Positions 1-64,000 of a stretch of DNA of 64,000 nt are shown here, one piece after another. Source of the stretch: Sphingomonas abietis (GTDB taxonomy: Bacteria; Pseudomonadota; Alphaproteobacteria; Sphingomonadales; Sphingomonadaceae); assembly GCF_027625475.1 (NCBI RefSeq), contig NZ_CP115174.1:4113501-4177500 (forward strand), read 5' to 3'. The position numbers were made by a program, and so were the translations under genes. The notes below the pieces were generated by a model. That model was not told the origin of the DNA, did not search any database, and saw only the letters and a list, made by a program, of their open reading frames with translations. Position 1 is the first letter of the stretch. Every line of letters begins with the position of its first letter.

Positions 1-57
1 GAGGCGATAGACGCCGGCCGAAGCCGGGCGGTCATCGCCCCGGATTGGGCGGGGTGC

Positions 58-79
58 GGGGCCGGCCGATACCGGCCCC
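58..79 (+). terminator. GC-rich hairpin ahead of the TonB receptor
   Basis: A perfect 8-bp stem (GGGGCCGG at 58-65, CCGGCCCC at 72-79) closes a 6-nt loop and is followed by TTGT. It may end transcription of a gene left of the window, or fold in the leader of the downstream operon. The rest of 1-248 holds no convincing gene. I looked for TPP-riboswitch core elements (CUGAGA, ACCUGAUC) and did not find them. Confidence 0.35.
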
Positions 80-248
80 TTGTCGGCGAGCACCGGATCA
101 GGCGCGGCGCTGCCTGTTCGCTCCGCTTGTCTACACCCGCGAAATTGTCGATGGACGGCGCTTCGGCGCGGCGGAATAAGCCGCGCGGAATGGGATCGCC
201 GGCCGCGCGCACGCGGCTGGGCCCCGAGCAAGAAAGACGCCTGCCGCG

Positions 249-2594
249 ATGCCCCTGCCGATGCGATACCGGATGACGCCCTGCAGGGGCCCTGTCGCCA
301 GACATCGGCGGCTGGCGCTGGCATTCCTGCTGACCGGCATCGCGGCGAACATGCCCGCCGCGACACGGGCCGAAACGGGGGACGACGCCACCACCGATAC
401 GACCGTCGACCCCATCCGCGTGATCGGCCATCCCGATCCCGAGGGCCTGCTGCCCGAGCAGACCGCACCCAAGGCGGTCAGCGCGATCGCGACGGCCTTC
501 ATCGAGAAGCAGGCGCCGACGCTCAATGCGTTTCAGCTGGTCAATCTGCTGCCCGGCGCCAATGTCGCGTCCAGCGACCCCTACGGCCTGTCCAGCACGT
601 CCAGCCTGACCCTGCGCGGGCTGGGGCAGGACGAGATCGGCGTGCTGATGGAGGGCGCGCCGCAGAACGACATCGGCTATTATTATGCCTATCCGTCGCA
701 ATTCGCCGATACCGAGAATGTGCAGCAGATCGCGCTGAGCCAGGGGGCCGTCGATATCGATTCGCCGATCGTCAACGGCGCGGGCGGGCTGCTGTCGCTC
801 AGTCTGGACGATCCCAAGTCCAAGCGGCAGGCGCTCGTCGATCTGTCGCTCGGCTCCTATAACGAGCGGCGCGCCTTCGTGCGGATCGACAGCGGCGCCA
901 TTGGCGATACCGGCATCAGGGCCTTCCTGTCCTATTCCAACAACCATGCCGACAATTGGCGTGGCGCGGGCCATGATCTGCGCCAGCATGTCGACGCCAA
1001 GATCCTCAAGGAATGGGGCGACGGCAACCGCGCCAGCCTGTCCTTCTCGTTCAACGACGCCGACACGTCGACCTACCCCAGCCCGACCCTCTCCGACTGG
1101 CAGGCCAATGGCCGGGGCTATAATTACGACAAGCATTATAGCGATGGCGACACCAATTACTGGCGGCTCTACCGCAGCCCGTTCCGCAACGAATATCTCT
1201 CGGCGCCGGTGCATGTGAAGCTGAGCGACGCGCTGACGTTCGACAATGTCGCCTATCTCCAGTTCGGCTACGGCAACTCGCCTTATGGTACGCAGTTGAC
1301 CAGCACCGGCAATTATCTCGGCACCGAAGAGATCACCCAGCCGATCGCCCTGCCCGGCGCCGTGGACGGCACCGCCACCGTGCTGGGCAATTATATCGGC
1401 AAGCAATTCCGCTCCGGCGACGTCGGCAAGCTGACGCTGACTGCCGGCGCGCACAGGCTGACGGCGGGCTTGTGGTTCGATTACGGCACTGACCACGACG
1501 TCGAGAGCTTCACCGCGATCGACGGCAACGGCCGGCCGATCGACCCATGGGGCTATGCCAGCCATGCGATCCGCACCGCCGATGGTCGACTGCTGACGCT
1601 GGAGGACGAACGCACCATTAATGTCGTCAAAGGCTTCTTCCTCGCCGATCACATCACCGTCTCGCCGCGACTGACGGTGGATATCGGTTTCAAGGGCGTC
1701 GATGTGCTTCATCATGGCCGCAACAACCTGCCCGGCCCGCAGACCTCGGTGCGGTTCGACAGCTTCGCGGCGCTGCCCCGTGCGGCGCTGCATTACCGGC
1801 TGGACGGTCGCAGCCAGTTCTTCGCCAACGTCACCACCAACTTCCGCGCGCCCGACGAATATACGCTCTACGACAGCTATGATGGCGGCGCCCTGGCCGG
1901 ACAGGGCACGCGATCGCTGAAGAATGAATATTCGATCAGCGAGGAGATCGGCTATCGCTATACCGGTGCGAACATCTCGGCCTCGGCGACGGCCTTCCAC
2001 TATCATTTCCGCAACCGGCAGCTGGCCACCGTCGTCGGCGACGCGCTCATCAATTCCACCATCAACGCCGGCCGCCAGACATCCTATGGCGTCGATGGCG
2101 AACTCGACTGGCGCCCCGCCGCCGGGATCAGCTTCTATGCGTCGGGCGAATATCTCCACGCCCGCATCGACGACGATCTGCCGGTCGGCGGCGATTTCCT
2201 GCCCACCAAGGGCAAGCACGCGGTCGAGAGCCCGACCGTCCAGCTCGGGCTGGGCGGCACCTATGACCGGCAGCGGCTGTTCGGCAGCTTCGCGCTCAAA
2301 TATGTCGGGCGGCAATATGCCACCTTCATGAATGACGAGAGTATCAAGGGCTATGCCACCCTCGATCTGTCGATCGGCGTCCATCTGAGCGGCCCGGCCG
2401 AGGCAAAACGCACCGATCTGCGGCTCAACGCGATCAACATCACCAATCCGCATGTCCTGTCCGGCGTCGAGGCGATCACCACCAACGCCCATGACACGTT
2501 CGGCACCAACGGGTCGCTGATCGCCGGATCGGCGCCGGCTTATTATATCGGCAGCGGCCGCGCCTTCGTCGTCACCCTGTCGCGCCAGTTCTGA
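249..2594 (+). CDS. TonB-dependent outer-membrane receptor
   Basis: This 781-aa protein is a TonB-energised outer-membrane receptor for a scarce small nutrient. A signal peptide (Arg-rich start, then LALAFLLTGIAA, cleavage near residue 37-41) is followed by a plug domain (about 55-190, with LTLRGLGQ and a short VLMEGAP segment) and a 22-strand-type beta-barrel ending in aromatic SRQF, the usual C-terminal Phe. There is no N-terminal STN domain, so it probably transports without signalling. It is followed 16 bp later by a kinase and then a PnuC-type permease. That context suggests uptake of a vitamin-like substrate such as thiamine or nicotinamide riboside, rather than iron. In-frame ATGs at 261 and 270 are alternative starts. 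Confidence 0.88.
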   Translation: MPLPMRYRMTPCRGPVARHRRLALAFLLTGIAANMPAATRAETGDDATTDTTVDPIRVIGHPDPEGLLPEQTAPKAVSAIATAFIEKQAPTLNAFQLVNLLPGANVASSDPYGLSSTSSLTLRGLGQDEIGVLMEGAPQNDIGYYYAYPSQFADTENVQQIALSQGAVDIDSPIVNGAGGLLSLSLDDPKSKRQALVDLSLGSYNERRAFVRIDSGAIGDTGIRAFLSYSNNHADNWRGAGHDLRQHVDAKILKEWGDGNRASLSFSFNDADTSTYPSPTLSDWQANGRGYNYDKHYSDGDTNYWRLYRSPFRNEYLSAPVHVKLSDALTFDNVAYLQFGYGNSPYGTQLTSTGNYLGTEEITQPIALPGAVDGTATVLGNYIGKQFRSGDVGKLTLTAGAHRLTAGLWFDYGTDHDVESFTAIDGNGRPIDPWGYASHAIRTADGRLLTLEDERTINVVKGFFLADHITVSPRLTVDIGFKGVDVLHHGRNNLPGPQTSVRFDSFAALPRAALHYRLDGRSQFFANVTTNFRAPDEYTLYDSYDGGALAGQGTRSLKNEYSISEEIGYRYTGANISASATAFHYHFRNRQLATVVGDALINSTINAGRQTSYGVDGELDWRPAAGISFYASGEYLHARIDDDLPVGGDFLPTKGKHAVESPTVQLGLGGTYDRQRLFGSFALKYVGRQYATFMNDESIKGYATLDLSIGVHLSGPAEAKRTDLRLNAINITNPHVLSGVEAITTNAHDTFGTNGSLIAGSAPAYYIGSGRAFVVTLSRQF

Positions 2595-2610
2595 ACGGGG
2601 GGCGAGGCCG

Positions 2611-3768
2611 ATGGCGGATACCCACCTCGTCCACGGCATGGGCACCGGCCTGACCGCGCCGAGCTGGCCACCGATCCGGCGCGAGGAGGCCGAGGCCATC
2701 CTCGCCATGTTCCCGGCCGCTGGCGTGTTGGAAAGGCTGGAGTGGCATTCGCCCCGGCCCTTCTCCTCGGCGACGCTGGCCCGCACCAGCACCGGCGATG
2801 TCTTCCTCAAGCGCCATCATCGCCGGCTCCGCACCCCGGCACAGCTGGCCGACGAACATGCCTTCATGGCGCATCTCGCCACGCGAGGCCGGGCGGTGGC
2901 GCAACCGATGCGCACCACCGCCGGCGCCACCGCGCTGGCCGAGGGTGAGTGGACGTGGGAGGTTCACCGCAAGGCCGCCGGACGCGATCTTTACCGCGAC
3001 CGACACTCCTGGACGCCGTTCCTCGATCTCGCCCATGCCCATGCGGCTGGCGCCGAACTGGCCCGGCTGCACATCGCCGCCGAGGGATTCTCCGCGCCGG
3101 CACGGCCGCGCCAGCCGCTGGTCAGCAGCTTCACCATCCTGCCCGCCGATGATCCCCTTGCCGCAGCCGAAGCCTATGTCGCGGCGCGGCCGGCGCTGGC
3201 CGGCTTCTTGGCCGGCAAGGCCTGGCGCGCGGACCTCGCCCGGTTGTTCGCCGCGCTTGGCGCCGAGGAGCTCGCGCCCGCTTTGTCCGCCCAGCCGCCG
3301 CTATGGACGCATAATGACTGGCACCCCTCCAACCTGCTGTGGGACGAGGCCGGCGGGGTCGCGACCATATTCGATTTCGGCCTCGCCGACCGCACCTGCG
3401 CGCTGCACGATCTGGCGACCGCGCTGGAACGCACCGCGATACGCTGGCTGGAACTGGATGCCGGCCCAGACGCCGCGATCGCCGAACCGGATGCGGCGCG
3501 CGCGCTGCTCGCCGGATACGCATCGGTTCGCCCGCTCGGTGACGAGGCGCTCGCGCTGCTGACCCGGCTGCTGCCGCTCGTCCATGTCGAGTTCGCGCTA
3601 TCCGAAGCGGACTATTTCCGGGGCGTGCTGGGGCGGGATGCGGATGCCGATCTCGCCTGGCAGGGTTATCTGGTCGGCCATGCCGAATGGTTCCTGTCGC
3701 CGGCAGGGCAATCGCTGCTCGAGGCGATCGGCCCCGATCCCGCAGAACGACGCCGGCGGCTGCCTTGA
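2611..3768 (+). CDS. Phosphotransferase (APH/thiamine-kinase-like)
   Basis: This 385-aa cytoplasmic kinase belongs to the aminoglycoside phosphotransferase/choline kinase fold. The catalytic loop HNDWHPSN (about residue 234) and the metal-binding IFDFG about 18 residues later are both intact. It sits between a TonB receptor and a PnuC-type transporter and its stop overlaps the next start (TGATG). It probably traps the imported nutrient by phosphorylation, as a thiamine or nucleoside-type kinase. The substrate is inferred only from neighbours; antibiotic phosphorylation is less likely in this context. Confidence 0.8.
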   Translation: MADTHLVHGMGTGLTAPSWPPIRREEAEAILAMFPAAGVLERLEWHSPRPFSSATLARTSTGDVFLKRHHRRLRTPAQLADEHAFMAHLATRGRAVAQPMRTTAGATALAEGEWTWEVHRKAAGRDLYRDRHSWTPFLDLAHAHAAGAELARLHIAAEGFSAPARPRQPLVSSFTILPADDPLAAAEAYVAARPALAGFLAGKAWRADLARLFAALGAEELAPALSAQPPLWTHNDWHPSNLLWDEAGGVATIFDFGLADRTCALHDLATALERTAIRWLELDAGPDAAIAEPDAARALLAGYASVRPLGDEALALLTRLLPLVHVEFALSEADYFRGVLGRDADADLAWQGYLVGHAEWFLSPAGQSLLEAIGPDPAERRRRLP

Positions 3769-4352
3769 TGTCCCCGCTCGAAATCGCCGCCGTCATCATC
3801 AGCTTCCTCGCCATCTGGCTGACCGCACGGCGCCACATGCTGTGCTGGCCGGTCGGGCTGCTCAGCTGCGCGCTGTATTTCAAATTGTTCCTCGACGTGC
3901 GGCTCTATGCCGACATGATGCTCCAGATCCTGTTCGGCCTGTCCGTCCTCTATGGCTGGTGGGCCTGGTATCGCGACCGGGACGGCGCCGGCGAGGTGAT
4001 CATCCGCCGCCTGTCCCGCACGCAAGCGGTAGCGGGGCTGGCGGCCGGCGCCTTGGGATCATGGGCGATCGGCTGGTTCACCAGCCATTATACCGACGCA
4101 TCGCTGCCGTGGATCGACGCGACGCTCAGCAGCTTCAGCCTCGTCGCCCAATATTGGACGGCCCGCCGCTATCCGGCCAATTGGCTGCTGTGGATCGTGG
4201 TGGACGTGATCTATGTCGGCATGTTCCTGTTCAAGGCGCTCTGGCTGACCGCCGGCCTCTATGCGGCGATGATCGCGCTCGCCGCGATCGGCTATGCGCG
4301 CTGGCGGAAGATCGCCCGCAACCGCCCCACAGAGGGCGGCACGGGCGCCTGA
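3768..4352 (+). CDS. pnuC: PnuC/PnuT-family inner-membrane transporter
   Basis: This 194-aa polytopic membrane protein carries the PnuC family pattern: a Trp/Gly/Tyr-rich core with ALYFKLFLDVRLYADM, LQILF and GWWAWYRD (residues about 30-70), and later NWLLWIVVDVIYVGMFLFK. PnuC proteins facilitate diffusion of nicotinamide riboside, and the PnuT branch moves thiamine; trapping depends on a cytosolic kinase, here encoded just upstream. The start is the ATG at 3768, overlapping the kinase stop, rather than an upstream in-frame ATG at 3687. I cannot tell the NR from the thiamine branch by eye. Confidence 0.85.
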   Translation: MSPLEIAAVIISFLAIWLTARRHMLCWPVGLLSCALYFKLFLDVRLYADMMLQILFGLSVLYGWWAWYRDRDGAGEVIIRRLSRTQAVAGLAAGALGSWAIGWFTSHYTDASLPWIDATLSSFSLVAQYWTARRYPANWLLWIVVDVIYVGMFLFKALWLTAGLYAAMIALAAIGYARWRKIARNRPTEGGTGA

Positions 4353-4376
4353 CACCCGCGCCGCCGCTCGGCAGGA

Positions 4377-5504
4377 TCAGCCGGTTCGGCCCAGTTCCCG
4401 GCCGAGTTCGATGAAGCGTTCGAGATGATGATCCTCGTCGCCCAGCTGATGCCCGATCAGCGTCAGCCGCTTGGCGTAATGGGAGAGCGGCAATTCCCAT
4501 GTCATGCCGATGCCACCGTGCAACTGGATCGCCTCTTCGGCGGCCAAGGTGCCGATCCGGCCGATCGTGTATTTGGCGGCCGAGACGGCGCGCTCACGCG
4601 CCAGCCTGTCGCCATCGAGCGCCGCCGCTGCGTTGATCGCGGAGGATCGCGCCTGCTCGATCTCCAGCGCGACCGTCGCCATGCGATGCTGGAGCGCCTG
4701 GAACTTGCCGATCGGGATGCCGAATTGCTGGCGGGTCCGCAGATAGTCGATCGTCTGGGCCTTCAGCACGTCCATGATCGCGACCGCTTCCCATGCGAGC
4801 GCGACGATCCCGGCCGCCACCGCCGCTTCGATCACCGCATAGGCGGTGCCCTCGGCCCCCACGATCCGCGCGGGCGTATCGTCCAGGCTCAATTCGCCGC
4901 CGCGGCCGCCGTCGATCATCGGATAGCCGCGCACATCGAGGCCGGGTGCCCCCTTCTCCACCACGAACAGCGAAATCCCGGCCTCCTCGCCCGGTTCGCC
5001 GCTGGTGCGGGCGGAGACGAGGATATGGCTCGCGGCTTCCAGTTGCGGCACGACGGACTTGGCGCCGCTCAGCGTCCAGCCTGCGGCCGTAGGGGTCGCG
5101 GCTGTTCGGATGTCCGCCAGTTCGTAGCGCCCCTGCGGCTCGCCATGGGCGAAGGCGAACACCGCGCCGCCGCCGATCGCCTGCTCCACCAGATCGGTCT
5201 CGCCGGCCCCGGCCAGCACCCGCCCGGCCATCAGCGTGCCGAGGAACGGCTCTACGACCAGCGCCGCGCCGAGTTGCTCGAAGACGATGGCGATGTCGAA
5301 GCCGCCGCCGCCAAAGCCCCCCGCCGCCTCGCCGAACAGCGCACCGACGATGCCGAGTTCCGCCATCGCCCGCCATTGCTCCGCCGACCAGCCGGCCTCC
5401 GAGGTGGCGATGCGGGTACGGACGTCGAAGGCATAGCGATCGGCGAGATAGCGGCCGAGCGTATCGGCCAGCATCCGGCGATCGTCATCATGATGGAAGT
5501 CCAT
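4377..5504 (-). CDS. Acyl-CoA dehydrogenase, small-subunit type
   Basis: This 375-aa FAD-dependent acyl-CoA dehydrogenase resembles the small subunit of pimeloyl-CoA dehydrogenases. Visible features are the N-terminal helical domain, the beta domain around DIRTAATPTAAGWTLSG, and the C-terminal helical domain with RQQFGIPIGKFQALQHRMA and the LHGGIGMTWE flavin segment (about residue 335). Its start lies 3 nt after the stop of the larger paralogue upstream, so both are co-translated. The pair probably forms a heteromeric enzyme for dicarboxylyl-, steroid- or aromatic-derived acyl-CoA. The substrate cannot be read from sequence. Confidence 0.88.
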   Translation of the reverse strand: MDFHHDDDRRMLADTLGRYLADRYAFDVRTRIATSEAGWSAEQWRAMAELGIVGALFGEAAGGFGGGGFDIAIVFEQLGAALVVEPFLGTLMAGRVLAGAGETDLVEQAIGGGAVFAFAHGEPQGRYELADIRTAATPTAAGWTLSGAKSVVPQLEAASHILVSARTSGEPGEEAGISLFVVEKGAPGLDVRGYPMIDGGRGGELSLDDTPARIVGAEGTAYAVIEAAVAAGIVALAWEAVAIMDVLKAQTIDYLRTRQQFGIPIGKFQALQHRMATVALEIEQARSSAINAAAALDGDRLARERAVSAAKYTIGRIGTLAAEEAIQLHGGIGMTWELPLSHYAKRLTLIGHQLGDEDHHLERFIELGRELGRTG

Positions 5505-5507
5505 GTC

Positions 5508-6704
5508 TCAGAGCCCCAGCGTCGCTTTGGTGATGATCTCGCGCTGCACCTCGTTGGAGCCGCCGAAGATCGACAATTTGCGGTTGTTGAAATAATCGCT
5601 GGCGATGCCGGCCGCATAATCCGGCCCGATCGGTTCGCCGTTGAACCCCTCGTCCAGCGCTTCGGAGACAAAGGGCTGGGCGAACGGCCCGATCGCCCGC
5701 CGCGCCAGGTTCGTGATCTCCTGCCGGATCTCAGTGCCGCGGATCTTGAGCATCGCGCTTTCCGCCAGCGGCGCCGCACCGCCGCCCGATGCCATGAGCA
5801 CGCGCGCATTGGTCGTCCGCATATTCTCGAGTTCGATCTCGATCTTCGCGAGCCGCGCGGCGAAATAGGGATCCTCCGCCAGCGGGCGACCGCGCTTCTG
5901 CTCCGTCGCGGCGATATGCTGGAGCCAGGCGAACGCGGCCAGCGAGGCGCCGACGCCGGCAATGCCGGTGCGTTCATAGCTCAGCAGATATTTGGCATAG
6001 GTCCAGCCCTTATTCTCCTCGCCGACGAGGTTGCCGACCGGCACGCGGACATCGGTGAAGAACACCTCGTTCACCTCATGCTCGCCATCGAGCAGGATGA
6101 TCGGGCGGACCTCCACGCCGGGCGTTGTCATGTCGATCAGCAGGAAGGAGATGCCCTCCTGCTTCTTCACGGTGGGATCGGTGCGGACCAGGCAGAAGAT
6201 CCAGTCGGCATATTGACCGAGCGTGGTCCATGTCTTCTGGCCGTTGACGACATAATGATCGCCGTCGCGCACCGCGCTGGTCCGCAGGCTGGCGAGATCG
6301 GAGCCCGCCCCCGGCTCCGAATAGCCCTGGCACCACCAGTCCGTGCCATCGAGGATGCGCGGCAGGAAATGCCGCTTCTGTTCGTCGCTGCCGAACTTGA
6401 TCAGCACCGGCGCCAGCATCGACAGGCCGAACGGGATGATGCGCGGCGCATAGGCCAGCCCGGTCTCGGTATCGAAGATGTTGTGCTGCACCGGCGTCCA
6501 GCCCGGGCCGCCCCATTCGACCGGCCAGTGATTGCCGAGCCAGCCGCGCGCGTTGAGGATGGCGTGCCATTCCTCCAGATCGGCTTTGTCGAGGCGGTGG
6601 TTCAGGCGCACCTTGTCGGCAAGGCGTTGCGGCAGCCTCTCCTTCAGGAAAGCGCGCACCTCGTCGCGAAACGCGATCTCGTCGGGACCATATGCCAGAT
6701 CCAT
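5508..6704 (-). CDS. Acyl-CoA dehydrogenase, large-subunit type
   Basis: This 398-aa acyl-CoA dehydrogenase has GYSEPGAGSDLASLRT (about 132-147), the family's FAD/substrate segment, then QKTWTTLGQYADWIF and a C-terminal NRKLSIFGGSNEVQREIITK segment. This is the pimeloyl-CoA dehydrogenase large-subunit subtype, about 400 residues and paired with a shorter paralogue. It is first in a two-gene operon; 139 bp separate it from the divergent astD-like gene, leaving room for both promoters. Confidence 0.9.
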   Translation of the reverse strand: MDLAYGPDEIAFRDEVRAFLKERLPQRLADKVRLNHRLDKADLEEWHAILNARGWLGNHWPVEWGGPGWTPVQHNIFDTETGLAYAPRIIPFGLSMLAPVLIKFGSDEQKRHFLPRILDGTDWWCQGYSEPGAGSDLASLRTSAVRDGDHYVVNGQKTWTTLGQYADWIFCLVRTDPTVKKQEGISFLLIDMTTPGVEVRPIILLDGEHEVNEVFFTDVRVPVGNLVGEENKGWTYAKYLLSYERTGIAGVGASLAAFAWLQHIAATEQKRGRPLAEDPYFAARLAKIEIELENMRTTNARVLMASGGGAAPLAESAMLKIRGTEIRQEITNLARRAIGPFAQPFVSEALDEGFNGEPIGPDYAAGIASDYFNNRKLSIFGGSNEVQREIITKATLGL

Positions 6705-6843
6705 CAGCCATCCTCTCGCTTATCTTATGCCCGTCGCCGGGTTGTCGCGGAGCGTATCAAGCTGCGGAGGCGACGGAAACAGCTTTATCGAAAATCCGGT
6801 ATGGAATATCGCCATCGGCCCATCACCCGCCTAGAGTGACGCG

Positions 6844-8268
6844 ATGACCCGCTTCACCTCCACCAACCCCGCCACCGGCGAAACCCTCTGGAGCGGCGAG
6901 GCGGCCGGGCCGGCGCAGGTCTCCGCGGCGCTGGCCGGCGCGCGCAAGGCCTTCGAATCCTGGTCGGTGACGCCGCTCAAGACGCGCATCGCCTCGGTGC
7001 GGGCGTACAAGGCGGCGCTGGAAGCGCATGGCGACGCGCTGGCCCGCGCCATCTCGCAGGAGACCGGCAAGCCGGCATGGGAAGGCCGGCAGGAAGCCGC
7101 CACGATGGTCGCCAAGATCGAAACATCGATCAGGGCGCAGGCCGATCGCGCCGGCGAGCGTGAGCAGGGCATGGCGTTCGGCCGCGCGATCCTGCGCCAT
7201 CGCCCGCATGGCGTGATGGCGGTGCTGGGGCCGTATAACTTCCCCGGCCACCTGCCCAACGGCCATATCGTGCCGGCGCTGCTGGCCGGCGACACGGTGA
7301 TCTTCAAGCCCTCCGAGGAAACCCCGCTGGTCGGTGACCTGATGGCGCGATGCTGGGCCGAGGCCGGCCTGCCGGATGGCGTCTTCACCCTGCTCCAGGG
7401 CGGACGCGATACCGGCGCGGCGTTGCTCGACGGCGAGATCGACGGGCTGCTGTTCACCGGATCGGCGGGCGCCGGCGCCCATTTCCGCCGCGCCTTCGTC
7501 GATCGGCCCGAGGTCATCCTCGCGCTCGAACTGGGCGGCAACAATCCGCTGATCGCGTGGGACGGCGATCCGGCAGCGATCGCCTCGATCGTGGTGCAAT
7601 CCGCCTTCATTACCAGCGGCCAGCGCTGCTCCTGCGCGCGGCGGCTGATCGTGCCCGCGGGGCCGGATGGCGATCGCATCGTCGCCGCCCTTGTCGCGAT
7701 GACCGATCGTCTGACCATCGGCGCGTGGGACGAGACGCCGGAGCCGACCTTCGGCCCGCTGATCTCGGCCGCCGCCGCCGGCAAGGCGCGCGCGGCCTTC
7801 GCCGCGCTGGTCGCCGGCGGTGCGACCATGATCCGTCCGTTCGAGCCGATCGCGGGCCGCTCCGATGCCTTCGTCACCCCCGCGATCCTCGACGTGACCG
7901 GCGTGGACGTGCCCGACGAGGAAATCTTCGCGCCGATCCTCCAGCTGATCCGCGTGCCCGATTTCGATGCCGCGATCCGCGCCGCCAACGCCACCGCCTT
8001 CGGCCTCTCGGGCGGTTTGATCTCGGCCGACGCAACGCTGTGGCGCCGCTACGCCGACAAAGCGCGCGCCGGGGTGCTCAACTGGAACCGGCCGACCACC
8101 GGGGCGGCGGGCACCATGCCCTTCGGCGGGCTCGGCGCATCGGGCAATCATCGGCCGAGCGCTTATTATGCCGCCGATTACTGCGCCTATCCGGTCGCCA
8201 GTTTCGAAGCGCCCGGGGTGATCGACCTCTCTGCCGAGATCAAAGGCCTCAAAAGCCCGTCGGCATAG
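6844..8268 (+). CDS. astD: Succinylglutamate-semialdehyde dehydrogenase
   Basis: This 474-aa NAD-dependent aldehyde dehydrogenase closely follows the AstD pattern: GPYNFPGHLPNGHIVPALLAGD (residues 129-150), the ELGGNNPL segment with general-base Glu about 229, and SGQRCSCARRL with the catalytic Cys about 262. AstD oxidises N-succinylglutamate semialdehyde in arginine catabolism (AST pathway). No astA, astB or astE is adjacent, so it may work with genes elsewhere or on a related semialdehyde. It is divergent from the acyl-CoA dehydrogenase operon. Confidence 0.85.
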   Translation: MTRFTSTNPATGETLWSGEAAGPAQVSAALAGARKAFESWSVTPLKTRIASVRAYKAALEAHGDALARAISQETGKPAWEGRQEAATMVAKIETSIRAQADRAGEREQGMAFGRAILRHRPHGVMAVLGPYNFPGHLPNGHIVPALLAGDTVIFKPSEETPLVGDLMARCWAEAGLPDGVFTLLQGGRDTGAALLDGEIDGLLFTGSAGAGAHFRRAFVDRPEVILALELGGNNPLIAWDGDPAAIASIVVQSAFITSGQRCSCARRLIVPAGPDGDRIVAALVAMTDRLTIGAWDETPEPTFGPLISAAAAGKARAAFAALVAGGATMIRPFEPIAGRSDAFVTPAILDVTGVDVPDEEIFAPILQLIRVPDFDAAIRAANATAFGLSGGLISADATLWRRYADKARAGVLNWNRPTTGAAGTMPFGGLGASGNHRPSAYYAADYCAYPVASFEAPGVIDLSAEIKGLKSPSA

Positions 8269-8466
8269 CTACGCAGCGCCAGCGCCACCTGGCCATATGT
8301 CGGGGTTATAACGAGAAACCCAGCCGTTCGATTCTTGCCGAAATGGCGCCAGGGCCGATAGCACAAGGGGAAATGCTCATTGGCTGCCAGGCCCTCCCAT
8401 AATTTCGCGCAAAGCCGCCCATGACGAAGGTCGCCAGCGCCTCTCCGGCGGGGCCAGCCGCCACAG

Positions 8467-8494
8467 CTTGACGTTCCTACGACGGAATTATACT
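8467..8494 (+). promoter_or_regulatory. Sigma-70-type promoter of the MFS gene
   Basis: CTTGAC (8467-8472) and TATACT (8489-8494) are separated by 16 bp, about 65 bp upstream of the MFS start. Local sequence is AT-richer than its surroundings. The 240-bp gap from 8269 holds no other feature I can support. Confidence 0.45.
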
Positions 8495-8558
8495 CAGACA
8501 AAATAACATGACATCCTGGGGCAGCCGGGGGCGTTGTCCGATTGAGAGAGGAATGACT

Positions 8559-9881
8559 ATGGCTGGTCCGGTCGCTTCGGCCCCTTACTCCCCGAACGGC
8601 GGCTCCGGCCCGGTCGGCCTCGATTATCGGCCGGCGCTCACCTTGCTGACCAGCCTGTTCTTCATGGTCGGCTTCATCACCGTGCTGAACGATGTGCTCG
8701 TGCCCCACCTGAAGGCGGTGTTCGACCTTGATTATACCCGCTCGATGCTGATCCAGTTCGTCTGGTATTTCGCCTATTTCGTGGTCTCGCTGCCCTCCGC
8801 CAAATTCCTGGAGAAATGGGGATATAAGCGCTCGATGGTGGTCGGCCTGCTGGTCATGGCGGCCGGCGCGCTCAGCCTCATGCCCTCCTCGCAACTGGTG
8901 TCCTTCCCGCTGTTCCTCACCTCGCTGTTCGTGCTGGGATCGGGCGTGACGCTGCTCCAGGTCGCGGCGAACCCCTATGTCGCGGTGATCGGCCCGCCGA
9001 ACACCGCGCCTGCCCGCCTCAATCTCGTCCAGGCGTTCAATTCCGTCGGCACGATGATCGCGCCGGTGTTCGGCAGCATGTTGATCCTCGGCCGCTCGAC
9101 CTCGGGCAATAGCGCAGGAGGGGCGGCGACGCTGACTCAGGCCCAACGCCTGGCGGATGCCCAGTCGGTACAGGCGCCCTATGTCGGTATCGTGCTGGTG
9201 CTGGTGTTGCTGGCGGTGATCATCGGCCGCTTCAAGCTGCCGGCGCTCGGCGCCGCCAGCCAGCGCGCGAGCAAGGAGGCCCGGCGCGGCCACTCGCTGT
9301 GGCGCCACCGCAATCTCGTGTTCGGCGTGCCGGCGATCTTCATCTACATGATCGCCGAGATCGGCGTCGGCAGTCTGCTGATCAGCTTCATCTCCCGCCC
9401 CGAAATCGGCAACCTCACCTCCAAGCAGGCGGGGTTCTACCTGACGCTGCTGTGGGGCGGCATGATGGTCGGCCGGTTCATCGGCAGCGCGCTGATGCGG
9501 CGGATCGAGGCGGAGACGATCCTGGCGATCGTCAGCATTGGCGCGTTCGTGCTGGTGATGATGGCGGTGTTCACCACCGGGCACCTCGCTTTGTGGTCGC
9601 TGGTGCTGGTGGGCCTGTTCCACTCGATCATGTTCCCGACCATCTTCACGCTCGGCATCCGGGGGCTCGGCCCCTTGACCGAGGAGGGATCGGGCCTGCT
9701 GATCATGGCGATCGCCGGTGGTGCGCTGGCCACCGGCCAGGGCTGGATCGCCGATCATTACGGCCTGCAAATCTCCTTCCTGGTTCCCGCCGCCTGCGAG
9801 GCCTACACCCTGTTCTACGCGCTGTGGGGCTGCAAGCCGGGCAAGGCCGCCAACGCGGCGACCGCACCAGCGGCGGGCTGA
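8559..9881 (+). CDS. MFS sugar transporter (FucP/GluP-like)
   Basis: This major-facilitator permease of about 440 residues has roughly 12 membrane segments and follows the FucP/GlcP pattern: LTSLFFMVGFITVLNDVLVPHLK in the first helix, LPSAKFLEKWGYKRSM for the loop 2-3 motif, VLGSGVTLLQVAANPYVAVIG and LNLVQAFNSVGTMIAP. These carry sugars by proton symport. A GAGAGAGG ribosome site sits 7 nt before the ATG at 8559; longer starts at 8508 and 8553 are less well placed. No sugar catabolic genes are adjacent, so the specific substrate is open. Confidence 0.87.
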   Translation: MAGPVASAPYSPNGGSGPVGLDYRPALTLLTSLFFMVGFITVLNDVLVPHLKAVFDLDYTRSMLIQFVWYFAYFVVSLPSAKFLEKWGYKRSMVVGLLVMAAGALSLMPSSQLVSFPLFLTSLFVLGSGVTLLQVAANPYVAVIGPPNTAPARLNLVQAFNSVGTMIAPVFGSMLILGRSTSGNSAGGAATLTQAQRLADAQSVQAPYVGIVLVLVLLAVIIGRFKLPALGAASQRASKEARRGHSLWRHRNLVFGVPAIFIYMIAEIGVGSLLISFISRPEIGNLTSKQAGFYLTLLWGGMMVGRFIGSALMRRIEAETILAIVSIGAFVLVMMAVFTTGHLALWSLVLVGLFHSIMFPTIFTLGIRGLGPLTEEGSGLLIMAIAGGALATGQGWIADHYGLQISFLVPAACEAYTLFYALWGCKPGKAANAATAPAAG

Positions 9882-10063
9882 CAAGCCGATCACGGGATCG
9901 CCCAGCCATCCGTGGCGGGCGCCCCGTCACCACCGGAACCGAATCGTCATTTCGATCGACCTGCCGCCGCCGGGCCGGCGAGCGCCGATCCGCCGTCATC
10001 GTCATCAGAAGCTGGACAGAAAGCCGCCAGGCGACGCCCGTTTCGGGCGGATTCAGCGGATAT

Positions 10064-10153
10064 TGGCGGAGACGGAGAGATTCGAACTCTCGGTACGGTC
10101 TCCCGTACGACGCTTTAGCAAAGCGTTGGTTTCAGCCACTCACCCACGTCTCC
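10064..10153 (-). tRNA. tRNA-Ser(GCT)
   Basis: A 90-nt class II tRNA on the minus strand. The acceptor arms GGAGACG/CGTCTCC pair perfectly, followed by G and an encoded CCA (10064-10066). The anticodon loop TTGCTAA gives anticodon GCT, there is a long variable arm, and the T-loop is GTTCGAATC. Confidence 0.95.
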
Positions 10154-10328
10154 GGAGCTGGCGCAAGGGGGCCTATAGCGAGCGTTTTCGAGGGATACAA
10201 CTGGCTGTCGCGCGGCAAAGCGTGCCGCCGTCGAGTCGTGCCGTCCATCGGGCCGGTGACGTTCATTGCACGGCAAGGCACTTCGCGGTTAACCAGAGCC
10301 CCAGTTATCGGGGGAGCAGAGTATTTCC

Positions 10329-11108
10329 ATGACCAGCACCGTTCGCCGGATCGCATCCGCCGCCTGCATTGCCGCGCTTGCCGGCCTGGCCGCGCAGCCG
10401 GTCGGCGCCCAGATCCGCACGGTCGATCCCTCCTCGTCCGCAGCCCATTCGGATCTCGCCCCCGCCGGCAGCGGCCAGCCCGAGACCAGCGGCCAACCCG
10501 ATACCGCCAGCGCTCCCAGCGCGCCCCCGCCCGAGAGCGACGACAATGCCCCGCCACCGCCGGCGGGCTCCGCGCCGGATCGCTACACGCCGCCTGCCAC
10601 CAACGCTTCGCGTGCGCCGTCCGAGCAGACCTATCAGGAGCATGACGTCCTCGATGCCGCGGAGGGCGTGTTCGGCCGCGGCGCCGAGGGCCTCGCCAAG
10701 ATGATCGAGCATGTGCTCAAGGATCAGGGCCAGCCCACCGCCTACATCGCCGGGCGCGAGGCCAGCGGCGCCTTCGCGATCGGCCTGAAATACGGCTCGG
10801 GCGTGCTCCATCACAAGATCGAGGGTGACCGGCCGGTCTATTGGACCGGGCCGACGCTGGGCTTCGATATCGGCGGCAACGCCTCCAAGGAATTCATCCT
10901 CGTCTACAATCTCTACGACAGCCAGGATCTCTACCACCGCTTCCCGGCGGCCGAAGGCACCGCCTATTTCATCGGCGGCTTCACCGCGAGCTATCTGCGG
11001 CGCGGCGACATCGTGCTGATCCCGATCCGGCTGGGTGTCGGCTGGCGACTGGGCGCCAATGTCGGCTACATGAAGTTCACTCCGCAATCGAAGATCATGC
11101 CGTTCTGA
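10329..11108 (+). CDS. eipA: EipA-family envelope protein (DUF1134)
   Basis: This 259-aa exported protein has a signal peptide (about 1-28, ending VGAQ), a long Pro/Ser/Ala-rich linker (about 30-100), and a DUF1134 domain (about 105-259) with EGVFGRGAEGLAKMIEHVLKDQG, the GLKYGSG turn and GPTLGFDIGGNASK. The family prototype is Brucella EipA, needed for envelope integrity in the periplasm. The family length and domain position fit; the disordered linker is longer than in many members. It follows the convergent tRNA-Ser(GCT) and looks monocistronic. Confidence 0.85.
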   Translation: MTSTVRRIASAACIAALAGLAAQPVGAQIRTVDPSSSAAHSDLAPAGSGQPETSGQPDTASAPSAPPPESDDNAPPPPAGSAPDRYTPPATNASRAPSEQTYQEHDVLDAAEGVFGRGAEGLAKMIEHVLKDQGQPTAYIAGREASGAFAIGLKYGSGVLHHKIEGDRPVYWTGPTLGFDIGGNASKEFILVYNLYDSQDLYHRFPAAEGTAYFIGGFTASYLRRGDIVLIPIRLGVGWRLGANVGYMKFTPQSKIMPF

Positions 11109-11241
11109 TCGGCTGTCCCGACGCGGCACAGCATGGCGCGATGGCCGCCGCCGCCGTGTCCGGCGGGGTTCAGCGCCCGTTCAAACGCATGATATAGAAT
11201 GACATCTCAAGAGGCGGCGCTGCCGCCCGAGGAGATGTAGG

Positions 11242-11766
11242 ATGATTGAGGATCGGAAATCGGGGCGCTGGCGCCGTCTGGCCCCGGCACTTGCCCTGGC
11301 CGGTGCCTTCGCGCTCGGCGGCTGCGTCGATGACGGTTATGGCTATGGCGGCGGCTATGGTTATACCGGTGGCGGCTATTACGGTTCGCCTTATTATGAC
11401 GACGGCTATTATGGCGATGGCGGCTGGCCGGGCGGCTATGGCTGGTCCGGCGACTATTATTATCCCGGCAGCGGCGGGTTCGTCTACGATCGCGGCGGCC
11501 ATCGGCATCACTGGAATGGCGGCGGCCATGGCCAGCCGGGTGGCTGGAACGGTGGCCATGGCGGCTGGAACGGCCATGGCGGCCACGGCCAGCCAGGCAA
11601 TCCCGGTGGCGGCCCCGGCGGCTGGCATGGCGGCCGTGGCCCGTCGGGCGGCAATCATGGCGGCTGGCAGCCCCGCGCGGGCGGCGGTCGCTCGGGGCCG
11701 CACGGCGGATTTGGCGGCCATGGCGGCCCGCCCCCGTCCGGTGGCGGCGGCGGCCATCATCATTGA
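11242..11766 (+). CDS. Gly/Tyr/His-rich lipoprotein
   Basis: This 174-aa protein starts with a basic N-terminus and a hydrophobic segment ending in a lipobox (AFALGGC, Cys about 29), so it is probably lipidated. The rest is low-complexity: Gly/Tyr repeats (residues about 33-85), then Gly/His/Trp repeats (about 90-174) ending in HHH. No enzyme domain is visible. The His clusters could bind metal; that is speculation. A GAGGAG ribosome site precedes the ATG. Similar Gly-rich short lipoproteins occur in sphingomonads, with unknown role. Confidence 0.7.
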   Translation: MIEDRKSGRWRRLAPALALAGAFALGGCVDDGYGYGGGYGYTGGGYYGSPYYDDGYYGDGGWPGGYGWSGDYYYPGSGGFVYDRGGHRHHWNGGGHGQPGGWNGGHGGWNGHGGHGQPGNPGGGPGGWHGGRGPSGGNHGGWQPRAGGGRSGPHGGFGGHGGPPPSGGGGGHHH

Positions 11767-11852
11767 TCAATCCTGCGCCGGTGGCCGCCGGCGCCGGTCA
11801 TGATACCCTTTTGTGCTGGCTCAGGGCCGTGCGGGTTCAGGGCCGTGCAGGT

Positions 11853-12737
11853 TCAGGGCGCGCGACGGGTCGGCACCGGGGCATTGCACAGATCGATGGC
11901 GCCGGCCGGATGGACGAAAAAGGCATCGTGCCGGTTCGCCCGCGCCGCGACATAGGCGGCGAATGCCGGTGATTCGCTCCGCATCACTTGATATCGGGGG
12001 CGATCGGCGATCGGCATATCCGATGCCAGCTGCACCCGGCTGATCGTCAGGTCCATCTTGGGATCGGTGTAGAAGCCCAGATCGCCGGTGCCGCGCGGCA
12101 AGGCCGTCAATCCCTCGATGCCATCGACGATACGGCCGACGAGCGCGACATTGCGATCGAGATGGCGCGGCGCCTGCCCGATCACCGTATAGAGCTCCGC
12201 GCCATTGCCGGTATCCGGCGCCATGTCCCGACCGACGCCAAGCATCCCGTAGCAATGGGTCAGCCATGTCCGCCGGCCGTCGCTCGCCACCGGCCAGCCC
12301 TCCGCATGGCCGACCTGTGGCGCATACGCATCGCGATATCCGAGCGGGCGCACCGCCAGCCCCGCGGCAGGCCGATCATATTCCGCGTGCGGATGTGCGA
12401 CGACACCCGCCGGCAGCGGCCTGCTCTCGCCGGTCGCGGCCCATTGCACGACATAATTGTCCTGCACCCGCACCACCGCGCTGCCATCGAACCAGTGGGC
12501 CCTCACCAGCGCCTTGATGTTGGCGACATGGACCGGCGCGAAACCCGGCGCGAGTTCCATCGCGACATGCCTGCCATTGGCGAGATCCATCACGAGCAGA
12601 TTGTCCGGATCGACCGCGCGCCAGGCGGCGGCGGGCGCACGCGCCACGATTTCGGCCGGCGAGGCGGGCGTCGCGGGCGGCGACGCGGCGGCCAGCAGGA
12701 CGGATGCGAGCAGCGGTGTGAGCAGATATCTGTGCAT
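11853..12737 (-). CDS. Periplasmic cyclophilin-type PPIase-like protein
   Basis: This protein of about 294 aa has a cleavable signal peptide ([25 protein letters not shown]). The mature part follows the cyclophilin fold: [18 protein letters not shown] (normally APxxVxNF), [20 protein letters not shown] (normally YYDGxxFHRVIxxFMIQGG), a shortened central region and [15 protein letters not shown] near residue 205. The catalytic Arg/Phe environment is only partly kept, so isomerase activity is uncertain. The first in-frame ATG lies upstream at 12833, but 12737 gives the signal peptide. Confidence 0.72.
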
Positions 12738-12803
12738 AGTTGCAGCCTGCCATAGCGCATCGGCTTGCGGAAGTGGCGCGATGCCGCTAGCAGCCCCTCC
12801 CAC

Positions 12804-12894
12804 GGAGCGGTGGCCGAGTGGTCGAAGGCGCACGCCTGGAAAGTGTGTAGGGGTCCAAAGCTCCTCGAGGGTTCGAATCCCTCCCGCTCCGCCA
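12804..12894 (+). tRNA. tRNA-Ser(GGA), island attachment gene
   Basis: A 91-nt class II tRNA with acceptor GGAGCGG/CCGCTCC, anticodon GGA within CTGGAAA, a long variable arm, T-loop GTTCGAATC and encoded CCA (12892-12894). A P4-type integrase begins 166 bp downstream, pointing the same way, the standard arrangement for integration into the 3' end of a tRNA gene. Confidence 0.96.
12870..12894 (+). other. Probable attL of the island (tRNA-Ser 3' end)
   Basis: The 3' end of tRNA-Ser(GGA), including the T-arm and acceptor strand, is the expected crossover region for the adjacent integrase. I did not see a second copy of this sequence in the rest of the window, so the matching attR seems lost or lies outside. 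This is inferred from position; no excision junction is visible. Confidence 0.55.
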
Positions 12895-12997
12895 GAACAG
12901 CGAACTTAGCAGTTCGCACGGGTTCACAAACCCTTGATTTCCGGGCTTTCGAGGCCCCATATCGACCCCGACGAGATCGCAGGCGTTCACACCCGTC

Positions 12998-13047
12998 CAT
13001 GGTCTCGCATGGTAGATCCCATGGCATCGATCATGGATCGCATGGTA
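12998..13047 (+). repeat. CATGG repeats upstream of the integrase
   Basis: Two near-identical direct repeats, CATGGTCTCGCATGGTA (12998-13014) and CATGGATCGCATGGTA (13032-13047), lie between attL and the integrase start, with further CATGG copies between them. They could be arm-type sites for the integrase or an excision factor such as the AlpA-like protein, or an integrase operator. Confidence 0.45.
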
Positions 13048-13060
13048 TCGGGGAATCGCG

Positions 13061-14392
13061 ATGCTGAACGACGCGAAGATCAAGGCGGCCAAGAAGACGG
13101 GCAAGCCCTACAAGCTCGGCGACGGCGAGCAGTTATATCTGCAGGTGACCGCCGAGGGCGCGCGCCACTGGCGGATGAATTATACCTACGGGAAGAACCC
13201 CAAGGGCAAGCCGGCGCAGAAGACGCTGAGCTTCGGCTCCTACCCGTCGATCACGCTGCTGATGGCTCGGGCGAAGCGCGACGAGGCCAAGGCCCTGCTC
13301 CGGGACGGCAGGGACCCGTCGGTCGAGCGGCGCGTCGCCAACCGCGCGCAGGCGGCGGCGAACGGCAACACCTTCGAGACGGTGGCTCGGCGGTGGCACA
13401 CGCTCAAGACGCCTGGATGGAACGCCGTCCACGCGGCCGATGTGATCGCCAGCCTGGAGCGGGATGTCTTTCCTGAGGTGGGCGATCTGCCCATCACCGT
13501 CCTCAAGGCGCCGAAGATGCTCGAGGTGTTGCAGAAGGTGGAGGCCCGCGGCGCGATCGAGACCGCGCACCGCATCCGCCAGCGGGTGTCGGCCGTGTTC
13601 GTCTATGGCATCGCTGCCGGCCTGTGCGACGCAGACCCCGCCGCCAGCCTCGGCAAGGCGCTCAAGGAGGTGCCGAAGGCCAAGAAGCAACCGTCGATCG
13701 TCGACGGCGCGCGCGACCAGGTCGGGAGGCTCACGGCGATCCGCCAGCTGCTGATCGACTGCGAAGCCGAGCGCTGCCGGGCGGCGACCAAGCTGGCGCT
13801 GAGGCTGCTCGCCCTCACCGCGGTCCGGCCGGGCGAACTGGCCGGCGCGCGCTGGGCGGAGTTCTCCGGCCTCGATGGCCCTGCCCCGCTCTGGACGATC
13901 CCGGCCGAGCGGATGAAGGGCGATAAGGACCGGAAGTCCGAGGAGTATGGCGAGCACCTGGTGCCGCTCTCTCGGCAGGCGGTGGACGTCCTGCGCGTCC
14001 TGCGGCCGCTCACGGGCCATCTGGCGCTATGCTTCCCCGGCGAGCGCCACGTCCACCGGACGATCAGCGATGCCACGCTCAACCAGCTGCTGCGCCGCGC
14101 GGGCTACTATCAACGCCACGTCCCGCACGGCTTCCGGGCCGCGTTCAGCACCTATATGAACGACCGGCCCAAGGGGGAGCGCCACGAGGGTGACCGGGCG
14201 GTGATCGACCTCATGCTAGCGCATGTCCCCAAGGACAAGGTCGAGGGCGCCTACAATCGCGCCGGGTACATGGACCGCCGGCGCGAGCTGGCGCAGGAGT
14301 GGGCCGATCTGCTGCTCGATGGCTTCTGGCCGCCGGAGGTGCACTCAGATCAGCCGATTCGCTGGGCGGCAACGGGATCGGGAAGGCCATGA
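13061..14392 (+). CDS. int: Tyrosine integrase, P4/CP4-57 type
   Basis: This 443-aa site-specific recombinase starts with the DUF4102-type N-terminal domain (KLGDGEQLYLQVT, then KTLSFGSYPSITLLMARAKRDEAK), has a core-binding domain (about 100-190) and a catalytic domain with the first Arg in AVRPGEL (R256), HGFRAAFST (H356/R359), LAHVP (H388) and the Tyr in AYNRAGYMDRR (about Y398). It inserts and excises elements at tRNA genes and fits the adjacent tRNA-Ser. The gene appears intact, although much of the island it serves is eroded. Confidence 0.93.
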   Translation: MLNDAKIKAAKKTGKPYKLGDGEQLYLQVTAEGARHWRMNYTYGKNPKGKPAQKTLSFGSYPSITLLMARAKRDEAKALLRDGRDPSVERRVANRAQAAANGNTFETVARRWHTLKTPGWNAVHAADVIASLERDVFPEVGDLPITVLKAPKMLEVLQKVEARGAIETAHRIRQRVSAVFVYGIAAGLCDADPAASLGKALKEVPKAKKQPSIVDGARDQVGRLTAIRQLLIDCEAERCRAATKLALRLLALTAVRPGELAGARWAEFSGLDGPAPLWTIPAERMKGDKDRKSEEYGEHLVPLSRQAVDVLRVLRPLTGHLALCFPGERHVHRTISDATLNQLLRRAGYYQRHVPHGFRAAFSTYMNDRPKGERHEGDRAVIDLMLAHVPKDKVEGAYNRAGYMDRRRELAQEWADLLLDGFWPPEVHSDQPIRWAATGSGRP

Positions 14393-14547
14393 CGGGCTAA
14401 AGAGTGAACGGCTGAGAACGTTTACGACCATTAAAACGAGGCGCCTAAGGCAACGAGACGTTGCAAACTTCGTTTACCTGTACCAGAGATAATGCACCGT
14501 GCGGGTGGAGCATGCTTCACCGACCCCGCCGCGCGAAGGAGGCCGAC

Positions 14548-14745
14548 ATGCCAAACGACATTCGCACTGATGCGAGCCTTTTGGCTCGACTCCGCGCGGC
14601 TGCAACCCATCCTCTCTCGTCCGCACAGCTTCACTCTCAGAGGATTTCGTTCATTTACGGCAATCTCTCTGACGAGAGCGCGGTCACGCGCGCTCAGGTC
14701 GAAAACGAACTTGCGCGTATCGAAGGCGACTCCGTAGCGGCCTGA
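14548..14745 (+). CDS. Small Fic-linked protein, possible antitoxin
   Basis: This 65-aa protein has a strong AAGGAGG ribosome site and ends 2 nt before the Fic gene, so the two are translated together. It contains QRISFIYGNLSDESAVTRAQVE and a C-terminal ARIEGD. Fic antitoxins of the VbhA type block the toxin with an (S/T)xxxE(G/N) helix. Here the matching stretch reads LARIEG, with Leu at the usual Ser/Thr position, so the match is imperfect. Base composition is less GC-rich than the flanking genes, suggesting separate acquisition. Confidence 0.6.
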   Translation: MPNDIRTDASLLARLRAAATHPLSSAQLHSQRISFIYGNLSDESAVTRAQVENELARIEGDSVAA

Positions 14746-14747
14746 AC

Positions 14748-15431
14748 ATGTTCGTATTCGAGCTTGCAGGCGAGAGCGAAGCGCATCCGGCTTACCAGGC
14801 GCTCGCAATCGGCAATCTCAACCGCCAATACGACTTTCTCCGCTCTCTCGTACAAACGTCGTTACTTCTCAAACGTGATCTACTGTCACTTGAGACGATT
14901 AAAGCATTGAATTATCACGCAATTTCTTGCCTGCATGCGCATGCCGGTGAGTTGCGACCGTGCGCGGTTCATGTTGGAACATATATGCCGCCAGAACACT
15001 TCCGGGTGCCGGCGCTAATGCAGATACTGATTGAAGACGTCAATAGGCGATGGCAGGATGCTGATCCAGTCTATCTTGCCGCGTGGGTATTGTGGCGCCT
15101 TAATTGGGTGCACCCCTTTATCAACGGCAACGGCCGGACGGCCCGGGTCGTATGCTACTATATTTTGTGTCTTCGGTTCGGCGCGTGGTTGCCGGGAACC
15201 GTGATTTTACCTGAATTGATCCGGCGTGACCGTGCAGACTATGTCGCCGCCCTTCAAGCAGCCGATGCATCGCTGAAATTTGGCTCCCTAGATCTAGCTC
15301 AGCTTCATGGATTGCTTGCCAAGCTTCTCGCTGAGCAACTCGGTACAACCATGGCAGCGTCGGCAGCTCCCCCACCACCGCCGCCCCCGACGCCCGCTCT
15401 GCCGCCGCCGCCGCCGCCGCCGATACCCTAA
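14748..15431 (+). CDS. Fic-domain AMP-transferase-like toxin
   Basis: This 227-aa Fic protein has the complete motif HPFINGNGRTAR (residues 122-133), with the catalytic His and the phosphate-binding GNGR. It should transfer AMP or another phosphate-containing group onto a target protein. Helices around 20-60 and the TYMPPEHFRVPALM segment fit the Fic flap region. No inhibitory (S/T)xxxE(G/N) motif is obvious inside the protein, so a partner such as the 65-aa gene just upstream may control it. The C-terminus (about 208-227) is almost entirely proline, which is unusual for this family. Confidence 0.85.
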   Translation: MFVFELAGESEAHPAYQALAIGNLNRQYDFLRSLVQTSLLLKRDLLSLETIKALNYHAISCLHAHAGELRPCAVHVGTYMPPEHFRVPALMQILIEDVNRRWQDADPVYLAAWVLWRLNWVHPFINGNGRTARVVCYYILCLRFGAWLPGTVILPELIRRDRADYVAALQAADASLKFGSLDLAQLHGLLAKLLAEQLGTTMAASAAPPPPPPPTPALPPPPPPPIP

Positions 15432-15625
15432 TCCGAACGATCGGCGAGCACGCAAGCCTTCCACGCTCGAACCTCCGTCTCGCTCCAGCGTGTTGCTGCC
15501 CCACCGGGCTTGCACGGCTTCGGAAACCGACCTTCGCGAACGAGGCGATAGACCATCGTCTTGCCCAGGCCGACGATCTCCTTGACCCGCGGGAGGTCAA
15601 TGAGGCGATCATCCTCGTCACTCAT
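15428..15625 (-). CDS. AlpA-family DNA-binding regulator
   Basis: This 65-aa winged-helix protein follows the AlpA/excisionase pattern: LIDLPRVKEIVGLGKTMVYRLVREGRFPKPCKPGGAATRWSETEVRAW. AlpA proteins activate or direct excision of tRNA-integrated elements. Its ATG overlaps the stop of a 40-codon ORF (ATGA). It is the last gene of the leftward small-gene operon and converges on the Fic gene, overlapping its end by 4 bp. An upstream in-frame ATG at 15754 is rejected because of the overlap pattern. Confidence 0.85.
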   Translation of the reverse strand: MSDEDDRLIDLPRVKEIVGLGKTMVYRLVREGRFPKPCKPGGAATRWSETEVRAWKACVLADRSD

Positions 15626-15744
15626 CGCCGTCCCCTTTCCGCCAGCCTCCGCAGGCGCGTTAGCTCGTCGGCGATCGTATGGATGGGCCAGCCGATCCAG
15701 ATGCAGAGCATCACTGTGCAAAGGAACATCGTGCCGTCGGTCAT
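15622..15744 (-). CDS. 40-aa hydrophobic small protein
   Basis: An ORF of 40 codons that starts MTDGTMFLCTVMLCIWIGW, a plausible single membrane helix, and ends in an Arg-rich tail (LRRLAERGRR). Its start overlaps the stop of the winged-helix gene upstream (ATGA) and its stop overlaps the AlpA start (ATGA). It fills the only gap between those genes exactly, which is the main evidence that it is real. No family recognised. Confidence 0.6.
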   Translation of the reverse strand: MTDGTMFLCTVMLCIWIGWPIHTIADELTRLRRLAERGRR

Positions 15745-16037
15745 TGCGGCGCATCTCGGAACGAGGCTCGGAGTCGGAGCCCTTCCTCGGTCGGCGTGAT
15801 AATCTTCAATCGGCGATCCGAAGGATCCTGTCGGACTGTCGCAAGTCCCAGTAATCCAAAGGTGCGGGTCGCGCGGGTCACTGCCGGCTTGGCGAGACCG
15901 AGGGCCTTTCCGATAGCGCCTGTGCTGCCCACTTTAGTGTCATCACAGATCAAGCCCAGAATGGCGATCTGGCGGAGCGTCAGGTGCGATGCCATCGTGT
16001 CGAGGTGCTGCCGGGCCAAGGCTGCGAGATCGCTCAT
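15741..16037 (-). CDS. MarR-like winged-helix protein, copy 2
   Basis: This 98-aa protein has the pattern LTLRQIAILGLICDDTKVGSTGAIGKALGLAKPAVTRATRTFGLLGLATVRQDPSDRRLKIITPTEEG, a winged helix with recognition helix and wing like a short MarR regulator. It is a tandem paralogue of the 98-aa protein at 16189-16485, with the same length and extensive identity over the middle region. The dimerisation helices of full-size MarR proteins are reduced. It is linked by ATGA overlaps at both ends. Confidence 0.78.
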   Translation of the reverse strand: MSDLAALARQHLDTMASHLTLRQIAILGLICDDTKVGSTGAIGKALGLAKPAVTRATRTFGLLGLATVRQDPSDRRLKIITPTEEGLRLRASFRDAPQ

Positions 16038-16192
16038 TGTTTCGCTCCAGTTTCAAGCGCCCGCACGATGGCGCGCAGCGCCGCCTCGTTTCGCCAGCCG
16101 TGAAGCAGCTTGCCTGCGGCCCGGCGCTCGGCCTTCACTTCCAGAAGCGCCTGCTTCAGTAACTTTCCCGCTTCGCGGTCCAGAGCGTTCAT
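16034..16192 (-). CDS. 52-aa helical basic small protein
   Basis: An ORF of 52 codons (MNALDREAGKLLKQALLEVK...ALETGAKQ), rich in Lys, Arg, Glu and Ala and probably a helical hairpin. Its ATG overlaps the stop of the upstream winged-helix gene and its TGA overlaps the ATG of the downstream paralogue (both ATGA). It exactly fills the space between the two paralogues. Function unknown. Confidence 0.65.
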   Translation of the reverse strand: MNALDREAGKLLKQALLEVKAERRAAGKLLHGWRNEAALRAIVRALETGAKQ

Positions 16193-16485
16193 CGAGCATT
16201 GTCCCGGAACGATTTGCGCAGCCGTATGCCTGCCGCGGTCGGACTCATAATTCGCAAGCGACCATCGACGGGATCTTGCCGGGAAGTCGCCAAGCCGGCC
16301 TTTTCGAGCGCCCGCGTCGCGCGCGACACGACCGGCTTCCTGACGCCCAGCATCTTCGCGATATCACCGGTACTCCCCGGCGGCGTCTCATCACAGATGA
16401 TACCCAACATGGCGATCTGGCGAAGCGTTAGGCTTGCCGCCTCGGTGGACGCGTGCCGTCGGGCCATGGCTGCGAGATCGTTCAT
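16189..16485 (-). CDS. MarR-like winged-helix protein, copy 1
   Basis: This 98-aa winged-helix protein contains LTLRQIAMLGIICDETPPGSTGDIAKMLGVRKPVVSRATRALEKAGLATSRQDPVDGRLRIMSPT. It is the tandem paralogue of 15741-16037, separated only by the 52-aa gene. The start at 16485 is chosen over 16581 because both paralogues then begin the same way (M-S/N-DLAAxAR). It probably binds DNA; two divergent copies could regulate the island or act as a heterodimer. Confidence 0.78.
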   Translation of the reverse strand: MNDLAAMARRHASTEAASLTLRQIAMLGIICDETPPGSTGDIAKMLGVRKPVVSRATRALEKAGLATSRQDPVDGRLRIMSPTAAGIRLRKSFRDNAR

Positions 16486-16508
16486 TGCATTATCTCCGGG
16501 CGCTTGCT

Positions 16509-16715
16509 TCACCGTCTCATATCCTCTTCGTGAATAATAACCGCCAGCCGCCCCGGCATGGCGAGAATATGCCGCACCCATGCGCGCAGCAGCGCCGCCT
16601 GTTTCCGGCCGTTGACGTTGCCACGGCCTTCGCGCTCGTCCGCCTGGGCGGCCATGTCGGCAGCGATTCTGTCGCGCATCTGCTCGCTAGCCAGAAGCTC
16701 GGCCTGCCGCGTCAT
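16509..16715 (-). CDS. Small phage-type protein, unknown
   Basis: A 68-aa charged protein (MTRQAELLASEQMRDRIAADMAAQADEREGRG... VIIHEEDMRR). The N-terminal half looks helical. Its ATG overlaps the upstream TGA (ATGA). It stops 23 nt before the winged-helix gene, the only real spacing in this part of the operon. No family recognised. Confidence 0.55.
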   Translation of the reverse strand: MTRQAELLASEQMRDRIAADMAAQADEREGRGNVNGRKQAALLRAWVRHILAMPGRLAVIIHEEDMRR

Positions 16716-16948
16716 GCCGCCACCCTCTGCCCAAGGGAGACTGGGTCGCTCCCCGGCCGATAGTCACCGCACCACTGATGCTCCGTCATCGGCGGGAATA
16801 TCTGCCACCCGCCACCGCTGGGAAGCAGCGCCGGACCCGAGGGTGCGTACCGACGGCACATGCCACCCGCCTTGGCGAAGGTCTCGTTGCCGGTAACCCC
16901 AGGCAGGAAGAACCGGCAGGATGCGCAGCTTTCCGGTTCTCGGCTCAT
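16712..16948 (-). CDS. Small Cys-rich, zinc-ribbon-like protein
   Basis: A 78-aa protein with CASCRFF near the N-terminus, then GGMCRRYAP and HQWCGDYRPG. The four cysteines (CxxC...C...C) suggest a small metal-binding fold, common in phage early regions. ATGA overlaps link it to genes on both sides. Function unknown. Confidence 0.65.
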   Translation of the reverse strand: MSREPESCASCRFFLPGVTGNETFAKAGGMCRRYAPSGPALLPSGGGWQIFPPMTEHQWCGDYRPGSDPVSLGQRVAA

Positions 16949-17325
16949 GCCGCCACCTCGCTTTCGGCTACCAGCGGCCCGTCGCGTAGCTTCTGCGTGC
17001 CGCCGTCACCCTCGGGATACGAGGCCACCGGTCGCGCGTTGCGGCGCCCATGCAAGATGTTGAATCCGTTGACGACCATGTTCGTCTGCTCGCCCACTGG
17101 GACGAACTCGATCGAATGATCTTCTTCCATAACGAAGTGCTGGAAAGGCTCGCCGGGAAACGGATGAATCGCGCCGCCTGCGAGCGATACGTGGACCGCA
17201 ATCGGGATGCGTTGATCGCACTGGCCAAACGACAGGCCAACGCTCGCCCGATCGGCCTCAACAAAATCATCGTGATCGACGGTTTGGTCGAGTGACCCGG
17301 CCACGATGGGCTCGGCCGCGCTCAT
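16945..17325 (-). CDS. Small phage-type protein, unknown
   Basis: A 126-aa acidic protein whose ATG at 17325 overlaps the upstream stop (ATGA) and whose stop overlaps the next start (ATGA). The C-terminal part (NGFNILHGRRNARPVASYPEGDGGTQ) looks ordered; no motif is recognised. A coherent 81-codon ORF lies antisense at 17050-17295, so this is the least certain member of the operon. Confidence 0.5.
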   Translation of the reverse strand: MSAAEPIVAGSLDQTVDHDDFVEADRASVGLSFGQCDQRIPIAVHVSLAGGAIHPFPGEPFQHFVMEEDHSIEFVPVGEQTNMVVNGFNILHGRRNARPVASYPEGDGGTQKLRDGPLVAESEVAA

Positions 17326-17894
17326 GCTTCCCACTCCACCAAGCCCATGGCCTTCGCCTCGGCGAACACCTTGACGGCGGCTTCGTCGGTGCCGTCATTT
17401 GCCGCGACGCCGACGATCAGCAGCGCTTTCGCGAGGATGCCGTCGCGCGTTGTGGCGGAAACTTCGAGGATCTTGCTCTCAAGGGCGCGTCCGGCCGACG
17501 ATAGCCGCCCGTCACGCTCGTCGTCGTCATTCGAGTAGCTGTTGTATTCAGACCAGACGGTATCCCGCTCGGCCAGCCAATCCATGTGCGGATCCGCCTG
17601 CGGTCTTCCGGCGAGGTGGCGAACGTCCGCGAGAAGCGCATCGAACCACTCGTCGGGGCCGAGATCGCGCCCTTTCATGAGATCGATCTTTGTTGCGAAC
17701 GCTGCCACGTCGGGCGTCCGCACTTCGGTGAGCAGGTAATCCTGCGCCGCGAATGTGATGTCGCACAGGCGATCTGTCTCCGCGTCGGTGTCCTGATCGC
17801 CATCGAAGACCGCTCGCTTGGCCTGATAGTCGGCGAAGGCGTCGGCCCAGGTCGACGGAGCCATCTGGGCCAAAATGTCGATCATCGTATTCAC
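17322..17894 (-). CDS. Acidic small-operon protein, unknown
   Basis: A protein of about 190 aa read from a GTG at 17894 that overlaps the upstream TGA (GTGA); an ATG at 17885 is the alternative. It is strongly acidic (many Asp/Glu, for example YSNDDDERDG) with a Leu/Ala-rich C-terminal helix. No catalytic motif is evident. Long upstream extensions of the ORF run through the neighbouring gene and are rejected. Confidence 0.62.
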   Translation of the reverse strand: MNTMIDILAQMAPSTWADAFADYQAKRAVFDGDQDTDAETDRLCDITFAAQDYLLTEVRTPDVAAFATKIDLMKGRDLGPDEWFDALLADVRHLAGRPQADPHMDWLAERDTVWSEYNSYSNDDDERDGRLSSAGRALESKILEVSATTRDGILAKALLIVGVAANDGTDEAAVKVFAEAKAMGLVEWEA

Positions 17895-18298
17895 AGACGC
17901 CCCCCGAGATAGGAGCCGAGCCGGCTCAGAAAATGAAACGACCAGCCGCCGAGTGCCGCGACGACCGCGAACGTGATGACCACCGGCCAGAAGTTCGCGC
18001 CGAGCCCCGGCAGGAAGAAGGCAACGAAGGCGCCGATCGCGCTGAGCAGCAGGAACGCCTCGCAGGTCAGACGACCGCTCTCGACCTGCATCGTCGGCGG
18101 GGTCGGCTCGGTAATCGCCGCATAGGCGCGCTTCCAACGGGTTTCCGCCTGCATGGTCGCTTCGTGCTGGGTCCGCAGCCTGTCGTGCGCCTCGCCAGCC
18201 TTCACCTGGCGGCTGAACTCCGTCACCGCGGCGGCATAGTTTTCCCATGCGATATCCGCCGCCTCTTCCTGAGGCGTCATCGGGCTATCGGTGAACAT
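17891..18298 (-). CDS. Small membrane protein with two TM helices
   Basis: A protein of about 135 aa. The N-terminal part (about 1-75) is a soluble, probably coiled helical region (EEAADIAWENYAAAVTEFSRQVKAG). Two hydrophobic segments follow (LLLSAIGAFVAFFLPGLG and FWPVVITFAVVAALGGWSF). Its ATG overlaps the upstream stop (TGATG). It may be an inner-membrane phage accessory protein; no family recognised. Confidence 0.62.
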   Translation of the reverse strand: MFTDSPMTPQEEAADIAWENYAAAVTEFSRQVKAGEAHDRLRTQHEATMQAETRWKRAYAAITEPTPPTMQVESGRLTCEAFLLLSAIGAFVAFFLPGLGANFWPVVITFAVVAALGGWSFHFLSRLGSYLGGRL

Positions 18299-18804
18299 CA
18301 GGATTCCCCCGTTGTGTTGGTGCGGCCGATGGCGCGAGCGGCTTCCTTGGCCGCTTTCCACTCCAGCTCAGCTTCGCGGAAATCATCGAAATTTCGGTAG
18401 ATCGCGTCTTCTCGCGGACACCAGATTTCGCCGGACGGCTGCTCGATCGCGACAGCCTCGAAATTGCCGTTGTTTGGTCCCCGCATCGTCACCGGGCGCA
18501 TCTCGCCTGATGCGCGCACCTGCCAAACGATGACCGGCTCGCGGATGGTGTAGGGTTCGCAGCTATCGTGGTAATTACCCGTCTCGATCGTGCTATAGCC
18601 CGGAAGCGCCGGGATGATCGCGACGACGGCGTCGGTGACTTCGTTGGCGTAATGGCTGTCGAGAACTATTTCCCTGCCATCGCGTAGCGGGGCAACATGA
18701 TAATAGCCGTTGCTATTCGCGTACTTTTTGCCGGGTCCGACCCTTACAATTTCACTGACGGCAAAGTCTGCCGAGTGGTCTCTGGTGGATACGAAGCGAT
18801 TCAT
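18298..18804 (-). CDS. Small-operon protein, unknown
   Basis: A protein of about 168 aa starting MNRFVSTRDHSADFAVSEIVRVG. It is beta-rich in the middle (GREIVLDSHYANEVTDAVVAIIPALPG) with a C-terminal helix (FREAELEWKAAKEAARAIG). The start at 18804 overlaps the stop of the upstream gene. No motif recognised. Confidence 0.6.
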   Translation of the reverse strand: MNRFVSTRDHSADFAVSEIVRVGPGKKYANSNGYYHVAPLRDGREIVLDSHYANEVTDAVVAIIPALPGYSTIETGNYHDSCEPYTIREPVIVWQVRASGEMRPVTMRGPNNGNFEAVAIEQPSGEIWCPREDAIYRNFDDFREAELEWKAAKEAARAIGRTNTTGES

Positions 18805-19403
18805 GCCCGTTTCTCCAAAATGATGATCCCGTCGCGCCGGCATCCAGCGAGGCGCACGAAGCGCTCGGCCCACGCGTCCATCCCGGGCAGCTTGCGGATG
18901 GTGAACCACGCGCGGGCGGCGTTCTCGGTTGCCAGCGCGCAGGGGCCATTCCGCGCGATTTCGCCGGACCAGACACCGCCCTCACGGAGCCGACCGTCCT
19001 GATCAATGAACAAGATGCCGCCCATGTGCAGGAACCGCTTGATGGTCAGGGCGAGCGCGCGAAGGTCACCTGACCGGGCTTCTCTTACGAAACCGTCCGT
19101 TTCGACCGCCGCCATGAGGTCTATCAGGAGGCCGTTGTCCTTGGCGTGCTGGACGAGAGTGGCGCTGTGCCGAAAGCGCTCGTTGAAGTCGCGATCCCAA
19201 GCGCCGATGATCAAGCTACGTCCCTGACGGTCATACTGGACAACGGCGCTCGTGCCGGCTCCGGCCATCAGCCTGCGCAGCAGGACGACGTACCGGTGGC
19301 GGTCGCCTCGCAGCGCATCGAGCCATGCGATCTGCTGCTCGATCGTCGCGATCTCGATCCCGATCTCGCCGAGCGTCGCGATGTCTTTGACGGGCGCGGT
19401 CAT
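18801..19403 (-). CDS. Small-operon protein, unknown
   Basis: A 200-aa protein with an N-terminal helical segment (IGIEIATIEQQIAWLDALRGDRHRYVVLLRRLM) and a mixed alpha/beta body. Both ends overlap neighbours by 4 nt. It is the largest of the proteins in the leftward train and has no family I recognise. Confidence 0.62.
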   Translation of the reverse strand: MTAPVKDIATLGEIGIEIATIEQQIAWLDALRGDRHRYVVLLRRLMAGAGTSAVVQYDRQGRSLIIGAWDRDFNERFRHSATLVQHAKDNGLLIDLMAAVETDGFVREARSGDLRALALTIKRFLHMGGILFIDQDGRLREGGVWSGEIARNGPCALATENAARAWFTIRKLPGMDAWAERFVRLAGCRRDGIIILEKRA

Positions 19404-19657
19404 GCTGGCCTCTTTTGATAGAGGGCGTGATCGGCGCCTACGAAAGCTCGGTTCGCGCGCTTAGCCTCGTCTGCCGCGATGTTCGCCAAGCCCAAGATGT
19501 GCCGTATCTTGCTGCCGGACGCGTCCTTGGCATATTCTTCACCGGCAATGTCGCCGATGATGTCGAGGATGACTATCAGATTGGTGATAGCACCATCCAG
19601 CAACTCCGCGTTGGCGCCATAGGCCTCGGGCGGATCAAAAGCGTCGGCGGACGTCAC
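19400..19657 (-). CDS. Small-operon protein, unknown (GTG start)
   Basis: A protein of about 85 aa read from a GTG at 19657 that overlaps the upstream stop (GTGA). The middle (LLDGAITNLIVILDIIGDIAG) is hydrophobic but contains Asp residues, so it is probably an amphipathic helix. No function recognised. Confidence 0.55.
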   Translation of the reverse strand: MTSADAFDPPEAYGANAELLDGAITNLIVILDIIGDIAGEEYAKDASGSKIRHILGLANIAADEAKRANRAFVGADHALYQKRPA

Positions 19658-19848
19658 GACTGCACCACCTTCGGCGTGCGGCCGACGATGATCATCAGAT
19701 GGAGGCCGAACCAGTCGATGCTGAACTGCCAGCCGTCGCCGTCGATCTCGTCGCGGACGCTGGAAATGCCCGCAGGCCCCCACTGATACCAGGGCTCAAC
19801 GGCGGCGATGAACCGCCGGAATATCGAAGTCTCTGTACTGGCCGGCAT
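19654..19848 (-). CDS. First gene of the leftward small-gene operon
   Basis: A 64-aa protein (MPASTETSIFRRFIAAVEPWYQWGPAG...), aromatic-rich and preceded by an AGGAGAAGG ribosome site. It heads the leftward operon that runs to the AlpA gene at 15428. The promoter should lie in 19849-20020, which carries two copies of the repressor operator. Function unknown. Confidence 0.6.
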   Translation of the reverse strand: MPASTETSIFRRFIAAVEPWYQWGPAGISSVRDEIDGDGWQFSIDWFGLHLMIIVGRTPKVVQS

Positions 19849-19991
19849 GGGCCTTCTCCTGCTTGAGACAAGCAAGATCACCCGGCGAACCACGTATGGC
19901 CGCTAGTATCAGACGTCGCTTACGCGCGCCGGATTTTCCTGCTCAACGGGTGCTTGGCGCTGGGCCGCTGCGTCCGATGAGCGAAATTAGA

Positions 19992-20038
19992 CGCGGCAGA
20001 TATGCCGTGTCAAGAACATATGCGGCTTCTATGCCGCA
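19992..20038. promoter_or_regulatory. Left operator pair (two repressor sites)
   Basis: Two copies of an 18-bp dyad, consensus TGCGGC-N3-TAT-GCCGCA, lie at 19992-20009 (imperfect ends) and 20021-20038 (perfect arms). They sit 144 bp upstream of the first gene of the leftward operon and overlap the 3' end of the repressor gene. Three more copies lie on the other side of the repressor. Confidence 0.82.
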
Positions 20039-20805
20039 ATTTCCGGCGGTCGTAAAAAGTCGGAATAGCGAACCACTCGGAACACCCGCTTAAGTCTAGA
20101 AATGGGAACCAAGAACGTGGCATTCGGTTGAAGCTGTGTAAGGGTAAGCGCGTCCTCTGTGCGCCAAAGAAGCCGGGCGAGCATGTAGACGACGCCTCCG
20201 GAATCCGTGCTGACGCCGATAACAACCTCGTCGCGGTTTTGAATTTTCGCGCCACTTTCCATCATAACGGGCGACCCTGCCGCAAACAGCGGGCTTAATG
20301 CGTTATCCGGGGCATAAAATCCGCTTAGTTCGCGGTCTTTGAGTAATGGAGGGTGAAAGAAAACGTCGATCGGGGCATCACCAAGTGTGAAAAGGCCGAC
20401 GGAAAAAGACTTCCCGCTTTGGTCAAGGAATAACTCATGCCCGGCGGGGAGGGCCTCATGCACAATAACTGCGGGAAGCGGCCCTTCCGGCTCTATCTTG
20501 TGAAATTTCGATAGGCTATCGAATACTGCCTCAGGCAAATTGGCTCCGACAGGAGCGGCGTTTTTATATCCCTCCCAATCGTTCTTCGAGGTGTCCCCCG
20601 CAAGATATAGCGGGTCCGCCTGGAGAACGTTTGCCAGCTTTGCGAGCCTAGATAAGGAGGGCATGGCCCGGCGAGTACGAATGTAGCGTATCGCATCTGG
20701 ACGCCCTGTCGCCATTAGTGACGCCTTGCGTTCTGAAAAACCGAGCGCGGCGAGGCGTTCCGCTATGCGCTCTATAATACGATCGATTTGGCTGTCGTTG
20801 CTCAT
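20029..20805 (-). CDS. CI-like phage repressor (HTH, S24-like)
   Basis: This protein of about 258 aa has an N-terminal helix-turn-helix (about 15-70: LGFSERKASLMATGRPDAIRYIRTRRAMPSLSRLAKLANVL) and a C-terminal region that resembles the LexA/CI dimerisation fold (AGSPVMMESGAKIQNRDEVVIGV...). I could not identify the self-cleavage Ala-Gly and Ser/Lys pair with confidence, so RecA-triggered cleavage is uncertain. It is placed between operator clusters on both sides, as expected for a prophage repressor controlling divergent promoters. The ATG at 20805 lies within an operator, which implies autorepression or a nearby alternative start. Confidence 0.82.
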   Translation of the reverse strand: MSNDSQIDRIIERIAERLAALGFSERKASLMATGRPDAIRYIRTRRAMPSLSRLAKLANVLQADPLYLAGDTSKNDWEGYKNAAPVGANLPEAVFDSLSKFHKIEPEGPLPAVIVHEALPAGHELFLDQSGKSFSVGLFTLGDAPIDVFFHPPLLKDRELSGFYAPDNALSPLFAAGSPVMMESGAKIQNRDEVVIGVSTDSGGVVYMLARLLWRTEDALTLTQLQPNATFLVPISRLKRVFRVVRYSDFLRPPEIAA

Positions 20806-20881
20806 GCGGCGTTTATGCCGCAATCGAGTTAACAAATCGTGCGGCTTTTATGCCGTTGCTTGATGCGGCCTTTATGCCTTA
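20805..20881. promoter_or_regulatory. Right operator triplet (three repressor sites)
   Basis: Three copies of the TGCGGC-N3-TAT-GCCGCA dyad lie at 20805-20822 (perfect arms), 20840-20857 and 20864-20881 (last two decayed on the right arm). Centre spacings are 35 and 24 bp. They occupy the whole gap between the repressor and the Cro-like gene, so the repressor probably controls both. Confidence 0.85.
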
Positions 20882-20891
20882 TAAGTGCGGC

Positions 20892-21167
20892 ATGCGATAC
20901 GAAGACGCCTTGGTGCTAATTGGCCGCACCTACTCCGCAACCGTGGTCCGCCACGGGGGTCGGTCACTCTCCCGCGTGGCGACCATCTTGGTCAATCAAG
21001 GATGCTTTTTCCACCGCCTCGAAAGTGGCAAGACCTGTACGGCGCGCAACCTCGAACGTGTGGCTGCGCATTTTCGCGTACCGGCGAATTGGCCCAACGG
21101 GGTGATTCCGGATGTGGCCGTCGCCGCCTTGGCCCAGATCGGACGTCCAGCACTTCTGGCGGCCTGA
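20892..21167 (+). CDS. Cro-like XRE-type regulator
   Basis: A protein of about 91 aa, divergent from the repressor, with an HTH-like stretch (LSRVATILVNQGCFFHRLESGKTCTARNLERVAAHF, about 22-58). By position it is the Cro equivalent of the prophage switch. The start at 20892 follows the third operator; an ATG at 20850 would lie inside an operator and is less likely. Confidence 0.65.
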   Translation: MRYEDALVLIGRTYSATVVRHGGRSLSRVATILVNQGCFFHRLESGKTCTARNLERVAAHFRVPANWPNGVIPDVAVAALAQIGRPALLAA

Positions 21168-22503
21168 ACCATGGCCCGCATTCGCTCAGTCCAACCGCGT
21201 GCTGTTCGTGGTCGACGCAATCTCGCTGATCGATCAGACGGTGGAAGCCTTCTACGCGCAGGGCGTGTCCGACATCGGCGTGATTCAGGCGGACCATCCG
21301 ATGACGGACTGGTCGAAACCGGTGCAGATTGCATCGGTTCAGACCCTGCGCAGCCGCGACAAGCTTCCGCCGGCCGAACTGGTGATTGTCGACGAGGCGC
21401 ACTGTCAGGACGAGTGGCTGATCTCGGTCATGGCCGAGCATGATTGGGAGGATGTCCCCTTCATCGGCCTGAGCGCCACGCCGTGGTCCAAGGGGCTGGG
21501 CAACGTCTACGACGAGTTGATTACCCCGATCACCATGCAGGAGTTGATCGATCTAGGGCTCCTGTCGACCTTCCGTGTGTTTGCGGCGTCACATCCAGAT
21601 TTGACCGGCGTGAAGTCCGTGGCGGGCGAGTTTCACCAGGGACAGCTATCGGACACCATGTCGGACGGCCAACTCGTCGCCGACGTCGTGGAAACCTACC
21701 TCCGGTTGGGCGATGCCCGTCCGGCATTTGCGTTCTGCGTCGATCGCGCCCATGCCAAAAAGCTTCAACAGCGGTTCGAGGTGGCTGGTGTAGGCTGCGG
21801 GTATATCGACGCCTACACACCGGTTCGCGAACGCAAGGCAATCAAGGCCTCACTCGATACCGGCGCCATCAGCGTCGTCTGCAATGTCGGATGCCTGACG
21901 AAGGGCGTCGATTGGGCAATCGGATGCGTGATCCTCGCGCGTCCGACCCGCTCCGAAATGCTCTACGTGCAAATGGTCGGGCGCGGCCTGCGGGTGAATG
22001 ACGGCATCCCCGACTGCATCATCCTCGATCATGCCGACAACACGCTGCGCATGGGGTTCGTCACCGACATCCGAAAAGACGCGATGTGCACGGCCAAAAA
22101 GGGCGAGCGCAGCAAGTCGGAACGGGCTACTCCGCTCCCGAAAGAGTGCTCGAAGTGCCAGTATCTCAAACCGGCCAAGGTTGCCCTCTGCCCGGCGTGC
22201 GGCTTCAAGCCAGAGCGTCAGTCCGACGTGCAGGAGCAGGACGGCGAGCTGGTCGAGGTCAAGCGCGGCAAGGCTAAACCGAAAGCCTCCATGCACGACA
22301 AGCAGGCATGGCTGTCCGGCCTGAACTGGATCGCGCGAGAGCGTGGTTACCAGTCGGGCTGGGTGTCGAACGCCTTCCGCAAAAAATTCGAGACATGGCC
22401 TCCAAACCAACTTGATCGGTCGATGGTCAGGGAGCCGCTGCCTGAGGTCAGGAACTATGTCCGCGCGCAGATGATCCGCTACGCCAAGGGGCAGCGGGCA
22501 TGA
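21112..22503 (+). pseudogene. DEAH helicase lacking Walker A (5' truncated)
   Basis: The reading frame encodes a phage superfamily 2 helicase from just after motif I: VLFVVDAISLIDQT (Ia region), IVDEAHCQDEW (motif II DEAH), GLSATPW (motif III), a second RecA lobe and QMVGRGLR (motif VI), then a Cys4 zinc element (CSKC...CPAC). No GxGKT Walker A exists: the sequence before about 21195 is the end of the Cro-like gene. About 60-100 N-terminal residues are missing, so ATP binding and helicase function should be lost. The rest is intact and its stop overlaps the primase start. Confidence 0.82.
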
Positions 22504-23427
22504 CGAAGCTCTGTGACCTCGCCCGCAACAAGTGGCGTTCGCTGTTGCCCCATCTCGGCGTCAAGGCCGAATACCTGTCCAACAAGCATGGACCCTGCCC
22601 GATTTGCGGCGGCAAGGATCGCTTCCGGTTCGACGACAAGGACGGCGCTGGTACCTATTTCTGCAACGCATGCGGTGCCGGTGACGGCGTGAAACTGGCG
22701 ATGGAGGTCACCGGCCGCACCTTCGCCGACGTCGCGCGCGAGATTCGTGAAACGTGCGGAGACATGCCGGCATCTGCACCGAAAAAGTCGATATCGGCGG
22801 ACGAGGCGTTGAAACGGATGCGTCGGTTGTGGGATGGCGCTGTCGAGATCCGTCCTGGCGACGATGCGGCTCGCTACCTCGCCTCGCGTGGGGTCGCAGG
22901 CCCATTCTGCGGGGATCTCCGCCTGCATCCGGATTGCCCTGTGCAGGGCCCACCCGGCCCGATCGCGCTTGCCCGCGATGCTGGCACTGATCCGTGCGCC
23001 GAATGGCGACGTGACGTCGATCCACCGGACCTATCTCGAAAACGGCGCCAAGGCCGCCATGACTAATCCCCGCCGCGTGATGGCAGGCAGCATCGCCAAA
23101 GGGTCGGCGATCCGGATGATGCCGCATGATGGCGTGTTGGGCATTGCCGAGGGCATCGAGACTGCGTTCCGGGCAAGTCAGCGGTTCGGCATTCCGTGCT
23201 GGTCGGCCATGTTCGCAGATTACCTCGAGCAGTTCGAGTGGCCCGCTGGGCTGCGCGAACTGCACATCTTCGGCGACAACGATCTGAAGTTCCGGGGGCA
23301 GGCGGCGGCGTACCGGCTCGGCTATCGTGCCATGACCGCCAGGGCGCCGGTTCCGGCGTTCATCCATATCCCGGATGATCCCGGCACCGATTGGGCTGAC
23401 GGCGTACCCGTCGCGCGCGCCGCGTGA
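22500..23427 (+). pseudogene. Phage primase/Toprim gene with a frameshift
   Basis: The first part (22500 to about 22970) gives a zinc-finger primase N-terminus: CPICGGKDRFRFDDKDGAGTYFCNACGAGDGVKLAM, then a linker ending RLHPDCPVQG. The second part continues in another frame from about 22966: PAMLALIRAPNGDVTSIHRTYLENGAKA, then a Toprim-like section with GIAEGIETAFRA and LHIFGDNDLK. Together they match a single zinc-finger/Toprim primase-helicase protein. A shift is needed within about 22945-22975. No slippery heptamer is visible there, so this looks like a mutation rather than recoding. Confidence 0.78.
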
Positions 23428-23699
23428 GCGATTGGCGCCCCAACGTCGGCCGACGGGAAGACCCGCGCGATCCCGCGATCGTGGTCGACCTGCGCTTGCG
23501 ATGCGGCTGGGAGGTTCATCATGTCAGTGCCGGCGACTTCAATTGGAAGGACCGCGGCACGGCTGGGGATATCGTGTTCGCGCGCAAAACCCACGGGCCA
23601 TCCCAGTGCCCTGTTGTCGATTGGAGAGTGAAATGGCCGATCCCCGCAACGCTCGCGACATCACCGACGGCTTTGCCGACGACATCCTTGCCGGGCTGA
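23424..23699 (+). CDS. Small phage protein, unknown
   Basis: A 91-aa protein read from a GTG overlapping the primase stop (GTGA), starting MSDWRPNVGRREDPRDPAIVVDLRLRCGWEVHHVSAGDFNWKDRGTAGDIVFARK. The first 70 residues look ordered. The last 22 codons overlap the next gene, which may mean a true overlap or a shifted end. No family recognised. Confidence 0.5.
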   Translation: MSDWRPNVGRREDPRDPAIVVDLRLRCGWEVHHVSAGDFNWKDRGTAGDIVFARKTHGPSQCPVVDWRVKWPIPATLATSPTALPTTSLPG

Positions 23700-24028
23700 C
23701 ATTCGAGCAGCTGAACGCCGTCGCGGTGCTACTGTCCCGCGCATCCGAGCGGTCATACCGGCGCGGGTTTCAGCGGGGCGAAAGCATTTCGCGCCGCCGG
23801 CCGGAAGACGTCCGCTTCGATCTGGAGCGGTGGCGGTACGGCCACTCCACGGACGACGCGCCCTTGGCGGACTCTCCGGTTATAGAAACCAGCTCGGAGC
23901 GATTGATAATCGAGAACAAGGGGCTCCGCCGCCTCGGGATCGACATTCCGTTCTGCGACGTGATCGTGCCGAGCGAGCGGCGCGATCCGACCTACGACCC
24001 GCGCGGCAAGCGGAAGGCGATCGATTGA
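23633..24028 (+). CDS. Small phage protein, unknown
   Basis: A protein of about 131 aa starting MADPRNARDITDGFADDILAGLTFEQLNAVAVLLSRASERSYRRGFQRG. A TTGGAGAG ribosome site precedes the ATG at 23633. The N-terminal half is helical; no motif is recognised. It sits between the broken primase and the late-regulator-like gene. Confidence 0.58.
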   Translation: MADPRNARDITDGFADDILAGLTFEQLNAVAVLLSRASERSYRRGFQRGESISRRRPEDVRFDLERWRYGHSTDDAPLADSPVIETSSERLIIENKGLRRLGIDIPFCDVIVPSERRDPTYDPRGKRKAID

Positions 24029-24104
24029 TGCGCGGTTCGCTGTCGGCCCTCCCGCTCACCATTCCGAGCTGCGCGGTAGCGACACCTCCGCAGGCCTACG
24101 GCGC

Positions 24105-24233
24105 TCAGATTCGTGTGAAGACGACCAGGGCAACTACGGTCAGCACCAAAACCCCTAGCGCGAAGGCCACAATGGCAATCACCAAACTCGGCTCGTCGTT
24201 CAGCTCTTCGGTTGTCACCGGCACCTCCCCCAT
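24105..24233 (-). CDS. Hidden 42-aa single-TM membrane protein
   Basis: A minus-strand ORF of 42 codons in the gap between two plus-strand phage genes: MGEVPVTTEELNDEPSLV, then IAIVAFALGVLVLTVVALVVF and a TRI end. An acidic soluble N-terminus followed by one clean hydrophobic helix is typical of a real small membrane protein. The plus strand across the same DNA gives only a Ser/Thr-rich low-complexity ORF. Confidence 0.5.
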   Translation of the reverse strand: MGEVPVTTEELNDEPSLVIAIVAFALGVLVLTVVALVVFTRI

Positions 24234-24319
24234 TTTGTGGGCGGTCGATTACACGGGCGTGCGGGAACGCGAAACCGGGAATGTTACGGATGCGGGGAGC
24301 GAGTAGCGTGGGGAACGAG

Positions 24320-25027
24320 ATGACCAAGCAATTGACCAAGAGCGAACGCCTCGTGGCCTCTACCCGCGGCGTCGCAGCCCGCCGCGGCAAAGGTGATCGC
24401 GCATACGGCAAGGTCGCTGATCGCGACATCGCAGCGCCCCCTGCCGAACAACGTGGAATGTTCAGCGAAAAGCCAATCGCTGTTCGCACCGAGAAGGGCC
24501 AGGTCGTCGGTCGCGCGTTCCGGCGACAGCCCTATTTCGTGACGCTGGCCAAGCTGCCTGCGGATCGCACTCAGCCGAAGGGGCGTCGTCTGATCAGCGC
24601 CGAGCAATTCAAGGCGATGCGGTTCTATCGGGCTGCATGGGAAGGGTCGCAGTCTTCGCAAATGCGATGCGCCCTCGATGTGTCAGTGCGAGGCATCGGT
24701 ATGAGCCGTAACGATCGCGAGACGATTCCGCCGGGCTACTGGGAGGCACAGCGGCTCAAAGATTGTGAAAAGCCTTTTGGCGCGGCGCTGCGAGAGACGA
24801 TGCGCGCGATCATCCTGCTCGACCAGAGCTTCGCCCAAGTGGCGATGATGCGGTGGGGAAGCCGCGACCGGCAGCGCATAATCACCGGCACCGGCAAGCA
24901 GAAGCCGCGCATCGTGAACGAGGTGGTGCCGATTTCAAAAAACCACAGCGAGATGGTGAAGCAGGAGTTTCTGGAAGGTCTCGATCATCTGGTGCGCGCG
25001 GCAGGCCGGCACTTCGCTATCGAATGA
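24320..25027 (+). CDS. Phage regulator-like protein, unknown
   Basis: A protein of about 235 aa with a basic N-terminal third (KSERLVASTRGVAARRGKGDRAYGK) and a C-terminal region that resembles a helix-turn-helix (LLDQSFAQVAMMRWGSRDRQRIITGTG, about 190-220). The start at 24320 has GGGGAACG upstream; a GTG at 24308 is possible. Its place before the late genes suggests a late-gene regulator, but this is inference. Confidence 0.55.
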   Translation: MTKQLTKSERLVASTRGVAARRGKGDRAYGKVADRDIAAPPAEQRGMFSEKPIAVRTEKGQVVGRAFRRQPYFVTLAKLPADRTQPKGRRLISAEQFKAMRFYRAAWEGSQSSQMRCALDVSVRGIGMSRNDRETIPPGYWEAQRLKDCEKPFGAALRETMRAIILLDQSFAQVAMMRWGSRDRQRIITGTGKQKPRIVNEVVPISKNHSEMVKQEFLEGLDHLVRAAGRHFAIE

Positions 25028-25120
25028 TCTCGCTTGCATCCGGCGGCGACGTGTGACAAATAGCGAACGTCAGTCATTGCGCCCGCAGCCGGAAACGGCG
25101 AGCGGGCGTTGCTGTGTCTA

Positions 25121-25195
25121 GCCCTTGTAGCTCAGCGGTAGAGCACCCGCCTTGTAAGCGGGCGGTCCTCGGTTCGATCCCGAGCGTGGGCTCCA
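25121..25195 (+). tRNA. tRNA-Thr(TGT) carried by the island
   Basis: A 75-nt cloverleaf with encoded CCA (25193-25195). The D-stem GCTC/GAGC, anticodon stem CCCGC/GCGGG with loop CTTGTAA (anticodon TGT), and T-stem CTCGG/CCGAG with loop TTCGATC all pair. The acceptor stem has a T-T mismatch at the fifth pair. It stands alone inside the prophage remnant, so it may be phage-carried. Confidence 0.9.
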
Positions 25196-25234
25196 TCATC
25201 AGGTGGCTGGCTATCCGGGTCGCGCGGAACCTTG

Positions 25235-25654
25235 CTATTTCAGCCGGGGTCGCTTGAATACCATCTCGCTATTGTCCCAAATACGACGCCGGTCTTCCTC
25301 GCGCAGATGAAGCAAGAATGTTTCTCGCCCGCCTGTCGGCGACTGGCCGGTGGACGTGCGGCATGCCGTCGGATCGATTTCCGTTTCGAACTGGATGCCA
25401 TAGCCTTTCGGCGCACACCGTTTCACAATGGCCCGCACGTGATCCACGCCGCGGAAGCTGATGACGATGAAATCCCCGATGTTCAGCGCTTCTGAGGTTT
25501 CGAGCAAGGCGCCGGTCGGCGAGATGTTTCGTATCCTTCCGGACGACGACCTGCTTCGACTTTCCACCGTAGCGCCAAGGAAAATAGCTTCGCGAAGCGC
25601 TCGGCGCTTTGCGCTCGCCGTGCCACTCGCGGGGTCCTTGTAATCTTCATCCAT
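25235..25654 (-). CDS. PilZ-domain protein
   Basis: A 139-aa protein with the PilZ pattern: an Arg-rich RRALREAIFLGATV start, the NxSxxG motif in RIRNISPTGALLE (about 42-54), beta-strands IGDFIVISFRG and VRAIVKRCAPKGYGIQFE. PilZ domains bind cyclic-di-GMP; the upstream Arg motif is present but loosely spaced, so binding is likely rather than certain. It is a minus-strand gene in a mostly plus-strand segment, converging on the tRNA-Thr, and may be cargo. Confidence 0.78.
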   Translation of the reverse strand: MDEDYKDPASGTASAKRRALREAIFLGATVESRSRSSSGRIRNISPTGALLETSEALNIGDFIVISFRGVDHVRAIVKRCAPKGYGIQFETEIDPTACRTSTGQSPTGGRETFLLHLREEDRRRIWDNSEMVFKRPRLK

Positions 25655-25942
25655 GCGCCGATTCCTGCAACGCTTGAAAGATACCGCCGCACAGTTAACG
25701 CGCAGTTGACGAAGTCGCGGGTATTGCTGTTCAGGTGCGCTGGTTGGGCCGGCTCAAGCTCGCGGTCCCCACAGCTGAGCGAACCGGCCCTCGACGAAAT
25801 CGCCATTCTTTCATAACGATGTCAACGGGGCGAGCCGGCGCCGCTTATATCGGGACGCGAACGCCGGCTCTGGCCTTATCTCGGGGTGTGAGATTCGGTT
25901 GATCGAGCCGTAGCGGCTTCCCTTGCAAGCATCAACGCGTCA

Positions 25943-25975
25943 AGCCGGCAGCGCATTTAGGGCACGCTGCCGGCT
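25943..25975. terminator. Strong 11-bp-stem hairpin in intergenic DNA
   Basis: AGCCGGCAGCG (25943-25953) pairs perfectly with CGCTGCCGGCT (25965-25975) around an 11-nt loop. The 484-bp stretch from 25655 to 26138 holds no clear gene apart from a short stretch (about 26055-26145) that reads like the 3' end of a small phage gene. The hairpin could be a terminator (no U-run) or a structured RNA. GCCGGCTCTGGCC also occurs about 100 bp upstream. Confidence 0.4.
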
Positions 25976-26138
25976 CTGGCCATTCCCGCGGACCAATGCG
26001 AAATGGTTACGTCTGGCCTACCGCCTTTCCGGCGCGCAGTCCCATCTAAATTGGAGGCGAGATGCACGCGAGAAGTCGAGAGACGCATAGAGGAGGTGGA
26101 GCACATCTGCGCCGAGGCTCGCGCGCTGGTGCGCGGAC

Positions 26139-27881
26139 GTGGTTGAGCGGCTCCGTGGTGGCGCAGGTCAGAGACAGCGCATCCGACGCCTCAAGGCCGA
26201 GCCGCTATGTCGCCGATGCAAGGCAAAGTGGCTGATCACGGCCGCCACCGTGCCCGACCAACCGCTAACCGACGACGCCGGCAACACGATGATCGATGTC
26301 ACCGGCGACAACATCCGCCACCCGCTGATCGACCAGATAAAAACGCAAGCCTCGGCAGGCTCTGTGGCGGGATCAGTCGTCCGCCTCGTACCCTCCGAGG
26401 AGCCCGAATATGTCGTCGAGGATGACGCTCGCAATATCCTGCTTCGGGTCACCGGCGATGATATCGAGCATCCCGTCATCGACCAGGTGAAGGCCGTCGC
26501 CGCGCGGATCAAATCCCTTCCATCGTCGGCGCCTCAAGTGGTTTTCGAGGACGATATTGGCAATATTCTCGGGAGCCTCAGCGAGAACGATTTTGTGCAT
26601 CCATATGCCGCCCGCACCACCCGGGCGGCACTGGCCGGCGTTCGCGCCATGAGTGGCGGTGTTCGCGACCCGAAGTGGGACCCCATCCAGGCGCTTTCAG
26701 AAATTTTTCATATCGTACTGTATGGCCAGTCCAATTCGGTTGGTTGGGGCGCGGCTCAGGTCATCCGGACCTTGCCACTAGCCTATGGGTTGCGGTTTTC
26801 GACTGGCGTGCGCGCGCAGGACGGAGCCGGTACAGCAGCGGTCAATCATCCGGCTTTGACCCCTCTCCTCGAAACTCAGTTCGGCGGCATTTACGGGTAT
26901 GGTGAGACCCAGGCCACTGCACTGGTGATGATGATCGCGCAGCTCCTGTGGGAGGAGGATGGGATTGACATCACAGGCGGAGCGCTCGGCAAAATCCTTG
27001 TCTCGGCACCCGGCGAGCAAGGCGTGTCCCTGATCAACCGCTCATCGGGGACCAAGTATTTTCAGCAGCTCGAAGACGACATCACCTATGGTCGGTCTCT
27101 TTCCGACGCAGCAGCGTTATCCTATTCAGCGGGAGCGCTGATTGAGATCGGTGGCGAGAGCGAATATGACGCGAACACGTCACGCGCAACGTATGCAGGG
27201 CAACTTCGGCAGCTTCGTTCGGATGTCCAGTCATGGGGGCAGGGCGTCGCCGGCACGGCGAGCCCGCTACCTCTGTTCCTCGCGCAGGTGTCGACGCATC
27301 TGACCTATAATCGGGCTACGCCGACTTCGGCGCTCGCGCAGATCGATGTTGCCGCCGACGACAACATCTGCCTCGCTTGCCCGACCTACTTCTTGCCGTT
27401 TTGGCCCGATAATCTCCATTATCCACCAGCCGGCCGCGACTGGATGGGCGCGTATCTCGGCCTCGCGATCAAGCGTTGGCTCTGGGACGGCGTTAAGCCC
27501 TTGCCGCTTTTGCCGCAGCATATCAGCGTCATTGGCAAGACGATCATCCTCAAGTTCAATTTGGCGAAACAACGCAAACTGGTGTTCGACACCACCACTC
27601 TCGCCGCTCAGACCAACATGGGCTTCCAGGTGGTCGATAGCGCGGGTAACGCGCTGACGATCGCGGCGGCACCCCGCATTGTGGGCGCTGATCGCATTGC
27701 CATTCAGATGAGCGCCGTACCGGCAGCCGGCTTCCAGGTCCGATACGCTTGGGTAGGTGTCGGCAGCGTGGCTGGCGGCAATCTGCGCGATAATCGGGGA
27801 GACGACATTGTCTTCGACCGCAACGGGTCTGCGAACCGCATGGACAATTGGGTACCGATTTTTCAGCAAGGAGCTTCATGA
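26139..27881 (+). CDS. HNH fragment fused to SGNH-type tail spike
   Basis: This 580-residue ORF is a chimera. Residues 1-40 (QRQRIRRLKAEPLCRRCKAK...ITAATVPD) match the N-terminus of a phage HNH endonuclease up to its first Cys pair and the usual ValxAsp(His). From residue 41 it is a tail-spike-like protein with three repeats of DDAGN...VTGDNI.HP.IDQ (about 44-71, 94-121, 137-164) and an SGNH/SASA esterase domain: LYGQSNS (about 194-200) and WPDNLHYP holding a DxxH pair. The start is a GTG. The spike probably deacetylates surface polysaccharide; the HNH part cannot work. Confidence 0.75.
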   Translation: MVERLRGGAGQRQRIRRLKAEPLCRRCKAKWLITAATVPDQPLTDDAGNTMIDVTGDNIRHPLIDQIKTQASAGSVAGSVVRLVPSEEPEYVVEDDARNILLRVTGDDIEHPVIDQVKAVAARIKSLPSSAPQVVFEDDIGNILGSLSENDFVHPYAARTTRAALAGVRAMSGGVRDPKWDPIQALSEIFHIVLYGQSNSVGWGAAQVIRTLPLAYGLRFSTGVRAQDGAGTAAVNHPALTPLLETQFGGIYGYGETQATALVMMIAQLLWEEDGIDITGGALGKILVSAPGEQGVSLINRSSGTKYFQQLEDDITYGRSLSDAAALSYSAGALIEIGGESEYDANTSRATYAGQLRQLRSDVQSWGQGVAGTASPLPLFLAQVSTHLTYNRATPTSALAQIDVAADDNICLACPTYFLPFWPDNLHYPPAGRDWMGAYLGLAIKRWLWDGVKPLPLLPQHISVIGKTIILKFNLAKQRKLVFDTTTLAAQTNMGFQVVDSAGNALTIAAAPRIVGADRIAIQMSAVPAAGFQVRYAWVGVGSVAGGNLRDNRGDDIVFDRNGSANRMDNWVPIFQQGAS

Positions 27882-28630
27882 TGGGTAAGATTTCGATCCG
27901 GGCGCCGGGCGTCCTATCCAATCCGCGCTATGGAAAAAATCTGCCGCTCGCCGATCCTGCGAGTGCAGCTTATGCGATGTATTTCCACGGATCGGGATAC
28001 GGATCTGACCCGCTCGCCGACTTGAGCGGCAACGGGCGGAATCTCGTCATGACGGGCGCTAACGCTCCCGCCGCCAAGGCGACAATCCTCAACAGCGCAA
28101 ACTATCTCACCACGCCGTTTACTGTCGCTCAGGCGGCAACCCGAACGGGCGCGGTCACACTGGTGTGTCTCGCGCAAGTGCCGGCGAACACCAACGGGTG
28201 CCTCATGAGCGCCGGGCCAGGGCGGCAAAATCAGCACGATATCGAGCTTCTGGCGCCAGATGCTTTCCCAACCCGGACCTTCCAATGGACCGGCAGCAGC
28301 AATGTTGGACCGGCATCGGTCAACAGCAAAGATGCTACGCGCGGCGTCACCTACGAGTGTTCGGCAGGCATCTTCGCGCCTGCGTATGTCCAGGCGCTTC
28401 GTAAAAAGCCGGGCGTAGCGACGGAGACGACTGGCTCACAATCTATAAGCCCGGCCGTGACCATCGGCTCTACCGACCGCGCGCTTCGGATTGGCGGCGA
28501 TTATGGTACGACCACCGGCGACGTCAGCATGGCGATCAGCGCCGTCTATGACGCTGCACTGACCATTGCCCAGATCGAGGCGGTGTTCGCCGACCTGCTC
28601 AATCTTCGGACGGCTTACGGCCTAGCTTGA
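27878..28630 (+). CDS. LamG-like lectin, tail or spike protein
   Basis: A protein of about 250 aa with the pattern of a concanavalin-A-like jelly roll: PLADLSGNGRNLVMTGANAP, beta-rich middle, and VYDAALTIAQIEAVFADLLNLR at the C-terminus, the common ending of LamG-type repeats. Its ATG overlaps the upstream stop (ATGA) after an AAGGAG site, so it is co-translated with the esterase-like spike. Probably glycan binding at the particle surface. Confidence 0.7.
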   Translation: MMGKISIRAPGVLSNPRYGKNLPLADPASAAYAMYFHGSGYGSDPLADLSGNGRNLVMTGANAPAAKATILNSANYLTTPFTVAQAATRTGAVTLVCLAQVPANTNGCLMSAGPGRQNQHDIELLAPDAFPTRTFQWTGSSNVGPASVNSKDATRGVTYECSAGIFAPAYVQALRKKPGVATETTGSQSISPAVTIGSTDRALRIGGDYGTTTGDVSMAISAVYDAALTIAQIEAVFADLLNLRTAYGLA

Positions 28631-28680
28631 GCTGGGCCCTCGAAAGGGGCGGGATTCGCGTGCCACAGATCGCGTGCTGC

Positions 28681-28938
28681 TTATCGATACGCATTCTGCC
28701 ACGCTTCGACGTCTTGTTTCTCCACATGGATTTGGACGTCGACGAACCGCAATATAGCAGATTTCAAAGCGAATACATCCGCGGCATTCGCTATTTCAGT
28801 GCGGATATCCTGCATAAGCCGGAGGCGATCCTCCTGCGTATTTGGGGCGTCGGTCACAGAAATATCCCTACTATCGCCGGCCATTCGTTCATCCTTCGCA
28901 AGCTCGGAACTGTTCGCGAACTGGCCAATTTCTAGCAC
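28681..28938 (-). CDS. Small helical protein, unknown
   Basis: An ORF of up to 85 codons (GTG start at 28938), or 67 from an ATG at 28884 that has AAGGA just upstream. The product is charged and helical (EDRLRLMQDIRTEIANAADVFALKSAILRFVDVQIHVEKQD). It is opposite in direction to its neighbours. No family recognised. Confidence 0.45.
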   Translation of the reverse strand: MLEIGQFANSSELAKDERMAGDSRDISVTDAPNTQEDRLRLMQDIRTEIANAADVFALKSAILRFVDVQIHVEKQDVEAWQNAYR

Positions 28939-28954
28939 GCACCGTTAATCTTTC

Positions 28955-28973
28955 CACACTTTTGTAAAGTGTG
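28955..28973. terminator. Perfect 8-bp hairpin between convergent and late genes
   Basis: CACACTTT and AAAGTGTG flank a 3-nt loop, followed on the plus strand by TTTG. It could end transcription of the spike genes or serve as an operator for the genes that follow. Confidence 0.4.
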
Positions 28974-29042
28974 TTTGTCCGCGGACGGCGCGGCTCCTCA
29001 AAGAAGGACATCCCCCATGACGACCCGAAAGGGGCGCCGCTC

Positions 29043-29600
29043 GTGAGCGTCGCCAACAGCATGGCCGCGTGCGCGCTCGCATCCGGCCCGCCCGCGCTGT
29101 CGCCGCCCAGCTTCGAGGGGCACGACTGGCTCTATATCCTCAACCTCTTCGTCTTCCTCGCCGGTACGGGCGTCTGCGCCATGCTGTTCCTCAAGCTGGC
29201 GACCGACAGCGTTCGGTGCCTCCTCGCCCCGGAGAACAGCCCCGATCACGACGGATGGTCGTCGCCTATCCAGCTCTACCGGCGGATCGGCATGCTGTGG
29301 TCATTCGCCTTCGCTCTGCGATGCTTTGCCGAGATGCAGAGTCTGTGGCGATGGGGACCGCTGGACGCGCACGGCGATGGTCGCGGCATGGCGCTCAAAC
29401 GGATGCTCGATCCAATCAGCGCCGACATCGGCTTCCTCGGCCTGGCGCTGCTATTCCTGAGCTTGCCAGGGATCACATACCAGCTCCGCAAGGAGCCGCA
29501 CCCGATCAACATGTGGATCAGCTTGCCGCTGCTCAAACGACCTGGGGGACTGGTCCTATGCTATTTGGGTTGCGCCATCGCCGTGGTCGTTTTCCGGTGA
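29043..29600 (+). CDS. Phage membrane protein, 4-5 TM segments
   Basis: A protein of about 185 aa from a GTG at 29043 (GAAAGGGG upstream). Hydrophobic segments include WLYILNLFVFLAGTGVCAMLFLKLA, GMLWSFAFALRCFAEM, IGFLGLALLFLSLPGI and GGLVLCYLGCAIAVVVF. Its TGA overlaps the next GTG. It lies just before the endolysin, so a holin-related or membrane accessory role is possible, but no family is recognised. Confidence 0.6.
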   Translation: MSVANSMAACALASGPPALSPPSFEGHDWLYILNLFVFLAGTGVCAMLFLKLATDSVRCLLAPENSPDHDGWSSPIQLYRRIGMLWSFAFALRCFAEMQSLWRWGPLDAHGDGRGMALKRMLDPISADIGFLGLALLFLSLPGITYQLRKEPHPINMWISLPLLKRPGGLVLCYLGCAIAVVVFR

Positions 29601-30001
29601 AGCTCGCGGCTGTCGGGCTCACGATCGGAGCCAGCGCGGCGGTCGCCTCGGATCGCATCACGCCTGTCCAGCCGATGACGGGCAGCGCACTCGGCTACGA
29701 GTTCGACTGGGGCCCGATGATCGCCGGCCTGCTGGCCTGCCTCGCGGTGCGGTTCTACGTCAGCAAAACAGAGCCGGAGCACCGCTGGACGGTCGACGCG
29801 CCTGTTACGCTGCTCACCCTGTTCTTCACCTTCGCGTTCATTCAGTCCTTGCGGCCGATTCCGCTTGTTGCGCTCGGCTACGGCACCGGCCTTGGCGCAT
29901 TCGGTGTCGGCATCATCCGGGTGGCGCTCGCCTTCGTGCAGCGCAACCTCGGCCCGCTCGGCGACGATAGCGACGACGTACCGAAGCCGCCCAGCGCCTA
30001 A
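29597..30001 (+). CDS. Phage membrane protein, holin candidate
   Basis: A protein of about 134 aa from a GTG overlapping the previous stop (GTGA). An N-terminal hydrophobic segment (KLAAVGLTIGASAAVAS) may be a signal anchor; others are MIAGLLACLAVRFYV, APVTLLTLFFTFAFIQSL and LVALGYGTGLGAFGVGIIRVALAF. The C-terminus is acidic (GDDSDDVPKPP). Position directly upstream of the endolysin makes a holin-like role plausible. Confidence 0.6.
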   Translation: MKLAAVGLTIGASAAVASDRITPVQPMTGSALGYEFDWGPMIAGLLACLAVRFYVSKTEPEHRWTVDAPVTLLTLFFTFAFIQSLRPIPLVALGYGTGLGAFGVGIIRVALAFVQRNLGPLGDDSDDVPKPPSA

Positions 30002-30007
30002 GAAAAA

Positions 30008-30037
30008 GGGCCCCGCGGCTTAGGGAACGCGGGGCTC
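30008..30037 (+). terminator. Hairpin after the membrane-protein pair
   Basis: GCCCCGCG (30010-30017) pairs with CGCGGGGC (30028-30035), followed by TCAGTTTACGG. It sits just after the stop at 30001, consistent with a terminator or an RNA processing point before the endolysin. Confidence 0.5.
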
Positions 30038-30139
30038 AGTTTACGGACGCACCGCACGGCACCCTCGAAGATGGGCCGCGCGACGGATGGGTCGCCTTGC
30101 GTCTCGATCGCCACCGTACACGTTATTCAGGAGATTTCC

Positions 30140-30658
30140 ATGACCCCACTCGCATGGGGGCGAAAAGTCTCGCCCGCATTCCGTGACCGCGTGCGCGCCA
30201 TTGCCGACGGCCTCGGCTGCTCGGCCTCCGATCTCATGGCCTGCATGGCATGGGAGACTGGCCGCACCTTCTCCCCGTCCGTTCGCAATGGCGCGGGTTC
30301 AGGGGCTGTCGGCCTCATCCAGTTCATGCCGCAAACGGCGGGGCAATTGCATACGACCACGGCCAAGCTCGCAGCGCTGACGGCCGAGCAGCAGCTGGAC
30401 TACGTCGACCTCTATTTCCGTCCCTACCGGGGGCGACTGCACAACCTCGGCGACCTCTATTGCGCGATCCTCTGGCCGGCCGGCGTCGGCAAGCCGGACA
30501 GTACGGTGCTGTTCGGCAAGGGCGGGGCCAACCCCAAGCTCTATCTCCAGAACGCCGGGCTGGATCTCGACCACGATGGTGACATCACGCGCGGCGAAGT
30601 GACCGCGAAGGTTCAAGCGTTGCTGGCTCAAGGCCTTCTGGCAGCGAACGCGGCATGA
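30140..30658 (+). CDS. Endolysin, transglycosylase-like, with EF-hand
   Basis: A protein of about 172 aa with the lysozyme/SLT-like core AWETGRTFSPSVRNGAGSGAVGLIQFMPQTA (about 36-66), where Glu in AWETG is the expected catalytic acid. The C-terminal part holds DLDHDGDITRGE (about 143-154), a good EF-hand calcium loop. There is a CAGGAG site before the ATG and no signal peptide, so export needs a holin. It should cut peptidoglycan during lysis; calcium may stabilise it. Confidence 0.82.
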   Translation: MTPLAWGRKVSPAFRDRVRAIADGLGCSASDLMACMAWETGRTFSPSVRNGAGSGAVGLIQFMPQTAGQLHTTTAKLAALTAEQQLDYVDLYFRPYRGRLHNLGDLYCAILWPAGVGKPDSTVLFGKGGANPKLYLQNAGLDLDHDGDITRGEVTAKVQALLAQGLLAANAA

Positions 30659-30828
30659 CCGCCCTTTGGCTTGCTGAATAGCACCACCAGCCCAAGGCGC
30701 GCCGCCTCCTGCGCAATGTCGGTCTGCCGACGATCCATATACCTCCCGATAGCAGCCAGGGCCAATCCATCCATGACGAGGCCTCTGAGCAAGACTCGCT
30801 CGTCATCGCTCCACGGGCGCCCTGGCAT
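30628..30828 (-). CDS. Small homeodomain-like/GcrA-like HTH protein
   Basis: A protein of about 66 aa (MPGRPWSDDERVLLRGLVMDGLALAAIGRYMDRRQTDIAQEAARLGL). The W-S-D-D-E-R start and spaced helices match the homeodomain-like HTH seen in GcrA and similar small regulators. It converges on the endolysin and overlaps its last 31 bp. A GTG three codons upstream (30837) is an alternative start. Confidence 0.6.
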   Translation of the reverse strand: MPGRPWSDDERVLLRGLVMDGLALAAIGRYMDRRQTDIAQEAARLGLVVLFSKPKGGHAAFAARRP

Positions 30829-30863
30829 CTTTACCACTGATCACCCCCAGAAAGGATAAAACC

Positions 30864-31304
30864 ATGTCCATTGCCTCGACCCTCAAGAAGGCCCTCGGCT
30901 TCATCGCCGGGATCCTGATTCCCGGCGCATCCGCATCAACGACCGATCTCACGCATGCGATCCAGCAGGAAATCGCCGATGCGTTCGGCACGGCCGCCAC
31001 GGAACTCGCCCAGAAGCTGGCGCTCGACACGACCGGCATGACCGGATCGCAGAAGGTCTTCGCGATCGTCGACGCGCTGGTCGCGACGGCCGTGGCGCAG
31101 GGCATCAAGGCGGACGTCGCCATCATCGAGGCGGTCGCGCTCGATGTCGCCCAGGCCGCTTATCGTGCCACGCTCAAGAACCTCGAAAGCGGGCTCGTCG
31201 CGCTCGCCGCATCGATCACCAGCGCCGGCGGTCTCAAGGTCGTCACCACGCTCGTCGTCGACGGGATCGAGGCACTTGCCGCGCCGGAGTTGGCGGTCGC
31301 GTAA
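30864..31304 (+). CDS. Ala-rich phage protein downstream of endolysin
   Basis: A 146-aa Ala/Val-rich helical protein with a hydrophobic N-terminus (LKKALGFIAGILIPGASAS) and long amphipathic helices. There is an AGAAAGGA site upstream. It may be a lysis-cassette membrane-associated protein; no family recognised. A short ORF starting at 31304 (TAATG overlap, MCWLGRLVG) follows but degenerates and is not called. Confidence 0.6.
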   Translation: MSIASTLKKALGFIAGILIPGASASTTDLTHAIQQEIADAFGTAATELAQKLALDTTGMTGSQKVFAIVDALVATAVAQGIKADVAIIEAVALDVAQAAYRATLKNLESGLVALAASITSAGGLKVVTTLVVDGIEALAAPELAVA

Positions 31305-31447
31305 TGTGCTGGCTCGGCCGCCTTGTTGGCACCGAGCCTCCCAAGACTATCCAGATGGAACGCCCTGCGAGATTTTCGAAATTGAAGGCGCGATGCCTGA
31401 TAAGCATAAGTTATGCCGGACGGCATAACCCGTCCGGCATCGATAGT

Positions 31448-31669
31448 TCACTGCGTTCCGGTGCCGCCATAGATCTTTTCGCAAGTCGCGAAACAAGCCT
31501 CCAAGCGCGCTTCATCGGGGTTCGAGCCGGCTGGGCCGGAGAGGATCTTGCATGCGAGATTACATTGAGCCAGCGTCTCAGCAGATGCCGGAGCAACCGC
31601 AGCAACATTAAGGCCACCGACAACTGTGACAAACGTCGCCGCCGCCTTTACGAAAGACTTCATCGTCAT
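31448..31669 (-). CDS. Secreted twin-CxxxC mini-protein
   Basis: A 73-aa ORF (71 aa if the second Met is used) with a good signal peptide (MKSFVKAAATFVTVVGGLNVAAVAPASA) and a mature peptide of about 43 residues containing CNLAC and CFATC. Twin CxxxC motifs suggest a disulfide-bonded helical hairpin in the periplasm. Function unknown; it is isolated on the minus strand. Confidence 0.65.
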   Translation of the reverse strand: MTMKSFVKAAATFVTVVGGLNVAAVAPASAETLAQCNLACKILSGPAGSNPDEARLEACFATCEKIYGGTGTQ

Positions 31670-31809
31670 ACGATTACCCCGTGTCCACCCCCCGGGGAAC
31701 GTTAATTCCGACCTAATAGTGCTCCCAGTCTAAAGGTTAGTCAACCTCGCAAACAGTGCGCTTCTCCAAGATTCACACGATTCCTCCAGACCCGATCGCG
31801 CCGGTTCAA

Positions 31810-31989
31810 TCAGGCTTTCCAGCCTTCAAATGGATGGTTTAGCGTCGACTGCGCAAGCCAAGGGCCGCCTTTAGTGTTCTTGACCACATGGCATCGACAC
31901 CGACGACAATATGAAAACCACACGCCATCGTGGGCGGTCGCTTCAGACCAATCGCCGACGTGGCCGAAGATTTTGCAGGATAGCGGCAT
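31810..31989 (-). CDS. DUF1660-like small zinc-ribbon prophage protein
   Basis: A protein of about 59 aa (MPLSCKIFGHVGDWSEATAHDGVWFSYCRRCRCHVVKNTKGGPW). The CKIFGH start and CRRC pair form the metal-binding pattern seen in short prophage proteins of this kind. The start at 31989 is preferred over 32019 because the family begins at this Met. Confidence 0.65.
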   Translation of the reverse strand: MPLSCKIFGHVGDWSEATAHDGVWFSYCRRCRCHVVKNTKGGPWLAQSTLNHPFEGWKA

Positions 31990-32148
31990 GGCAAACCTCA
32001 ACGCGCTGCTTATCAACAATCTCTCTTATAGCACGCCGCGGAAATCCGCTGCATCGCGGCAACGAAACGTTGGATTGCAGCGATGAAGCGAGTGGGTTAA
32101 CGCTTGTTGCAATCGGAGCGGCAGGGTCCGACGTGGAGAGAGAGAAAG

Positions 32149-32250
32149 ATGCTTGTCACGGGAAATCCGATCGCTGGATTGCTAAACGCTGCGGGGATCA
32201 CATTGGCCATTTATGCGATATTGGGATCGCTAGTCTATTTTGCGGCATGA
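32149..32250 (+). CDS. Hidden 33-aa single-TM protein
   Basis: An ORF of 33 codons (MLVTGNPIAGLLNAAGITLAIYAILGSLVYFAA) with a GGAGAGAGAGAAAG ribosome site 3 nt upstream. One membrane helix covers residues about 14-32. The short length keeps it below usual gene-calling cutoffs. An 11-codon ORF starts at its stop (ATGA overlap) but is too short to call. Confidence 0.6.
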   Translation: MLVTGNPIAGLLNAAGITLAIYAILGSLVYFAA

Positions 32251-32577
32251 TGGCAGTATGGCAGCCAAGTGACGGGCGTTAGACAACGCTCGGGACAAGC
32301 AATCTGCATCGGTGGCTGTTATGGATTGAACCGGAAGGTCCCGCCCGCCGGTGCTTCAGGGAAGCAGACGGGACCTATACGCGAACCGCCCATACGCTGG
32401 CGGCCCGCGCACTATGCCAACGGTCGCCTTGCTCGGTGATGAATGCGAAAGACCCCGCTTGCCGAACGTTGCGTATAAAACAACAAGCGGGGCCAGCGCA
32501 GTTTAGGGCAGAGCCACCCTATCAACGCAATCAAGATCGATTGGTTGCCGTAGCCCACTCCCAACCGCAGCAGGCAG
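32251..32577. other. Gene-poor stretch
   Basis: About 330 bp without a supportable gene. It contains GC-rich inverted segments near 32330-32390 and a run of AT-richer DNA around 32460-32490. Nothing else seen. Confidence 0.5.
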
Positions 32578-32769
32578 TTAGGTAGTTCCGTCGCTGTCTT
32601 TCCACCCAATTTTAAGTCGAGCCGTGACTATCTGTGCGTTCTGAAGAACATACATGGTCTTGCCGGTTTTCAGGTGAACCAACGTACCGGTTTCCCTCGT
32701 TTCGACATCGGTTACATCATCCGCTGCTATCTGGATTCGCGTGCCATCGGACAAAGTAAGGCGGATCAT
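32578..32769 (-). CDS. Small beta-rich protein, unknown
   Basis: A protein of about 63 aa (MIRLTLSDGTRIQIAADDVTDVETRETGTLVHLKTGKTMYVLQNAQIVTARL) that reads as a compact beta-barrel-like fold, similar in pattern to short flagellar FlbD-type or RNA-binding domains. A longer start up to 32982 is possible but overlaps the HIRAN gene. Function unknown. Confidence 0.55.
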   Translation of the reverse strand: MIRLTLSDGTRIQIAADDVTDVETRETGTLVHLKTGKTMYVLQNAQIVTARLKIGWKDSDGTT

Positions 32770-32800
32770 CGTACTGACTTGGTGGCCTTGGATTTCAGAT

Positions 32801-33274
32801 TCAATCGTCTGGCGGGATATAGTCAGGATAAAAGTCATCGACATCCGCCACCCCGTCCGGCCACCAATGCCGTGAGGCCTCGACCGTCGGCTGCTTCTCG
32901 GAGGCCGGCGGGAGCGTCGGCTCGCGACCAAGGCCGATACGCAACCAGGCGCCCCAAGGCGTGCGCTGCTGAAAGATCGCATAGACGTCCCGTGCTGCCG
33001 CCCACGCCTGCCGGATCAGAATCGACCGGTCGGCGCTGATATAGCCGATCTGGACGCCGGTCTTCGCATAGACCGCGATGGCGTTCGCATCAGCCGTGTT
33101 CTCAGGCTCCGCGCGCCGGGCGACGACGTCGCCCGGCTCGGTGAACATGATTTCCATCTCGCGATTGCCGGTCGGCTCGCCCTTGCGCTTCGGATTGGCG
33201 AAACGAGCACCGACGCAGGCGACCGTCAATTCCTCGACCGCCGGCGCAGACGATGCCGCCGCCCGCGCCCTCAT
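32801..33274 (-). CDS. HIRAN-domain protein
   Basis: A protein of about 157 aa with a HIRAN domain (about 14-110): LTVACVGARFANPKRKGEPTGNREMEIMFTEPGDVVARRAEPENTADANAIAVYAKTGVQIGYISADRS. HIRAN domains recognise single-stranded 3' DNA ends in repair proteins. Here it is a stand-alone domain with an acidic tail (DVDDFYPDYIPPDD). The start at 33274 fits better than 33325. Confidence 0.78.
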   Translation of the reverse strand: MRARAAASSAPAVEELTVACVGARFANPKRKGEPTGNREMEIMFTEPGDVVARRAEPENTADANAIAVYAKTGVQIGYISADRSILIRQAWAAARDVYAIFQQRTPWGAWLRIGLGREPTLPPASEKQPTVEASRHWWPDGVADVDDFYPDYIPPDD

Positions 33275-33364
33275 CGCTCGACTAAGCAAGCCGTTGACTC
33301 TGGTGCTGGCCGAGACACATTCCACGCCACGTCCGAAGGGGTTCGGGCTGAGACAGGGGGTTCA

Positions 33365-33815
33365 ATGACCAAGGCTATTTCATTCGCGCTTTGCGGCGCG
33401 TTTCTACTTGCATCCGCCGCACAGACACAGACTTCTTCGCCCGTCGCATCACCCGATCCGCTGGCGGCGCCTAATCCTGCACCAACCGGTTCCGCCAAGA
33501 TCATCATGTACCGCGGCTCGGCGCTCATGGGCTACGCGCTCGGGTGCCCGATCCGTTTCAAAGGCGCCGAGGTGGTCGAGCTAGGCCGCGGCAAGTTCGC
33601 TGAGTGGGCGGTGCCGGCCGGGCATTATATCCTGACCAACAAGACCGCGAGCGTGGATATCCGTTGATCCAGGCGAAACGGCCTATGTCCGCTGTCAGAT
33701 CAAGACTGGCATGATGACCGGACGGGCCGACCTTCAGATCGTCGATGAGGCGAGTTTCATGGAGCATCGCAAGGATCTGGTGCAGAAGGATGTGGAGATC
33801 GCGCCGGTTTCTTAG
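33365..33815 (+). pseudogene. Secreted DUF2846-like protein with frameshift
   Basis: The gene opens with a signal peptide (ISFALCGAFLLASAAQTQT) and a lipocalin-like DUF2846 pattern: AKIIMYRGSALMGYALGCPIRFKGAEVVELGRGKFAEWAVPAGHYILTNKTASVDI. The frame then ends at 33667, but the following DNA continues the domain in the next frame (VDPGETAYVRCQIKTG...EHRKDLVQ) to a stop at 33813. One extra base near 33661 explains this. The IS701 copy sits immediately after the gene; its target duplication contains the stop codon. Confidence 0.7.
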
Positions 33816-33817
33816 CA

Positions 33818-35184
33818 TTACAGTTGCATTCTAGTTTTGAGATGAGCTCGTCTGGCAGCGGCTTGGTGCGCGCGTCGCCAGCATGACCAGGCGATGATGT
33901 ACGCGGGCCGTATGCGGCGCTGAGCGAGCTTGTTGGCGATCCGCCGAACTTCCTGGATCGACCAGCGGATCAGATCCTGACGGTCCGCGTCCTCGATCTT
34001 TTTGGGGGCGTCACGGCATTGGCGCGGTATCGGATCACCGCCATCATGGCGAAGGCGAGCATGACCAGAGAGACGTGGCGATGCCAGCCATGCCACGAAC
34101 GGCTTTCGTTATGATCGAGGCCGAGTTCGTTTTTGGTGGTCTCGAAGCTATCTTCAATCGCCCAACGACGGCCTTCGACAGCGACGAGTGTCTGGATGTT
34201 GGTGCCGGCCGGGCACCAGGTCGTGAAGTAGGCCAGGTCACCGTCGCTGATGTTACGGCGGATCAGCAGGCCCCGGGTCCACACGCCTGATTTCGTCTCG
34301 TCATATTCATCGGCATCGAGATCGGCGAGCTCGCAATATGCCCAGTCATGAAGACGGGCGCCCTTTGTGCCCTCACCAGCGGACAGGCGTTTCCATGCGT
34401 CTGCATCGAGGTCTTGTGCGATCTCCTCCGCCTTGCCTGCGACCGGGGGCTTGTCGCCCCAAGAGCCAAAATAGTGATCCGACTTCACGCCGAGAACGTA
34501 GCCCTTGCAGGCTCGACGCAGGGCCTGCTCGACGTCACCGACCCCATATACGGCGTCCGCCGCGACCCATGAAAATGGGACCTTGGCCGCCAAAGCCCGC
34601 TGTATCATCTGAACAGCCAAAGCCGGCTTGGTGGCGAAGGCTAACGCTTCAGGGACATGGGTTGCGGCAAGTCGTGCGGGATCACCCGTCCAGCTCTTTG
34701 GAAGATACAAAGCGCGATCGATAAACGCGTGCCCGCGAGCCGATACATAGGCCACGAATACACCGATCTGGCAGTTCGTGATCTTGCCAGCCGATCCGGT
34801 ATATTGACGCGCAACGCCACAGGAAGCCTTGCCTTGCTTGAGGAAACCGGTCTCGTCGATGACCAGGACTGCCTCGTCGGTCGCAAGGCTCTCAACAACA
34901 TAGTCTCGTACGATGTCGCGAAGCTCGTCTGCCTCCCATCGCCCGCGGCCCAAAATAGCCTGTTGCCGCCAAGGCCCCGGATCCCCTGCAGCCTCGGCGC
35001 GCATCCAACCCGTCTTGCGGCGCTCGTCACTCAGCAAGCCGTCCAGAAACAGGTTCGCAGACGCCGCAACGCGCTCCTGCGTGAACAACCCGCGCATACG
35101 GCTCTTCACGTCCCGCAGCGAGGACGCCCACAACTCCAGTGTCGCTTCTATCGATGCACCCGTCATCCACGGCCTCCTTACCAT
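33818..35184 (-). CDS. tnp: IS701 transposase, likely made by -1 frameshift
   Basis: The zero frame (35184 to 33970) gives 404 aa with DDE-type motifs: LVIDETGFLKQGKASCGVARQYTG (about 108-131), WVAADAVYGV and VEGRRWAIEDSFETTKNELGLDHNESRSW. It ends abruptly in SRTRTVRI. The conserved family C-terminus (DLIRWSIQEVRRIANKLAQRRIRPAYIIAWSCWRRAHQ) lies in the -1 frame, ending in the terminal repeat. The zero-frame codons C-CCA-AAA (34006-34000) form a perfect X-XXY-YYZ slip site at the overlap, giving a protein of about 455 aa. Confidence 0.85.
34000..34006 (-). promoter_or_regulatory. -1 frameshift heptamer CCCAAAA
   Basis: Read on the minus strand, zero-frame codons CCA and AAA preceded by C form CCCAAAA. 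Slipping back one base continues as AAG ATC GAG into the conserved C-terminal frame. Immediately downstream GATCGA and TCGATC, with GCGGA and TCCGC inside, can fold into a hairpin that could stimulate slipping. Confidence 0.7.
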
Positions 35185-35280
35185 GGAGACCTATTGATTC
35201 AGAGTTCCGCTTGATATGCAACTGTAATGTTAGGGTAAACATGGGAAGGGCCGCTCCTAGCGGGGCGGTCCATAGAGGCC

Positions 35281-35321
35281 AAAAAGGCAAAGGCCCCGGA
35301 CGGCTTCCCGACCGAGGCCTT
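35281..35321 (-). terminator. Intrinsic terminator after the toxin gene
   Basis: On the minus strand AAGGCCTCGG and CCGGGGCCTT pair (with one G-T-type step) around a 12-nt loop, followed by TGCCTTTTT. It lies about 110 bp after the PemK-like gene and ends leftward transcription before the IS. Confidence 0.7.
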
Positions 35322-35432
35322 CAAACCCCTAGCTTGCAACGCCGGGAGCCTTGCCAGGATCGCTCCTGGACTTAAGCCTGATGCCCCCGGGCGGGAGCAG
35401 AGCAGGAACCCGGTCTAGATATAGCATAAACG

Positions 35433-35843
35433 CTAATTTTCAATGACGATTCCAAGCGCGGCAGCGGCGCAGCGGCGCAATTCGTCAACGATATTCGAGC
35501 CAAGCTCGATCTGACTATAGCTGCGCGATCCTGTGACATGGTGCTTCGTGTAAGGGAGATTGAGACGGTGATATCCTACTGTTGCAAGCATATCAGCCTT
35601 TGCCCAGCGCGGGCCGTCACCCCAAGGTGCGGGAATTTCTAGATTTATCTTCATGTGCCAATGCATCATCTCGGGTGGCACAGATTCCGAAAGCAGAATA
35701 ACTGTAGCAAGGTCATTGCGGCGTTTCAGCTTAGGCGAAATAATAACCGCCAATCGCCTTTTTACCATCTCCGGTTCACGAAAGCCCGTGGTGTAGTCGC
35801 AAATTACGATAGTTCCCGGCTTCGGGTGATAAGGAAGGCCCAT
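35433..35843 (-). CDS. PemK/MazF-like growth inhibitor
   Basis: A protein of about 136 aa with the PemK/MazF start and core: PKPGTIVICDYTTGFREPEMVKRRLAVIISPK (about 6-37), ATVILLSESVP, and a conserved KADMLATVGYHRL strand. These toxins are ribosome-independent mRNA endonucleases. It lacks a recognisable antitoxin gene upstream, and is longer than classical MazF (about 110 aa), so it may be a solitary relative. The start at 35843 is chosen by family alignment; upstream ATGs are rejected. Confidence 0.75.
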   Translation of the reverse strand: MGLPYHPKPGTIVICDYTTGFREPEMVKRRLAVIISPKLKRRNDLATVILLSESVPPEMMHWHMKINLEIPAPWGDGPRWAKADMLATVGYHRLNLPYTKHHVTGSRSYSQIELGSNIVDELRRCAAAALGIVIEN

Positions 35844-36012
35844 GATGCGTTGATGGCCGACGAGTCTCTCTCTTGCAAGACGTCCCACGTAAACCCCACC
35901 CTCTCGGGCGGGCACCGTCCCGCCGTCGAGGCGCCGCCCGCCTTCCATCGCTGATGCATCGCGCATCATCCAGCAGCCATATGGAGGGCGCTTTCAAGCG
36001 CCCTCCTTCAGA

Positions 36013-38358
36013 TCACCAGACCGTCGCCCCCATCTCCTCCAGCCATGAGCTGGAGCTCTCGTCGACCAGCGTGTCCATCAGCGTGAAGCCGTCGCCATCG
36101 GTGCTGATATCCTCGTTCAAGGACCTCGCGCCGAACTTGCTTGCGTATTCGCCGATGACGGCATTGCCGAACTTCTTCGCCCGTCGCTCTATCTCTGCGA
36201 TCGGAATGCCGCCGGACATCACGGCCATGTAAAGGTTGCTCGCCGCGTCGTCTCTGTCGGCCGGCGACAGATAGCCTGGCAGTGCTCGCTTTATACGCGT
36301 CAGCACATCGGTACTTTCACGACTTCCCCTGCATCTCGTGGTCTTGTCCCAACGGTGCGCGCGGTTGGCAGGGAGCTTCAATACCCCCCGCCACCGCTCG
36401 ATCGCGCTCGGACTCACGCCCTGCTCCCTGGCGACACGGGCGTCAGAATACCCAAATGAATAAAGCAGCATGCGAGCAGCGCGGGCTTCAGGCGAGAGAT
36501 GCGCGCGATCGGGGTTGTTCGATGGCAATCCTCGCCGGCGGCGCCAACTGAACGCGCTGCGCTCGGCGACCCCGACAAACTCGGCTAGCTTCTTGTCACT
36601 CAGCCCGAGCGCATATCCTTGCTGATATTGTGCCTCGTGCGCGGTCAGGATCGCGCCTGAAACGCACCCTCTGCGCCCGTAGCTCTTGCGAGGGGTTGGC
36701 TGAAAGTCGGATGCGAGGTCGGGCATTTTCTCGCGCGGTGGCGGCACGTTGGCAGGAAGCCCTCTGCGCTGCCTCCATTCTCTGATCGAAGTAAGGCCTC
36801 GTCCACCCGGCGAAAGGATGTCCCGCCAGTTCCTGTACTCGTGCAAGCGCCCTGTGAGGCTCGAAAGCCCGAGCCGCACGAGCAGATCGCCGAGGACCGC
36901 GTCGGGCGTCCGTGCCGGATCCTGTGGATAGGTCAGCAACCCTGCCAGCGTCGCGGTCGGCATGAAACTGCGTTGCGGCAGGAATGTCACCGAAGCGCCG
37001 TCCGGCAACCGGATCGAACCCGTCCCGTGCGGCCAGAGCCCGGCCACAGCGCGCAGCAACGTGCTCTTGCCGCTTCCCGACGGGCCTTTGACGAGAATGC
37101 GCGATCCCTTCGCGATCCTGAATTCCGGGACGGTCAGCATCGGCTCGCCGTTGGGATATTGGATGGTGAGATCGTGCAGCTCGAAAGCGCGCTCGCCGGC
37201 GGGCTCTAGCGCAAGATCCCCGCCGATCCGGACATCCATCGCCTCGTCAAAATACCGCAGACGCGAAGCGGACGACCGCAGGATCGCGAGCGACTGGTAA
37301 TGCACGACGAGAACGCCCGCGCCTTGGAAAATGACCGCCATGGCCATCGAGACGATGGCGATGTCGCCGATCCGCATCGTCCGGTTGAGCACGAACGGCA
37401 CGCAGATGAGCGACGCGATCACGGAGAGGACGGCGTTGGGGGTCCGCGTGGCGAAGATGACGCGCAGATTGGCGACGGTATAGTCGCGCCAGTTCCTGCG
37501 AATGAGCGAAAAGGTCTCGGTCAGGCGACGATATTCCAGGCCGGCCCCACGCTCGAACGCGATGGCTTCCCGATTTTCACGGATGCTCGCCATTTCCTGG
37601 CGAAACTGCGCCTCGAGCCGTTGCCGCACGACCTCGGTACGCGTCAGCTTGCGGCCGATGAAATGCGTGAACACCGTCCACAGAATGGAGAAGATCAGGA
37701 CGCCATACAGCAGATATCCATATAGGATATATTCCGTGCCGAAGAAATTGACCTCCAACGGTGGCGATAGACGCCATAGTTGCGCGGAATACAGGACGAG
37801 TGGCGTGATGAAATAGAATATCCCCGGCCCCTGCTCGATGATCGAGGTGACGAAGATATTGACGTCATCCTGGATACGTTGCTCGGGGTGATCCAGCTTG
37901 TCCTGAGTGCCCAGATGATAGTAGCGATCGTCGCTCATCCATTTTTCAACAAACCGGTCGTTGAGAATGGTGCGCGCACGAATCTTGAGGATGTAGCGAA
38001 GCAGTTCCGAGACGAGCGCGGCGGCGACCAAGATGGTCGCCGCGATCACGAGCTGTCCCACGGCCGTCATCGCAGCGCTCCGGTTGAACACCGCAAGCGC
38101 GTTCATCAGGTCGGCGCTGGCGAGCGACGACAGGAGTCCGAGATAGCCGTTGCCAATGATGAGCACTGCGAACACGGCGATCAACGTGCCATCACGCCAA
38201 GGATGCGCCCGCAGATACAGACCGATCAGCTTCGCCCCATATCGGACATCGCGCCACACGTCATCGACTTGTATCTCCGGTGGGCGCTCGGAGAGAACCA
38301 CCGCCGCCTCTTCGGGACTGGACAGAGGATCTCGCTCGACAGCGACGTCTTGAACCAT
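36013..38358 (-). CDS. Chimera: ABC transporter fused to phage regulator
   Basis: The 781-codon ORF joins two unrelated genes. Residues 1 to about 515 are an SbmA/BacA-like ABC transporter: membrane domain (about 60-370), Walker A GPSGSGKST (about 436), Q-loop FLPQRSF, ending at ILSPGG just inside the ABC signature. The signature Gln, Walker B and H-loop are missing. The rest is a phage-type regulator with HTH units ending WRQRRGLPAN, WRRRRGLPSN and WRGVLKLPAN, and an acidic sigma-factor-like tail. The junction lies near 36810. It starts 4 nt after the TonB receptor stop, so it was in that operon. Confidence 0.8.
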   Translation of the reverse strand: MVQDVAVERDPLSSPEEAAVVLSERPPEIQVDDVWRDVRYGAKLIGLYLRAHPWRDGTLIAVFAVLIIGNGYLGLLSSLASADLMNALAVFNRSAAMTAVGQLVIAATILVAAALVSELLRYILKIRARTILNDRFVEKWMSDDRYYHLGTQDKLDHPEQRIQDDVNIFVTSIIEQGPGIFYFITPLVLYSAQLWRLSPPLEVNFFGTEYILYGYLLYGVLIFSILWTVFTHFIGRKLTRTEVVRQRLEAQFRQEMASIRENREAIAFERGAGLEYRRLTETFSLIRRNWRDYTVANLRVIFATRTPNAVLSVIASLICVPFVLNRTMRIGDIAIVSMAMAVIFQGAGVLVVHYQSLAILRSSASRLRYFDEAMDVRIGGDLALEPAGERAFELHDLTIQYPNGEPMLTVPEFRIAKGSRILVKGPSGSGKSTLLRAVAGLWPHGTGSIRLPDGASVTFLPQRSFMPTATLAGLLTYPQDPARTPDAVLGDLLVRLGLSSLTGRLHEYRNWRDILSPGGRGLTSIREWRQRRGLPANVPPPREKMPDLASDFQPTPRKSYGRRGCVSGAILTAHEAQYQQGYALGLSDKKLAEFVGVAERSAFSWRRRRGLPSNNPDRAHLSPEARAARMLLYSFGYSDARVAREQGVSPSAIERWRGVLKLPANRAHRWDKTTRCRGSRESTDVLTRIKRALPGYLSPADRDDAASNLYMAVMSGGIPIAEIERRAKKFGNAVIGEYASKFGARSLNEDISTDGDGFTLMDTLVDESSSSWLEEMGATVW

Positions 38359-38362
38359 GTCG

Positions 38363-40660
38363 TCAGAAATCCCCGGTCAATGTCACGCGGAAAGAACGCG
38401 GTACGTCATAGATGATCTGGTTGATCGTATTGGAAGGTTGATAATTGCGGCGGTCGAAAATATTGTTGACTACCGCATTTATAGTCAATTTCTTGACATG
38501 CACCGCGAAACTGCCGTTCACCGAAACGTAAGCCCGGTCGATCTTGTAATTCGGGGGATTGGCAATATTGGTGTCGTTGGCGAAGAAGCCGCTGTTATAA
38601 TTTCCGCCGAAACCTAAATCGATGCTCTTGCCGTTGCCCAGCGGAAAGGACTTGATCGACCAGAGATTGAAGGTCGCTTTGGGGGCGCCCAGAACCGGGG
38701 TGTCCACCCCCCTCGCATTCTTCTGCTTCGACGTGGACAGCGCCAGGCCACTGAGGAGTTTCCATGTCGGGCTCAACGATCCCGAGACGGAGATCTCACC
38801 GCCATGTCCCTTTGCACCCGGGCCGGCGATGTAGAAATTGGGGTTGGCGGGGTCGATCTGGGCGGAATTGCTCGTCGTGAAACGATAGAAGGAGCCATTG
38901 ACGGTCACCTTGTCGTCGAACAGCCCCGCCTTGAAACCGGCCTCATATTGCGTCCGATCGATGGGCGGCAACGGCTTGTTGTCCTGGGTCGGTATGCTCA
39001 GGCTGTTCGGCAGAAAAGACTTCGCGAAGCTGCCGTAGAGCGACAGCGCATGCGACACGTCGAAGACGATGCCTGCGTTCGGCAGAACGATGTCGGCGTT
39101 CACCCTGCCCGACAACGCGCCTGAGGGAAGATATGTATGCGAATCATATTTCGTTCTGCGCAAGCCGAACAGGGCATGGAATCTGCCTGCAGTGAGCTGG
39201 TCCTGAAAAATGATGCCGGATTGCTCCCCTTTGCTCCTGTAATTCGGCCCCGCGCCGGGCAGCGGCAGCACGGGGGTCGCTCCGAATCCGAAGCCCGCGC
39301 TGAATCTGTAAATTAACGTATTCGTATTATAGTCAAATGCGACGATTGCCTGATGGACGATAGGCCCGGTAGAAATTTTCGCGTATATGTCGGCATAGCC
39401 GGCGTAGACATTGTCTCGAGAAATCTGCGAATAGGTGCTTATCGCAGGCCCCAATCCGAAATAATTTATGCCCACGCCGGTCGCGTTTTGAACGTCGCGG
39501 TCAGCGCGCTGATATTGCCCCCTCGATCGAAACTTAAGATCAAGATTTTCGGACGAAATAATGTCCTGGTCAAGATCATACGAGCCTTTTAAGGATTTTA
39601 CCGTCGAATGGGAATTCTCGTCAACGACGTTGCCATAATCGACGAACGTCTTCGTGGTCGGGATGTAGGCGCTGAACGGCCCGAACGGTGTCGTTTTCGT
39701 GTAATATTGAACGGCGAGATCCAAGCGCGTATGCTTGGCGCGCAGGCCGAACATCGGGTTGATGGCCTTCTGATCGGGGCTTCGTCCGGTTCCCTGCGGT
39801 AATGTATCTGCATGCTCCGACAGGCCCGCGACCCGCCAGAACAGCCCGGCTTTCTGCGAGATGGCGCCGCCGATGTCGAACGAACCGAGAAACTCATCGC
39901 CGCTTCCGGTTCCCAGTGCGACGGTGGCATGCTTGCGCCCGGTTGCGCGCTTGGGAACGAAATTGATCGTTCCGCCCTGGATATCGCTGCCGACCAGAAT
40001 GGAGGCAGGCCCCTTGAGCACTTCGATCGCTTCGACATCGGTCAGCGGCCCGTCTTGCGAGGAGACGCTGTTCCGCAAACCGTTGCTGAAACTCCTGCTG
40101 CCGCTCAGATCCTGCCCGATTGTCGCCTGCGAAGTAGTGCCGCGCGTCGTGTAGATGACGCCTGGGAGGTTGCGGAAGGCTTCCGCGGTCGAAATGGCGT
40201 TCTGGCTCTCCAGCACTTCGCGCGTCACGGTATCGACGGTCGACGATGTTTGTCGCAGAGGCGTCTCCGTCCTGGTTGCCATGCTGCTCACCGATTCGAC
40301 GAAATCGGTTCGGCGCCCTACCACCACGATACTGTCGCCGGTGGACACGCGCACGATCCTGAAAGCGCCCGTCCCGTCGGAGTTGACGCTCCAGTCCGTC
40401 CCTCGCAAGACAATTTTCAGCGCCTCGCGCAGCGTATGGACGCCCTGAACGCCAGGCACCGGCTCGGATTTCCCCGAAGCCTCGACCTTGACCGTCGCGC
40501 GCGCCTGGTCCGCAAGTTCGGCGACCACATCGGAAATATTGCCGCGGGACACCTTGAAGTTAAACTGTTCCTCTTGACCATTGGGCGATTTTGCACAGGC
40601 AATTTGCGGATAAACTGCACACAAAGCTGTCACGATCGAAATATATGATGCTGATTTCAT
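38363..40660 (-). CDS. Siderophore-type TonB receptor with STN domain
   Basis: A protein of about 765 aa with a signal peptide (SYISIVTALCAVYPQIACA), an STN domain (about 30-105, KVSRGNISDVVAELADQARATVKVE...), then a plug (DTVTREVLESQNAISTAEAFRNLPGVIY) and a barrel ending FRVTLTGDF. The STN domain marks receptors that signal to an anti-sigma/ECF pair, although no fecI/fecR genes are in the window. It is followed by the truncated ABC transporter. Base composition is lower in GC than the core genes. An ATG at 40708 is the alternative start. Confidence 0.88.
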   Translation of the reverse strand: MKSASYISIVTALCAVYPQIACAKSPNGQEEQFNFKVSRGNISDVVAELADQARATVKVEASGKSEPVPGVQGVHTLREALKIVLRGTDWSVNSDGTGAFRIVRVSTGDSIVVVGRRTDFVESVSSMATRTETPLRQTSSTVDTVTREVLESQNAISTAEAFRNLPGVIYTTRGTTSQATIGQDLSGSRSFSNGLRNSVSSQDGPLTDVEAIEVLKGPASILVGSDIQGGTINFVPKRATGRKHATVALGTGSGDEFLGSFDIGGAISQKAGLFWRVAGLSEHADTLPQGTGRSPDQKAINPMFGLRAKHTRLDLAVQYYTKTTPFGPFSAYIPTTKTFVDYGNVVDENSHSTVKSLKGSYDLDQDIISSENLDLKFRSRGQYQRADRDVQNATGVGINYFGLGPAISTYSQISRDNVYAGYADIYAKISTGPIVHQAIVAFDYNTNTLIYRFSAGFGFGATPVLPLPGAGPNYRSKGEQSGIIFQDQLTAGRFHALFGLRRTKYDSHTYLPSGALSGRVNADIVLPNAGIVFDVSHALSLYGSFAKSFLPNSLSIPTQDNKPLPPIDRTQYEAGFKAGLFDDKVTVNGSFYRFTTSNSAQIDPANPNFYIAGPGAKGHGGEISVSGSLSPTWKLLSGLALSTSKQKNARGVDTPVLGAPKATFNLWSIKSFPLGNGKSIDLGFGGNYNSGFFANDTNIANPPNYKIDRAYVSVNGSFAVHVKKLTINAVVNNIFDRRNYQPSNTINQIIYDVPRSFRVTLTGDF

Positions 40661-41378
40661 TGAGAAAGCCCGCCGCCAGCAACTCCGAATTATCGGAGTT
40701 ATGTTCAATATGAGCGAAGTTATCTATAATATTTTCTTATTCTGGCGAGCGGGTTTGCCCGTATTCGCGTTATGAAATCATGCCGGAATTTTCTCGATTG
40801 TCTTGTCTGTTCGCGAGCCATTGATTGCTTGAAACCGCATCGATAATATTATGGTCAGAACCCATTGATGAGAGTGCACGATCGGATTCAGGCTCCGTGA
40901 GCCGACTGGATTTGAGTGACCTGTTTGGCTGACGGACGAGCAGATGGAGCGCGGCGGCGGAGCTAAGTCCTGCCGCGGCCCGTGGATTGATTAGCGGCGG
41001 ATCACGGGGCCGCCTGCGTTGAAATGGGGAGAAAGGCAGCGGGCGGCGTTACGTGACGCGACCGAGCAGCATCGGCGATGACCACTCGGAAGTCGCCCGA
41101 TCGCTTTGTCCAAACCTCCGCCTGCCGGGCCAGAAAATACAGCCGCAAATTAGCGCCCGGCGGTTCGCGACCAGACCACATGTTCTCATATTGATGCGAA
41201 CGCCTAGTACTGAGAAGAGCTTCCGTCCGAGGTTCTTGGAGATGCCCGCACCTTGCCTTTACGATGCAATCATTGTGTGCCGAAAAATGAACATCTCGAC
41301 TTTGATCAGATTTTATCTGCATTCATCCATCGAATTGCGAAAGTTTTTCAACATTGTTATAAAGACATACTCACCAAT
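40661..41378. other. Intergenic region with a transposase remnant
   Basis: About 700 bp with the promoter of the TonB receptor (AT-rich near 40700-40790) and no intact gene. At 40914-40955 the plus strand reads SDLF-LTDEQMERG with one missing base, matching the start of IS5-type transposases. The DNA to 41378 is mixed and looks scarred. Confidence 0.45.
40914..40955 (+). pseudogene. 5' stub of an IS5-type transposase
   Basis: The 42-bp stretch encodes SDLF, a one-base shift, then LTDEQMER, the typical opening of IS5-family transposases. Nothing further of the element can be recognised, so only a deletion stub remains. Confidence 0.4.
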
Positions 41379-42515
41379 TTACTGCCCCCGTATTTCCATC
41401 TGGAAAGTCGCCGGCGCCGATTGAGAAAGTGTGAGTTCGCCGCCATGTGCCAGCGCGATCTGCCGCGCCAGGCTGAGGCCGACACCGGTGCCGCCAGGCT
41501 TGGTGGTATGGAACGGGCGGAAGATGCGGATCGCGTCCTCCGGCGCCACGCCCGCGCCGGTGTCACGGACCTCGATCAGCAGCCGCCCGGCGTCCTGCAT
41601 GACGCAGAGCGCTACGCGGGGCTTGCCCGCGCCGGCAAGCGCCGCCTCGGCTCCGTTCTGGAGGAGCGCCCAGGCGGCCTGGATAATCTGGTCGCCATCG
41701 ATCATCGCCACCATATCCTGCCGGATATCGATCTCCAGCACGACCGCCCCCGCCCAGCGGCCCGCGAACAGCCGCGCGAGATCGTCGGCGATGGTCTTGA
41801 GGGCGACGGGCTTGCGGATCGGTTCGGGCAGCCGTGCCATGCTGCGATAGGCCTCGCTGAAGCGAAGCAGCCCCTCCGCGCGACGGCCGAGCGTCCCCAA
41901 TATCTCGGGCAGCAGATCGTCGCGCCGCACCGGCGCCGCGATCGCCGCGAGGCCGCTCTCGGCCAGCGACACGATCGGGGCGAGGCCGTTCAGCATCTCG
42001 TGGCCCAGCACCTGGATCATCTCGGCGGTCGCGCGTGCTTCGGCGGTGCGCTCCTCGGCATCGACATCAATGAGGGCGGCGACCATGTGGTCGCCCATCT
42101 CGATCCGGTCGATGCGGAACCGCCTGCCCTGCTGGAGGAGATGATGCACGCCCGCCTCGATCAGCGCCGCCGGCGGCGGCAGGATCAAATCGTCGGTCGC
42201 GAACAACGATCGCGCCGACCGGTTGCGCGCGCTCACCTGCCCGCCCCTGATCTCGACAAGCGGCACGGGCACCTGATCGAGCACCAGACGATAGGGCGGC
42301 TCTTGGTCGGGGTCGCGATGCTCAATGATGGCGTCGCTTCGCGTATCGTGGCGAAGGGCCTGCCAGACCCCCAGCGCGATAATCCATGTGGAGACCAACG
42401 CCGCGCCGAGCGCCGTACCCCACAGCCCGAACCGACACGCCGCAAGCGCCACAGCACCCAGCCCCAGCAGGCCCAGGCCGGACAGGATCGGCCAGATCGC
42501 GGCTCTACAGGCCAT
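41379..42515 (-). CDS. Sensor histidine kinase (NtrY-like)
   Basis: A protein of about 378 aa with two N-terminal membrane helices (AIWPILSGLGLLGLGAVALAAC and TALGAALVSTWIIALGVW), a PAS-like region, the dimerisation His in VLGHEMLNGLAPIVSL (about 203), an N-box-like ALLQNGAEAAL, and G-boxes VRDTGAGV and GGTGVGLSLARQIALAHGG. It overlaps the end of the response regulator gene by 11 bp. It probably senses substrates or stress handled by the adjacent efflux cluster. The start at 42515 gives the first membrane helix. Confidence 0.88.
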   Translation of the reverse strand: MACRAAIWPILSGLGLLGLGAVALAACRFGLWGTALGAALVSTWIIALGVWQALRHDTRSDAIIEHRDPDQEPPYRLVLDQVPVPLVEIRGGQVSARNRSARSLFATDDLILPPPAALIEAGVHHLLQQGRRFRIDRIEMGDHMVAALIDVDAEERTAEARATAEMIQVLGHEMLNGLAPIVSLAESGLAAIAAPVRRDDLLPEILGTLGRRAEGLLRFSEAYRSMARLPEPIRKPVALKTIADDLARLFAGRWAGAVVLEIDIRQDMVAMIDGDQIIQAAWALLQNGAEAALAGAGKPRVALCVMQDAGRLLIEVRDTGAGVAPEDAIRIFRPFHTTKPGGTGVGLSLARQIALAHGGELTLSQSAPATFQMEIRGQ

Positions 42516-43722
42516 GACGCTCCATGCGGCGATACAGCGCGCCACGGCTGAGCCCCAGCGCCGCGGCGGCCTGGGTGACATTATGATGGTTGTCCCGCAG
42601 CGCGGCGGCGATCACCGCTTTTTCGTTGCCCGCCAGATCATAGGCCATCTCGCTAGGCCCGACGGGGGCGACGGCCGGCGCGGGCGCAAGCGCCGCGGCA
42701 TCGATCACGCTATCGGTCGCCAGCAGGACGGCCCGCTCCATCGCGAGCGCGAGCCCCCTCGCCTCGTCCGCCCAGACGTCATCGAGGATCAGCCGCTCGG
42801 CCGCTACCGTCAGACCGGGTGCCGCAAGGCGGTGCCGCTCGGCGGCGATACGCAGGAAATGGCGTGCCAGCAGCAGGGCGTCCGCCCCGCGCGCGGCCAG
42901 CGGCGGCACCGCGATCTCGACCGTGGCGACGAGGCTGCGCAGCGCGGCCCCAAGCCCCTGCACCCCATCCCCGATCGCGATGGCGCGCGCGCCGGACGGC
43001 CAGGCCGCGACGAGCCGCGCCTGCGCGAGATCGTCCAGCCGATCGATATGACGGAGGATGACGGTGCCGGTCGCATCGTCCAGCCGGCCCCATTGGGCGG
43101 CATCGCGCAGGTCGATCACGGTCGGTGGCCGTGCGGCGTCGGCGGAGGCGGCATGGAGCGCCCGCGCGACGAGCATGCGTCCCGCCCCCGAAGGGCCGGT
43201 GATCGAGACGCCAGCGGCGGTCGGACCCAAGCGGCGGACCAGATCGCGGACCCGGGCGATCGCCGGGCTATCGCCGAGCAGCAGTGCGGGCGCTGCCGCC
43301 TCTCCGACGGGAACCGCCGCCGGTGTGCCGATCGGCCGACCGCGCGCGATCGCCGCTTCGACCTTGGCGACGAGTTCGCCGTTGCGCCACGGCTTCATCA
43401 CGAAATCCCGCGCGCCCGCCTGCATCGCCGCGACCGCGATGCGGATGCCGCTGTGCGCGGTGATCACCACGACGCAGGCGGCCGGATCGTCCGCCATGAT
43501 CCGATCGAGGCAGGCCAGCCCTTCGCCGCCCGCGGTCTGGCCGGGCGTGAAATTGAGATCGAGCAGCAGCGCGTCGTAACGGCTCTGCGCCAGCCGCGAG
43601 AACGCCTCCTCCGGCGTGGCCGCGACATCCAGCCGATGCCCCGCGACCTCGAACGCGATCCGCATCGCACGGCCGACCTCGGCATTATCGTCGACCAGCA
43701 GAATCGCAGCGCCGCTTGACAT
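42505..43722 (-). CDS. NtrC-like response regulator with degenerate AAA
   Basis: A protein of about 405 aa: receiver domain (about 6-125, phospho-acceptor Asp in LLLDLNF), AAA-like middle (about 150-330), Fis-type HTH at the C-terminus (NVTQAAAALGLSRGALYRRMERHGL). The Walker A reads GPSGAGRM with Arg in place of Lys, and no GAFTGA loop is present. It therefore should not activate sigma-54 RNA polymerase, and may act as a plain DNA-binding regulator. It is divergent from the efflux operon; a 35-bp palindrome lies between. Confidence 0.85.
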   Translation of the reverse strand: MSSGAAILLVDDNAEVGRAMRIAFEVAGHRLDVAATPEEAFSRLAQSRYDALLLDLNFTPGQTAGGEGLACLDRIMADDPAACVVVITAHSGIRIAVAAMQAGARDFVMKPWRNGELVAKVEAAIARGRPIGTPAAVPVGEAAAPALLLGDSPAIARVRDLVRRLGPTAAGVSITGPSGAGRMLVARALHAASADAARPPTVIDLRDAAQWGRLDDATGTVILRHIDRLDDLAQARLVAAWPSGARAIAIGDGVQGLGAALRSLVATVEIAVPPLAARGADALLLARHFLRIAAERHRLAAPGLTVAAERLILDDVWADEARGLALAMERAVLLATDSVIDAAALAPAPAVAPVGPSEMAYDLAGNEKAVIAAALRDNHHNVTQAAAALGLSRGALYRRMERHGL

Positions 43723-43732
43723 GGCTCCCGGC

Positions 43733-43767
43733 CGTCCATTTGCGGACAGTCTGTCCGTTCGTGGACG
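43733..43767. promoter_or_regulatory. 35-bp palindromic operator between RR and efflux
   Basis: CGTCCATTTGCGGACAG and CTGTCCGTTCGTGGACG form a dyad centred on T43750: an inner CGGACAG/CTGTCCG pair and an outer CGTCCA/TGGACG pair with unmatched 4-bp spacers. It fills the 108-bp gap between divergent starts. It is the likely binding site of the Fis-type regulator, controlling both operons. Confidence 0.8.
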
Positions 43768-43830
43768 GTCGGGGGAAGGCGGATCGATGGAAAATCGTTC
43801 TGACATAGCGGTTTAGGCATTTCCGGCGGC

Positions 43831-45135
43831 ATGGGCGACATTAGCATCATGATGACCGACCCCGCCGCTCAGGCAAGTGTTACCTCCGGCGCCGCGATGG
43901 ATCGTCGCGTCGCGCATCTGCGCAGGCCCTGGTGGCGGCAACCGCAATGGTTTGGACCGCCGCTGGCGCTGCTCGGCGCGGCGCTGGCCTGGCATGTCCT
44001 GCCGGCAAGCGGATCGACCGACATCGCCGCAGCCGACATCGAGACCGGGGCGGTCGAACGGACGATCTTCGCCGACGATCTGCCCGTGCGCGCGACGGTG
44101 GCGCCGCGCCTCTCCACCTTCGTCAACGCGGTTTCCGGCGGGCAGGTCGAGCGGTTGCTCGTGCAGGACGGCAGCGCCGTCACCGCCGGCGAGGCGCTGG
44201 CGACGCTCGCCAATCCGTCGCTGAAGCTCGACGTGATGACCCGCGAGGCGCAGATCGCCAGCCAGCTCGGATCGCTGAGCGGCGACGAACTCGCGCTCGA
44301 ACGCAGCAAGCTCGATCGCGCGGGACAGACCTCGTCGGCCAATTACGATCTGCTGAAGGCCGAGCGCGACCTGTCGATCCGCCAGCAGCTCCACGATCAG
44401 GGCTTCGTCTCGGACGAGGGCGTGAAGAGTTATCGCGAGGAGACCGACTATCAGCGTCAGCGCCTCGCCCAACTGCGCTCGGGCCAGACCGAAGAGGATC
44501 GCACCGGCCGCCTGCAAGCCGATCGGCTGGCGGAGACGCGCGCAAGACTGGACGGCAACCTCTCGGCGGTGCGCGCCGGGCTGGACGCGCTGGTGATCCG
44601 CGCGCCGGTTGCCGGACGCCTGACCAATTTCACGATCCAGCCGGGGCAGATGCTGAAGGCCGGCGATCCGGCGGGCCAGATCGACAGCGAAGGCTCGTGG
44701 AAACTCGTCGCCGACGTCGACGAATATTATCTCGGCCGGGTCGCCGTCGGCCAGAAGGCGACCGCCGAAGGTGGCGCCCGGCTGACGGTGAGCCGCGTGC
44801 TGCCGAGCGTCACCGATGGCCGCTTCCGGATCGAGCTGGCCTTCGACGGCACCGCCCCGGCCGGGCTCAACCGCGGCCAGACGCTCGACACGCGGGTGAC
44901 GCTCGGCGCGGCGTCGCAGAGTATGGTCGCGCCGGTCGGCGGCTGGCTCGATGCCGGCAACGGCGCTTCCGCCTTCGTGCTCGACGGCGACGGCCGCCAC
45001 GCCCGCCGCCGCGCGATCCGCATCGGGCGGCGCAATCCCGAACAGGTCGAGATCCTCTCCGGGCTCGCGCCCGGCGATCGCATCGTCACCTCCAACACCG
45101 CGTCCGTGAAGGGCGACATCCTCAACATCCGCTGA
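43831..45135 (+). CDS. HlyD/MacA-type periplasmic adaptor
   Basis: A 434-aa membrane-fusion protein with one N-terminal membrane helix (FGPPLALLGAALAWHVLPA), lipoyl halves (GGQVERLLVQDGSAVTAGEALATLANPS and VIRAPVAGRLTNFTIQPGQML), a coiled-coil hairpin (about 130-240) and a beta-barrel (WKLVADVDEYYLGRVAVGQ). It links the inner-membrane permease to the TolC-like channel. ATGs at 43849/43852 are possible starts. It is first in a four-gene efflux operon. Confidence 0.88.
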   Translation: MGDISIMMTDPAAQASVTSGAAMDRRVAHLRRPWWRQPQWFGPPLALLGAALAWHVLPASGSTDIAAADIETGAVERTIFADDLPVRATVAPRLSTFVNAVSGGQVERLLVQDGSAVTAGEALATLANPSLKLDVMTREAQIASQLGSLSGDELALERSKLDRAGQTSSANYDLLKAERDLSIRQQLHDQGFVSDEGVKSYREETDYQRQRLAQLRSGQTEEDRTGRLQADRLAETRARLDGNLSAVRAGLDALVIRAPVAGRLTNFTIQPGQMLKAGDPAGQIDSEGSWKLVADVDEYYLGRVAVGQKATAEGGARLTVSRVLPSVTDGRFRIELAFDGTAPAGLNRGQTLDTRVTLGAASQSMVAPVGGWLDAGNGASAFVLDGDGRHARRRAIRIGRRNPEQVEILSGLAPGDRIVTSNTASVKGDILNIR

Positions 45136-45146
45136 AAGGGGCAGCC

Positions 45147-45827
45147 ATGATCCGTCTCGAGAATATCCAGCGCCGCTATCGCTCCGACGAGGTGGAGACC
45201 ACCGCGCTGCACGACATCGACCTGATCGTCGAAGCCGGCGAGTTCGTCGCGGTGATGGGGCCGTCCGGCTGCGGCAAGTCGACCCTGCTCAACACGCTGG
45301 GCACCGTCGATCGCCCGACCGGCGGCCGCTATCTGTTCGGCGATCGCGATCTGGCGCGGCTCGACGAGGCGGCGCTCGCGCGCTTCCGCGCCGACACGCT
45401 CGGCTTCGTCTTCCAGAGCTTCAACCTGATCGACGAACTGACCATCGAGGAGAATGTCGCGCTCGGCCTCGCCTATCGCCGCGATGGGAGCGGCCAGCGG
45501 CGGGAGCGGGTCGCCGCGGCGATGGACCGCGTCGGCATCGCCCACCGTGCCCGCCATTATCCGCACCAGCTGTCCGGCGGGCAGCAGCAGCGCGCCGCGA
45601 TCGCCCGCGCCATCGTCGGCGATCCGAAGCTGATCCTCGCCGACGAGCCGACCGGCAATCTCGATACCGAGAATGGCGCGCAGGTGATGAACATTCTCGC
45701 CGGGCTGAACGAGGGCGGCGCGACGATCGTGATGGTGACGCACTCGCCCAGCCACGCCGACATGGCCAAGCGCCGGATCGACATGCTCGACGGCCGCATC
45801 GTCGCCTCCGCCGCCCGCGCGATCTGA
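45147..45827 (+). CDS. MacB/LolD-type ABC ATPase
   Basis: A 226-aa ATPase with Walker A GPSGCGKST (about 39-47), Q-loop FVFQSFNL, signature LSGGQQQRAAIARA, Walker B LILADEPTGNLD and H-loop MVTHS. All motifs are intact. It matches the MacB/LolD class that powers FtsX-like mechanotransmission permeases. Start at 45147 with a GGGGCAG site; 13 bp before the permease. Confidence 0.93.
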   Translation: MIRLENIQRRYRSDEVETTALHDIDLIVEAGEFVAVMGPSGCGKSTLLNTLGTVDRPTGGRYLFGDRDLARLDEAALARFRADTLGFVFQSFNLIDELTIEENVALGLAYRRDGSGQRRERVAAAMDRVGIAHRARHYPHQLSGGQQQRAAIARAIVGDPKLILADEPTGNLDTENGAQVMNILAGLNEGGATIVMVTHSPSHADMAKRRIDMLDGRIVASAARAI

Positions 45828-45840
45828 GGGGACATAGGCC

Positions 45841-48258
45841 ATGAACCGCTTCGCCTTGCTGTCGCTCTATCGCTCGCTCACCCGCCACAGACTCTACAGT
45901 GTGCTTAATATCGGCGGCCTCGCCGTGGGGATCGCGGTGTTCCTCGTGCTCGGCCTCTATGTGCGCTTCGAGACCAGCTTCGAACGCTGGCTGCCGAACC
46001 ATCAGCAAATCTATCTGGTGCAGACCGACTGGATAGGCATCGACAGCCCGTTCGTCGGCACCTGGCCTAACACGATGGGCGGCCTGATCGAGCAGATGAA
46101 GGGGGATTATCCCGGCCTCGTCGGCACCCGCATCGAGGGCGGCGAAGGCGGCGGCAGTGTCACGCATGGCGGCATCGCCACGCTGGAGGACATCGCGCAG
46201 GTCGACGCGGACTTTTTCAAGATATTCGATCTGCCGATGGTCAGCGGCGACAAGGCCAGGGCCTTGGCTGATCCGTCCGCGGCGGTGCTGAGCCAATCGA
46301 TCGCGCATAAATATTTCGGCGATGTCGATCCGATCGGACAGACGCTCACGATCACCATCGACAAGCCGATGACCTATCGCGTGACCGGCGTGTTCAAGGA
46401 TCTGCCCAAGAATACGGATCTGCGCTTCGGCATTTTGACGCGCATCCCCGTAGTCAACCCGGAGGACTGGTGGTTCCATTGGGGAAGCACCTCCGTCACC
46501 ACCTTCCTCAGATTTCCGACCCCCGCCGCCGCAAAGGCGTTCGAGCAGAAGCTGCCCGGCTTCGTCGATCACCACGGGTTCAAGGATTTGGGCGCGCACG
46601 CCTCCCGGAAAATTGCCCTCCCGCTCCTGCCGTTCACGCAGGAGCATCTGAAGCCGGCGGGCCAGGCGAGCGCCAGCCTTGAACTGACGGTGGTGACGCT
46701 CGGCCTGGTCGGCCTGCTGACGCTGCTGATCGCGATCGTGAACTACGTCAATCTGACGACGGCGCGCGCCGGACTGCGCGCGCGCGAGGTGGCCATGCGC
46801 AAGGTTCTGGGCGCGGATCGTGGCACCCTGCTGCGGCAGTTCATGGGCGAGGCGGTGCTCACCGCCGCCCTGGCGACGCTGGTCGGGCTGATCATCGCCG
46901 AGCTCAGCCTGCCGTTCGTCAACGCCGCCGGCGGCCTGTCGCTGTCGATCCCCTATGCGCAGGCGCTGCCGGCACTGGTGGGCCTCGCGCTGGTCATAGG
47001 CGCGCTGGCAGGCATCTATCCGGCGCTGCTGCTGGCCCGCTTCCCGGCCGCGCAGGTGCTGGCATCGGCGCGGGCCCCCGGCGGTGGTCGCGCCGGCACG
47101 CGGACGCGCGAGATGCTGGTCGTCCTGCAATTCAGCCTGGCGATCGCGTTCATCGTCGGCACGCTGGTGGTGGTCGCGCAGATGCGCCACGTCCGGTCCA
47201 CCGATCTCGGCTTCAGGCGCGAGGGCCTGCTCGTCGTCTCCTCGCTCAACTATGGCGATCTGGACACCGGCCGGCAGACCGCGCTGATCGATGCCTTCCG
47301 GCAGCTGCCGGGCGTGATCGCCGTCGCGACGGCCGACTCGTCCGCCGGTGGTTTCGGCAACAACAACATGAACAATGTCGACATCGACGGGAAGCCGAAG
47401 CCCGGCCCGTCGCTGCGGAAGATCGTGATCGGCAGCGATTTCTTCCGCGTCTATCGTCCGCGCCTGCTCGCCGGCCGGCTGTTCGACGATGCGCATCGCA
47501 TGGACGATGCGAACACACCCAAGACATCGGAACCGCGCAACATCGTCATCAATCGCACGGCCGCACTCAAGCTCGGCTTCCCGTCGCCGCAGCAGGCCGT
47601 CGGCAAGACCGTGTGGAGCTCGGGGACGCGCACCATCATCGGCGTCGTCGACGACCTCCGCTTCTTCTCGCCGCGACTGCCGAGCGATCCGACCTATTAC
47701 GTCGCCTATCGCGGGCTCGCGCCCTATCCGGTGGCGACGCTGCGGTTCAGCGGCGACCCGCGATCGATACTGGCGGCCGTTCGCGCGGTGTGGCTCCGGA
47801 TGGCGCCACAGGCACCCCTCATCGCCAATACCGGCGAGCATGAACTCGCGAAATTCTACGAGGATGACGACCACGCCGCCCACCTGTTCGCGATCGGCGC
47901 CGGCCTCGCCGTCCTGATCGGCTGCGTCGGCCTGTGGGGCCTCGCCTCGTTCAACACGCAGCGGCGGGTCAAGGAGATCGGCATCCGCAAGACGCTCGGC
48001 GCTTCCTCCGCCGATATCGTCCGGCTGCTCGTCGGCCAGTTCCTGCGGCCCGTGCTGATCGCCAATCTCATCGCCTGGCCGCTCGCCTTCTTCGCGATGC
48101 GGACCTGGCTCGCCGGCTTCGACGATCGCATCGCGCTGTCGCCGCTGTTCTTCATCGGGGCGAGCGTGCTGGCGATCGGCATCGCGGTGCTGACCGTCCT
48201 CGGCCAGTCGCTGCGCGCCAGCCGGGCGACGCCGGCCTGGGCGATGCGGCATGAATAG
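45841..48258 (+). CDS. FtsX/MacB-type ABC permease
   Basis: An 805-aa permease with two copies of the MacB periplasmic domain plus FtsX domain, about 8 membrane helices. The first helix is YSVLNIGGLAVGIAVFLVLGLYV; FtsX segments are AREVAMRKVLGADRGTLLRQFMGEAVL and VKEIGIRKTLGASSADIVRLLVGQFLRP. The conserved ExxMRKxLGA coupling motif appears in both halves. It works with the ATPase upstream to expel peptides, antibiotics or lipids. Its stop overlaps the next start by 8 bp. Confidence 0.9.
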   Translation: MNRFALLSLYRSLTRHRLYSVLNIGGLAVGIAVFLVLGLYVRFETSFERWLPNHQQIYLVQTDWIGIDSPFVGTWPNTMGGLIEQMKGDYPGLVGTRIEGGEGGGSVTHGGIATLEDIAQVDADFFKIFDLPMVSGDKARALADPSAAVLSQSIAHKYFGDVDPIGQTLTITIDKPMTYRVTGVFKDLPKNTDLRFGILTRIPVVNPEDWWFHWGSTSVTTFLRFPTPAAAKAFEQKLPGFVDHHGFKDLGAHASRKIALPLLPFTQEHLKPAGQASASLELTVVTLGLVGLLTLLIAIVNYVNLTTARAGLRAREVAMRKVLGADRGTLLRQFMGEAVLTAALATLVGLIIAELSLPFVNAAGGLSLSIPYAQALPALVGLALVIGALAGIYPALLLARFPAAQVLASARAPGGGRAGTRTREMLVVLQFSLAIAFIVGTLVVVAQMRHVRSTDLGFRREGLLVVSSLNYGDLDTGRQTALIDAFRQLPGVIAVATADSSAGGFGNNNMNNVDIDGKPKPGPSLRKIVIGSDFFRVYRPRLLAGRLFDDAHRMDDANTPKTSEPRNIVINRTAALKLGFPSPQQAVGKTVWSSGTRTIIGVVDDLRFFSPRLPSDPTYYVAYRGLAPYPVATLRFSGDPRSILAAVRAVWLRMAPQAPLIANTGEHELAKFYEDDDHAAHLFAIGAGLAVLIGCVGLWGLASFNTQRRVKEIGIRKTLGASSADIVRLLVGQFLRPVLIANLIAWPLAFFAMRTWLAGFDDRIALSPLFFIGASVLAIGIAVLTVLGQSLRASRATPAWAMRHE

Positions 48259-49528
48259 GCTCGCGCTGCTCGCCGCCGGCATGGCCTGCATCGCCGCCCC
48301 GGTGTCCGCTGAGACGCTGCGCGATGCGGTCGCCGCCGCCTACGATACCAACCCGCAACTGGCAGAGGCGCGGGCACGGCAGGAGGCGCTAGCGGAAACG
48401 CCCGAACAGGCCCGCGCGCAAGGCCGGCTGACCGCCGAGGCGGACGGCAGCGGCGGCTATGACCGCAGCGACTATGGCAAGGGCGGCGTCGGCAGCGTCA
48501 GCGCGACGCTGCCGATCTGGACCGGCGGCCGCGTGCCCGCCGCCGTGCGCGCGGCCAAGGGTGACGTCGCGGCCGGAGCCGCCGGCCTGCGCGATACCGA
48601 GGCAGGGGTGCTCGAAACCGTGGTCGGCGCCTATGCCGATCTGCTCTACGCCCAGCAGGCCGTCGACGTCGCCCGTGCCGATATCGATCTGCTCGGCCGC
48701 CAGGTCGCCGAGGCGCGCTCGCGCTACGCTCTCGGGCAGGCGACGCGCACCGACGTCGCCCAGCTCGAGGCGCAGCACGCCGCCGCCATCGCCACCCTCG
48801 CCGACGCGCAGGGATCGGCGGCCGGCGTTGCGGCGACCTATCGGGCGGCGGTCGGCCATGATCCCGGCGCGCTGGAGAGCCAGTCCCCCCGCCCGGCGCT
48901 CCCCGCCGACCTCGGCACCGCGCGTCGCTGGGCGATCGATGCCAACCCGCTCGTCCGCCAGCAGCGGCTGACCGCACAGGCCGACGCGGCGCGGATCGCG
49001 CAGCAGCGCGCCGAGGGCAACCCCAGCCTCGCGCTGGGCGGCACCTATGGCTATGCGGGGAGCGGCCGGCTGGGTGGCTATAATGACGGCGCCGTCGCCG
49101 GGGTTACGCTGAAGGTGCCGCTGCTCACCGGCGGCCTCGTCGCGTCGCGCGTCCGCCAGGCCGAGGCGACCTACCGCGCGGACCGTTTCGCGACCGATGC
49201 CGCCGAGCGCGAGGCGACGCGATCGGTCGAGACCGCCTGGGCGAACCTGATCGCCGCCGGTGCCCGCGCCGATGCCGGCACGCAGGCGGTCGACGCCGCG
49301 ACACTCGCGCTCAAGGGGGTGCGGGCGGAATATGCCTTCTCGCTGAGGACGACGACCGAAATCCTGATCGCCGATGAATCGCTCCGCTCCGCGCAGTTGG
49401 CGCTGGCGAGAAGCCACAGCGATCTGCTGATCGCCCAGGCCGCCCTGCTGCGCGCCGCGGGGCGGCTGGATCGCGACAGCTATGAGATAACCGACGCACC
49501 GACGCTAAACCAGCGCATCGCCTCCTAG
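48251..49528 (+). CDS. TolC-family outer-membrane channel
   Basis: A 425-aa protein with a signal peptide (LALLAAGMACIAAPVSA), then the TolC start ETLRDAVAAAYDTNPQLAEARARQEA, an internal duplication of helix-rich repeats, and the conserved FSLRTTTEILIADESLRSAQLALARSHSDLLIAQAALL close to the C-terminus (VLDAE-type motif variant). It completes the tripartite efflux system with the adaptor and ABC permease. It ends about 200 bp before the convergent gene. Confidence 0.9.
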   Translation: MNRLALLAAGMACIAAPVSAETLRDAVAAAYDTNPQLAEARARQEALAETPEQARAQGRLTAEADGSGGYDRSDYGKGGVGSVSATLPIWTGGRVPAAVRAAKGDVAAGAAGLRDTEAGVLETVVGAYADLLYAQQAVDVARADIDLLGRQVAEARSRYALGQATRTDVAQLEAQHAAAIATLADAQGSAAGVAATYRAAVGHDPGALESQSPRPALPADLGTARRWAIDANPLVRQQRLTAQADAARIAQQRAEGNPSLALGGTYGYAGSGRLGGYNDGAVAGVTLKVPLLTGGLVASRVRQAEATYRADRFATDAAEREATRSVETAWANLIAAGARADAGTQAVDAATLALKGVRAEYAFSLRTTTEILIADESLRSAQLALARSHSDLLIAQAALLRAAGRLDRDSYEITDAPTLNQRIAS

Positions 49529-49728
49529 ATTAGACGCAGCGGCGTCGCCGCCCTCGAACTGACAAGTATCTTCGATTCTCGCCCGGAAGCGGCCGGTCGG
49601 CAATGACCTTCCCCATGCGCTTGTCGAACATGGCTCACAGCAGGCATGAACGGACGGAAGCTTTTAGGATCGTCGATCCATGCCGTGAACGGCTAGAAAT
49701 GGGCGCCGCTTGTCAAAGTACGCAACAT

Positions 49729-51999
49729 TCAACTGTCGTAATAAAATGGCGAGCGCTTGGCCCAGACCGAGCCCGTATAGCGGGAATGGAGGAGCATGAA
49801 CGCTCTCCGGCCGAGATGCTCGTGATTGCCGCCCCAGCGCGCGACGCGGATCAGGCGGTAGAGCGTTTCGGCCGCTCTCGGATCATTGGGGTGCGCGGTC
49901 ACGAACGCCAGCGCGTCCTCCCATAGGGATCGTGCGCCGCGCGCATCGGGGCCGATCGTCGCGTCGGTGAAAAAATGGCTTCGTTCGCGAAGCGCCGCTG
50001 CGGTCAGCGGCGCGGCAAATCCCGGCATGTGCAGCGCGAAGGTGCCCGGGCCGCATTTGCCCGCGCAGGGCAGATCGGCCTCGTCCGGCCCGGCGTCGCT
50101 GTCGCGGCCATCCCAGAAGCCCTGCGGCATGTAGGCACCGGCGGGCGGAAAGGACGGCGCCGGCGCTTTCCCGCCGACGGGCACGCGCAGCCAATCCACC
50201 CAATAGCCCGCGAAGGACGGCTCGCTTCCCTCGGGGCGCGCATAGTCGGCAAGGTCGGTGCGAAGGCTCGGGATCTTCGCCATCACGACAATCTCCGCGA
50301 AGCGCTTGGCCGGCCCCGGCGGCGTCGCGACGATCGCCAGCCAGTCGCGACGCACCTGCGGCAACAGCCCGGTCAGCGCGCGCGCGGTCTGGTCGATCGC
50401 GGCATCGTCCTGCAAGAGGACGGCGCGGGCATAGTTGGTCAGCGACAGGTCGAGCCGCTGTTCGCGCGGCAGGCTCGGGTCGCGCGCGAGGGTCAATCGC
50501 TGGGCGAGCGGGAGCCGATCGATGATCGCGCGCGCGTCGCCGCCGAAGCCGACATAGCCATGGCCTTGCCGGCCCAGCATCCCATCGCCGGCGGGCCAGT
50601 CGCCATCGACGCAGCCGCGGCCGGCGCCGGTGCAATAGGGGCGTCGCAGCGCATGTGCCGCGAAATCGGCCAGGCTCGACGCCGATTGCGCGCGGACTGC
50701 GAGGAAGATGTTGCGATCGGACGGGGTCAGGTCGCGGCGCGCGAGGATCGTGTCGACCTCGGCGCGTAGCTCGGCGGGAGGTCGGCGCGCGATGGTCAGC
50801 CGCAGCCGATGATAGCGCGCCGTCAGCCAGCCCGGATCGCTCGCGGGAAGCCGCGCGGCATCGTCGACGAGCGCGCCGGCGTCTGCGTCGGCGGGCATCG
50901 CCAGGGACAATGCTGCGAGCAGCCAGGCGGTCTTGTGGCTCGCCTGCCAGCGTGCGCGGGCGTGGGCGAGCCCGGCGGCACGATCCTTGGGATCGAGCGT
51001 CGCGATCCAGTCCGCCGCGTCGGGCATCTGGGGCGCGGTCGCGGACAGGCTCTGATAATCCTTGAACTTCACCGCGACATCGCCGGGCACGCCCGGGGCG
51101 TTGAGCGCGCGATCGAGCCGGGCGAGCAGCGCGGCGGGCTGCTCGTGATAATCGAGCACCTGTTTCATCCGCTCGACCTCGCCCTTGCCATAGGTGCCGG
51201 CGGGCGCGCTCTCGAGCTTGGCGATCGCCTCGTGCGCGCGGGCGAAATTGTCCGCGCCGGGACGATCGAGCGCGCGGCGCTGGATGACGCGGGCCTGCAA
51301 ATAGAGCGCCAGCGGCTGCCATGGCGAGCCGCGATCGCGTCCGATCGCCACGAAATCGCGCTCGGCTTCATCGAGGCGCGCGTCGTAGAGCGCCAGCGCA
51401 GCCTCCTGATAGCCATGGTCGGCGCGCAGCCACGCGGGGGCATTGGCCGCCAGCACGGGCAGCGTCACGCCGGACTTGCTGCATGCGTCGAACACCGCGT
51501 CCTGTGCCGCCAGCCAGGCGCGCACGTCGGGCGACTTCGCTTCATAACGGGCGATGCGCGCCTGGAGCGTGGCAGTCGCCGTGACGAAGGCGTCGGGGAA
51601 GCAGGTCGGGATGGCGGTGTAGTTCGGCCCTTCCCGGTCGGTCGCGACGTAATAGAGGTCGGTCGAGGCGCCCGGCACCGCGCGGCGCGCCGCCAGCCAA
51701 GCCGATTCATCGTTCTGCGATCGGCCGCAGCAGGGCGTCGCCAGCGACGCGGTCGAAGCGGCATCGACGCGCAGACCGTTGAGCAACCGCCAGTCGAGAT
51801 AGAGGATCGCGGCGGGCGCATGGCCCTTCATGATCCCCAATCGTCCCGCAGCAAGCGCCGCCTGATCGACCGGCGCCGTCGCCGCGGCGGTGACATAGTC
51901 GGGCAGTGGCGGCGGGCCACCCGAGCCCGCTGCGCGTCCCGTCAACGTGACGAGGACGACCGCCGCTATCGCACGCCCGGACAAGCGACTCATCGCCAT
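49729..51999 (-). CDS. Large periplasmic helical-repeat protein, unknown
   Basis: A 756-aa exported protein with a signal peptide (LSGRAIAAVVLVTLTGRAAG). Much of it is helical and Ala-rich, like TPR-type solenoids (for example ALALYDARLDEAERDFVAIG). Several Cys pairs (TPCCG, CTGAGRGC, CAGKCG) suggest disulfides. It is co-translated with the DUF3142 lipoprotein upstream (10-bp overlap). No family recognised; it may be its partner in the envelope. Confidence 0.7.
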   Translation of the reverse strand: MAMSRLSGRAIAAVVLVTLTGRAAGSGGPPPLPDYVTAAATAPVDQAALAAGRLGIMKGHAPAAILYLDWRLLNGLRVDAASTASLATPCCGRSQNDESAWLAARRAVPGASTDLYYVATDREGPNYTAIPTCFPDAFVTATATLQARIARYEAKSPDVRAWLAAQDAVFDACSKSGVTLPVLAANAPAWLRADHGYQEAALALYDARLDEAERDFVAIGRDRGSPWQPLALYLQARVIQRRALDRPGADNFARAHEAIAKLESAPAGTYGKGEVERMKQVLDYHEQPAALLARLDRALNAPGVPGDVAVKFKDYQSLSATAPQMPDAADWIATLDPKDRAAGLAHARARWQASHKTAWLLAALSLAMPADADAGALVDDAARLPASDPGWLTARYHRLRLTIARRPPAELRAEVDTILARRDLTPSDRNIFLAVRAQSASSLADFAAHALRRPYCTGAGRGCVDGDWPAGDGMLGRQGHGYVGFGGDARAIIDRLPLAQRLTLARDPSLPREQRLDLSLTNYARAVLLQDDAAIDQTARALTGLLPQVRRDWLAIVATPPGPAKRFAEIVVMAKIPSLRTDLADYARPEGSEPSFAGYWVDWLRVPVGGKAPAPSFPPAGAYMPQGFWDGRDSDAGPDEADLPCAGKCGPGTFALHMPGFAAPLTAAALRERSHFFTDATIGPDARGARSLWEDALAFVTAHPNDPRAAETLYRLIRVARWGGNHEHLGRRAFMLLHSRYTGSVWAKRSPFYYDS

Positions 52000-52772
52000 C
52001 GCTCCACTTGCTGTCGGATCGTCTGGAAGTCCGACCGCGTCCAGCTCCGCGGGTCGAACAGATAGACCCTACGCCCCGCCGGCGCGCGCGCAATGGGCTC
52101 GTCTGCGGACAGTGCGAGCGCGTGCCGGCAGCGCGGATCGAGAAAGTCTCCGCCCGCTTCGATCCGGGTACGAAGCGAAGGATCGCCTCGCCCCATGCGG
52201 AACAGCATCGGCACGATCTCGTCGGCGGTGGCATGATCCAGCCACCCCTCCTGGCACCAGGATGCAAGGGCGGTCATCGACAGCGACAGGGGCTTCGGCA
52301 GCCCGGCGCGGACGTCGTGCAGCACGTCGACGAGAATGTTACGCTGCGACCGGCGCACTTCGAAATCGATTTGAACCTCGGGCACGGGAAGGACGAGGGC
52401 ATAGTGCAACACCGCCGCTGCCACCCGCCGTCGCAAATCCGGCGTCCAATCGGGTGGGTCGCGCTCGTCGATCTGGATATGCACCACGGCGATTCGAGGC
52501 GCCGCATTGGTCAGCAGCGGAAATCGCCGCCCGCGGGCGACAAATCCGTCACCTGCGATTTCGACGAATCCCGTTTGGACGGCGATGGGCACGTCTTGGG
52601 GCAGGAAGCGCAGGTCTTCGGGACGCTCCCAAGCCCAGACGACCAGCTGCGGCGGGGCAGCCGGCCGCACACGCCGACAGCCCACGGAAAATAGACAGCA
52701 GAACAGCATGAGCAAACAGCGTGCGTCGGTTCGCCAGCGATCTCGTTTCAAAGGCGCTCCGTTCGTTGGCAA
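51990..52772 (-). CDS. DUF3142 lipoprotein
   Basis: A 260-aa protein with a lipobox-like LFCCLFSVGC (about 23-32) and the DUF3142 pattern: VVWAWERPEDLRFL at the N-terminus, VVHIQIDERDPPDWTP, VQIDFEVRRSQR and a WLDHATADEIVPMLFRMG segment. The fold resembles TIM-barrel glycoside hydrolase-like proteins. Function unknown. It is followed by the 756-aa periplasmic protein in the same operon. Confidence 0.8.
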   Translation of the reverse strand: MPTNGAPLKRDRWRTDARCLLMLFCCLFSVGCRRVRPAAPPQLVVWAWERPEDLRFLPQDVPIAVQTGFVEIAGDGFVARGRRFPLLTNAAPRIAVVHIQIDERDPPDWTPDLRRRVAAAVLHYALVLPVPEVQIDFEVRRSQRNILVDVLHDVRAGLPKPLSLSMTALASWCQEGWLDHATADEIVPMLFRMGRGDPSLRTRIEAGGDFLDPRCRHALALSADEPIARAPAGRRVYLFDPRSWTRSDFQTIRQQVERWR

Positions 52773-53083
52773 GCGAGGTCCGATCCCCTGCCATGCCTCG
52801 ATGCAAAGCCGCTGTCAGCACGTGGCGACGGTCGTCGCCATTGAGGAAGCCGCTCGGCACGCAAGCTTGGATAGGTGCGGGAGTTTGGTCTCCCGATGAA
52901 CATAGGGCGGTTTTCGGGATTGGCTGCTGATAGTCCGGATGGCGTAGATGGGGGTCTTGCCGATGGTCAGCTTTGTCCTCAGCATACTCGAATTGACAAT
53001 ATCGTCGTCGGAGCATGGTTGATGCGGGTCGGTCATTCGGGTGAGGCTCAGTTGCCCTTGATCATCCCGATCGTTCGGGGATG
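52773..53083. other. Gene-free junction stretch
   Basis: About 310 bp with no supportable ORF on either strand; lower coding signal than flanks. It separates the DUF3142 operon from the broken epimerase and marks the start of the mosaic region. Nothing else seen. Confidence 0.5.
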
Positions 53084-53813
53084 TCACGCCAGCCGTCCGT
53101 GCGCCCGGAACCAGGCGACTTCGTCGTGCAGGGTCTCGTCCGTTGGCCTGAACCGCAGGCCCAATTCGGTTTCGCTCTTGGCGGCGCTGAAGCGGGATCG
53201 CTCATTCTCGGTCGTCAGGGCGCGCGCCATAGCCCAACTGAAAAGGACAGGCTTGCCGGTCATGCATCCATCCTGGCAACACCATGGCAGCCCAGAAATC
53301 GGAATGCTGCTCAAGGAAGGCCAGGACTTCCCGGTCGGAAAGAATCTTGCTCCGATAGTAATCGTCGGCATCGCGCTCATCGCGCAGCATGCTCTCGTCC
53401 ACGATCTGGCCACGCTTTCCGCGAAGCACCGCGATGGAACTCGCATGCACGAAACGCCGCACGCCCATGGCCTGGGCGTGCTGCAAAAGCGCCCGCGTCC
53501 CTAGCACATTGGCGCTATGCAGTTTGGCCCAATGGCTGCCGCCGGTGTAGGAGTCGCGAAAATAGGCGGCTGTATGGAAGACCACATCGACCCCGACCAA
53601 GGCGGGTGCGAAGGCTTCAACGGCCAGCATGTCGCCGGTTACGATCTCGACCGGCAGATCGGCAAACTGCTGCTGGGCCTTGTCGGGTGAGCGAGCGAGG
53701 GCGCGCACGCGAAACCCCTGTGTCAGCAGTTCGCGCACGAGATTGTTGCCGAGCAGCCCCGTCGCGCCGGTCACGAAGGCGACAGGCTTTCGGGTTGGAA
53801 AAACATCATCCAT
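53084..53813 (-). pseudogene. NAD-dependent epimerase/reductase pseudogene
   Basis: The start is intact: a Rossmann motif VTGATGLLGNNLVREL, then FHTAAYFRD, and a YYRSK segment holding the catalytic Tyr-x-x-x-Lys. At VLPGWM the frame leaves the family sequence and stops at 53202. The true C-terminus (TGKPVLFSWAMARALTTENERSRFSAAKSETELGLRFRPTDETLHDEVAWF) follows at once in another frame. About 90 residues between these parts are missing, so an out-of-frame deletion killed the gene. It lies next to an intact MerR gene. Confidence 0.82.
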
Positions 53814-53841
53814 ATCAAGGCTCCACGAATGGGAGCCATGG

Positions 53842-53872
53842 CCTATAAGGGTGAACCAAGGTTCATGGTCAA
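53842..53872 (-). promoter_or_regulatory. MerR-type promoter with 19-bp spacer
   Basis: On the minus strand the -35 TTGACC (53867-53872) and -10 TATAGG (53842-53847) are 19 bp apart, with a perfect 14-bp dyad TGAACCAAGGTTCA (53852-53865) in the spacer. This is the textbook layout of MerR-activated promoters. It points at the epimerase pseudogene. Confidence 0.85.
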
Positions 53873-53883
53873 GGCCATTGCAT

Positions 53884-54288
53884 ATGCTGATCGGAGAGTT
53901 TTCCAGGCGCACCGCGTTGAGCGCCGCCACCATACGCTTCTACGTCCGGAAGGGGCTGATTGCCCCGGAGACGGGGCGGTTGGGCGGCAGCAATCCTTAT
54001 GCCCGTTTCACGGAGCGCGACGTGCAGATCGCCGCCATGATCCGCTTTGGACAATCGCTGGGTATGTCGCTCAAGGATATCGCCAGTGTGAACGACGAGA
54101 TGCAGGCCGAAGGCTTGTCACGGGAGCGCGCGGTCGAGCTCATGGATGAGCAACTCGAGATCATGAAACGCAAAACCCAGGATCTGGCCACTATGACGGA
54201 CTATCTGCAGGCCAAGCGGGACTGGATCGCAGACGGCCAAACGGGTGACGAGCCGCGTCTGGCTGCTCGTTTGTTATGCTCGCTTTGA
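53884..54288 (+). CDS. MerR-family regulator
   Basis: A 134-aa protein with the MerR N-terminal winged helix (MLIGEFSRRTALSAATIRFYVRKGLIAPETGRLGGSNPYARFTERDVQIAAMIRFGQSLGMSLKDI) and a C-terminal dimerisation helix (ERAVELMDEQLEIMKRKTQDLATMTDYLQAKRDW). No metal-binding Cys set is seen, so an organic ligand is likely. It is divergent from the epimerase pseudogene and lies next to the 19-bp-spacer promoter. Confidence 0.88.
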   Translation: MLIGEFSRRTALSAATIRFYVRKGLIAPETGRLGGSNPYARFTERDVQIAAMIRFGQSLGMSLKDIASVNDEMQAEGLSRERAVELMDEQLEIMKRKTQDLATMTDYLQAKRDWIADGQTGDEPRLAARLLCSL

Positions 54289-54452
54289 CGGGCGCACAGC
54301 CGGAGCCCCGGCCCAGTGAGCTCCCATAGCTCGCGCGACGAGCCGAGCGTTTTGGATCCACCGAAATAGGGAACGGATCTTAGGCTCGGGAACGACGGCA
54401 GAGGGCGCGGACCTGTCCGGCTCCTCGTCGAAATCGGAAGCCGGGTCCGCCA

Positions 54453-54709
54453 GATTTCTGTTCCCTCCGCAAGTGTCAGTGCGTCCTCCACATCCACACC
54501 GAGATAATGAACCATGTTCTCGATCTGGAGGTGTCCAAGCAGGATCTGCGTGGCGCCGAGATCGTCGGTCGTCTTGTGGATTATTGAAGCCTTGGTTCGG
54601 CGCAGTGAGCATGTGCCATACTGATCCCGCCGGAGCCCGATGCCGACCACCCATTTATCGACGAGCCGAGCATATGGCCGGGCGCTGAGATGATCGGTGT
54701 GATCGATGC
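54453..54709 (-). pseudogene. Fragment of a tyrosine integrase (C-terminus)
   Basis: The minus strand encodes only the last part of an XerD-like recombinase: ARPYARLVDKWVVGIGLRRDQYGTCSLRRTKASII, then ILLGHLQIENMVHYLGVDVEDALTLAEGTEI. The second Arg and Tyr regions are visible; the usual His in THSLRR reads Cys. The upstream two-thirds of the gene are absent. Confidence 0.75.
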
Positions 54710-54871
54710 CCCGGCTCGGTCGCGACCGACATGGGCGGAAGCGGCGCGCCGCGAACCGTCGAGCAGGGCGCCGCCATCGCCATACGGCTCGCGACGCTCG
54801 ATGAGGCGGTCGGCTACCAGTTCCCGTGGACGCTGATCAGGATCTTCCAGCCGTTGGGCGGCAAAGGCCGA

Positions 54872-55417
54872 TCAGGCAAGGCGAGCTGAAAGCCCGGAGA
54901 CGATCAGTTCGAGCGCGGCCCGTTCGACCGGAGTCGGCCCCGGCGGCAGACCGCCGTCCAGTGCAAGCGTCGCCATGCCATGTACACCGGACCAGCAAGC
55001 GAGCGCCGCCGCCTCCAGGCTCTTCGGGCTCAGCCCCTCCACCCGACGCACCATGACGGCATAGGCATTGTCATCGACGGGCGGCGGACCTCCGTCATGG
55101 CATGAGAACATAAGCCTGAACAGAGCCGGCCGCGCGCGCGCAAATGCGAGATACGCTTCACCCTGCGCGACCAGCGCCTCGCGATCGTCCGAGCAGTCGT
55201 CGGCCTCCAGCAGCTTTGCACGGAGTTCTCCGAATCCATGGGCAGCGACCGCTGCGAGGAGGGCCGCCTTGTCCTCGAAGTGACGATAGGGCGCCATGGC
55301 AGACACCCCGGCGTGACGGGCGACCGCGCGCAGGCTCACATCCTCCCCACGTTCGAGCGCGCCGAGCGCCGCCTCAAGCAGTCGTTCCGACAATGGCGGC
55401 GATGGCACCTGAACCAT
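54872..55417 (-). CDS. TetR/AcrR-family repressor
   Basis: A 181-aa regulator with a TetR HTH (LLEAALGALERGEDVSLRAVARHAGVSAMAPYRHFEDKAALLAAVAAHGF, about 12-60) and a ligand domain of the WHG class (ARPALFRLMFS...LACWSGVHGMATLALDGGL). Its ATG abuts a perfect 15-bp operator, so it represses itself and the divergent DUF4188 gene. Confidence 0.9.
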   Translation of the reverse strand: MVQVPSPPLSERLLEAALGALERGEDVSLRAVARHAGVSAMAPYRHFEDKAALLAAVAAHGFGELRAKLLEADDCSDDREALVAQGEAYLAFARARPALFRLMFSCHDGGPPPVDDNAYAVMVRRVEGLSPKSLEAAALACWSGVHGMATLALDGGLPPGPTPVERAALELIVSGLSARLA

Positions 55418-55459
55418 GTTTACAGTGTAAACCTATTTTGCTACGTTTACACCGTAAAT
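55418..55459. promoter_or_regulatory. Two TetR operators
   Basis: A perfect dyad GTTTACAGTGTAAAC (55418-55432) and a related copy GTTTACACCGTAAAT (55445-55459) lie 27 bp apart in the gap between the divergent TetR and DUF4188 genes. Confidence 0.85.
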
Positions 55460-55475
55460 AACAAGGAGTCGGACA

Positions 55476-55949
55476 ATGCAAGCTTCGAGCAAGCGCCAGT
55501 CGGTCGATCTCTCAAATTATCCCGACCTCGTCATGATCATGCTCGGGTTGCGCCTGAAGAGTTGGCGAGGCTTCTCCGCCCTGAGACAGATCGGGCCAGG
55601 ATTGAACGCGGTGATGCGGTCCTATCCTGAAGGTCTGCTTCTCCACGAGGGATTAAGGTTCAGTCTGACGCACATCGGTTTTCGCCAATATTGGCGGGAT
55701 TTAGAAGCGCTCGAGCGCTTCACCCGCAGCGAACCGCACGCCGAATGGTGGCGAAAGATGCGCGAGCTGTCCGCGCACGCCGGCTTCTGGCACGAGACCT
55801 ATCACGCGCGTGGTGGGGTCGAGGCGGTCTATGTGGGCATGCCGGAACCGGTCGGCCTGCTCCGCTTCGCACCGGAGCGGCCGCCGGTCGGGTCGCTCAT
55901 GTCTGCGCGCTCGCGCATCCAAGGCGGCGCATCGGCCGCCGCCGTTTGA
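55476..55949 (+). CDS. DUF4188 monooxygenase-like protein
   Basis: A 157-aa protein with the DUF4188 pattern: LKSWRGFSALRQIGPGLNAVM, then HEGLRFSLTHIGFRQYWRDLEALERFTRSEPHAEWWRKM and GFWHETYHARGGVEAVYVGM. It is a small dimeric barrel-like fold often annotated as monooxygenase. It starts after an AAGGAG site and is divergent from TetR, which should respond to its substrate. Substrate unknown. Confidence 0.8.
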   Translation: MQASSKRQSVDLSNYPDLVMIMLGLRLKSWRGFSALRQIGPGLNAVMRSYPEGLLLHEGLRFSLTHIGFRQYWRDLEALERFTRSEPHAEWWRKMRELSAHAGFWHETYHARGGVEAVYVGMPEPVGLLRFAPERPPVGSLMSARSRIQGGASAAAV

Positions 55950-56122
55950 CCGCGAGCGCAGGCCCGAGGTTGACTGAGCCAGCGAAAGACGCCGCGCTTC
56001 GTCAACGGCTCGAAGAGCTTTTCAGACTCTTCAGAATCAACCACCGCGTTATCGGCCAGTATTGGTCCTTGAGCTCAACCATATCGGAAGTTCGTACCGC
56101 CTCAGCAACCGTTCGCGCCTAG

Positions 56123-57536
56123 CATTACAGTTGCATTCTAGTTTTGAGATGAGCTCGTCTGGCAGCGGCTTGGTGCGCGCGTCGCCAGCATGACCAGGCG
56201 ATGATGTACGCGGGCCGTATGCGGCGCTGAGCGAGCTTGTTGGCGATCCGCCGAACTTCCTGGATCGACCAGCGGATCAGATCCTGACGGTCCGCGTCCT
56301 CGATCTTTTTGGGGGCGTCACGGCATTGGCGCGGTATCGGATCACCGCCATCATGGCGAAGGCGAGCATGACCAGAGAGACGTGGCGATGCCAGCCATGC
56401 CACGAACGGCTTTCGTTATGATCGAGGCCGAGTTCGTTTTTGGTGGTCTCGAAGCTATCTTCAATCGCCCAACGACGGCCTTCGACAGCGACGAGTGTCT
56501 GGATGTTGGTGCCGGCCGGGCACCAGGTCGTGAAGTAGGCCAGGTCACCGTCGCTGATGTTACGGCGGATCAGCAGGCCCCGGGTCCACACGCCTGATTT
56601 CGTCTCGTCATATTCATCGGCATCGAGATCGGCGAGCTCGCAATATGCCCAGTCATGAAGACGGGCGCCCTTTGTGCCCTCACCAGCGGACAGGCGTTTC
56701 CATGCGTCTGCATCGAGGTCTTGTGCGATCTCCTCCGCCTTGCCTGCGACCGGGGGCTTGTCGCCCCAAGAGCCAAAATAGTGATCCGACTTCACGCCGA
56801 GAACGTAGCCCTTGCAGGCTCGACGCAGGGCCTGCTCGACGTCACCGACCCCATATACGGCGTCCGCCGCGACCCATGAAAATGGGACCTTGGCCGCCAA
56901 AGCCCGCTGTATCATCTGAACAGCCAAAGCCGGCTTGGTGGCGAAGGCTAACGCTTCAGGGACATGGGTTGCGGCAAGTCGTGCGGGATCACCCGTCCAG
57001 CTCTTTGGAAGATACAAAGCGCGATCGATAAACGCGTGCCCGCGAGCCGATACATAGGCCACGAATACACCGATCTGGCAGTTCGTGATCTTGCCAGCCG
57101 ATCCGGTATATTGACGCGCAACGCCACAGGAAGCCTTGCCTTGCTTGAGGAAACCGGTCTCGTCGATGACCAGGACTGCCTCGTCGGTCGCAAGGCTCTC
57201 AACAACATAGTCTCGTACGATGTCGCGAAGCTCGTCTGCCTCCCATCGCCCGCGGCCCAAAATAGCCTGTTGCCGCCAAGGCCCCGGATCCCCTGCAGCC
57301 TCGGCGCGCATCCAACCCGTCTTGCGGCGCTCGTCACTCAGCAAGCCGTCCAGAAACAGGTTCGCAGACGCCGCAACGCGCTCCTGCGTGAACAACCCGC
57401 GCATACGGCTCTTCACGTCCCGCAGCGAGGACGCCCACAACTCCAGTGTCGCTTCTATCGATGCACCCGTCATCCACGGCCTCCTTACCATGGAGACCTA
57501 TTGATTCAGAGTTCCGCTTGATATGCAACTGTAATG
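56123..57536 (-). mobile_element. IS701-family insertion sequence, copy 2
   Basis: A second complete 1414-bp copy, same orientation as copy 1. The flanks carry the 4-bp repeat CTAG (56119-56122 and 57537-57540), distinct from TTAG at copy 1. The ends are the same perfect 14-bp repeats. Because each copy has its own matching duplication, they inserted independently. Confidence 0.93.
56125..57491 (-). CDS. tnp: IS701 transposase (copy 2), likely -1 frameshift
   Basis: Identical to the transposase of copy 1 throughout: a 404-aa zero frame (57491 to 56277), then the conserved C-terminus in the -1 frame after the same CCCAAAA heptamer at 56313-56307. The frame organisation in two independent insertions speaks against a chance mutation in one copy. 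Confidence 0.85.
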
Positions 57537-57589
57537 CTAGCGCGGATCGACATTCAGCGGATCGGGTGGCGATCTACACCCGAAGCAAT

Positions 57590-57679
57590 CGTCATCCTGA
57601 ACTTGTTTCGGGATCCCAGCGAAACTTGGCGCTGAGCGCCCGGAAGAGGCGGGATGCTGAAACAAGTTCAGCATGACGG
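57590..57679. repeat. Palindromic dispersed repeat (REP/MITE-like)
   Basis: The left arm starts CGTCATCCTGAACTTGTTTC and the right arm ends GAAACAAGTTCAGCATGACG, nearly perfect inverses around a 40-bp centre. This sequence type is scattered through sphingomonad genomes. The rest of 57541-57916 holds no gene. Confidence 0.7.
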
Positions 57680-57916
57680 TTTGAAACAAGATGATCACCC
57701 GATATCCAATTAATCCGAATGTCGATTGGCTCTAGATGAGCGAGACTGCCATCTGCATTTTGCTCAGCCTCGACAGAAGTCCCCCAACTTGATGTCCTGC
57801 GATCTCATTCGACTTATGACCGATCGGGCGCTTTTGGGAGCGGCGCGAGCGGCAATAACTGGGCAAAAATCTGTCCTACTCAAAAGCGACGGTTGGCTAT
57901 CTGGAAGAGACAACCG

Positions 57917-60900
57917 TCAAAACTCACTCCACCCCTGCGTCGTACCCGCATAGCGAACGGCACGGCCGTATTTCTGAAATTCCGCCTGTACGTCGGGCAT
58001 GGCGCGTGCCTTGGCCATGGCTTGGTGCATTGCGGTTTCCAGCGGGGTATGCGCCTCATGCCCCTCGAAATTGATGAAGAGGCCCAGCGCCATCGGCCGC
58101 GTGTCGCTGCCCCGCAATCGCGTCACCAGCATGTCAGCAACCGCTTTGGGATCGTTGCGACACGCGGCGGCAGCGGCAGAGGCGCTCCAATTGTCGTCGG
58201 GCTTCGCGGCCAGCTTGGCCTCGGGAGCCTTGGCATCGTCGTTCCGACCCAGCGCCCGCAGCGCGCAATCCTCGTTCGCCCACACCCACATCTTGCCGTA
58301 GGCCGACATCCGATCGAGGTGATGCGCGTCGAGATCGGACAGATTATCGAGCCCGGCCTGATAATGGCCGGCAGCGATCAGCATCTCGTCCCGATTGATC
58401 GCCATCGAAACCAGTTCCGGATAGCGATCGATGCCGAGCGCGAGCACGCCATCCAGAGCAGCGATCGCTTCGTCGATCCGCCCGGCGGCGCGGAGATTGC
58501 TGGCATATTCATTGATCAGCCAGAAGGCGTCGAGGCCCGTCACCTCGATCTGCGTCTTGTCCTTGGCGAGCGCTGCGCCGGCCTGCAACGCGTCCGCGAA
58601 CCGGCCCAGCGCGCGAAGCGCCTGCATCTGATGGCTCACCATCTGGTAATCCCTCGGCGCTGCCTTCGCCGCGGCGGCGGTGCGATCCGCCTCCGCCTCC
58701 AGACTCTTGCGGAAGCCGTCGCCGGCGAACCGGTCGATCTCCGGCCAGAGCGGCTGGTGGCGCCGGTCGATCGCGAGCGCTACCAGAGTGGCGACCGGCG
58801 GATTTTGGGCCAAATCCGTTTTCGCATCCGCCAGCTCGCCACGCAGGCTATGCCCCACGATCGCGCAGCCGAGCATGTCATCGCCGAAATCCGTGCGCGG
58901 CTGCTGCTGCCAGCCGGCCCTCGCCAACGCTATGCAGATATCCTCGCGCGCCGTCTCGCGCTTGTCGGCCGCGAGCTTGGATGCTTTCTGGAGCGCGATC
59001 CGCGCCCATTGCTGGTCGAGCGCCGCGATCACCTTGGGCTGCGACTGCGCCACGCTGCGTATCGCCGCCGCGACGCTATCGCCCGTGCCGAGATCGAGCT
59101 CGTAGGCGATCCAGACGCGCAGGATGTCGGGATTGCTCTGATATTGCGCCGCGGACGATTGCAACGCCGGCAAAGCCGCTTGCGGCCGCTGCAGATCGGC
59201 GAGGATCACTCCCTTCAGCCCGTCGATCAGACCCGCCACCGGCGACGGATGCGCCACCTTGTCCGAGACCGCGGAAAGCAGGGACAGTGCTTCCAGCTTC
59301 GAAGGCTGATCGGTCTTCTGCATGAGATTGCCGATCTTCGCCATGTCTGGCCTGATCTTGTCCCAGGTCGCGGCATCGATGCCCTCTGGAACGGGCGCGG
59401 CACGCGGAGACTTGTCGAGATAGAATTCGATCCCGGTCCCGTCCTTGATCCGATCCGATAGCGCGTAGACCGCTTCGGCATCCTTGGCCGGCACCTCGTC
59501 CTGCGGCCCGATGTCGATCCGGTAGACCATGTGCAGGCCATCAGCGAGCTTGGTGGAACGGCGCGAGAAGGCGACCGGCCCCGCTTCGGTATCGACGTCA
59601 TCCATCGGATCGAGCATCCGGCCCTTGACGTGCAGATCGATCGTTTGCTCATTCGCCAGATCATTGCTGATGCCGAGTGGCTCGACGCGTGGATTGGCCT
59701 GCCGATCGGGCAGGACACCCTGCAACAGATACGCCCGCGTGATCAGCGTCCCGAGGACGTTTGCTTTCGTGAACGCATCCCGCGACATCGTGTAATTTTC
59801 GATCATCGTCGTCGCGTTGACATCGCGATCGTCGCTCAGTTGGAGAGGTTTGCTCTCGACGAGCCCGGGGAAACGCCGGCGATAGAATTCGAGATTGTTG
59901 TCCGCGATCTTGGCAGCCGAGCTGTCGGCCCAACTGGCGCGACTATTGTCGGCGCGCGCGCCTGTGGTGCGCGTCTCGACGTGGAGGATCAGCGGCGTAT
60001 CGGCCGTCTCGTCGACGGTGAACTGCTCGAGCACGACCACCCGGCCGGCATGATCCGTGTAGCTGTCCATATGTTCTAGGCTGGTCTGCCCCGCCCGGAT
60101 CGGCAGCGCATAGCCGAAGTCCGCCGGAACGATCGCCGCGCCGCGCCCGCCTCGCTGGGCGCCGGTCGCGTCGATCCAGGTCACCTTGCCGTCGATCACC
60201 GCGCGCACCACGACATGATCGAATTCGAGCGGCGACGGCAGGCGATCGGGCAGCCGCTCCCCAGCCTTGGTGGCGACCAGCGCCGGTACTGCGTCGATGC
60301 CCAGCCGACGCAGCGCCACGGCCAGCAGCAGGCTCTTGTCCTTACAGTCGCCATATCCCCGGGCGAGGACTGTCTTCGGCCGGCGCGGCACGTAGGAGCC
60401 CTCGCCCATTTCCTCCCCGACGTAGCGGATATTGTCCTGCACATAGCGGGTGGCTTCGGTCAGCCGGTCGCCAGGAGCAGGGAAGGCCTTGGCGATGGCA
60501 TCGAGACGCGCCGCGAAATCATCGGGTAGGCTGTCGTCGCCCTGATAAAGCCCGGTCGCCCACCGGGCCAGCTCTGCCCAGTCCTTCATCGTCGATATGT
60601 CGATCTGGCCCCATTCGAACGCCGTATAGGGAACGTCATCTTCCGCCCGCATCGCGGGCGGATCCGTCGCGGTCCACTCCCATTCCGCGCCATCGGCGGT
60701 GTTGCGCGTGGCGAAAGCGATGTCGCTGTTTATCGCCTTGATGCGGGGAGACATTCCCGCAGGCCAGACGAAGCGCAGCGCCCGCATCGCCAGCGGATCG
60801 GTATAACGTTGCGAAAGATGATAGAAGGCTTGGCCCGTCCACAAGCTGGTGCGCGTGTGCGTCGTGACGGCATAATCGACGATATCGCCCACCCGCACGT

Positions 60901-61438
60901 CGGGCAGGTTGGCGATGGCCTTGAGCGTGCCACTGACGATGCCGTCGTCTAGCTCCCCCTCATGCTCGACCACGCGGAACTGTGCGGCGCCGGTCAGATC
61001 GATGATCTTCCCGTTCCGGATCAGATGGACGAAGTTCACGCCCACGCTTTCGAAGGCGGGATCATAGATCATCGAAATCTGGCCTGATGCTTCGAGGCCG
61101 CTGCGATTCGCCACCTCCATCGACAGGCGAAACCAGTTGTCGTGACCGTCGGCCCGCGTTCGGTATTGCTCATCGGTCAGCAGGTAGGCGACGCCGCTCT
61201 GCGCCCGATCGAGGCGCGCCTTGGTGGCCTCCGGAATGGTGCGGTCGTGGATCCAGGATGGCGCTGGCTCGATTGCGATACCTTGTGCGGGTCTGGATAG
61301 CTCCGTGTCCGCCGCTTTCGCCGCTATTCCGCCATCGGCCGAATGTCCGGGAACCGCAAGAAAGGCTGAGCACAAGATGAGAAATGCCGGCACATTAGGC
61401 CGTTTCAATGATTTCCGCACGCTACTGGCTGCCCCCAA
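57917..61438 (-). CDS. DUF3857/transglutaminase-like exported protein
   Basis: A 1173-aa protein with a signal peptide (FLILCSAFLAVPGHSA), a DUF3857 domain (about 90-270, SGLEASGQISMIYDPAFESVGVNF...), a transglutaminase-like core (about 310-470) with GYGDCKDKS (Cys about 364), a His in EFDHVVVRA and Asp in VTWIDATG, and a C-terminal helical-repeat region to the end (about 700-1173). The catalytic triad appears intact. It acts outside the cytoplasm on an unknown protein or peptide. It is monocistronic. Confidence 0.85.
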   Translation of the reverse strand: MGAASSVRKSLKRPNVPAFLILCSAFLAVPGHSADGGIAAKAADTELSRPAQGIAIEPAPSWIHDRTIPEATKARLDRAQSGVAYLLTDEQYRTRADGHDNWFRLSMEVANRSGLEASGQISMIYDPAFESVGVNFVHLIRNGKIIDLTGAAQFRVVEHEGELDDGIVSGTLKAIANLPDVRVGDIVDYAVTTHTRTSLWTGQAFYHLSQRYTDPLAMRALRFVWPAGMSPRIKAINSDIAFATRNTADGAEWEWTATDPPAMRAEDDVPYTAFEWGQIDISTMKDWAELARWATGLYQGDDSLPDDFAARLDAIAKAFPAPGDRLTEATRYVQDNIRYVGEEMGEGSYVPRRPKTVLARGYGDCKDKSLLLAVALRRLGIDAVPALVATKAGERLPDRLPSPLEFDHVVVRAVIDGKVTWIDATGAQRGGRGAAIVPADFGYALPIRAGQTSLEHMDSYTDHAGRVVVLEQFTVDETADTPLILHVETRTTGARADNSRASWADSSAAKIADNNLEFYRRRFPGLVESKPLQLSDDRDVNATTMIENYTMSRDAFTKANVLGTLITRAYLLQGVLPDRQANPRVEPLGISNDLANEQTIDLHVKGRMLDPMDDVDTEAGPVAFSRRSTKLADGLHMVYRIDIGPQDEVPAKDAEAVYALSDRIKDGTGIEFYLDKSPRAAPVPEGIDAATWDKIRPDMAKIGNLMQKTDQPSKLEALSLLSAVSDKVAHPSPVAGLIDGLKGVILADLQRPQAALPALQSSAAQYQSNPDILRVWIAYELDLGTGDSVAAAIRSVAQSQPKVIAALDQQWARIALQKASKLAADKRETAREDICIALARAGWQQQPRTDFGDDMLGCAIVGHSLRGELADAKTDLAQNPPVATLVALAIDRRHQPLWPEIDRFAGDGFRKSLEAEADRTAAAAKAAPRDYQMVSHQMQALRALGRFADALQAGAALAKDKTQIEVTGLDAFWLINEYASNLRAAGRIDEAIAALDGVLALGIDRYPELVSMAINRDEMLIAAGHYQAGLDNLSDLDAHHLDRMSAYGKMWVWANEDCALRALGRNDDAKAPEAKLAAKPDDNWSASAAAAACRNDPKAVADMLVTRLRGSDTRPMALGLFINFEGHEAHTPLETAMHQAMAKARAMPDVQAEFQKYGRAVRYAGTTQGWSEF

Positions 61439-62254
61439 CCCTGCCCCTTGGGGCGAACCCTAAAGCGCCATCAGTTCCTAAACAAGTTCGTCCGACTGAA
61501 TTCCCGATGTCAGGATCGATCCGTGGGAACAGCGGAGACTTTTTGGCATCGGCATGTTTGAAAACAAGTTTTAAGCGCTAGAGTTCATCCGTAAACGCTA
61601 GGAGTTGCCAGCAGAAAAGCATGGATCTGTCGCGCCACCATGTCCGTCGACGGACGGTGTTTCATCCGAACCCGACCGACGGCGATTGCGAACCGCGTCG
61701 AAACTCGGCAATGGCCGTTTTTGAACGCGAAGCCAACCGACAGCAAATGCCAGCGGGGCCGTAAAAATATTCCCGATACAAATATACCTTGGACGATTTC
61801 TTGGAATTTCCGCAGACGAAACCGAGATTTCGCACCCTTTTCGGCACCCGTTCCGCTCCATTCGGCGTCCCCATTGCTGATTGACCACTCTTTCCTGCCC
61901 ACAGGAGTGCCCAACGCGCTGCCTCGATTGGCGCGAAGCCGTGGTCGGATATGGCTCGTCAATCCCTATTTCTACGAGGACGCCAACGACGCCGCTAAAG
62001 CCAGCGAAGGCGCTCGTCATAGAAAGGGATGAGACGCCCCTCCCCAGCGGCTTGTCGCCACGAACGACAGCCCGCCAGCGTCGATCGGCAGGGCCAGGAT
62101 CGACGCCGCCTTGGCGCGTATCGCTCGTCTGATCGGCCGGCAGATCGTCCGCGAAACTTTCGCCAGACGCCATGTCGTCAACGACAACGCTTCATCAGGC
62201 GAGGGCACGATGAAGAATAGGCCGCCCCAGAGCGCTAACGCAATGATACAATTG
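61439..62254. other. Long intergenic stretch, no clear gene
   Basis: Over 800 bp before the MazEF-like pair. Several ORFs open on both strands but none shows recognisable domains or ribosome sites; codon use is mixed and the base composition dips near 61690-61830. It may hold remnants of mobile DNA. Nothing firm is called. Confidence 0.5.
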
Positions 62255-62298
62255 TTGACACGGGCAGGTGCTCATGATCGTATCTACCCCGTAGATAC
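62255..62298 (+). promoter_or_regulatory. Promoter/operator of the MazEF-like pair
   Basis: A consensus -35 TTGACA (62255-62260) is followed 20 bp later by a perfect 19-bp dyad GTATCTACCCCGTAGATAC (62280-62298) that covers the expected -10. Such dyads are bound by AbrB-type antitoxins to autoregulate. Confidence 0.75.
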
Positions 62299-62311
62299 AG
62301 GAGCATCCGAC

Positions 62312-62554
62312 ATGCGCGTGCAGGTCAAGAAATGGGGCAACAGCGCCTCCGTGCGGATACCGTCCTCGGTGATGGCAGCTGCCTCGCTTCATATCGATCA
62401 GGCGGTGGATGTCCGCGAGGAAGATGGCCGGGTCGTGATCGAGCCGGTGCGCGCGCCGGTTTATCGTCTCGACGATCTGCTTGCCGGCATGTCGCCCGAG
62501 ACCTTCCCCGATGACGTCGACTTCGGCGCTCCGGTAGGCAAGGAAATCTGGTGA
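62312..62554 (+). CDS. mazE: MazE-like antitoxin (AbrB fold)
   Basis: An 80-aa protein: MRVQVKKWGNSASVRIPSSVMAAASLHIDQAVDV is the swapped-hairpin AbrB DNA-binding domain; the C-terminus (YRLDDLLAGMSPETFPDDVDFGAPVGKEIW) is the acidic toxin-binding tail. A CAGGAG site precedes the ATG. Its stop overlaps the toxin start (TGATG), and the 19-bp dyad upstream suggests autoregulation. Confidence 0.9.
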   Translation: MRVQVKKWGNSASVRIPSSVMAAASLHIDQAVDVREEDGRVVIEPVRAPVYRLDDLLAGMSPETFPDDVDFGAPVGKEIW

Positions 62555-62886
62555 TGGCGGCCTGGGTGCCGGACAGCGGGGATATCGTCTGGCTGCACTT
62601 CGATCCGCGGGCAGGGCATGAGCAGGCCGGACACCGTCCGGCGCTGGTACTTTCCCCTGCCCGCTATAACGGCGCGCGTGGCATGATGCTGTGTTGTCCG
62701 ATGACATCGCGGATCAAGGGCTATGCATTCGAGGTCGTTGTAAGTCATGATCCGCCGAGCGCGGTCTTGGCCGATCAGATCAAGAGCCTCGACTGGCGAG
62801 CCCGAAAGGCGAGCCACAGGGGTAACGTACCGGCAGCGGTGCTTGCCGACGTTCGCGCGAAGATCAAACCGTTGCTGCAGATTTAG
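62554..62886 (+). CDS. mazF: MazF-like mRNA endonuclease toxin
   Basis: A 110-aa MazF/PemK protein: VPDSGDIVWLHFDPRAGHEQAGHRPALVLSP (about 4-34) with the conserved DP and GHEQ-GHRPALV core, then MLCCPMTSRIKGYAFEV and DQIKSLDWRARKA. It cleaves mRNA to halt growth unless MazE is bound. Length matches the family. Directly followed by a broken recombinase. Confidence 0.9.
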   Translation: MAAWVPDSGDIVWLHFDPRAGHEQAGHRPALVLSPARYNGARGMMLCCPMTSRIKGYAFEVVVSHDPPSAVLADQIKSLDWRARKASHRGNVPAAVLADVRAKIKPLLQI

Positions 62887-62915
62887 GATGCTCAAACAGC
62901 CGTAGGAGATGACCG

Positions 62916-63340
62916 GTGCCCCGCGTGGCCTTATGCGCCCGTTATTCCTCGGACCAGCACAGCGAGTCGTCGATCGACGACCAGATGCGGATTTGCCGAG
63001 AGCAGGCGGCACGAGAGGGCTGGCAAGTGGCGGGCACCTACAAGGACGCGGCGATCTCCGGCCGAGCGTGACGCTGCGGCCCGGCATCCAAGCGCTTCTG
63101 CAAGATTCGCACGCCGGCAAATTCGAAGTCGTGCTGGCGGAGGCATTGGACCGCGTCTTGCGCGATCAAGCCAACGTCGCAACGCTCTACGAGCATCTCC
63201 AGTTGCGGGGGTTCGGGTCATCATCCTCGCTGAAGGCGGAATCAGTGAACTCCATGTCGGCCTCAAGGGCACGATGAACGCGCTGTTCCTGAAGGATGTG
63301 CGAAGAAGACGCACCGCGGCCTGCGCGGCCACGACTTGGG
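62916..63340 (+). pseudogene. Serine recombinase (resolvase) pseudogene
   Basis: A GTG start with GGAGAT upstream gives VPRVALCARYSSDQHSESSIDDQMRICREQAAREGWQVAGTYKDAAISG, the N-terminus of a large serine recombinase with the Ser in YSSDQ. A stop then follows, and two later frames give LRPGIQALLQDSHAGKFEVVLAEALDR and EGGISELHVGLKGTMNALFLKD. At least two frameshifts and loss of the C-terminus make it dead. Confidence 0.82.
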
Positions 63341-63356
63341 GTCCGGACGCACGAAA

Positions 63357-63380
63357 CCCCCGGCTGTGGTGAGCCGGGGG
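63357..63380 (-). terminator. rRNA operon terminator
   Basis: A 9-bp stem CCCCCGGCT/AGCCGGGGG with a 6-nt loop, followed on the minus strand by TTTCGT, lies 12 bp past the CCA end of tRNA-fMet. It should end the rRNA transcript. Confidence 0.75.
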
Positions 63381-63391
63381 TTATGCGTTTT

Positions 63392-63468
<77 letters not shown>

Positions 63469-63534
63469 CCAAATGGTCCTGCATTGGTTGCAGGGTATGT
63501 GAATGGGTTTTTGTGAGTTACGCGGATGGGGAAG

Positions 63535-63648
63535 CCTGGCGGCGCCCTACTCTTCCATCGCTTGAGCGATAGTACCATTGGCGCAGTCCGGTTTCACGGC
63601 CGAGTTCGGGATGGGATCGGGTGGGTCACAGACGCTATGGCCACCAAG
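63535..63648 (-). rRNA. rrf: 5S rRNA
   Basis: The minus strand carries the 5S signature CCCGATCCCATCCCGAACTCGG and GCGCCAATGGTACTATCGC, with complementary ends near GCCTGGCGGC and GGTGGCCATAGC. About 114 nt. Ends are approximate. Confidence 0.92.
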
Positions 63649-63745
63649 CTACCTGATCCGCGTAACCTATTGGGTAGAAATCGATGTTGGTTTTGTAACG
63701 GTTACGATGCTGATGATATCCTGTTCCGTTCAACCTTGAGGTTGG

Positions 63746-64000
<255 letters not shown>

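What the first reader, a model, noticed from the sequence alone, without database searches (positions are those of the whole stretch)
33970..34100. Canonical -1 frameshift site in an IS701-type transposase, conserved in two copies
The zero frame stops after 404 codons, without the C-terminus expected of IS701 transposases. That C-terminus is encoded in the -1 frame, and the overlap contains C-CCA-AAA in the correct phase. A potential hairpin (GATCGA...TCGATC with GCGGA...TCCGC inside) follows. Both independent insertions carry the same arrangement, so it is not a random lesion of one copy. Programmed frameshifting is known in IS1 and IS3 families, but I know of no established case in IS701.
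Basis: partly seen in the sequence, partly recalled or inferred. Interest (0 to 1): 0.82.

Follow-up and report, generated by a model that had tools for sequence, protein, structure and literature searches.

The report
Frameshift-gated tail of IS701 transposases
A common bacterial jumping gene hides the last part of its enzyme in a different reading frame behind a slippery run of letters, and the same kind of arrangement recurs in many of its relatives, whose gene annotations usually miss it.

Summary
Window 33816-35229 (minus strand; second copy 56123-57536) is a 1414-bp IS701-family element, in 8 identical copies in its genome. Its core frame ends 404 codons after the first ATG (398 from a likelier start). 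A conserved C-terminus follows in the -1 frame, behind CCCCCAAAAA with C_CCA_AAA in phase.

Of 72 non-redundant relatives with an intact core and a recognised C-terminus, the C-terminus is -1 in 55, +1 in 14, in frame in 3; in the window's own clade -1 in 49 of 51. In its own frame it is under core-like purifying selection (pN/pS 0.25 against 0.28). Slippery runs lie in the linker of 65 of 69 shifted elements (5.8 expected; 14 of 1380 core control windows). The runs differ by branch: C5A5 to C2A8, A8/A9, G6, AnGn.

Best reading: programmed frame transition, ribosomal -1 at C_CCA_AAA here, while other branches probably use transcriptional slippage. Nothing was measured. My ten literature searches found no description of frameshifting in IS701; ISfinder, TnPedia and most subscription papers could not be searched.

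The parts
33816..35229 (-). IS701-family insertion sequence, copy 1, 1414 bp
   Evidence: Exact repeat with copy 2; 8 copies in the genome, 0 mismatches over 1414 bp; NF033540 421 bits against cut-off 150
33812..33815 (.). Target-site duplication TTAG (one side)
35230..35233 (.). Target-site duplication TTAG (other side)
33816..33829 (.). Terminal inverted repeat CATTACAGTTGCAT; contains the stop codon of the -1 frame
   Evidence: stop at 33818-33820 checked
35216..35229 (.). Terminal inverted repeat, other end
35173..35179 (-). Shine-Dalgarno-like AAGGAGG, six bases before ATG 35166-35164 (likelier start than 35184)
33970..35184 (-). Zero-frame transposase ORF (404 codons; 398 from ATG 35166) with DDE_5 domain; its last nine codons lie beyond the slip site
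33999..34008 (-). Slippery run CCCCCAAAAA
   Evidence: a C*A5+ run of at least 9 bases in 46 of 51 clade members
34000..34006 (-). Heptamer C_CCA_AAA in zero-frame phase
   Evidence: in phase in 28 of 51 clade members, the A_AAA tetramer in 48 of 51
33821..33976 (-). Conserved C-terminal domain (DLIRWSIQEVRR...AWSCWRRAHQA...) encoded in the -1 frame
33970..33972 (-). Zero-frame stop TGA
56123..57536 (-). Copy 2 of the element, identical, flanked by CTAG/CTAG
56307..56313 (-). Same heptamer in copy 2
   Evidence: copy 2 run 56306-56315

Best explanation
The element makes two products from one gene. Most ribosomes stop at TGA 33972-33970 and release a protein with the N-terminal part and whole DDE catalytic core but only a short, unconserved tail. 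A minority shift back one base when the Pro (CCA) and Lys (AAA) tRNAs sit on C_CCA_AAA at 34006-34000 and re-pair on CCC and AAA. They then translate the C-terminal helical domain and give the full transposase (about 449-455 aa). Requiring a shift keeps the amount of complete transposase low. The C-terminus lies where Tn5 transposase has its C-terminal dimerisation helices (recalled), so I infer that it is needed for pairing the ends and that the short product may bind ends and inhibit. Shown: the arrangement, its conservation, selection on the C-terminus, and the excess of slippery runs. Inferred: that the ribosome and not RNA polymerase slips in this element, the low rate, and the roles of the two products.
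For: C-terminus in -1 in 49 of 51 non-redundant clade members with intact core. C-terminus pN/pS 0.25 in its own frame against 1.5 and 2.0 in the other two; core 0.28 (48 elements). In the -1 frame the Pro codon at the run is CCC/CCA in 37 of 37 and the Lys codon AAA in 44 of 45; core usage is 42% and 28%, C-terminus usage 36 of 48 and 76 of 98 (4 of 49 elements lacked the motif and were not counted), so the excess is large against the core and modest against the C-terminus. In-phase C_CCA_AAA in 28 of 51 clade members, in-phase A_AAA in 48 of 51. C_CC.A_AA.A is listed among motifs shifting at more than 0.10% without stimulator in E. coli, and V_VV.A_AA.R among the most efficient (PMC4066793, passages). 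C5A5 is a poor transcription-slippage site: either direction needs a non-wobble mismatch (my inference), and PMC5009743 reports slippage at T5C5 undetectable without context features (passages). 8 identical copies, 4-bp duplications matched at 5 of 7 sites, suggest recent transposition of this very arrangement. 26 of 69 shifted elements have no ATG/GTG/TTG in the C-terminal frame before the C-terminus, against separate initiation; 43 have at least one.
Against: No expression, reporter or peptide data. Clade members with C4A6 or C3A7 keep no X_XXZ_ZZN heptamer in phase, only the A_AAA tetramer, which is weak in E. coli (PMC4066793). L047 and L051 have lost the run (L051 has A4G6 instead). One member (L053) is in frame and one (L086) is +1.
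Confidence: 0.68

Rival explanations
1. The frame change is programmed but happens in transcription: RNA polymerase slips on the run, some mRNAs carry an extra base, and normal translation of these gives the full transposase.
For: Within the clade the run drifts to C4A6, C3A7 and C2A8, which keep no in-phase heptamer but longer A runs. Elsewhere in the family A8/A9 runs with +1, G6 with +1 and AnGn with -1 look transcriptional, and direction differs between branches; PMC3711429 takes mixed direction as a sign of transcriptional realignment (passages). Template A5G5 slippage makes the transposase of a Roseiflexus IS630 element (PMC5009743, passages).
Against: A5 alone is short (9 A or T is the efficient case in PMC5009743, passages); shifting the C5A5 hybrid by one needs a non-wobble mismatch (inference). 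Direction is constant at -1 in 49 of 51 of the clade, which PMC3711429 takes as a sign of ribosomal shifting. The A_AAA tetramer gives a weak ribosomal route in 48 of 51.
Confidence: 0.22
2. The C-terminus is made as a separate small protein by its own start or by coupled re-initiation, not as a fusion.
For: One GTG (34096-34094) lies in the -1 frame upstream, and 43 of 69 shifted elements have some ATG/GTG/TTG in that frame. In a sister clade the zero-frame stop is often ATGA or GTGA, a coupling motif.
Against: In 26 of 69 shifted elements no ATG/GTG/TTG is available in that frame. The in-frame Streptomyces-type homologues make one chain: the 120 hits listed of 7991 cover 98-100% of an in-frame query. 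Runs sit between the domains in 65 of 69.
Confidence: 0.05
3. A chance frameshift mutation that spread with the element, or a sequencing error.
For: The 8 copies here are identical, so one event would be copied to all. Damaged copies do occur (L186; L203).
Against: Same kind of split in 69 of 72 non-redundant elements with intact cores; C-terminus under purifying selection; runs in 65 of 69 against 5.8 expected.
Confidence: 0.03

Closest known systems
IS3 and IS1 family programmed -1 frameshifting (A_AAA_AAG and similar)
   Same: Transposase of an insertion sequence made by a shift between overlapping frames at a slippery heptamer
   Different: There an upstream DNA-binding ORF is generally joined to a catalytic ORF (PMC5009743, passages). 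Here the first frame already holds the whole catalytic core and the shift adds only a C-terminal domain; no stimulator shown
IS630 (Roseiflexus) transcriptional slippage at T5C5
   Same: Ten-base two-letter run used to make a transposase
   Different: Run letters, direction and family differ; there a 5' hairpin is required (PMC5009743, passages); none was looked for systematically here
IS982 family element ISLpl4 (+1 frameshift)
   Same: Transposase whose two coding parts are joined by a frameshift
   Different: Different family and direction; single elements described there (PMC7335449, passages)
IS701-family elements ISRm31 and IS1452
   Same: Closest named relatives in the plasmid listing (60 of 701 records shown); -1 C-terminus with C4A6 and CCG-A7 runs
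   Different: Annotated as zero-frame 404- and 416-aa proteins
Tn5 (IS50) transposase
   Different: About 9-14% identity; one uninterrupted frame (recalled)

Membership tests
IS701 family | NCBIfam IS701 transposase model over its cut-off | tested here: met
   NF033540 421 bits, cut-off 150
IS701 family | Target duplication of exactly 4 bp (PMC2266710, passages) | tested here: met
   L001 CTAA/CTAA; L004, L005, L006 CTAG/CTAG; tandem pair L007/L008 flanked by CTAG; L002 and L003 mixed CTAG and CTAA
IS701 family | Length 1400-1550 bp (PMC2266710) | tested here: met
   1414 bp
IS701 family | Variant YREK motif, usually lacking the Tyr (4 of 27 elements have it), with R-3-E-6-K kept | tested here: met
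   EGRRWAIEDSFETTK read by eye in the 404-aa translation
IS701 family | Terminal consensus ---YACT-Y--YR (stated in the paper not to represent the whole family) | tested here: inconclusive
   CATTACAGTTGCA matches YAC, Y and YR but not the T at position 7
Programmed -1 ribosomal frameshift | X_XXZ_ZZN heptamer in zero-frame phase within an overlap | tested here: met
   C_CCA_AAA at 34006-34000
Programmed -1 ribosomal frameshift | Conservation of site and frame relation across species | tested here: met
   49 of 51 in -1, run in 46 of 51; the exact heptamer only in 28 of 51
Programmed -1 ribosomal frameshift | Downstream structure stimulator (common, not universal) | tested here: inconclusive
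Programmed -1 ribosomal frameshift | Measured shift above background | not testable with these tools
   Needs reporter or mass spectrometry

The most novel reading that the evidence does not exclude
Making the complete transposase conditional on a frame transition between catalytic core and C-terminal domain is the general state of much of the IS701 family, kept while the device turns over: C/A runs read -1, A8/A9 runs read +1, G6 runs read +1, AnGn runs read -1, in different branches and probably by ribosomal shifting in some and polymerase slippage in others. Two different-looking C-termini (a WS-x-WRR-x-HQ helix type and a zinc-ribbon type) are split this way, which points to selection for gating as such and not for one inherited signal.
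Probability: 0.62. Interest if true: 0.75.

Novelty: new variant of a known kind. Interest (0 to 1): 0.62.

Why it matters
Frameshift control of transposases is described for a few families (IS1, IS3, IS5, IS630 in PMC5009743, passages). Here it appears in most sampled branches of another family with a different layout, in which the shift adds a C-terminal domain to an already complete catalytic core. The turnover of slippery motifs and directions between branches makes IS701 a natural experiment on how ribosomal and transcriptional slippage may replace each other. In practice, 15 of 15 shifted elements that carried an annotated transposase, four of them named elements, were annotated without their C-terminus (the plasmid gene table used is incomplete and omits pseudogenes), and the NCBIfam IS701 model stops at the core, so constructs built from such annotations would lack a selected domain.

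Tried and rejected
Random lesion or error: rejected. Separate initiation: unlikely. In-frame copies L088, L090-L092 beside out-of-frame copies in one Bradyrhizobium draft looked like a natural experiment, but the copies lie at or near contig ends, so I give it no weight. Sister clade B (L099, L103, L104/L134, L107, L108, L118, L147, L204, L205) has the C-terminus in -1 without a long homopolymer run; its mechanism stays unexplained. Viral contigs gave nothing for the cyanobacterial query and two in-frame loci for the Streptomyces query. A search of 244 genomes with the Pandoraea protein found matches in 2. The predicted structure was made for an in-frame Streptomyces-type homologue (L131; mean pLDDT 69.6, C-terminus 45-55), so the C-terminal fold is uncertain; the best structural alignment to Tn5 ends at model residue 364.

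Literature: searches. Of the seven papers holding both 'IS701' and 'frameshift' I saw passages of all seven; those passages describe no frameshifting in IS701. PMC13233619, PMC12898284 and PMC10322971 were seen in listings only. Not held: PMC7190074 and doi 10.1093/molbev/msr155. PMC3711429 (passages) lists frameshifted DDE_Tnp_1 clusters that could include IS701 members under that Pfam name; I could not exclude it.

Rows dropped before counts: the window genome's own loci (L001-L012, L101, L123, L137) were left out and the window copy stands for them. Of 187 sequences examined, 63 had no core end or no recognised C-terminus: other C-terminal types, fragments and truncated contigs. 14 of these had good cores: L034, L035, L085 and L171-L180 are cut off or followed by other sequence, L106 looks like a damaged clade B copy (of L171-L180 only L171 was looked at there). 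So the 72 are elements with a recognised helix-type C-terminus. 83 representatives became 72 after 11 without an intact single-frame core were dropped. L202-L223 came later and are not in the counts. The run pattern tested was written after the runs had been seen.

Full report
What is there. The window holds two copies of a 1414-bp insertion sequence on the minus strand (33816-35229 and 56123-57536), identical over 1417 bp. The genome search found 8 copies, each with 0 mismatches over 1414 bp. The ends are CATTACAGTTGCAT repeats; duplications are 4 bp, TTAG here and CTAG at copy 2; of 7 sites 5 have matched repeats and 2 mixed ones. The protein of the main frame hits DDE_5 (E 5e-46) and the NCBIfam IS701 model (421 bits, cut-off 150). 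It is an IS701-family element and probably moved recently.

The frame break. The main frame ends at 33970 after 404 codons from the first ATG. An ATG six codons later has AAGGAGG six bases upstream and is the likelier start (398 codons). The run CCCCCAAAAA lies at 34008-33999, and zero-frame codons CCC CCA AAA AGA put C_CCA_AAA in phase. The -1 frame then reads through a conserved block, DLIRWSIQEVRRIANKL...AWSCWRRAHQAAARRAHLK, to a stop inside the terminal repeat.

Is it a lesion? Genome, plasmid and viral searches added loci down to about 42% identity to the window protein (L097); 22 of 385 genomes of the class and 76 of 398 of the phylum had a match, and later 18 of 296 of the order. A core profile and a C-terminus profile were used to find both parts and their frames. 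Of 187 sequences, 124 had both parts, collapsing to 83 at 95% identity: -1 in 65, +1 in 14, in frame in 4. Of the 72 with an intact single-frame core: -1 in 55, +1 in 14, in frame in 3. The window's clade, one starred group of 51 rows on the core tree, has -1 in 49, +1 in 1, in frame in 1.

Selection. Over 48 clade members, pN/pS of the C-terminus is 0.25 in its own frame, 1.5 and 2.0 in the other frames; the last 110 core codons give 0.28. The linker after the run shows little constraint in any frame (0.85-1.01; 19 elements, 7 codons). So the out-of-frame C-terminus is translated and useful, and the zero-frame tail is not conserved.

The run. In the clade a C*A5+ run of at least 9 bases is present in 46 of 51 (0.9% of shuffles): C5A5 in 27, C4A6 in 7, C3A7 in 7, others fewer. 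L051 lost it but has A4G6, and L047 has neither. The in-phase heptamer C_CCA_AAA is in 28 of 51 and the in-phase tetramer A_AAA in 48 of 51. At the run the -1 protein's Pro is CCC/CCA in 37 of 37 and Lys AAA in 44 of 45; the core uses these in 42% and 28%, but the C-terminus itself in 36 of 48 and 76 of 98, so this argument is strong against the core and modest against the C-terminus. Over all shifted elements with intact cores, 65 of 69 have a slippery run in the linker; shuffled linkers give 5.8 and control windows inside the core 14 of 1380 (the pattern was written after seeing the runs). In 18 elements a stop in the C-terminal frame close to the core end narrows the place of the shift to 14-78 bases, and the run, or its greater part, lies inside in 17, the exception being L103.

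Across the family. Betaproteobacterial and Xenorhabdus elements have A8/A9 and +1 (L096, L189-L192). Leptolyngbya, Rhodococcus, one Streptomyces and a Deinococcus (the last not among the 72) have AnGn and -1 (L098, L197, L198, L200). One Streptomyces-type lineage is in frame (L097, L131, L132); the 120 listed of 7991 homologues of L131 cover 98-100% of it. The tree needs 6 changes of frame state against 16 in shuffles, but it is a quick tree with long branches among the distant rows. A second C-terminus, zinc-ribbon-like (PPPQPSLP...RPPPxQCPxC), is split too: of 6 distinct loci, +1 in 3, -1 in 2, in frame in 1, at A7, A8 or G13 runs; three of these come from one genus and two have only fragments of a core, so this is weaker. 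Clade B is -1 with no such run.

Mechanism. For this element C_CCA_AAA was measured as shift-prone in E. coli (PMC4066793, passages), whereas C5A5 would need a non-wobble mismatch for polymerase slippage (inference; compare T5C5 in PMC5009743). For AnGn, backward slippage needs only rG:dT and predicts an inserted base, i.e. -1, as observed (inference). A8/A9 resembles known transcriptional slippage. I therefore favour ribosomal shifting in the window's element and a mix across the family.

Known or new. The searches named under Tried and rejected found no statement of frameshifting in IS701; PMC5009743 names IS1, IS3, IS5 and IS630 as users. The closest named elements, ISRm31 and IS1452, have the same split but are annotated as zero-frame proteins, as are all 15 shifted elements with an annotated transposase checked; L189, L193, L194, L197 and L200 had no transposase for this element in the gene table. 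New variant of a known kind.

Noticed in passing
G000:C1:389863-392697 (L007, L008): Two copies of the element in tandem, CTAG-IS-CTAG-IS-CTAG: one copy apparently inserted into the target duplication of another.
   Followed up: partly
L002 and L003 (G000:C1:3000170 and 1421998): Copies with mismatched flanking repeats (CTAG/CTAA and CTAA/CTAG), as expected if two copies recombined; L002 also shares its 12-base left flank with L004.
   Followed up: no
window 36013-38358, minus: ORF of 781 aa that begins like an SbmA/YddA-type ABC transporter and, after the LSPGG motif, continues as an apparently unrelated HTH-like protein: looks like a fusion or deletion junction (names recalled; read).
   Followed up: no
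window 35433-35969, minus: ORF resembling a PemK/MazF-type toxin next to the IS (recalled resemblance, not tested; read).
   Followed up: no
L099, L103, L104, L107, L108, L118, L147, L204, L205: IS701 sister clade with C-terminus in -1 but no long homopolymer; similar AAA..ACGAGTCC stretch and zero-frame stop in ATGA/GTGA/CTGA context.
   Followed up: partly
L136, L139, L140, L146, L149, L153: IS701 elements with a zinc-ribbon-like C-terminus, also split at A7/A8/G13 runs in either direction (L153 in frame).
   Followed up: partly
L109, L133, L135, L138 and kin: Further subgroup in which a CPCC-type C-terminal block appears in +1 after a conserved zero-frame (R/A)RG segment; read by eye only.
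   Followed up: no
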